A stretch of DNA of 20,733 bases from a virus. The notes under the pieces are model-generated. The model had not been told where the DNA came from and did no database searches. It was given only the letters and a program-made list of their open reading frames with translations. The stretch's first letter is position 1. Every line of letters begins with the position of its first letter. Both the position numbers and the translations under genes were made by a program. Location of the stretch: IMG/VR virus record IMGVR_UViG_3300017963_000842, positions 1 to 20,733 of that record; one strand, written 5' to 3'. Shown here in pieces: positions 1-20,733 of this stretch.

Positions 1-60
1 CCATTTGCGGTTGTTTACCTTGAACTCCACAGAAATCAAGTTAACTTCGTAACACGGCAT
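1..60 (-). CDS. Small protein of unknown function, N-terminal fragment (cut by window edge)
   Basis: Reading leftward from the ATG at 60-58 gives an open frame of 20 residues beginning MPCYEVNLISVEFKV that continues past the window edge. A good ribosome binding site, GGAGG, lies at 70-66 with a 5-base gap to the start. I do not recognise the family, and the fragment is too short to assign a role. It is the third leftward gene after those at 385-600 and 169-375. A leader of about 100 bases with two perfect hairpins separates it from its upstream neighbour, so it may have its own post-transcriptional control. Confidence 0.6.
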   Translation of the reverse strand, partial: MPCYEVNLISVEFKVNNRKW

Positions 61-95
61 AATTACCTCCTTTCTTTTAAATACTTTGAGTTAAT

Positions 96-115
96 GTTTC
101 TGTCCTAACAGAAAC
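96..115 (-). promoter_or_regulatory. Hairpin in the leader of the leftmost gene
   Basis: GTTTCTGT (96-103) and ACAGAAAC (108-115) form a perfect 8-bp stem with a 4-base loop. It lies about 26 bases upstream of the GGAGG site of the leftward gene starting at 60. It has no U-run after it on the minus strand, so it looks more like a leader or RNA-stability element than a terminator. Its function is inferred only from position. Confidence 0.4.
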
Positions 116-129
116 GGATAATCACCACC

Positions 130-148
130 GGGGAGTCGTTGACTCCCC
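130..148 (-). promoter_or_regulatory. GC-rich hairpin after the 169-375 gene
   Basis: GGGGAGTC (130-137) and GACTCCCC (141-148) form a perfect 8-bp stem with a GTT loop (AAC on the minus strand). It sits 20 bases beyond the stop of the leftward 169-375 gene. There is no T-run on the minus strand after it, so it is at best an atypical terminator or a 3'-end stabiliser or attenuator. Each arm contains the GGAGT/ACTCC pentamer that is enriched throughout the window. Confidence 0.4.
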
Positions 149-168
149 ACGCTTAGGACTTAAGGTGT

Positions 169-375
169 TTATCTAATCCCTTTTTTCATTTTGAATACTG
201 GGATGTTTTTGCCGTATTTGAACAGTAAATAATCCAAATCATTTGAGGTTTCGATCACTCGTTCTTTATGGTGATTTTCATTACTCCACATACCATATCG
301 TGGAATAGTTATTTTACCACTATCACTTACCATTTCTTTTCCAAGGTCTGTGATGAATTTTCTTATAGCGGTCAT
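169..375 (-). CDS. Small protein of unknown function (68 aa)
   Basis: This is a 68-residue leftward frame starting at the ATG at 375, preceded by a GGAG ribosome binding site 5 bases upstream. The protein is basic and ends FKMKKGIR. It has no signal peptide, membrane segment or recognisable motif. It begins 9 bases after the stop of the 385-600 gene, so the two are almost certainly co-transcribed. Small leftward genes opposite a late structural operon are often early or regulatory genes, but nothing in this sequence shows which. I do not recognise the family. Confidence 0.65.
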   Translation of the reverse strand: MTAIRKFITDLGKEMVSDSGKITIPRYGMWSNENHHKERVIETSNDLDYLLFKYGKNIPVFKMKKGIR

Positions 376-384
376 GTTTACTCC

Positions 385-600
385 TTATACCTCTTTATAG
401 TGGGATTTTACTTCTGTGTTCATTTCTTTTACAGAGTGAACGTTCGCTGTAAGAACCCATGACTCCAGAATTTCTGCATTGGACATGGACTTGAACTCTT
501 CTTTGAGTTCCGGGTCTGTTTCTTTGTCCAGCATCTTGTTGGCTTCTTTTACTATGACTTCCCATTCGGCATTCGTTATTTCGATTGTAAAAGTTTTCAT
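385..600 (-). CDS. Small acidic protein of unknown function (71 aa)
   Basis: The leftward frame begins MKTFTIEITNAEWEVI and is rich in Glu and Lys. The N-terminal part looks like a beta-strand followed by helices, and the length resembles small phage regulators or inhibitors. I chose the ATG at 600 because GGAGG lies just upstream (about 610-606). A second in-frame ATG at 612 overlaps that ribosome binding site and is unlikely to be used. The gene is the first coding frame downstream of the candidate structured RNA and two leader hairpins, and is followed after 9 bases by the 169-375 gene. No known family is recognised. Confidence 0.65.
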   Translation of the reverse strand: MKTFTIEITNAEWEVIVKEANKMLDKETDPELKEEFKSMSNAEILESWVLTANVHSVKEMNTEVKSHYKEV

Positions 601-646
601 TTCTACCTCCATATGAGTTAAGGTTATAAGCTAACAACTATCAGAG

Positions 647-669
647 GGTACGAATCAAAGACTCATACC
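647..669 (-). promoter_or_regulatory. Leader hairpin with wobble pairs that hides a GGAGG
   Basis: On the minus strand GGUAUGAGUC (669-660), a UUU loop and GAUUCGUACC (656-647) pair over 10 bp, with two G-U wobbles. Read on the plus strand the same two positions become C-A mismatches, so the structure is favoured only in leftward RNA. A GGAGG at 672-668 overlaps the foot of the stem. It lies about 50 bases upstream of the 385-600 gene. Regulation of that gene is an inference. Confidence 0.45.
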
Positions 670-677
670 TCCTGAAA

Positions 678-706
678 GTTGTTAACGAATAGAATCCGTT
701 AACAAC
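678..706 (-). promoter_or_regulatory. 10-bp perfect inverted repeat upstream of the leftward genes
   Basis: GTTGTTAACG (678-687) and CGTTAACAAC (697-706) form a perfect 10-bp inverted repeat with a 9-base spacer. It lies between the candidate structured RNA and the 385-600 gene. It could be an RNA hairpin that terminates or processes the leftward transcript (no U-run follows), or an operator for a dimeric repressor. A related half-site, CTAACAAC, occurs at about 631-638. Confidence 0.45.
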
Positions 707-720
707 TGGTGATAGTATTT

Positions 721-1189
721 AAAAGGAGAATTAAGCATTACTTATTGGATCTAATTCCAATGACGTGGGAGTCTTGAGTTCTACTCCCGAAATTGTTCCG
801 CATTGCCGGCTCACTGCCTCTTAGGCGCTACGTTGCGGATTTCCCGTATAAGGTCTCTCGACGCGCGGTTTACCTTTGCTTAGTACTTTCCGCCGATTCA
901 TGAGGACTCGGCTTGGAACTTTGTTCATGCAAGTTTACAGTTTCGGAGTAGACCTTTCCGTCACCGGAGTGACCGTCCTTTCTACTCCCTTCTCTGCCGG
1001 CAATGTCCTTCCACATCCACCGGATTTGGTCTGTACTTTCCACCGAGCGACTTTTTTGTGTCGTGGTCTCGGTTCCGCTGGGAGTAGTTCCCGGAGGCTT
1101 GTTCCCGTGCGCGGTATGTCAAAGGCCCGAAGGCATCGCTTGTTTCCAACCCCTGTTGGTTGCACCCAATGTGCCGTTCGTTGTAACCT
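721..1189 (-). ncRNA. Candidate large structured RNA (about 450-470 nt), minus strand
   Basis: This block is markedly more G+C-rich than the AT-rich DNA on both sides and has no convincing coding frame. A near-consensus promoter points into it from 1224-1196. Minus-strand RNA can form: CCAAC/GUUGG (1159-1146, loop AGGG), GCC-UUCG-GGC (1134-1125), CCGC/GCGG (1114-1111 with 1078-1075), CCGAG/CUCGG plus CGAC/GUCG (1072-1043), GUCAC-UCCG-GUGAC (973-960), GCCGA/UCGGC (912-892), UCCGCA/UGCGGA (839-834 with 802-797) enclosing GCC/GGC (826-816), and AUUGGA/UCCAAU (761-744). A CAUUGCCGGC/GCCGGCAAUG pair (1005-996 with 810-801) would form a pseudoknot. The 14-nt UCGGYGGAAAGUAC occurs at 1046-1033 and 896-883, each time closing a hairpin. 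Size and phage context recall GOLLD and ROOL RNAs, but I cannot match it to either. The 3' end is a guess at the UUCUCCUUUU near 721. It could instead be a long structured leader of the leftward operon. Confidence 0.55.
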
Positions 1190-1195
1190 GCGGCA

Positions 1196-1224
1196 ATTGT
1201 ACTGTTTTTTAATGGATTTGTCAA
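1196..1224 (-). promoter_or_regulatory. Strong sigma70-type promoter firing leftward
   Basis: On the minus strand the -35 box is TTGACA (1224-1219, perfect consensus), the spacer is exactly 17 bp, and the -10 box is TACAAT (1201-1196, one mismatch). The expected start of transcription is near 1189. It drives the candidate structured RNA and possibly the leftward small genes beyond it. No coding start lies within several hundred bases downstream. Confidence 0.7.
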
Positions 1225-1493
1225 CGATATTAAAGAAACCAAATAAAAAAAGTTTGTTAAATACGTGAATAGCTAACAGAGTGGATTTATTACAGAAATT
1301 TACATAGATTCCTTAGGTATCACTGAAATTTCTCTTGAATTTGTACACGACCCATGTATTGTGTATTTTATGCTGTTTTTTGAGGATTCGGCCGTTTTTT
1401 ACCCTGAAATTTTTTGTAATGATTAGAGTAACTTACGGCTCACTGAATCATATTCATTTATAAGAAGTCCCTATAATACAAGGATGGTCCTAA
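1225..1493. other. AT-rich intergenic region before the late operon
   Basis: No gene is visible here. The stretch is AT-rich with several T-runs. It separates the leftward promoter from the rightward terminase gene and probably holds the rightward late promoter, but I cannot define one. A perfect TATAAT at 1472-1477 has no matching -35 box and would start transcription downstream of the TerS ribosome binding site. No strong hairpin is seen. Confidence 0.4.
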
Positions 1494-2216
1494 ATGCCCA
1501 GAACAAAACATCCCGGAATCATTAGAGAATTTGGTCGTGTTGATCCCACAAGAATCGGTACAAAAAGTCCCTCCGGTTATGTGAGAAAAACAGGAAGAAT
1601 CTATAATCACTCAGCTGATCTGCCTGTTGGGAATCTAAAGAATAAGAAATATAATGAGGAGTTGTTTCCGGAGCAGTGTTATATTGCCTGCAGTCAAATG
1701 GGTGCCACTCAGGAAGACCTTGCTCAACTCTTTGGTGTTTCTTATAATACAATAAAAGGATGGATGAAAAGATACCCGGAGTTCAGGGATGCATTTAGAA
1801 AAGGAAAAGATGAGTATGACACGGATGCAGTAGAAAGAAAAGCTTTACTCCGGGCAACAGGATATGATTTCAAGAAAACAAAAACAGTTAAGAAACGTAT
1901 CTTAGTAGATAAAGAAAGAATGATTTATAAATGGATGACAGTAGAAAAGCATTCAGAACTCCACCATATCCCACCTGATCCCAAATCATTTATATTCTGG
2001 CTTAGGAATAGAAACCCGGAACGTTGGCCAGATGTACTCTTAAACCGTTCTACGGTTGTAGGTGATAAAGAACAACCCATAGAACACAATCACAACCATA
2101 ATCACCAACTCGATCTTTCTGATCTCCCTACAGAACAACTCGAAATTATAATTGCCAGTATGTTAAATCAACAGAAACAAATCACATATGATCAGGAAGC
2201 GGAAATTATAGAATGA
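1494..2216 (+). CDS. Terminase small subunit (TerS)
   Basis: This 240-residue protein probably recognises the packaging site on phage DNA and loads the large subunit. Residues about 69-97 form a clear helix-turn-helix (ATQEDLAQLFGVSYNTIKGW), typical of phage terminase small subunits. A helical central region follows (WLRNRNPERWPD near 170), then a His/Asn-rich linker (alternating H and N around residue 200) and a C-terminal helix that may bind TerL. The start is the ATG after AAGGA at 1480-1484. Its end overlaps the TerL start by four bases (ATGA), so the two are translationally coupled. Assignment rests on the domain and on TerL being the next gene. Confidence 0.85.
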   Translation: MPRTKHPGIIREFGRVDPTRIGTKSPSGYVRKTGRIYNHSADLPVGNLKNKKYNEELFPEQCYIACSQMGATQEDLAQLFGVSYNTIKGWMKRYPEFRDAFRKGKDEYDTDAVERKALLRATGYDFKKTKTVKKRILVDKERMIYKWMTVEKHSELHHIPPDPKSFIFWLRNRNPERWPDVLLNRSTVVGDKEQPIEHNHNHNHQLDLSDLPTEQLEIIIASMLNQQKQITYDQEAEIIE

Positions 2217-3787
2217 GAACTCTTACACCACAAGCTCAACAAGAGCAAATCATACAGCAACTCCAATCAGCCACCATAACTGATTTCAAGGCAGAGCTCT
2301 GTAGACGTAGCTTTTTCTATTTCGTAAAGGAATTCTGGAATATTATTGTACAAGATCCATTCGAACTCAATTGGCATATAGAATATCTTTGTAATGAATT
2401 ACAGGAAGTGGCAGAAAGGGTAATATTAAGAAAACCCAGATTATACGATTTAATTATAAATATCCCTCCGGGTACCACCAAGTCTACCGTGTGTACCCGT
2501 ATGTTCCCAGCGTGGGTATGGATTGCAAAGATTAAGATTAAGATTAGAGTCAATAACTCAAATAGTAAGAGTACTCAGAAAAATAACAGACCGGATTATA
2601 TATTAAAGAGTGGAACAAACTCAAGATTCATAACCGCATCTTATTCCGCACCATTATCATTGGAACATGCGGAGGATAGTAGAGACTTGATTAAGAGTGA
2701 TAAATACCAGAAGTACTTCCCGGAAGTAAGAATAAAACGGGATAGGGATATAAAGAGTAATTATAAGAATACGAAGGGTGGGAGTCGATTCAGTACATCT
2801 GTTGGAGGAACAGTTACCGGAATGCATGGTCACTTCTTGATAGTAGATGATCCTCTTGATCCGAATAAGGCTATTAGTGAAGCAGAAAGGAATACCGCGA
2901 ACAACTGGATGTCTAAGACCCTATCAACCAGAAAAGTAAATAAGAAAATAACAGTCACCATTCTTATAATGCAAAGAGTACATGAACTTGATCCTTCCGG
3001 ACATTTACTTCAAACCAGAAAAGAAGAAGGGGATATTAAACATATTTGTTTGCCCGGGACAACGGAGTACTCTATTAAACCATCGGAATTAGAATCTAAT
3101 TATGTAGACGGATTACTCGACCCAAACCGACTCGGTAAAAAAGAACTCCGGAAGATGAGAACAGAGTTAGGTTCCTACGGATATGCTGGTCAGGTAGGAC
3201 AAGATCCGAAACCCAGAGAAGGGGCCATGTTTCAGAGGCAGTGGTTTGAAGTAGTAGATGCGGCTCCGGCAAAAGGGGAGATAGTTAGAGGATGGGATTT
3301 GGCGGCTACTTCAGAAGCGGAAGCACTCATGAAGAATCTTAGTCCTGCTTATACAGCTGGAGTAAAGATGAAATATAAGAATGGAGTATTCTATGTAATG
3401 CATATGACTCGGGGCCGTTGGAATTCTATGAAAGTCAGGGAAACAATGAAGAACACCGCTTCTCAAGATGGAGGAGTAGTTACCATTGATTTTCCACAAG
3501 ACCCGGGACAGTCTGGAAAATCACAGGCTCAGGATATTAGCAAGTTTTTAGTAGGGTATAAAGTAAAGTTCTCTCCGGAGTCAGGTGATAAGGTAGTTAG
3601 AGCAGATCCATTTGCCGCACAATGCGAAGCGGGGAATGTTAAGATAGTAAGAGGGGATTGGAACGAAACTTTTTTTGATGAGGTATGTTCCTTTCCCAAT
3701 TCGGAGTTCAAGGATATAGTCGATGCCTGTTCCCGGGCATTCAAGTACTTACACATTAATGTAAAGAAAAAAGTAGGAGTCTGGTGA
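2213..3787 (+). CDS. Terminase large subunit (TerL), packaging ATPase and nuclease
   Basis: This is the motor that drives DNA into the prohead and cuts concatemers. The 524 residues contain a Walker A variant PPGTTKST (85-92), Walker B LIVDD (209-213) and the start of an RNase H-like nuclease domain at GWDLAAT (360-366), with later acidic residues near TIDFPQD and DIVDA. It is a normal size for the family, but between Walker A and the strand RFITASYS there is an extra run of about 30 polar residues (about 106-136). At DNA level this run begins with three tandem AAGATT copies (2528-2545). The start overlaps TerS (ATGA) and the stop overlaps the portal start. Function is confident; the effect of the insert is unknown. 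Confidence 0.93.
   Translation: MRTLTPQAQQEQIIQQLQSATITDFKAELCRRSFFYFVKEFWNIIVQDPFELNWHIEYLCNELQEVAERVILRKPRLYDLIINIPPGTTKSTVCTRMFPAWVWIAKIKIKIRVNNSNSKSTQKNNRPDYILKSGTNSRFITASYSAPLSLEHAEDSRDLIKSDKYQKYFPEVRIKRDRDIKSNYKNTKGGSRFSTSVGGTVTGMHGHFLIVDDPLDPNKAISEAERNTANNWMSKTLSTRKVNKKITVTILIMQRVHELDPSGHLLQTRKEEGDIKHICLPGTTEYSIKPSELESNYVDGLLDPNRLGKKELRKMRTELGSYGYAGQVGQDPKPREGAMFQRQWFEVVDAAPAKGEIVRGWDLAATSEAEALMKNLSPAYTAGVKMKYKNGVFYVMHMTRGRWNSMKVRETMKNTASQDGGVVTIDFPQDPGQSGKSQAQDISKFLVGYKVKFSPESGDKVVRADPFAAQCEAGNVKIVRGDWNETFFDEVCSFPNSEFKDIVDACSRAFKYLHINVKKKVGVW
2528..2545 (+). repeat. Tandem AAGATT x3 inside terL
   Basis: Three exact head-to-tail copies of the hexamer AAGATT encode a Lys/Ile run (KIKIKI) at the start of the unusual insert in the terminase large subunit. 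The unit is a multiple of three, so copy-number change would keep the frame. Short tandem arrays of this kind can arise by slippage. Confidence 0.6.
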
Positions 3788-5244
3788 TGAGAACAAAATT
3801 CGGAAGTAACAAAAAGTCGAACGTCATCCAAATGAATGAGTCTATGGTGGCTAACAGAGAGTTGATGGCATTGGCTTCTACGATGGTGAGTAGAGCGAAG
3901 TTAGCTTCTGCTTTGGGAAAGTCCTATGATGGGGATAGAAATATCTATACGGCTCTGGGCTATAAAACCAGTCCAACATTTGATGACTACTATGCCCGGT
4001 ATAGTAGACAGGATATCGCCAAACGAATAGTAAATGCTCCTGCAGATTCTTCATGGCGTAAGAAACCGGAAGTATCAGAATCAGAAGATGGGGAAACGGC
4101 ATTCGAGAAGGCGTGGACAGAATTACTTGATGATACCCTTGTATATCATTATTTAACCAGAGTAGATCGAATCACAGGGATAGGAGAGTATGGAGTACTT
4201 TTAATGGGATTTGATGATGGGTTGGAATTGTATGAGCCCATAGAAAAGGCAAAACAATTACTCTACATTCGTCCTTATTCCCAGATTAACGCAACTGTGA
4301 AAAATTGGGATACGGATACCGGAAGTGAACGGTATGGAAAACCTTTACTCTATTCTCTTAAACCTGCAAATGCAGAACGAACAACTGTTCAACCATTGGA
4401 AGTTCATTATTCCAGAGTTCTTCATATAGCTGAGAACTGCGAAGAGGATGATATATACGGTACCCCACGTCTAAAGTCAGTACTCAATCGACTGCAGGAT
4501 TTGGAATTGGTGTCTGGTGGAAGTGCAGAGATGTTCTGGAGGGGAGCATTCCCGGGATTGGGTTTTCAGGCGGACGCTGATGCGGAATGGGATCCGCAAG
4601 TACTCACAGATTTAAGAACGGAAATAGAGGAGTACATGCACGGAATGAAACGGTATCTACGACTCAAGGGGATTGATATTGAGCAGTTGACTCCTCAGGT
4701 TGCCGATCCGTCTAAACATATTTCTGTTCTTATTGATCTTATATCAGGGGCAACCGGAATTCCCAAACGGATTCTTATTGGGAGTGAACGTGGGGAGCTT
4801 GCTTCGAGTCAAGACGAAAACAACTGGAATGCCAGAGTGGCAGAACGTAGGGAGGATTTTGCAGAACCAATTATACTTAGACCATTTATTAATAAACTTA
4901 TTGAAGTGGGAGTACTTCCGGAGCCGAAAGATGGATATACCATTTTCTGGCCTCCAATTACTTCCCCGGATGAGAAGACGGATGCCGATGTTCTAAAGAT
5001 TAAAACGGAAGCCATTACGAAGTATTCTGCCACTCCGGGTGCTGATCTTCTTATTCCTCCTGATTTCTATCTTACCAAATTCCTTGGACTGAGTGAGGAA
5101 GAAGTACAACAGATAGAACAAATGATCACAACCCTAATCGCCAGTGAGCAGAAAAAGATAGAGGAAGAAAGAGCTCAAATGGAAATCGAACGGGCAAAGC
5201 GTCAGAAGGAGTTAGATGTAGAAGGAGACGAAGATGATGAGTAG
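3787..5244 (+). CDS. Portal protein (DUF1073 type)
   Basis: The portal forms the ring at one capsid vertex through which DNA passes and to which the terminase and neck bind. The 485 residues carry the hallmark region of DUF1073 portals: DDYYARYSRQDIAKRIVNAP near residue 65, a TGIGEYGVLLMGFDDG segment near 130, and GIPKRILIGSERGELASSQDE near 325. The C-terminal 60 residues are a charged helix rich in Glu and Lys. A GTG at 3784 is possible, but the ATG at 3787 is better spaced from AGGAG (3775-3779). The TerL stop overlaps the start. The 3' end overlaps the next small gene by 11 bases. Confidence 0.88.
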   Translation: MRTKFGSNKKSNVIQMNESMVANRELMALASTMVSRAKLASALGKSYDGDRNIYTALGYKTSPTFDDYYARYSRQDIAKRIVNAPADSSWRKKPEVSESEDGETAFEKAWTELLDDTLVYHYLTRVDRITGIGEYGVLLMGFDDGLELYEPIEKAKQLLYIRPYSQINATVKNWDTDTGSERYGKPLLYSLKPANAERTTVQPLEVHYSRVLHIAENCEEDDIYGTPRLKSVLNRLQDLELVSGGSAEMFWRGAFPGLGFQADADAEWDPQVLTDLRTEIEEYMHGMKRYLRLKGIDIEQLTPQVADPSKHISVLIDLISGATGIPKRILIGSERGELASSQDENNWNARVAERREDFAEPIILRPFINKLIEVGVLPEPKDGYTIFWPPITSPDEKTDADVLKIKTEAITKYSATPGADLLIPPDFYLTKFLGLSEEEVQQIEQMITTLIASEQKKIEEERAQMEIERAKRQKELDVEGDEDDE

Positions 5245-5485
5245 AGCAATCATTTATCTTGTACCAAAGGAGTTAGCTGTTATGGATGATACGAGTAAAT
5301 ATGATAAATATGAAAATAACTCGTACCATAAAACCAGAAAACAGATTCTGGAGGAATGGGAAAGAGAAGTGAATTTCTTTGAACGGATGATGGAAGAAGA
5401 AACAAAAAAGAGTCATCACGTTCCTCCATCTGCTTTGACCCATCAGGTTCCACATCATAAGGTATTTAGGAATCAAACTCGATGA
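5234..5485 (+). CDS. Small protein of unknown function (83 aa) between portal and MuF
   Basis: This is a hydrophilic protein of 83 residues with a likely helical centre (TRKQILEEWEREVNFFERMMEEE) and a His-rich tail. It starts within the end of the portal gene at ATG 5234 or 5237, after GGAG at 5224. A third possible start, ATG 5282, has its own AAGGAG nine bases upstream and would give 67 residues. Its stop overlaps the MuF start by four bases, so it sits inside the coupled head operon. I do not recognise a family. A minor head or assembly role is only suggested by position. Confidence 0.65.
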   Translation: MMSRAIIYLVPKELAVMDDTSKYDKYENNSYHKTRKQILEEWEREVNFFERMMEEETKKSHHVPPSALTHQVPHHKVFRNQTR

Positions 5486-8199
5486 CAAATCTTGCACTCA
5501 AAATAAATGCGATTAGAGGACTCAAAGGGAGTCAACCTTTTCAAGTCCCCATTCGCGCTACAATGGCAAAAGACCCTACACAGACCATAATGCTTAGGCA
5601 TGCGTGGATCATGGACACCAACGCGCGATTTGGTGCCCTTAAGTCGGTAATACGCACAAGCATTGTGGACAATGACTGCTTCGGTCTTAAGGAAAAGCCA
5701 AAAGACGTCGCAGAAATTATTGCGATGTCACGACTCCAGGATGAACTTGATAAGTTGACTCCTGTTACTCCGAATGGATTCGCCTACAATAAGAACCAAA
5801 GAAAAGTAAGTGGGTTTATGTCATGGTTAAGGGAACAGGAACAACTCGGTATTCTGGAAGTCACAGCTGGACGAGCCCGGGATGGAGTTGACGCATGGTC
5901 AAATGTGTATATTCGTTCTTCTTATCAGAAAGGACTCCAACGTGCCAGACAAGATTTAATTGCCACCGGAGTAGAGTTAAATCCTTTTTCTGAAATACCT
6001 GGAGGAGTCGGAACTGTATTCAAACAACCTTTCCATGCGGAAGCGGTAGGACTCATTTATACCCGAGTGTATGATGAACTCCGTGGTGTGACCAGAGCAA
6101 TGGATGGGGATATATCAAGAGTACTATCCCGGGGACTGGCAGAAGGGAAAGGTCCGGAAGCTTTAGCCAGAGCATTAAATCAAAGAGTAGATGCGATTGG
6201 AGTGAACCGAGCAAGGCTGATAGCCAGAACAGAAACAGTTCTTGCTTTCAATACTGCGGCCATTAACTCCTATACTTCCGCAGAACAGATTATTGGAAAG
6301 ACTATCTATGTACAATGGTGGACTGCAGGTGATGCCAAAGTACGACCCGCCCATATCGAACGTCATGGAGAAGTATATAAGAAAGACGAAGCGTATGATA
6401 TGCTGGGAGAACCGAACTGCCGTTGTACAGTACTTCCATATATACCGGATTGGAAAACGAAAGGAAAGGTCGGTGGAGTGGAAGGAAAAGGAGTTGTTCC
6501 TTCTGAGGCAATGCAAGAAGCCGTTTATGGTGGCCCGGGAATCATATCTGCCATTATTGATATAGCTTCACAGGGAAAGTATATGAGTGCGGATGATGTA
6601 GTAGAACAACTCATACCACTCTTTCCGGGTAGAAGTGCAGAAGCCATGCGTAAAACGGTCACGGCACAACTCGGTTCTCAGTTAAAGTCAAAAGGGTATG
6701 TAATTGAGAAAATGAAAGAGGGAAGGAAGACTCTATATAAAATTGCAAGGAAACCGGATGGGAAGAAAGTTAAACCGAAACCCAAGCCGAAGCCGGTAGT
6801 CAAACCAAAGCCGGATAAGAAAGTTAAACCGAAACCCGGTCCGACTCCTCCTCCTACTAAAGCAAAGACTGTGACTGGAGCCATCATAGATATTGCCAGT
6901 GAGGATTTCGTTACCGTAGACCAAGTTACAGAAGCACTCAAGAAGTTGTTTCCGGATAGAGTAAGAGCAAAGATGCGGAAAACAGTTCAGGCTCAACTCG
7001 GTTCACAGCTCCGGGCAAAAGGATATGTGATTGAGAAATATAAAGAAGGGCGGATTACTTATTATAAGATTACTGGTAAACCGGATGGAAAGAAAGTAGT
7101 CCCCAAGAAAACAACTCCTGCGAAAAAGACCATTCCTAAGAAACCGGAAAAGATAGATAAGGCAGGACTCCAGATGTTGTTAGATGATTTGGAGGAACAG
7201 AAGCTTATTTTACAAAAGGAGTTGACTGATTTAAATTCGAGTAATCTTAGTTCTATAGATAAATATATGAAGAGGACTTTAATTGAAGCGGAATTAAAAC
7301 AACTCCGACTTCAGATAGCGAGTGTTTACTATGAACAGAAAGACTTCGCAGCTATTCGTCAAATGAAACGTGATAGAGTATTCCCGAGAGTGTCTAAAGA
7401 TAGTCAAACACTACTCGCGAAATCAGGTAAGCTTGCACATTTCAATAAGGTAGTAGATGATGCATTTGATTATATGCCCTATGACTTAGTAGAAGACCTA
7501 ATGGAGAACTCCAAGATATATCTTCATGATAAAAGATACTTTCGAGCATACCATCAAGGTATGTATACGGGAGGAGATTTATATAGTTCAAATATTCATT
7601 TGGGACTTTATAATTTGGACTCTACTACTATGGCTCATGAATTCGCTCATGCAATAGATCAATATTGGAGTGGAAAAAGAAATAGAGTTGGTGGTTGGTG
7701 GAGTGATAGTAAATATATTAAAAAGAAGGACGGTGATAAATATCGTAAGTTGTTTAAGAATCAACATTCTGGTAAAAAGAGAATATACACTAATGGGGAC
7801 GGGGAGTACTGGGAAGACAATTGGATTCATAATTATGAAGGACGTGTTTATACTCGTAGTTATGGAGATACCGGGATAGAGTGGTGGTCGATGAACATGC
7901 AACGGTATGCTGAATATCGTACGATTCAAAATGACCTCAAAAGTAATATAGTGAAAACCCAAAGAGTTTGGAGAAGAGATATTGATTTTTTAAAACAGAC
8001 AATTAAAGAAGCACCAAAATATTCATATCGTAGTGAGTATGCGAAAAAACAGTTAAAGAAGTATGGTGATTTCGATAAGTATATACAACTAAAGGCATTA
8101 GAAGTAAGTAATTGGGACGCTGTAAGGGAGAAGTATACCCATCTTGCTAAATTCATTGAAGATAAATTTAATACTAACTTTATAGCATACGGAAAATAA
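5482..8199 (+). CDS. MuF minor head protein fused to winged-helix-like repeats and an HExxH metallopeptidase-like domain
   Basis: The N-terminal 345 residues form a phage Mu gpF/SPP1 gp7-type head morphogenesis protein, with the signature from ARTETVLAFNTAAINSY (about 248) to PNCRCTVLPYI (about 311-321). Such proteins bind the portal and may be ejected with the DNA. The C-terminal 560 residues are an addition: a winged-helix-like repeat (about 353-430), a Lys/Pro-rich linker (about 431-463), a second, clearly homologous repeat (about 465-542), a coiled-coil-like region (about 560-630) and a zincin-like domain with H719-E-F-A-H723. E in GIEWW may be the third zinc ligand. The DNA becomes more AT-rich in the last 600 bases, consistent with an exchangeable tail as in MuF polymorphic toxins. 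The substrate is unknown. It may be a protease acting on head proteins or an effector delivered to the host. Confidence 0.85.
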   Translation: MTNLALKINAIRGLKGSQPFQVPIRATMAKDPTQTIMLRHAWIMDTNARFGALKSVIRTSIVDNDCFGLKEKPKDVAEIIAMSRLQDELDKLTPVTPNGFAYNKNQRKVSGFMSWLREQEQLGILEVTAGRARDGVDAWSNVYIRSSYQKGLQRARQDLIATGVELNPFSEIPGGVGTVFKQPFHAEAVGLIYTRVYDELRGVTRAMDGDISRVLSRGLAEGKGPEALARALNQRVDAIGVNRARLIARTETVLAFNTAAINSYTSAEQIIGKTIYVQWWTAGDAKVRPAHIERHGEVYKKDEAYDMLGEPNCRCTVLPYIPDWKTKGKVGGVEGKGVVPSEAMQEAVYGGPGIISAIIDIASQGKYMSADDVVEQLIPLFPGRSAEAMRKTVTAQLGSQLKSKGYVIEKMKEGRKTLYKIARKPDGKKVKPKPKPKPVVKPKPDKKVKPKPGPTPPPTKAKTVTGAIIDIASEDFVTVDQVTEALKKLFPDRVRAKMRKTVQAQLGSQLRAKGYVIEKYKEGRITYYKITGKPDGKKVVPKKTTPAKKTIPKKPEKIDKAGLQMLLDDLEEQKLILQKELTDLNSSNLSSIDKYMKRTLIEAELKQLRLQIASVYYEQKDFAAIRQMKRDRVFPRVSKDSQTLLAKSGKLAHFNKVVDDAFDYMPYDLVEDLMENSKIYLHDKRYFRAYHQGMYTGGDLYSSNIHLGLYNLDSTTMAHEFAHAIDQYWSGKRNRVGGWWSDSKYIKKKDGDKYRKLFKNQHSGKKRIYTNGDGEYWEDNWIHNYEGRVYTRSYGDTGIEWWSMNMQRYAEYRTIQNDLKSNIVKTQRVWRRDIDFLKQTIKEAPKYSYRSEYAKKQLKKYGDFDKYIQLKALEVSNWDAVREKYTHLAKFIEDKFNTNFIAYGK

Positions 8200-8200
8200 A

Positions 8201-8491
8201 ATGGCAAAAGAACAAAGAGTAGTAGGGATCGAGAAGGATGGAGTCAAGGGAACTATCACCTTTGATAACGTAGAAAATAAAAAAGTTAATTTTTCTCTTG
8301 ACTTCGGTGACGACGGTGTTAAAAGTGAGGTTGAAAATTATCTTACAACAGAACAGGAATTTTGGATCCCGGAGTCGGACAGGATTGATGACTATCGAGT
8401 AGACAAAGAGAAACCCACGAAGAGTCCAATGTATTTTTCATTGGCCCTTTGTACTCTACATTCTAAACACGGTGTATGGGTGAACTGGTAA
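8201..8491 (+). CDS. Small acidic protein of unknown function (96 aa), directly after the MuF fusion
   Basis: This 96-residue protein begins one base after the MuF stop. Its ribosome binding site is poor (GGAAAATAAA), suggesting translation by reinitiation after MuF. It looks like a compact alternating beta-strand fold (VVGIEKDGVKGTITFDNV, VNFSLDFGDD) with a C-terminal Trp-containing segment, and has no signal or membrane segment. I do not recognise the family. A gene placed directly behind a polymorphic effector is sometimes its immunity or inhibitor protein; here that is only a positional idea. It could equally be a small head component. Confidence 0.6.
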   Translation: MAKEQRVVGIEKDGVKGTITFDNVENKKVNFSLDFGDDGVKSEVENYLTTEQEFWIPESDRIDDYRVDKEKPTKSPMYFSLALCTLHSKHGVWVNW

Positions 8492-8501
8492 GGAGGAATA
8501 G

Positions 8502-9959
8502 ATGTTACTTCATCATTTGCAATTTATGATTGATAACTTCGCCGTTCGGCAGGAGTCGTTGGAAGGGAAGGAGTACTATGTGGCTCCTGTTATAATGTTG
8601 ACCGAAGGAGTACACAACGGTTCAACCGGACCTTTATTTTATCCAGCGGCAGAGATAAAGAAAAGTGCCAAGTCATGGAATGGTGTGCCGGTTACCCTCC
8701 CCCATCCCACCACAGAAGACGGTGTCCCAGTCAGTGCCAATTCCCCCGAGATGATAGATGCGTTTCGGGTCGGTCAAATCTTTAATTCCAATTATTCCGA
8801 TGGTAAACTCAAGGCAGAGGCTTGGCTTGATATTGAGAAGCTGGCCGCTTTGGGTAAAGTTGGTATAGTAGACAACATCAAGAAAAACCAAAAGATGGAA
8901 GTGTCTACCGGATTATTTTCAGATGAGGACGACTCTCCCGGAAAATGGAATGAGGAGGACTACATCGCTGCGGTGTCCAATTTTCGCCCTGACCATTTAG
9001 CTCTACTCCCTGATACGGTGGGAGCCTGTAGCTGGGAAGATGGATGTGGTATTCGGGATAACTTCAGTAACACTCGTTCACTTGACCAGACTATGAATTC
9101 CATTTACCAGATATTCAGTGCCAAGAGTACTGATGCGATTGGGTATTATGTTCTGGAGGTGTATAAAGACCATTTAATATATGAGAAGTACAAACGGAAG
9201 TCTGCGGATGCTCCGGTTCTGTATAAGCAGAACTACTCCATAGATAAGAATAACGTAGCTGAATTGACAGGTCAGCCGCAGGAAGTAAAGCGTCAGGTTA
9301 AATATGTAACTGTTAACATCAAACAACAGGAGGAAGGTAAAATGTCAAAGAAAAAAACAAATGATAAGTGTTGCCCGGAGAAGGTGCAGCTGTTGATCGA
9401 AAACGAGAGCACCCCGTTTGAAGAAACCGACCGGGATTGGTTGGAGTCCATGACCGAGGAGCAGATCGACAAACTGGCTCCCAAGACCAATGAAGGGGAA
9501 GGCGGGGATAACTCCGATGGGAATGAAGGCACCCGTTCAAGTTCCGAGGACATTCAGAATGCGGCCAATAAGGGTGCCGGAGAAGGGGATAACAACTCCG
9601 AGGAAGGAGTCCCCATTACGGACATCCAGCAGAACCAAAACACCCAGACCCCGCAGACCGTGGAGCAGTACATCCAGAACGCTCCGGTCGAAATGCAGGG
9701 AGTTTTGAATGAAGGTCTGGCCATGCACCGTCAGCAGAAAAAGGCTTTGATTGATGGTCTTTTGGCCAATCAGAACAACTCCTTTACCAAGGAACAGCTC
9801 GAAGCCAAAGATTTGGGAGAGCTCAAAAGTCTGGCCCAATTGGCCGGAACGTCAACCCAGAATTATAAAGGTCAGGGAGGAGCCATTCCCAGAAACAATG
9901 ATGACTCCACCACTGTCGAGCCGCTGGACATGCCGGTTATGAATTTCGGTTCCGAGTAA
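8502..9959 (+). CDS. DUF2213-type prohead protease with C-terminal scaffold
   Basis: This 485-residue protein starts at an ATG behind a strong AAGGAGG. The first half matches DUF2213 phage proteins: a SWNGVPVTLPHP segment near residue 60, an FRVGQIFN region near 90, and the conserved GACSWEDGCGIRDN near 172-185. This family sits before capsid genes and is thought to be the head maturation protease. The second half (from about 281) is acidic and rich in Gln and Asn with a helical end, as expected of scaffolding protein. A well-formed internal start at 9342 in the same frame would make the scaffold alone. The arrangement parallels nested protease/scaffold pairs such as lambda C/Nu3. Catalytic residues were not identified with confidence. 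Confidence 0.82.
   Translation: MLLHHLQFMIDNFAVRQESLEGKEYYVAPVIMLTEGVHNGSTGPLFYPAAEIKKSAKSWNGVPVTLPHPTTEDGVPVSANSPEMIDAFRVGQIFNSNYSDGKLKAEAWLDIEKLAALGKVGIVDNIKKNQKMEVSTGLFSDEDDSPGKWNEEDYIAAVSNFRPDHLALLPDTVGACSWEDGCGIRDNFSNTRSLDQTMNSIYQIFSAKSTDAIGYYVLEVYKDHLIYEKYKRKSADAPVLYKQNYSIDKNNVAELTGQPQEVKRQVKYVTVNIKQQEEGKMSKKKTNDKCCPEKVQLLIENESTPFEETDRDWLESMTEEQIDKLAPKTNEGEGGDNSDGNEGTRSSSEDIQNAANKGAGEGDNNSEEGVPITDIQQNQNTQTPQTVEQYIQNAPVEMQGVLNEGLAMHRQQKKALIDGLLANQNNSFTKEQLEAKDLGELKSLAQLAGTSTQNYKGQGGAIPRNNDDSTTVEPLDMPVMNFGSE
9342..9959 (+). CDS. Nested scaffolding protein, in-frame internal start
   Basis: Inside the DUF2213 gene an ATG at 9342 is preceded by CAGGAGG (9328-9334) at optimal spacing, and lies in the same frame as the long protein (Met281). 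It would give 205 residues starting MSKKKTNDKCCPEK, followed by an acidic Ser/Asn/Glu-rich region, a Gln/Thr-rich linker and C-terminal helices. This is a typical make-up for a scaffold that shapes the prohead and interacts with capsid protein through its C-terminus. Base composition becomes richer in G+C about 30 bases after this start, matching the abundant capsid genes that follow. The separate product is inferred from the start signal, not shown. Confidence 0.6.
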   Translation: MSKKKTNDKCCPEKVQLLIENESTPFEETDRDWLESMTEEQIDKLAPKTNEGEGGDNSDGNEGTRSSSEDIQNAANKGAGEGDNNSEEGVPITDIQQNQNTQTPQTVEQYIQNAPVEMQGVLNEGLAMHRQQKKALIDGLLANQNNSFTKEQLEAKDLGELKSLAQLAGTSTQNYKGQGGAIPRNNDDSTTVEPLDMPVMNFGSE

Positions 9960-10039
9960 TCGGAACCCAGAGTAAATCTTAACCATTATATATAGTGTTT
10001 GAAATCATATCATAAACAATTAACAAGGAGGAAACAAAA

Positions 10040-10501
10040 ATGGCTTACAATACTATTGCAGTTATTTCTGAAGGTTCAGTTCAGAAAGAAGCGCTGGCGA
10101 GTGGATCAATCACGCCCGGTCACCTTCTGGAGCAGACCACTGCTGCGGCCGATACCGTAAAGGTTCATGCCACGGCTGGCGGACATGCACAGAGTGCTTT
10201 TGCGGTGGAGGACGATCTGCAGGGCAATACCATTGACGATGCTTATGCCTCCGGGAAGAGAGTGTTGTACAAGGTGTTCCGACCCGGTGATGAGGTATAT
10301 GCCTTGATTGCAAACGGGGAAAATATTTCCAAAGACGACATGCTCATGTCCGCTGGAGATGGTACCTTGAAAGAGACAACTGGTGATTCTTCAGGTACCA
10401 TTGTAGAACCACATATTGTTGGGTATGCTCGGGAAGCCTGTGATATGTCCGACTCCAGCGGAGCCGATCCTTCCGGTCGGTGTCTCGTGGAAATCTGTTA
10501 A
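10040..10501 (+). CDS. Capsid decoration (cement) protein
   Basis: This 153-residue protein behind a strong AAGGAGG lies between the scaffold and the major capsid gene, the usual place for a head-stabilising decoration protein. The sequence is mostly beta-rich with many small residues: SGSITPGHLLEQT near 22, GDEVYALIANGENISKDDMLMSAGDGTL near 85-110, and a C-terminus ending RCLVEIC. The pattern of a start-site beta-hairpin and a late GDGTL turn resembles phage structural cement proteins. Codons are G+C-ending as in the capsid gene, suggesting high expression. Family assignment is by context plus overall character, so moderate. Confidence 0.7.
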   Translation: MAYNTIAVISEGSVQKEALASGSITPGHLLEQTTAAADTVKVHATAGGHAQSAFAVEDDLQGNTIDDAYASGKRVLYKVFRPGDEVYALIANGENISKDDMLMSAGDGTLKETTGDSSGTIVEPHIVGYAREACDMSDSSGADPSGRCLVEIC

Positions 10502-10575
10502 CCTTAACCCACAACTCATCATCGATTGTAGTTAAGAGTAGTCAAATATAAATATTAACTAAGGAGGGAAACAAA

Positions 10576-11628
10576 ATGAGAGACGCGAATGTTGATACCT
10601 TTTTTCAGGGAAAGGCATTTGGTCCTGTTGCACAGCGTTTGGTGGCCAATGGGATGAATGCTGGAGCCCTGCGTCCATGGGAAGAGGAAGGTGGTGATTC
10701 CTACATCAATGTGAATGGTCAGTTGATCCGGGTTAACGCTTCCACTCTTCGTAAAGATGAGTGGAAAGACATGGATCAGGCAGTACTCAAGGCCGCTCAA
10801 CAGAGACTGATTGGAGTTACAGACTTAAATTCCCGGGGATTGACCTATAACATCAGCAATGGTCTGGGAACCACGGTTCTGGAGTATGAGAACCTTGGTG
10901 ACATTTCAGACGCTGAAATGAATATGGATGCAGTAACCCGCGGCCGGGATGATCGTCCGAAATACGACATCGCTTATTTGCCCCTGCCGGTCATCCATAA
11001 ATCTTTTCATTTCAATATCCGTGCGCTGGCCGCTTCCAGAACGAGTGGTGCTCCTCTGGATACCACGATGGCTGAGATGTGTGGCCGTATGGTTGCTGAA
11101 AAGGTTGAGAGTATACTCTTCAATGGTTCCGGGACATTTGCCTATGGCGGTGGCACCATTTATGGGTATACCGATTTCCCGAGTCGTTTGACGGGTTCAC
11201 TCACGGCTGCTTGGGACGCTTCAGCTGCTACCGGGGCTACCATGTTAACTGACCTCCGTGCCATGAAACAGGCGAGTATTGATGCCCGCCATTATGGGCC
11301 GTGGGTAGTGTACATTCCCACCTCTTACGAAACGGCTTTGGATGCAGATTTTAAAGCTGCTTCCGATAAGACCATTCGGGAACGCTTACTCGAAGTGGGT
11401 GGGATTCTGGATATCAAGGTCGCTGATTTTCTGAGTACCGATTGTGTGCTCATGGTTCAAATGACCTCCAACGTTGTCCGCATGGTCAATGGTCTGGGTA
11501 TTACTCCGGTGGAATGGGATTCCGAGGGCGGTATGGTTTTCCATTACAAGGTCATGACCATCCAGGTTCCCCAGCTCCGTGCCGACCAGAACAGCCGAAC
11601 CGGCATCGTTCACTACTCCGAGCCCTAA
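10576..11628 (+). CDS. Major capsid protein (HK97 fold)
   Basis: This 350-residue protein follows AAGGAGG and directly precedes a strong terminator. It has the character of an HK97-fold capsid protein without a long delta domain: an N-terminal arm (VDTFFQGKAFGPVAQRLV), a central helix ending LFNGSGTFAYGGGTIYGYTDFP near 180-200, a helix LTDLRAMKQASIDARHYGPWVVYIPTSYETALD near 225-255, and a C-terminal strand pair VEWDSEGGMVFHYKVMTIQVPQLR. The GxxIYGYT element is seen in encapsulin-like capsid proteins. It is followed by no other capsid candidate. Its codon choice and strong ribosome binding site suit the most abundant virion protein. No separate protease-cleavable prodomain is obvious. Confidence 0.88.
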   Translation: MRDANVDTFFQGKAFGPVAQRLVANGMNAGALRPWEEEGGDSYINVNGQLIRVNASTLRKDEWKDMDQAVLKAAQQRLIGVTDLNSRGLTYNISNGLGTTVLEYENLGDISDAEMNMDAVTRGRDDRPKYDIAYLPLPVIHKSFHFNIRALAASRTSGAPLDTTMAEMCGRMVAEKVESILFNGSGTFAYGGGTIYGYTDFPSRLTGSLTAAWDASAATGATMLTDLRAMKQASIDARHYGPWVVYIPTSYETALDADFKAASDKTIRERLLEVGGILDIKVADFLSTDCVLMVQMTSNVVRMVNGLGITPVEWDSEGGMVFHYKVMTIQVPQLRADQNSRTGIVHYSEP

Positions 11629-11650
11629 TGGGTGGTGATCTTAAACCTTG

Positions 11651-11682
11651 AACTCCGGGTCTACTCCTGACCCGGAGTTTTT
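11651..11682 (+). terminator. Rho-independent terminator after the capsid gene
   Basis: AACTCCGGGT (11651-11660) and ACCCGGAGTT (11670-11679) form a perfect 10-bp stem with a 9-base loop, followed by a T-run (TTTTTA counting the last stem bases). It lies 22 bases after the capsid stop codon. It should stop or reduce transcription between the heavily expressed capsid genes and the accessory island. The enriched GGAGT/ACTCC pentamer occurs three times within it. Confidence 0.85.
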
Positions 11683-11713
11683 ACCATTAATTATAACCAA
11701 AAGGAGAATGACA

Positions 11714-12103
11714 ATGGCACGATTTAGAATGAAACAAAATGTTGGACCTCACCAAAGAAATGGTGAGTGGGTTCGTCCCGGTGATGTGATTGAATGTGAA
11801 GAAGAAGAACTTCGCAATGTCATAGATAAGTTTGATTTACTTCCCGGGAATGAAAAGCAGAAGTCGACCACAACTCCGGAGCCAACGGAGGAAACTGATA
11901 CTGATGATTCTGGGCCAGCGGATGAGGAAGAGGGAGTAGATGAGGAGGACGGCGAAGAGCCGGACGAAGAAGAAGTGGGTTTGGAGTTGGAAAACAAAGG
12001 CCGCGGGAAATGGAATGTTATCAATCCGGCGACCGGCGAAGCGATCAACGACAAGCCCCTGACCAAAAAAGAGGCTGAGAAATTACTTAGGAAGAACTAT
12101 TAA
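11714..12103 (+). CDS. Small acidic protein, possible head-completion factor
   Basis: The protein has 129 residues. The start is the ATG at 11714, seven bases after AAGGAG. The in-frame ATG at 11708 is too close to that site, and any longer start would lie on the terminator. Three parts are visible: a compact N-terminal segment (RPGDVIECEEEELRNVIDKF) like an SH3/KOW-type small domain, an extremely acidic low-complexity middle (Asp/Glu-rich, about 50-95), and a C-terminal segment GKWNVINPATGEAINDKPLTKKEAEKLL, a pattern I associate with small phage head proteins. It follows the capsid gene, so a neck or head-completion role is plausible. It is one base from the DUF115-like gene. Confidence 0.7.
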   Translation: MARFRMKQNVGPHQRNGEWVRPGDVIECEEEELRNVIDKFDLLPGNEKQKSTTTPEPTEETDTDDSGPADEEEGVDEEDGEEPDEEEVGLELENKGRGKWNVINPATGEAINDKPLTKKEAEKLLRKNY

Positions 12104-12739
12104 ATGATTGATCATCCTTGGTCCCCTCCAAAAATGTGGCAGGGTAATACTGCTTATATAATTGGAGGAGGCCCGAGCCTTAAGAGTCAGGACTTATCGC
12201 TGATCCATAAGAAACGTGTAATCGGAGTTAATAATGCTTTTTTACTTGGCGACTGGGTGGATGTCTGTTGGTTCGGGGATATGCAATGGGGGCGCTGGCA
12301 TAAGAAAGAACTCCTTACTAAATATCACGGTCTGGTAGCATCTTGTAATACAAATACTCATTTCGTCAGGAACCATCCCTGGATCAAATTTCTTCGTAGA
12401 GGAAAGGCGATGGGGATCGATCCTCAACCCGCACACGTTTCCTGGAATCACAACTCCGGCTGTAGTGCCATCAATTTAGCCTACCACTTCGGAGCCACAC
12501 GGATAGTCCTTCTCGGGTTCGATATGTCCAATGGAAAGAAAGGTGAAACACATTGGCATGGCGGACACAAACAACTCCCAAAAGATCAAAAAGGAAACAA
12601 CACCCCATATTCACGCTGGGTCAAGACAACTGCTTTCATATATCGGGATGCCAGAAAACTGGGAATAGAGATTTTAAATGCTTCCCCGATTACTACCATA
12701 ACCGTATTTCCAAAAGTTAAATTGGAGGACGTGGTATGA
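12104..12739 (+). CDS. DUF115/Maf-like putative glycosyltransferase
   Basis: This 211-residue protein has a Rossmann-like N-terminus: AYIIGGGPSLKSQD (17-30) followed by VIGVNNAFLLGDWVDVCWFGD (39-59). The conserved NSGCSAINLAYHFGATRIVLLGFDM is at about 117-141. This is the pattern of DUF115/MptE-like proteins, whose flagellar relatives (Maf) are linked to transfer of nonulosonic acids onto Ser/Thr of flagellin. The phage copy is a short, catalytic-core-sized version. It starts directly after the preceding stop (TAAATG) and overlaps the next gene by four bases. In this setting it may transfer a sugar, possibly to a virion protein. Donor and acceptor are unknown, and the family includes non-transferase members. 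Confidence 0.7.
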   Translation: MIDHPWSPPKMWQGNTAYIIGGGPSLKSQDLSLIHKKRVIGVNNAFLLGDWVDVCWFGDMQWGRWHKKELLTKYHGLVASCNTNTHFVRNHPWIKFLRRGKAMGIDPQPAHVSWNHNSGCSAINLAYHFGATRIVLLGFDMSNGKKGETHWHGGHKQLPKDQKGNNTPYSRWVKTTAFIYRDARKLGIEILNASPITTITVFPKVKLEDVV

Positions 12740-13173
12740 TTCAAGAAACTACTTTAAATGATTGCAAGGTTTGGAATGAAAATCTTGTGAATATTTATGA
12801 TTCTGTGATTGGTTATAAGACCAGCATTGGAACATTTGTGGAAATAAGTGGAGCTCATATAGGCGATTATTGTACTATCGGGGCTTATACTTTTATTCCT
12901 GTTGGAGTAGTACTTGGAAATAATGTATGGGTTGGTCCCAGAGTTACTTTTACCAATGATAAATATCCTCCAACTTCTAAAGATGATCCCCGTTACCCTT
13001 GGCCTACTATTGTTGAGGATGACGTGGTTATTGGTGCAGGAGCTTTAATACTCCCGGGTGTTACAATCGGCAAAGGTGCCATGATTGGAGCCGGGGCTAT
13101 CGTAACCAAAGATGTTGGGCCGGGCCAGATGTGGTATGGCCCTTGTGCCGAGTACCAAGGAGTTTCAAAATGA
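12736..13173 (+). CDS. Hexapeptide-repeat (left-handed beta-helix) acyltransferase
   Basis: The 145 residues are built of isoleucine-patch hexapeptides: IGTFVEISGAHIGDYCTIGAYTFI near 32-55, then VWVGPRVTFTNDKYP and a second run (VIGAGALILPGVTIGKGAMIGAGAIVTKDV) near 98-127. This folds as a trimeric left-handed beta-helix, using acyl-CoA to acylate an amino sugar. The NDKYP loop and the compact size resemble N-acetyltransferases for 3-amino-3-deoxy sugars (WlbB/QdtC-like). It overlaps both neighbours by four bases (ATGA), with GGAGG before the start. It probably acetylates a sugar nucleotide made or transferred by its neighbours. The exact substrate is not shown. Confidence 0.85.
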   Translation: MIQETTLNDCKVWNENLVNIYDSVIGYKTSIGTFVEISGAHIGDYCTIGAYTFIPVGVVLGNNVWVGPRVTFTNDKYPPTSKDDPRYPWPTIVEDDVVIGAGALILPGVTIGKGAMIGAGAIVTKDVGPGQMWYGPCAEYQGVSK

Positions 13174-13844
13174 AACCAACATTTGCATGCGTGTATAGAA
13201 CGGGTGGTGATTATAATACTCGTGATGTACTCCGTCTTAAGCATAACGTTGAAAAACGTACAACTATGGATTTTAATTTTGTATGCCTGACAGATGATAC
13301 TACTCTACTACTTACCAATGAACATGGAGTTGTGGTAGATAGTGTTACAGAAGAACATTGGGCTCAACCATTATTTGGTAATTATAAGGGCTGGTGGTCT
13401 TTGATAGAGTTGTTTCGACTCACTGGTCCTGTAGTTATTACTGGTCTCGATACTGTTTTTGTTGGTTCTGTTGATCCCTTTCTTCAATTAGCCAAGAGTC
13501 TTACGGAAGAGGAGTTTTACATGATCCATGCCTTTAAAAAGAATGAGGTATGGGCTTCCGGGTTTATGATTTGGAATGGTGACTGGTCATGGCTTCTTGA
13601 TGATTTTAAATACAAGGAACATTCCGCTAAGTATCAATGGGAGCAACGGTATACAAAATTTTCTTTACTTAAACGGGGAGTCGAAATAAAAGGAGTGCAA
13701 GATCAAATAGATGGCATCTACTCCTATAAACATCATTGCCGTGGAAAGGGTGGTCCTCCAAAAGATGCAAGAGCTATTTTGTTTCATGGAAGACCACGAC
13801 CCGGGAATGTTAGAGAGAGTTGGATAAAAAAGGAGTGGAAATGA
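13170..13844 (+). CDS. Putative glycosyltransferase (GT8-like fold)
   Basis: The protein has 224 residues, starting at the ATG 13170 behind AAGGAG and overlapping the previous stop by four bases. The N-terminal KPTFACVYRTGGDY begins a nucleotide-sugar transferase-like fold. GWWSLIELFRL (74-84) precedes TGLDTVFVGSVDPF (91-104), which aligns with the metal-binding DxD region of GT8-type enzymes, although the first Asp is Gly here. VWASGFMIWNGDWSWLLDDF and the late ILFHGRPRP are also typical. It likely adds a sugar using an NDP-sugar. The altered DxD leaves open a metal-independent or non-catalytic role. It overlaps the next gene by four bases. Confidence 0.78.
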   Translation: MKPTFACVYRTGGDYNTRDVLRLKHNVEKRTTMDFNFVCLTDDTTLLLTNEHGVVVDSVTEEHWAQPLFGNYKGWWSLIELFRLTGPVVITGLDTVFVGSVDPFLQLAKSLTEEEFYMIHAFKKNEVWASGFMIWNGDWSWLLDDFKYKEHSAKYQWEQRYTKFSLLKRGVEIKGVQDQIDGIYSYKHHCRGKGGPPKDARAILFHGRPRPGNVRESWIKKEWK

Positions 13845-14443
13845 TAAACAACTTTACACAAAGATTCCCCGGTGTTCGGCAAAGTAGAATCGAGCAGACG
13901 AAGGAACAGGTTGAAGAGAAATGGATTGGGGATGGTGGAGTTAGTCTCGCTCATCCCCCCGAATGGAAGAAGCTCGAAGATAATATTGTAAAGGCCGTCA
14001 AGGACGAATGTATTGGAAAGGTTTGTGAGATAGGTTGTGGAACAGGTCGAGTCGCAAAGTTGTTCCATCCAAAGAGTTATATAGGATTGGATATTAATCC
14101 TATGGCTTTGGAAGTGGCAGAGAGGCATAATCCTAAACATTCTTTTGATTTAATAATGTGGGAAAGCTTGTACCCGGGAGCTACCACTTATTTATTCTTT
14201 ACTGTCATGCTCCATATTCCGGATTCGGAGTTATGGGGTATTGTTCGTAAACTGGATAATAGAGTCGTCATTGTGGAGGCGATGGGTCGTTGGATTCGAG
14301 ACTATGGTAAGGGTAACAACTACCAGAGGGATCCGGAGGAATACAGGAAAGTGTTTTCCCGTATTGGTATGAAAGAGAAATCCCTGTCTCATTGTCACCA
14401 GTATCATTTTCCTTACTATCTCGATATCATGGTATTTGAGTAG
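13841..14443 (+). CDS. SAM-dependent methyltransferase (class I)
   Basis: This 200-residue protein has motif I VCEIGCGTGR (61-70), then IGLDINPMALEVAE (81-94) with the acidic residue that holds the SAM ribose, and TTYLFFTVMLHIPDSEL near 118-134 as the post-motif region. The N-terminal extension of 60 residues is helical. I chose the ATG at 13841 (AAGGAG upstream, ATGA overlap with the glycosyltransferase); a TTG at 13820 lacks a site. This type methylates small molecules or sugars as well as other targets, and no DNA-methylase target-recognition domain is seen. Being the last of four tightly coupled sugar-related genes, a sugar O- or N-methyltransferase is the best guess. Confidence 0.82.
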   Translation: MINNFTQRFPGVRQSRIEQTKEQVEEKWIGDGGVSLAHPPEWKKLEDNIVKAVKDECIGKVCEIGCGTGRVAKLFHPKSYIGLDINPMALEVAERHNPKHSFDLIMWESLYPGATTYLFFTVMLHIPDSELWGIVRKLDNRVVIVEAMGRWIRDYGKGNNYQRDPEEYRKVFSRIGMKEKSLSHCHQYHFPYYLDIMVFE

Positions 14444-14574
14444 AACGGCTGCGGGACACGTGCATCTTATAGACTTTCGAGGACAGGACAACTCCTAATC
14501 CGGCCATGGAAAAAGAACCTAAGAAAGAATTTAATAACGGTCGCCGCGGCCGTTTTAACCAAAAGAGGAAAGCC

Positions 14575-15291
14575 ATGCTAAATGAACCAATATTAATAAC
14601 AGGATGTGCCAGATCCGGTACGAGCATGACTGCTGGTATTATCAATATCTGTGGAGCATGGGGAGGAAGAATGTCTGGCCCTAATGCCAATAATAAGAAA
14701 GGTATGTTCGAGAATGCTACCATTCGGAATAAAATGGTAAAGCCTTTCTTCCGTCAGATGGGAGTAGACCCTTTGGGACAAGCACCACTTCCGGATATAG
14801 ATGAGGTCAAGTTAGTATCTCAAGACTTTATTATTAACTGGCGACTTCGTATTCAGGAAATATTGGTAGAGCATGGATATGAGTTAACTGGCAACTCTCA
14901 ATGGTTTTACAAGGGAGCAAAGATGTGTCTGCATTGGCCGGTATGGCACAGAGCTTATCCGGATGCAAAGTGGATTATTGTTCGGAGGAAAAGTTCGGAT
15001 ATTGTTCGCTCTTGTTTAAAAACCGGGTTCATGAGAGCCTACCGAAATCAAGCGGGATGGCTTAAATGGATCGACGAGCACAAAGAACGGTTCATCGAGA
15101 TGAGGGAAGCAGGTTTAAATATTCAGTATGTATGGCCTCAGTTTATGATTGACCGGGACTTGACCGAAATCAGAAGAGTGGTCGAGAATTTGGGATTAAC
15201 TTGGAAACAGAAAGAAGTGGAGGCTTTTATAGAACCGGCCCTGTGGAGTGGTAAAGGGATGTCCGGTAAATCAACTCCGCGAAAAGGATAA
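14575..15291 (+). CDS. Sulfotransferase
   Basis: The 238 residues begin MLNEPILITGCARSGTSMT, containing the 5'-phosphosulfate loop CARSGTS (11-17). The 3'-phosphate-binding element RRKSSDIVRS is at about 137-146. These two motifs define PAPS-dependent sulfotransferases and related P-loop enzymes. I chose the ATG at 14575 because AGAGGAAA lies just before it; an upstream ATG at 14506 has no ribosome binding site and adds a basic, low-complexity 23 residues. A gap of 131 bases separates it from the methyltransferase, unlike the coupled genes before it, so it may be expressed separately. It would transfer sulfate from PAPS to a hydroxyl, probably on a sugar. PAPS would come from the host. Confidence 0.8.
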   Translation: MLNEPILITGCARSGTSMTAGIINICGAWGGRMSGPNANNKKGMFENATIRNKMVKPFFRQMGVDPLGQAPLPDIDEVKLVSQDFIINWRLRIQEILVEHGYELTGNSQWFYKGAKMCLHWPVWHRAYPDAKWIIVRRKSSDIVRSCLKTGFMRAYRNQAGWLKWIDEHKERFIEMREAGLNIQYVWPQFMIDRDLTEIRRVVENLGLTWKQKEVEAFIEPALWSGKGMSGKSTPRKG

Positions 15292-15296
15292 TAGCT

Positions 15297-15656
15297 ATGA
15301 CAACGTATCGGGTCAACCAGTCGGAAGTAGAGGAGATAATTGATACGGATGTAGATAATCTACATCCATTCATTATCGCCGCTGATACGATAGTTACCAA
15401 TAAACTGACCGGAAAAGGTCTTGGGGATGATCTGTTAAAGGAAATCACCCGTTGGTTGTCCGCCCATCTTGTGGCAATTAGAGACCCCAGACTTAAGAAA
15501 GATAAGATTGGGGAAACGGAAGCTACCTTTTTTATAGGTAAGGAAGGTAGCGGTCTTGACTCTACTCCTTATGGGCAACAGGTTAAGCTTCTGGACACGT
15601 CAGGAACCCTTGCCAATTTAGGTAAAAAGACAGCTTCTATAGAGGCCATACTATGA
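15297..15656 (+). CDS. Head-tail connector (adaptor) protein
   Basis: This 119-residue, largely helical protein begins MTTYRVNQSEVEEIIDTD and continues with FIIAADTIVTNKL and LLKEITRWLSAHLVAIRDPR, the pattern of connector proteins of the HK97 gp6/SPP1 gp15 type that sit under the portal. The C-terminal part (GLDSTPYGQQVKLLDTSGTL) is the usual extended arm. It starts five bases after the sulfotransferase stop and overlaps the next gene by four bases, which resumes the structural operon. The order connector, closure, gp10-like, terminator, tube is standard, which supports the call more than sequence recognition alone. Confidence 0.78.
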   Translation: MTTYRVNQSEVEEIIDTDVDNLHPFIIAADTIVTNKLTGKGLGDDLLKEITRWLSAHLVAIRDPRLKKDKIGETEATFFIGKEGSGLDSTPYGQQVKLLDTSGTLANLGKKTASIEAIL

Positions 15657-16018
15657 GTCATATCACAAAGCACCATAAACAGACAATGGTTTATTGGGGA
15701 AATCCAGCAGACGATGGATATGGTGGACTTACTTTTGATCTCCCAGTTGAAATCAAAGGTCGGTGGGAAGATAAACAGAAGTTGTTCATTAATGCCAATG
15801 GGAAACAATCTGTTTCCCGGGCAATTGTATTCTTAGGTCAGGACGTTGATCTTCGTGGTTATCTGTATCTCGGGGAGTTATCTGATTTGAGTTCTGCTCA
15901 AGAAAGTGATCCTGCAAATATAACGAATGCTTTTGAAATTCAGGCATTCGGTAAAATACCCAATCACAGAGGAACAAAGTTTGAAAGAAAGGCTTGGTTG
16001 AGTACTTATGACTTCTAG
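15653..16018 (+). CDS. Head closure (stopper) protein
   Basis: This 121-residue, beta-rich protein includes QTMVYWGNPADDGYGGLTFDLPVEIKGRW-type text near 10-38, SRAIVFLGQDVDLRGYLYLG near 55-74 and AFEIQAFGKIPNHRGTKFERKAWL near the end. That is the common pattern of small beta-barrel stopper proteins (SPP1 gp16-like) that close the neck and hold DNA in the head. It overlaps the connector by four bases and the next gene by eleven bases. The assignment depends on position between connector and gp10-like proteins together with the strand-rich composition. Confidence 0.72.
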   Translation: MSHITKHHKQTMVYWGNPADDGYGGLTFDLPVEIKGRWEDKQKLFINANGKQSVSRAIVFLGQDVDLRGYLYLGELSDLSSAQESDPANITNAFEIQAFGKIPNHRGTKFERKAWLSTYDF

Positions 16019-16565
16019 AGGACTTACAGGTGTGCCGCAATGGCAACGAAATTTAAACAGGCGTATTCGTGGGATTCGTAACCTGTCGGAAGCCGGTTTA
16101 TTGGAAGGTGCTTTATTTATACAAGCGGCGAGTCAAAAAGAAGTTCCTCGGGCAACGGGCAATCTTGCTAATAGCGCGTTTACGGTGTCTTCCTCTGGTA
16201 AGGTAGTTAGTGACCCTAAATTTACGGGAAAGTCTGCTGGTGAAGCCTCTAGACGGCATGAGGATAAGGTTTCAAACGCCAAAGCCCAGACAAAAGCGGG
16301 CAAGGCAAAAGGAAACCCATCAGCACAGACTGGATATAGTGCAGTCTATGCTTTAAGAGTACATGAAAACCCAAGAGCTGGAAAGACAGGAGGAGTGAGT
16401 CCTTCCGGTAAAAGATATACATCGGGAAAAACGGAAAGTGGAAATAAGAGTACTCGACGACGTTGGGCTCAAACTGGAAAATGGAAGTTCTTGGAAGATC
16501 CAGTTAAAAGAGATGTTAGAAAGGTTTTTAATATAATAGCCAGACAAACAAGGAGAGCATTTTAA
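16008..16565 (+). CDS. HK97 gp10-like neck/tail protein
   Basis: The 185 residues have an N-terminal helix (QWQRNLNRRIRGIRNLSEAGLLEGALFIQAASQKEVP), the typical RATGNLANSAF segment near residue 47, and a C-terminal YALRVHENPRAG followed by GKWKFLEDPVKRDV. This is the signature order of HK97 gp10-type proteins, which attach the tail to the neck. A very basic Ser/Lys/Gly-rich insertion lies in the middle (about 75-110) and between the last two elements. The ATG start lies within the end of the previous gene and has only a weak ribosome binding site, so coupling is likely. The stop overlaps the next ATG by one base. Confidence 0.78.
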   Translation: MTSRGLTGVPQWQRNLNRRIRGIRNLSEAGLLEGALFIQAASQKEVPRATGNLANSAFTVSSSGKVVSDPKFTGKSAGEASRRHEDKVSNAKAQTKAGKAKGNPSAQTGYSAVYALRVHENPRAGKTGGVSPSGKRYTSGKTESGNKSTRRRWAQTGKWKFLEDPVKRDVRKVFNIIARQTRRAF

Positions 16566-16960
16566 TGAATCCTCCGAGTGAAGATGTAAAAGATATGGTA
16601 ACCGAGAGTAATGGGATTGGTACATTTGGAACAGATGTATTTATCGCCCATTCGCCTCCCAGTCCTAATGAGTGTGTTACCATTTATGATACAGGTGGGT
16701 ATAATCCAGACCTTGCCACGGATATAGAGAATCCAACGGTGGAATTCTTAGTTCGGGGAAAGGTGGGAGGATATAAAGATGCATGGAGTAAGGCGGATAC
16801 GATAAAGAGCCTACTTCATGGAGTGCATGGTTCGATAGTGAATGGAACACGGTATATTCTTATAAGAGCCGTTTCAGATATATTGTTTCTCGGTCTTGAC
16901 GAGAAAAACCGACCGGAGTTGTCTATCAATTTTTCAATGATGAGAACTCCATCATCATAA
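16565..16960 (+). CDS. Tail terminator / tail completion protein
   Basis: This 131-residue protein starts TAATG-coupled to the previous gene with GGAG upstream. It has an N-terminal helix (EDVKDMVTESNGIGTFGTDVFIA), a strand pair with VTIYDTGGYNP, and a late VEFLVRGKVGGYKDAWSKADTIKSLLHG helix, then RYILIRAVSDILFLGLDEKNRPELSINFSMMR. This strand-helix-strand order matches the minor capsid/tail terminator family that caps the tail tube at the neck. It immediately precedes the tube gene, as expected. The name varies between families (terminator, completion protein), but the position is consistent. Confidence 0.78.
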   Translation: MNPPSEDVKDMVTESNGIGTFGTDVFIAHSPPSPNECVTIYDTGGYNPDLATDIENPTVEFLVRGKVGGYKDAWSKADTIKSLLHGVHGSIVNGTRYILIRAVSDILFLGLDEKNRPELSINFSMMRTPSS

Positions 16961-17014
16961 CCAATAAGTAGAGGCTTGTTCAAAAATAACATTTAACAAA
17001 AGGAGGAAAGTAAA

Positions 17015-17443
17015 ATGTCAAGCAATGCTTTTTCTGGTGTAGGAACCAAGTTCAACAGGCGAAATGCTTCGGGTGCCAGTTCAGGTGTCTGGACACAGAT
17101 GGCGGAGATTAACTCTATCAACGGGCCAAATAAGTCCCGGGCTACCATCGATGTTACCAGTCTGGATTCGTCTGGTGGTTATCGTGAGTTCATTGCCTCA
17201 TTTCGGGATGCAGGTGAAGTGACCTTGAACATGAACTTCACTCTGGATACCTTTGATGACATGAACGTTGATTTTGAAGCGGAAGCAGCCAACGACTACC
17301 AAATCATTCTTCCGGATACCGGGAATACCACGTTTGATTTTTCCGGTTTGGTTACCGCCATTGGAATGGCCGTGCCTTTGGATGATAAGGTGTCTTCGGA
17401 TGTTACCATCAAAATCACTGGTCAGGTTACCCTTACTTCTTAA
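17015..17443 (+). CDS. Major tail tube protein
   Basis: This 142-residue, beta-rich protein behind a strong AAGGAGG begins with SGVGTKFNRRNASGASSGVWTQMAEINSINGP. ATIDVTSLDSSGGYREFIASFRDAGEVTLNMNF follows near 43-75, which is diagnostic of lambda gpV/Phage_tail_3-type tube proteins. It polymerises into the hollow tube through which DNA leaves. Codon use is G+C-leaning like that of the capsid gene, as expected for an abundant protein. No sheath gene precedes it, so the tail is non-contractile. It sits directly before the tail assembly chaperone gene. Confidence 0.87.
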   Translation: MSSNAFSGVGTKFNRRNASGASSGVWTQMAEINSINGPNKSRATIDVTSLDSSGGYREFIASFRDAGEVTLNMNFTLDTFDDMNVDFEAEAANDYQIILPDTGNTTFDFSGLVTAIGMAVPLDDKVSSDVTIKITGQVTLTS

Positions 17444-17502
17444 CCCGGATGTAGATTGTAACCAAACAACTCATTCATAACTTAAAAAGGAGAAACCATA
17501 AA

Positions 17503-17988
17503 ATGGAAAACAGAGAACCAGATGTAGTAGAAACTGATTTTGAAGAAGTTACCACTCCAGTTCCGGAAGAAAAAGCCAATGCACAAGAACCTAAACTCTT
17601 TCTTACCAAAGAAGCCATTCTGGGCGCAGAGGATTTGCATCATGAAGATGTGTTTGTTAAGGAGTGGAACGGATGGGTACAGGTGTGGGCTTTGTCCGGT
17701 CAGGAACGGGATAGGTATGAGTCCTCTCTTTTCAAAGAAGTTAAGAAGGGGATGAAACCGGATCTGCGTAATCTTCGGGCCAAGTTGGTTGTCATGTGTG
17801 TTCGGGATCAAAACGGGAAGCGTTTGTTTTCGAATAATGACGTGGAGGCACTTGGAAGAAAGTCATCTGCGGCCTTGGATATGCTCTATGGGAAGGCCCA
17901 GGAGTTGTCTGGCCTCCGGCCTAAAGATGTCGAGGAACTCCAAAAAAACTTAGAGAGCGTCCAGAAAGAAGATTCCAATTCCGATTAG
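17503..17988 (+). CDS. Tail assembly chaperone, G form
   Basis: The 161-residue zero-frame product precedes the tape measure gene, the universal place for tail assembly chaperones. AAAAAGGAG lies upstream of its ATG. The N-terminal 40 residues are acidic and flexible. The core (KEWNGWVQVWALSGQERDRYESSLFK, then LRAKLVVMCVRDQNGKRLFSNNDVEALG) is the standard helical domain that coats the tape measure protein and recruits tube subunits. The gene ends shortly after an A AAA AAC slippery heptamer at which part of the ribosomes should shift to the T frame. It is not incorporated in the mature tail in known systems. Confidence 0.87.
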   Translation: MENREPDVVETDFEEVTTPVPEEKANAQEPKLFLTKEAILGAEDLHHEDVFVKEWNGWVQVWALSGQERDRYESSLFKEVKKGMKPDLRNLRAKLVVMCVRDQNGKRLFSNNDVEALGRKSSAALDMLYGKAQELSGLRPKDVEELQKNLESVQKEDSNSD

Positions 17989-18161
17989 CTCTTGATCTTG
18001 GAATGACAAGACGGGAGTTGTTACGGAAACTGGACGCGCGAGAATTATCCGAGTGGTTGGCCTTTTATAGATTAGAGGCGGAGAAGTCAGGACATGCGCC
18101 TTCAGGCCAAAAGCAAACCACAGATCAAATGAAAAAAGTACTTATGGAACTTGCTCGTTAA
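17503..18161 (+). CDS. Tail assembly chaperone GT fusion by -1 frameshift
   Basis: This is the same start as G, with a -1 shift on A AAA AAC (17943-17949), which sits exactly in the XXXYYYZ phase of the zero frame. The -1 frame then reads without a stop from 17949 to the TAA at 18159-18161, through LRERPERRFQFRLALDLG and on to MTRRELLRKLDARELSEWL and a YRLEAE element typical of the T domain (DUF4035-like). The fusion would have about 219 residues. GAGGA at 17932-17936 lies some 7 bases upstream of the heptamer and could act as a stimulatory Shine-Dalgarno-like element. No strong downstream hairpin was found. The T segment also contains an ATG at 18003, but no good ribosome binding site precedes it. 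Confidence 0.85.
17943..17949 (+). promoter_or_regulatory. -1 ribosomal frameshift site
   Basis: The sequence A AAA AAC in the correct phase allows tandem slippage of both tRNAs by one base. It sits 36 bases before the zero-frame stop at 17986-17988, so both G and GT can be made in a fixed ratio. Confidence 0.82.
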
Positions 18162-18172
18162 AAGGATATAAA

Positions 18173-20733
18173 ATGGCTACAACTATTGGGACTCTTAAGA
18201 CTGTATTTTCGGCCGATACAAAAGGACTGATGAATGGAGTCAAAAAGTCTACTACCGCTATCAAAGGTCTTTCTAAATCTTTACTTGGAGTAAAGACTAT
18301 GATTGCCGGGCTGGCGGGGGCTACTGGGTTTGGATTACTCGCTGCGACTGTTATTAGAACGGGAGCCCAATTCGAACGTACAATGGCTGTAGTTGGTGGA
18401 GTTACAAGAGCCACGGCTGCTGAATTTGAAGCACTCACGAACATTGCCCGGGAGATGGGGGCGACGACGGAGTGGACTGCGAATCAGGCAGCAGAGGCTC
18501 TTCGGTTTTTGGGTATGGCAGGGTTCTCTGCGGAAAAGGCGATAGCCGCCCTGCCCACGACCCTGAGTATAGCGACAGCTGGAGCTATAGACTTTGGTCG
18601 TGCTGCTGATATCACTACCAATGCCCTCACGGCAATGCAACTGCCAATAGAGGAGTTGAGTCATGTGGGTGATGTATTTATTGGTACGATTACTCGTTCA
18701 AATACAACTATGGAAAAGATGGCTGAGTCGTTTAAGTTTGCGGCTCCTGTAGCAAAAGCCTTTGGATATGAAATAGAACAACTCTCCGCGATGATTGGTG
18801 TATTGGGGAATGCGGGTGTGCAGGACAGTATGGCCGGGACACAGCTGGCATTTGCTATGCAAAAGTCCGCCAAGATCGCGGAAGAGTTTAATATGAAGGG
18901 AGCTACTTTTGTCGAAGTACTCCAAGCGATGAAAGACAGGGGATGGGAAGCTTCCGAAATTATGAAAGCCTTTGGGATGAGAGGTGGTAGGGCCGCACTT
19001 ATTTTGAAGGATCTAATTCCTCAAATTAATCAACTCGAAACAAGTCTAAAGAATTCTCAAGGTGAAGCCGACGCTTTGGCCAAAACCATGAATGATACTG
19101 TGATTGGTGCATGGCGTAATTTTAAATCTGCAATAGAGTCGTTGAAACTGGATATCTTTGAAAGGTATAAAGAAGGTATACAGGATTTCCTAACCATTAT
19201 GACCCAGAGTCTTCGGGAATTGGGTAATAGTGATCGGTGGGCTATTGTTCTTGGAGAGTCCGCTAAGTTTGTCATTGGTGTTTTCGGAACATTGGCAAAG
19301 TCTATTCTTCGATTAATGCAATTATATAAACAATTAAGAACATGGCTTGCCAGTTCTCAACAGAAAAATACTGAAAGTTTTATCGCTCAAGAAGGTAAAA
19401 ATATTAAACGTCTTGAAAAACAATTGGAGGAGTTAAGAGAACAATATAGAAAAGGTGAAATGACCTGGAAAGAGTTCGGTACCAAAGCTGCCAGAATTAA
19501 TAGAGTTGTAGTTCAATTTAAAAAGAATTTAGGTCGTGCGAAAAAAGAGTTGGGTGAAACCAACGATGAACTTAAGGGTGCTCAGCAAATTATCGATGCC
19601 TATGATGCCAGCATTTCTGATGTTAACTCTTTACTCGATACGTTAACAGGAACGGTTGATAAGCAAACAGAAGCTATTATTTGGAATAATAAATTTGTAG
19701 AGGACAGAACACGACTACTCCATGAACAAGCTAGAGCTCTTGAAGAATTGGATAGAATAGAGGCTTCCGGTGAAGGTGTTTCTGTTAGTTTTGAAGACAT
19801 AGGTTCCCGGTATAGTTCTTCCATGAAAACTTTTATAGAGGGTGAGGAACGACTTGAGAAAATAAGGAAACAACGACTCCAAACATCAGAGTCTATTATT
19901 GATATGATTGAAAATGAAGGGGAAACCCTTAGTAGTATGTCAGAAGACATCCAACAAATATATGAGTCCATTGCCAATCGTATTACAGATGTTATGGCAG
20001 ATGCATTTTATCAAATTGTTAAGGATGGAAAAATCAGTGCTGAAGAAATTGGGAAATCAATGGGGAATGCTTTGATGCAAATGGGTTCCCAGATTGGGGC
20101 TTCTTCTATTATGCAGGGGAATTGGTATGGGGCCGCGGCAGGGGGAGTTATGATGGCGGGCGGGTACGGTATGTCCAATTATTGGAATATGGATGACAGT
20201 ACTCGGAGTACTCTTAATGCCTTAAGCCTTGGTGGGAATACTGCCCTTGAACGTCTTGGTTTATTTGGACAGGAGCATACTAAGGCGGATGAAATAGAAG
20301 ATGCGATGATTGAACTTACTTCTGCCCTGCAGGATTTTGGGGAGGATTTGGATAAGCAGATTTATATGCTCGGTACTAATGTTGGAACTTGGAGCGCAGA
20401 GTTCTATGAATACAATAAACAACTCCAAGACACATTAAATCAAATAGCGGAAACTACTCAGGGAGAGGCTTATCTTGGTTCTACTGATTCTATGATTAGT
20501 ACTATCCTTGGCCCCAATACTAAAGATGATGTGGAGGCCGCGACTGCTACTTTCCAAGCTACAATGGATGCATGGAGTAATTACTTCAAACAAATATTCA
20601 TTATAGCAAAAGGGATGGTAGAGGACATTGATGATTTTCTTAGTAATTTAAGAGTAGATAAAACTTCTTATATGCAGGCCCGGGAGGCGATGATTGATAC
20701 ATGGGATGATCTCGCACAGGGAGCACAGGAAGC
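18173..20733 (+). CDS. Tape measure protein (partial, runs off right edge)
   Basis: The ATG at 18173 follows AAAAGGATATAAA and starts 11 bases after the T stop. The open frame continues to the window edge (over 850 residues), so the full length is unknown. It opens MATTIGTLKTVFSADTKGLM. The conserved TP901-type core follows at about 60-250 (RTGAQFERTMAVVGGVTRA, LRFLGMAGFSAEKAIAALP, FKFAAPVAKAFGY, IGVLGNAGVQDSMAGTQL). Long helices and coiled coils come next (EGKNIKRLEKQLEELREQY). Hydrophobic segments near residues 40-62 and about 360-380 may be membrane-active. It sets tail length and is ejected with the DNA. The G/GT chaperones just upstream would bind it. Confidence 0.92.
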   Translation, partial: MATTIGTLKTVFSADTKGLMNGVKKSTTAIKGLSKSLLGVKTMIAGLAGATGFGLLAATVIRTGAQFERTMAVVGGVTRATAAEFEALTNIAREMGATTEWTANQAAEALRFLGMAGFSAEKAIAALPTTLSIATAGAIDFGRAADITTNALTAMQLPIEELSHVGDVFIGTITRSNTTMEKMAESFKFAAPVAKAFGYEIEQLSAMIGVLGNAGVQDSMAGTQLAFAMQKSAKIAEEFNMKGATFVEVLQAMKDRGWEASEIMKAFGMRGGRAALILKDLIPQINQLETSLKNSQGEADALAKTMNDTVIGAWRNFKSAIESLKLDIFERYKEGIQDFLTIMTQSLRELGNSDRWAIVLGESAKFVIGVFGTLAKSILRLMQLYKQLRTWLASSQQKNTESFIAQEGKNIKRLEKQLEELREQYRKGEMTWKEFGTKAARINRVVVQFKKNLGRAKKELGETNDELKGAQQIIDAYDASISDVNSLLDTLTGTVDKQTEAIIWNNKFVEDRTRLLHEQARALEELDRIEASGEGVSVSFEDIGSRYSSSMKTFIEGEERLEKIRKQRLQTSESIIDMIENEGETLSSMSEDIQQIYESIANRITDVMADAFYQIVKDGKISAEEIGKSMGNALMQMGSQIGASSIMQGNWYGAAAGGVMMAGGYGMSNYWNMDDSTRSTLNALSLGGNTALERLGLFGQEHTKADEIEDAMIELTSALQDFGEDLDKQIYMLGTNVGTWSAEFYEYNKQLQDTLNQIAETTQGEAYLGSTDSMISTILGPNTKDDVEAATATFQATMDAWSNYFKQIFIIAKGMVEDIDDFLSNLRVDKTSYMQAREAMIDTWDDLAQGAQE

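What the first reader, a model, noticed from the sequence alone, without database searches (positions are those of the whole stretch)
721..1224. Candidate large ornate non-coding RNA with its own strong promoter
A roughly 450-470 nt G+C-rich island in AT-rich DNA has no credible gene, a near-perfect leftward promoter (TTGACA-17-TACAAT) and many nested or long-range pairings on the minus strand. Size, phage setting and intricacy recall GOLLD and ROOL RNAs, which are large structured RNAs found largely in phages and prophages, but I cannot match it to either. It may be a new class, or an unusually long structured leader for the leftward genes.
Basis: partly seen in the sequence, partly recalled or inferred. 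Interest (0 to 1): 0.85.

Follow-up and report, generated by a model that had tools for sequence, protein, structure and literature searches.

The report
Orphan candidate structured RNA in phage
A stretch of about 455 bases without a credible gene, next to the DNA-packaging genes of an unnamed phage, looks as if it makes a large folded RNA from a strong promoter, but no relative was found, so neither its structure nor its job is proven.

Summary
Window 735-1189 is 52% G+C between flanks of 31-34%. Codon scores are negative in six of six frames. A TTGACA-17-TACAAT promoter, the only 17-spaced site in 20.7 kb with one mismatch or fewer, points leftward into it.

The fold evidence is real but modest. 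The minus strand beats nearly all shuffles (z -2.2 to -3.3) and is better defined than the plus strand. By z it ranks first of 42 stretches for well-defined pairs, but second of 41 for stability. A 22-nt module occurs twice (18 of 22 identical, 0 of 200 shuffles).

No Rfam family matches the island, and no homologue was found in IMG/VR scans, phage and plasmid records, or 395 genomes of one phylum.

The strongest hairpin (630-686, z about -7) lies downstream, before the first leftward gene, with no terminator-like site between. The island may therefore be the start of a ~589-nt leader rather than a free RNA. The nearest relative has an unrelated, also structured spacer at the same place, which keeps a DNA-level function open.

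The parts
1196..1224 (-). sigma-70-type promoter, TTGACA-17 nt-TACAAT, predicted start of transcription near 1189
   Evidence: 11 of 12 consensus; the only 17-spaced site with one mismatch or fewer in 20.7 kb. Transcription start is inferred from spacing, not observed.
735..1189 (-). candidate structured RNA, about 455 nt, G+C-rich and apparently non-coding
   Evidence: GC 52% vs flanks 31-34%, negative codon scores in six frames; MFE z about -2.2 to -3.3 and 160 nt paired with p>0.9, an excess on the minus strand only
1128..1180 (-). domain 1: helices 1180-1177/1131-1128, 1175-1172/1135-1132 and hairpin 1162-1158/1151-1147
   Evidence: pair probabilities 0.97-0.99 alone and in RNA 1189-590, 0.78-0.83 if the RNA began at 1224
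1007..1125 (-). domain 2: broken long helix 1125-1111/1020-1007 around hairpins 1092-1080 and 1073-1042
   Evidence: pair probabilities 0.91-0.99 alone and in RNA 1189-590
801..1005 (-). domain 3: closed by a 10-bp helix 1005-996/810-801, holds the long hairpin 988-981/952-945 with inner helix 973-969/964-960
   Evidence: pair probabilities 0.99-1.00 alone and in RNA 1189-590; a Watson-Crick helix of 10 bp or more occurs in 5 of 100 shuffles
1025..1046 (-). module copy A (3' strand of a hairpin, then GGAAAGTAC and CAAA)
   Evidence: 18 of 22 identical to copy B; 0 of 200 shuffles reach this; none of 20 control stretches of 455 bases reaches it
875..896 (-). module copy B, after hairpin 912-908/896-892
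   Evidence: its hairpin is less certain (p 0.63)
744..788 (-). 3'-side hairpins 788-783/772-767 and 761-756/749-744
   Evidence: pair probabilities 0.94 alone, 0.86-0.89 in RNA 1189-590
630..686 (-). strong hairpin between island and first leftward gene (25 pairs with two 1x1 mismatches); buries an AGGAGG
   Evidence: 620-734 minus strand z -7.2, plus strand -3.0; helices p 0.90-0.99
677..707 (.). palindrome AGTTGTTAACG...CGTTAACAACT sharing an arm with the hairpin; possible operator or alternative hairpin
   Evidence: 14-nt arms, 93% complementary
385..600 (-). first leftward gene, 71 aa from the ATG at 600, preceded by GGAGG; no known family
   Evidence: ORF listed as 385-612; codon score +0.09; no PHROG, no Pfam family over its cut-off (best DUF6794, E 0.02); no tblastn match in phages

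Best explanation
The island is the template of a discrete, multi-domain structured RNA of about 455 nt, transcribed leftward from the promoter at 1224-1196. It forms the first part of the transcript of the leftward (probably early) genes and folds independently of what follows. The most likely working mode is that the folded RNA itself is the product: it accumulates after cleavage or 3' end formation near 735, or stays attached, and acts through its fold (binding a phage or host protein or itself), as may be the case for the large phage RNAs GOLLD and ROOL, whose functions are also unknown. Shown here: non-coding composition, promoter sequence, strand-specific excess of well-defined predicted pairing, internal module repeat. 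Inferred: transcription, ends, action in trans, early timing.
For: Near-consensus promoter at the island's 5' edge. Codon usage unlike genes in six of six frames, and G+C far above both flanks. Minus strand folds better than most shuffles and is better defined than the plus strand. It has the highest z of 42 stretches for nucleotides paired with p>0.9 (3.96; best control 3.26; 20 shuffles each). With the downstream leader included, 15 of 16 island helices keep p>=0.85 (RNA 1189-590). Base make-up of the minus strand is G 28%, A 32%, C 24%, U 16%, with A mostly unpaired (mean 0.68) and U mostly paired (mean unpaired 0.27) in the prediction. A repeated 22-nt module, 0 of 200 shuffles. Long G+C-rich intergenic regions are where new structured RNAs have been found (PMC8723152, start of abstract in the listing; a related pipeline in PMC6429828, abstract and section list).
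Against: No homologue and hence no covariation. Stability alone is not unique: one of 40 control windows is lower, and one control window has more well-defined pairs (200 nt against 160). In 120-nt pieces the island shows no marked stability. Ensemble entropy is matched by 10 and mean pair distance by 11 of 100 shuffles. The 5'-3' closing helix of the isolated island (p 0.96) is not predicted at p>0.5 in the longer transcripts, and several helices drop to p 0.7-0.8 if the RNA began at 1224. No terminator-like site at its 3' end.
Confidence: 0.38

Rival explanations
1. A long structured 5' leader (about 589 nt, 1189-601) that controls the leftward genes in cis, for example by pausing, antitermination or switching between hairpins, with the hairpin at 630-686 as the controlling end piece.
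For: No terminator-like site on the minus strand between island and gene, and the promoter at 1224-1196 is the promoter-like site nearest upstream on that strand, with none in 1-1195. The hairpin before the gene is the most significant structure tested here around it (z -7.2), and one of its arms can pair with another partner instead (inverted repeats I1 and I2 share 677-690). Leftward genes of the nearest relative are NUDIX-like, DNA-binding-like and helicase genes, so an early operon is plausible.
Against: The island's predicted helices change little when the downstream part is added, and no predicted helix above p 0.5 links island and hairpin. 455 nt is large for a cis regulator (recalled). 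No homologue of the gene was found to show a conserved link.
Confidence: 0.26
2. A DNA-level element between divergent early and late genes (packaging start, origin of replication, or regulator binding sites), whose base-pairing potential is incidental.
For: It lies directly upstream of the terminase small-subunit gene. The nearest relative by terminase (61% identical) has a spacer of about 950 bp at the same place, unrelated in sequence, rich in direct and inverted repeats and more stable than shuffles in 5 of 6 stretch-and-strand tests (z -3.75 to -6.92; the sixth -1.27).
Against: In the window the excess of well-defined structure is on the minus strand, as expected of RNA rather than of DNA palindromes. 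The one clear palindrome (677-707) lies outside the island.
Confidence: 0.15
3. No function of its own: a decayed or horizontally acquired G+C-rich fragment.
For: No relative found; fold significance is modest.
Against: A near-consensus promoter at its edge, one-strand definition of the fold and an internal module repeat would all be coincidences. No convincing trace of a protein family.
Confidence: 0.21

Closest known systems
GOLLD RNA (Rfam RF02032)
   Same: Large structured RNA of phages and prophages, function unknown (PMC12286853, abstract and passages).
   Different: Many GOLLD RNAs exceed 800 nt and they often lie near tRNA islands; here about 455 nt, no tRNA, and the model hits only elsewhere with 4.8 bits at 10743-10792, cut-off 150.
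ROOL RNA (Rfam RF03087)
   Same: Large phage RNA with intricate predicted structure.
   Different: No match to its 574-position model (that call's controls were also silent), none in whole-Rfam scans; no tRNA in the window.
OLE RNA (RF01071) and HEARO (RF02033)
   Same: Structured bacterial RNAs (OLE about 600 nt, abstract start; HEARO's link to mobile elements is recalled).
   Different: No match in the window.
Long structured phage or bacterial mRNA leaders
   Same: Promoter, structured RNA, then genes in the same direction without a terminator-like site between.
   Different: No Rfam riboswitch or leader family matches the island.

Membership tests
GOLLD | match to the Rfam covariance model | tested here: not met
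   only 4.8 bits at 10743-10792, not at the island, cut-off 150; of 14 control genomes 5 rang, 0 over the cut-off. Whole-Rfam scans at E<=10: of 4 matches in 600-1500 none touches the island and none is GOLLD; 0 in 730-1195
GOLLD | near tRNA genes (often, not always) | tested here: not met
   0 tRNA genes in the 20.7-kb window; the contig is probably a fragment
ROOL | match to the Rfam covariance model | tested here: not met
   0 matches at E<=10 in the window (whose 14 control genomes were silent too, so weak by itself);
OLE | match to the Rfam covariance model | tested here: not met
   0 matches at E<=10 (controls silent too);
HEARO | match to the Rfam covariance model | tested here: not met
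   0 matches at E<=10; of 14 controls 2 rang, 0 over the cut-off;
structured non-coding RNA class (any) | covarying base pairs across homologues | not testable with these tools
   no homologue found
structured non-coding RNA class (any) | non-coding composition and folding beyond shuffles on one strand | tested here: met
   effect modest,
structured mRNA leader | transcript continues into a downstream gene | tested here: inconclusive
   no terminator-like site between; no transcript data

The most novel reading that the evidence does not exclude
The island is the first member of a new class of large ornate phage RNA, unrelated to GOLLD and ROOL, made early in infection from the promoter next to the packaging genes and built from at least three domains, two of which share a repeated hairpin-GGAAAGUAC module.
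Probability: 0.3. Interest if true: 0.75.

Novelty: new variant of a known kind. Interest (0 to 1): 0.4.

Why it matters
Few large structured RNAs of phages have been described, and the functions of GOLLD and ROOL are open (PMC12286853, passages). An unrelated one beside the packaging genes would give another, independent case for asking what phages use such RNAs for. As it stands it is one sequence without relatives, so it is a lead, not a class.

Tried and rejected
Known RNA family: rejected for lack of any match at the island (40-43). The one Rfam match below E 1 (mir-5470, E 0.003, 27.5 bits against a cut-off of 98, at 631-685) reflects the strong hairpin outside the island; the other three matches (E 1.1 to 7.8) also lie outside it. 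tRNA or tmRNA: none. Hidden protein: rejected. Group I or II intron: looked for by eye in the minus strand from recalled motifs and not recognised; no Rfam match supports it.

Homologue hunts that led nowhere. In IMG/VR: the terminase scan gave 25 loci; against them window 651-1480 gave no nhmmer hit and no blastn match better than E 0.076 (44 nt, outside the island). The module pattern gave 7 stretches and the double-module pattern 3, with no convincing similarity beyond the motif; by eye most look coding. Island frames as pseudo-proteins gave 3 and 38 stretches, 0 confirmed. The hairpin internal-loop pattern gave 2 and the palindrome pattern 11, several of them copies of one locus; none matches 601-1480 at E<=1. 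The leftward protein gave 10 stretches, 0 confirmed. These scans need exact short matches, so a divergent family could be missed. A covariance model made from this one sequence, given twice (213 positions), matched only the window, plus 8.4 bits at E 2.5 in L017, among 37 sources (window and 36 loci). It matched 0 of 13 further loci, 0 of 22 virus records (of the 25 terminase-related ones) and 0 of 395 genomes of the phylum of the one genome contig with a related terminase, titled Bacteroidetes (stricter filters). The empty genome answers had no positive control. Phage records: no match at E<=1; 3 records with 23-26-nt matches at E 2-6. Plasmids: none at E<=1.

Literature: the listings of searches (one returned none) showed no RNA beside a terminase gene that I recognised; subscription journals are mostly not held.

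Full report
Setting. The window is a whole virus record of 20,733 bases, probably a fragment. Rightward it carries terminase small and large subunits (1494-2216, 2213-3787), portal (3784-5244), head morphogenesis, major head protein and tape measure. Leftward lie two small orphan genes, 385-600 and 169-375, and the start of a third at 60. The leftward genes have good Shine-Dalgarno sequences, seen directly in the sequence. Of the 15 rows shown (2346 records matched), the best cultivated relatives by terminase are Croceibacter and Cellulophaga phages at about 41-42% identity, so the host is unknown.

Observation. The island 735-1189 has 52.3% G+C against 34% and 31% in its flanks. It does not look coding: log-odds of this phage's codon usage are negative in six of six frames; they are positive in the 14 rightward genes that made the table and in both leftward genes, which did not. 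Frames and ORFs searched gave no protein family or phage match beyond one PHROG hit of unknown function at E 0.099. The promoter TTGACA-17-TACAAT at 1224-1196 is the only 17-spaced site in the window with one mismatch or fewer and would start RNA near 1189 (inferred). Looser promoter-like sites are no commoner in 1-2400 than in shuffles (4 against 6.1).

Fold. I tested it in several ways because a single z-score is weak. Minus-strand MFE: z -2.15 for 478 nt (2 of 100 shuffles), -2.58 for 455 nt (3 of 200), -3.32 with only 24 shuffles. The plus strand: -1.38, -1.73, -2.01. Among 40 control windows of the same size one was lower, at -4.59, and one nearly equal, at -3.24. In 120-nt pieces the island is unremarkable. 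The number of nucleotides paired with p>0.9 is 160 on the minus strand against 73 in shuffles (2 of 100), and 94 on the plus strand (31 of 100); entropy and pair distance are matched by 10 and 11 of 100 shuffles. Against 40 control windows the island's z of 3.96 is the highest, the next being 3.26 in the head gene at 10900, which has more such nucleotides (200). So the fold is above chance and on one strand, but a coding window comes close.

Anatomy. Domain 1 is 1180-1128. Domain 2 is 1125-1007 with hairpins 1092-1080 and 1073-1042. Domain 3 is 1005-801, closed by a 10-bp helix and holding the hairpin 988-945. Then come two hairpins, 788-767 and 761-744. When the RNA is extended to 590, 15 of 16 island helices keep p>=0.85; the 5'-3' closing helix 1187-1183/741-737 does not survive, and if the RNA began at 1224 several helices fall to 0.7-0.8. 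A 22-nt module occurs twice, 150 nt apart, 18 of 22 identical, seen in 0 of 200 shuffles and in none of 20 control stretches. Both copies are the 3' side of a predicted hairpin followed by GGAAAGUAC; the hairpin of copy B is uncertain (p 0.63).

Downstream. The hairpin 630-686 is the strongest structure tested in the region (z -7.2). Its arm 677-690 can also pair with 694-707. No terminator-like site was found between promoter and gene on the minus strand.

Relatives. None of the 25 terminase-related viral loci holds a similar stretch. The two closest (L002 is contained in L003; 61% terminase identity) have a spacer of about 950 bp at the same place. It holds only overlapping ORFs of up to 132 aa (not tested further). 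It is rich in repeats, strongly structured in 5 of 6 tests, and unrelated in sequence. Their leftward genes resemble a NUDIX hydrolase, a DNA-binding protein and a DNA helicase, so the leftward direction is probably the early one (inference). Pattern, pseudo-protein, blastn and model searches for the island itself found no relative. Pattern scans need exact matches and the genome searches had no positive control, so a divergent family could be missed.

Judgement. It is a good single-sequence candidate for a structured RNA. A leader role is nearly as likely as a free RNA, a DNA element or chance is not excluded, and there is no evidence for membership in GOLLD, ROOL, OLE or HEARO.

Noticed in passing
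window 625-707: Very strong hairpin 630-686 (z about -7 on the minus strand) that buries an AGGAGG and overlaps a palindrome AGTTGTTAACG/CGTTAACAACT. The promoter's -35 region carries a half-site with 2 mismatches (CGTTGACAAAT, 1226-1216), one of 14 such sites in the window where shuffles give 5. Possible operator or switch.
   Followed up: partly
L003:4309-5261: Nearest relative's spacer between leftward genes and the terminase genes is full of direct and inverted repeats (a 28-nt repeat twice, inverted arms of up to 39 nt) and folds better than shuffles in 5 of 6 stretch-and-strand tests (z -3.75 to -6.92; the sixth -1.27).
   Followed up: partly
window 12104-15291: Between head and tail genes lie a sialyltransferase-like protein, a protein matching PHROGs of unknown function that reads like a hexapeptide-repeat acyltransferase (recalled), a glycosyltransferase-like protein and two proteins without PHROG match that read like a methyltransferase and a sulfotransferase (recalled): a possible glycan-modifying cassette inside the virion gene block.
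   Followed up: partly
window 5482-8199: The 905-aa head morphogenesis protein carries a C-terminal HEFAH (HExxH-type) metallopeptidase-like motif, read from the sequence; its PHROG matches lie within residues 18-643.
   Followed up: no
window 1225-1493: A+T-rich stretch (1190-1493 is 31% G+C) upstream of the terminase small subunit with short imperfect direct repeats (D2, D4, D5); possible packaging site.
   Followed up: no

What the first reader, a model, noticed from the sequence alone, without database searches (positions are those of the whole stretch)
5482..8199. MuF protein with duplicated winged-helix-like repeats and an HExxH domain
A standard MuF head (1-345) is joined to a 560-residue tail ending in a zincin-like domain (HEFAH at 719-723). 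MuF proteins with exchangeable C-terminal toxin domains are known; this architecture, with two DNA-binding-like repeats in between, may be a distinct type. It could process head proteins, or travel with the DNA and cut a host protein.
Basis: partly seen in the sequence, partly recalled or inferred. Interest (0 to 1): 0.65.

Follow-up and report, generated by a model that had tools for sequence, protein, structure and literature searches.

The report
Phage head-borne protease with partner gene
A virus of bacteria or archaea carries, fused to a minor protein of its head, a zinc protease domain folded like Pro-Pro endopeptidases, and the small gene right behind it accompanies this protease in unrelated viruses, so the two probably work as a delivered enzyme and its own off-switch.

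Summary
The ORF at 5482-8199 is real: a MuF minor head protein, two copies of a 76-residue repeat, and a C-terminal zinc protease domain. An AlphaFold model (pLDDT 84.5) matches the M34 fold (C. difficile PPEP-1, Z 13; lethal factor domain IV, Z 11.7). H719, E720, H723, D726, Y785, E786, R788, Y790 and E800 are unchanged in 16 diverse sequences. MuF proteins with metallopeptidase tails are already known (Jamet 2017; Iyer 2017), so this is a new variant of a known kind. The repeats may be winged helices; this was not shown.

The 96-aa ORF directly downstream (8201-8491) recurs beside this protease in all 16 protease loci found without reference to it, including loci with unrelated MuF heads and herellevirus-type carriers that are not MuF proteins. 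Among 40 viruses of the same portal lineage it is present in 4/4 with the protease and 0/36 without. One orphan copy exists (L028).

Best reading: a virion-delivered protease with a dedicated inhibitor (immunity) protein, as shown experimentally for the MuF toxins Apk2 and Bxa. Self-processing, or a chaperone role for the partner, is not excluded. Host and substrate are unknown.

The parts
5482..6516 (+). MuF minor head protein part (residues 1-345)
   Evidence: PF04233 E 2.1e-17; PHROG 758 E 3e-37; 40% identical to MuF of Halorubrum phage Hardycor1
6538..6765 (+). repeat 1 (residues 353-428); winged-helix nature not shown
   Evidence: 63% identical to repeat 2; no family match alone
6766..6864 (+). 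Lys/Pro-rich linker (residues 429-461)
   Evidence: read from the translation
6865..7095 (+). repeat 2 (residues 462-538); winged-helix nature not shown
   Evidence: 63% identical to repeat 1; weak BrxA match E 1.5e-4, Stork_head E 0.005
7339..8172 (+). M34-like zincin domain (about residues 620-897)
   Evidence: AlphaFold model pLDDT 84.5; VIA-align Z 13.1 to PPEP-1/Zmp1, 158 residues, 2.7 A; profile match to lethal factor chains E 5e-6
7636..7650 (+). HEFAH motif, residues 719-723 (zinc ligands H719, H723; catalytic E720), with D726 three residues on
   Evidence: H, E, H and D invariant in 16 diverse sequences
7834..7851 (+). YEGRVY motif, residues 785-790; possible catalytic Tyr
   Evidence: Y785, E786, G787, R788, Y790 invariant in 16 sequences
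7879..7881 (+). E800, probable third zinc ligand at the start of the following long helix (inferred)
   Evidence: invariant in 16 sequences, Gln in L010; helix starts at residue 799 in the model
8201..8491 (+). 96-aa partner protein, most likely inhibitor/immunity protein of the zincin
   Evidence: homologue beside the zincin gene in all 16 zincin loci found independently of it; 4/4 versus 0/36 in the portal-lineage sample; PHROG 26403, unknown function; AlphaFold pLDDT 94.4

Best explanation
Residues 1-345 (MuF) place the protein in the virus head. The C-terminal domain is an M34-like zinc metalloprotease: H719, H723 and probably E800 hold zinc, and E720 activates water. It is carried as cargo and enters the next cell with the DNA, where it cuts a host protein. 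The 96-aa protein encoded directly downstream is its dedicated partner, most likely an inhibitor (immunity) protein that keeps the protease off in the cell where particles are made and is left behind when the virion leaves. Shown here: domain architecture, protease fold (predicted), conserved active-site residues, and the specific genetic tie between the protease and the small protein. Inferred: packaging, delivery, proteolytic activity, host target, and inhibition by the partner.
For: Fold: AlphaFold plus VIA-align Z 13 to PPEP-1, Z 11.7 to lethal factor domain IV; profile match to lethal factor chains, E 5e-6. Active-site residues invariant in 16 diverse sequences. The zincin is a portable module on different MuF heads, together with other effector-like domains such as an ADP-ribosyltransferase in L008, and on a herellevirus protein that is not MuF. 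The 96-aa ORF goes with the zincin and not with the lineage: 4/4 versus 0/36, absent with other zincin tails, present in all 16 independently found zincin loci; pairwise distances of the two proteins correlate (Mantel r 0.77, or 0.55 within the MuF type). Precedent: Apk2 and Bxa MuF toxins are blocked by small adjacent immunity proteins that bind them (PMC12226406; PMC11699363); small ORFs follow 89% of putative MuF toxins (PMC5576092).
Against: No activity, toxicity, packaging or binding was measured. One orphan partner gene without this zincin (L028). One relative has Gln at the probable third ligand (L010). Herellevirus carriers, usually virulent (own knowledge), do not need lysogen immunity, so the partner would have to protect assembly instead. 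Foldseek alone gave no significant PDB match (E 0.035).
Confidence: 0.58

Rival explanations
1. The zincin is a self-processing protease: it cuts its own Lys/Pro-rich linkers or other head proteins during assembly or after injection to release modules, and the 96-aa protein times this cut.
For: Iyer et al. propose this role for zincins of polyvalent proteins, with P1 DdrB processed before packaging (PMC5512222). Lys/Pro-rich linkers precede the zincin here and in L006, L010 and L026, and the closest solved folds are Pro-Pro endopeptidases.
Against: Several carriers end with the zincin, leaving nothing further to release (L016, L021, L023, L026). Most MuF proteins of the same lineage lack the domain, so it is not needed for head maturation. 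Similar linkers occur with other zincins (L066).
Confidence: 0.2
2. The 96-aa protein is not an inhibitor but a chaperone or adaptor that folds, loads or positions the zincin tail in the procapsid.
For: Equally compatible with strict co-occurrence. The gene is kept in herellevirus-type phages.
Against: It does not follow any one head type: it accompanies unrelated MuF heads and a non-MuF carrier. Characterised small neighbours of MuF toxins are immunity proteins.
Confidence: 0.17
3. The zincin domain has lost catalysis and serves only as a structural or binding module.
For: One relative (L010) has Gln in place of the probable third zinc ligand.
Against: All candidate catalytic and ligand residues are invariant in 16 other sequences of low overall identity. 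The domain is absent from most heads of the same lineage.
Confidence: 0.05

Closest known systems
MuF polymorphic toxins (Jamet et al. 2017, PMC5576092), with characterised members Apk2 and Bxa
   Same: N-terminal MuF, exchangeable enzymatic C-terminus, gene in the head/packaging module, small ORF directly downstream
   Different: The tail is an M34-like protease rather than an alarmone synthetase or ADP-ribosyltransferase; the partner belongs to an uncharacterised family; toxicity and temperate lifestyle are not shown; the same protease also occurs off MuF in herellevirus-type phages
Zincin-like MPTase domains of phage polyvalent proteins (Iyer et al. 2017, PMC5512222)
   Same: Zincin in large multidomain virion-linked proteins; Asp three residues after HExxH, as described for one of their clades; resemblance to lethal factor in profile searches
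   Different: Could not be placed in one of their 12 clades (their alignment was not available); no dedicated partner gene is mentioned in the passages read
Peptidase family M34: Pro-Pro endopeptidase PPEP-1/Zmp1 and lethal factor domain IV
   Same: Predicted fold (Z 13.1 and 11.7), HExxHxxD, downstream Tyr and Glu
   Different: 12-17% identity; long YEGR motif and a large C-terminal helix region; no Pfam ATLF match for the window protein
Halorubrum phage Hardycor1 MuF
   Same: 40% identical MuF head, similar gene order, tail also with an HEFGH motif
   Different: Its zincin is outside this subfamily and no homologue of the 96-aa protein follows it

Membership tests
MuF polymorphic toxins | N-terminal MuF domain | tested here: met
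   PF04233 E 2.1e-17
MuF polymorphic toxins | gene in the DNA packaging/head module | tested here: met
   terminase, portal, MuF, capsid order
MuF polymorphic toxins | C-terminal domain of a toxin-like enzyme class | tested here: met
   zincin fold and invariant active site; metallopeptidase is one of the classes listed in PMC5576092
MuF polymorphic toxins | small ORF (<150 aa) directly downstream | tested here: met
   96-aa ORF at 8201-8491, conserved with the zincin
MuF polymorphic toxins | toxicity neutralised by the downstream protein | not testable with these tools
   needs expression experiments
MuF polymorphic toxins | temperate phage | not tested
   the window is a 20.7-kb fragment; no homologue was found in the genome-contig scans
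Peptidase family M34 (PPEP / lethal factor domain IV) | zincin fold of M34 type | tested here: met
   predicted model, VIA-align Z 13.1, 158 residues, 2.7 A; Foldseek alone weak
Peptidase family M34 (PPEP / lethal factor domain IV) | HExxH plus downstream Tyr and Glu | tested here: met
   H719, E720, H723, Y785/Y790, E800 invariant in 16 sequences; ligand geometry not inspected
Peptidase family M34 (PPEP / lethal factor domain IV) | match to the curated family model (Pfam ATLF) | tested here: inconclusive
   no ATLF match for the window protein, but its family profile matches lethal factor chains at E 5e-6
Peptidase family M34 (PPEP / lethal factor domain IV) | cleavage of Pro-containing sites | not testable with these tools
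   needs an enzyme assay
Phage polyvalent proteins | several unrelated domains in one virion-linked protein, with an MPTase hub | tested here: met
   MuF plus zincin here; MuF, zincin and ADP-ribosyltransferase in L008; further domains by eye
Phage polyvalent proteins | transfer into the cell with the DNA | not testable with these tools
   needs virion and infection experiments
Winged-helix DNA-binding domain (the repeats) | winged-helix fold and DNA binding | tested here: inconclusive
   weak matches only: Stork_head E 0.005, BrxA E 1.5e-4; none for the repeats alone; no structure was predicted for this part

The most novel reading that the evidence does not exclude
The zincin and the 96-aa protein form a mobile two-gene protease/inhibitor module that has spread across unrelated virion carriers: several MuF head types and a herellevirus-type gene beside the portal. 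It would be a new toxin/immunity pair of viruses, used even by virulent phages, with the inhibitor protecting particle assembly rather than a lysogen.
Probability: 0.45. Interest if true: 0.72.

Novelty: new variant of a known kind. Interest (0 to 1): 0.55.

Why it matters
MuF proteins with enzyme tails are known, but the papers read describe only Apk2 and Bxa as characterised, and neither is a protease. Here a defined protease subfamily, with its predicted active-site residues, comes with a specific small partner, which makes the open question of what MuF cargo does to a cell directly testable by co-expression. If the partner is an inhibitor, it is a new natural family of inhibitors of M34-fold proteases.

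Tried and rejected
Pfam, NCBIfam and PHROGs alone: no model covers the tail. Two genome-contig scans found no relative, so host and prophage status are unresolved. Host by gene kinship: MuF matches haloarchaeal viruses, but the major capsid protein matches Brevundimonas and TerL matches Croceibacter phages, so no host is claimed. Relatives of a virus record could not be drawn. A fused reading of zincin plus partner (L023, stop read through) was aligned as a proxy for the complex, but the alignment mixed the two proteins and was dropped; the second structure job went to the partner alone. Fold search of the partner: best Z 4.4, nothing convincing. The idea that the 96-aa ORF is simply a conserved head gene of this lineage was tested and rejected: absent from 36 of 36 same-lineage loci without the zincin. 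The idea that it goes with any zincin-tailed MuF was weakened: absent with the other zincin tails L038, L052, L066 and Hardycor1, but present once with other zincins only (L028).

Full report
What was checked. The ORF at 5482-8199 encodes 905 residues. Residues 1-345 are a MuF minor head protein (PF04233 E 2.1e-17, PHROG 758 E 3e-37), 40% identical to that of Halorubrum phage Hardycor1. The gene sits between portal and capsid genes in a normal packaging module. The window is a 20.7-kb virus record, with a second near-identical contig in IMG/VR (L002). HEFAH is at 719-723 as stated. Two repeats of about 76 residues, 63% identical, lie between MuF and zincin.

The protease domain. No family model covers the tail. 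A tblastn search of 50,697 phage records found one significant relative, a hypothetical protein encoded near the portal gene of Exiguobacterium herellevirus vB_EalM-132 (E 9e-6). The two-sequence alignment opened the family: 9 loci, then 15, in IMG/VR. The other twelve domains of the 13-row alignment, at 24-33% identity to the window, share HExxH, Asp three residues later, YEGRxY and further positions. Over 16 diverse sequences H719, E720, H723, D726, Y785, E786, G787, R788, Y790, E800 and R808 never change; a further relative (L010) has Gln at the E800 position. The AlphaFold model (pLDDT 84.5, pTM 0.84) aligns best to PPEP-1/Zmp1 (Z 13.1, 2.7 A, 158 residues) and next to lethal factor domain IV (Z 11.7), and the family profile finds lethal factor chains at E 5e-6. 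Plain Foldseek gave only E 0.035, so the fold assignment rests on the profile, the second aligner and the motif together.

The company it keeps. The same zincin is joined to different MuF heads and different companions: an ADP-ribosyltransferase in L008 (PF03496 E 1.2e-22) and, read by eye, nuclease-like, JAB-like and HD-like regions in L008, L010, L021 and L022. In the herellevirus group it is on a protein without a recognised MuF domain. The window's repeats occur in no other distinct held locus, so they are a local feature, and their winged-helix nature is only hinted at by weak matches.

The partner gene. The 96-aa ORF at 8201-8491 starts one base after the zincin gene's stop codon. Homologues at 40-52% identity lie directly behind, or within about 600 bases of, the zincin gene in the MuF-type relatives with downstream DNA, and more distant ones lie behind the zincin gene in the herellevirus group. 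A whole-record search found it in all 18 records named, including a fragment at the very end of L010's contig. Sixteen distinct zincin loci were found without reference to this ORF and have complete DNA behind the gene (window, L003, L006, L008, L011, L012, L013, L016, L019, L021-L026, L085); all have it. In a sample drawn by the portal protein only, restricted to loci with a MuF gene and at least 1 kb behind it, 4 of 4 zincin carriers have the ORF and 0 of 36 others do (Fisher p about 1e-5, without correction for kinship). Those 36 include MuF proteins with no tail, with other tails and with other zincins. Pairwise distances of the two proteins correlate (Mantel r 0.77, or 0.55 within the MuF type), although shared ancestry contributes. 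Searching from the small protein leads back to the zincin: of 13 distinct loci with the MuF-type partner, 11 have the zincin, one is cut off upstream (L032), and one lacks it (L028); of three with the herellevirus-type partner all have it. In L037 the partner lies in the expected place but on the opposite strand. The partner is predicted as a compact alpha/beta protein (pLDDT 94.4) with no convincing solved relative (best Z 4.4); it falls in PHROG 26403, function unknown.

Reading. The partner follows the zincin rather than the head, the lineage or zincins in general. That is the pattern of a toxin with its immunity protein, and the characterised MuF toxins Apk2 and Bxa have such small neighbours, which bind and block the enzyme (PMC12226406; PMC11699363). 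Jamet et al. predicted small downstream ORFs of MuF toxins to be immunity proteins and found a metallopeptidase in 20% of them (PMC5576092). Iyer et al. made zincins the hub of polyvalent proteins and offered self-processing, release of other domains, or a host effector as roles (PMC5512222). The present data do not separate a host effector from self-processing, nor an inhibitor from a loading chaperone; they do show that the two genes form a unit. Zhang et al. 2012 list Imm-SuFu as partner of lethal-factor-like toxins of polymorphic systems (PMC3482391); no such match was found for this 96-aa family in Pfam.

Verdict. What is new is a zincin subfamily not covered by the family libraries used here, and its dedicated partner.

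Noticed in passing
L016:1778-5038 (MuF gene; insertion about residues 355-735): An intein-like insertion with a nuclease-like domain (DUF559 E 1.8e-12, Intein_splicing E 7e-7) splits the conserved Asn-Cys of the MuF motif HPN|CRC.
   Followed up: partly
L038:4585-8154; similar sequence in L085:4209-7154: MuF tails that carry a type IB DNA topoisomerase (Topoisom_I E 2e-24 in L038; L085 by eye), in L085 together with this zincin.
   Followed up: partly
L028:4350-7811 and 7995-8273: An orphan partner gene next to a MuF polyvalent protein with other zincins but without the window-type zincin.
   Followed up: partly
window 12104-15291: Genes for a hexapeptide-repeat transferase, a methyltransferase and a sulfotransferase-like protein, with two more possible sugar or pterin genes, are inserted between capsid and neck genes; perhaps a particle- or glycan-modifying set.
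   Followed up: no
L004:5412-7382 (Hardycor1 MuF): A haloarchaeal virus MuF has a different zincin-like tail (HEFGH), which suggests that MuF cargo enzymes also occur in archaeal viruses.
   Followed up: no
L008:6726-11825: A 1,699-aa MuF polyvalent protein with three different zincin-like motifs, an ADP-ribosyltransferase and a nuclease-like region in one chain.
   Followed up: partly
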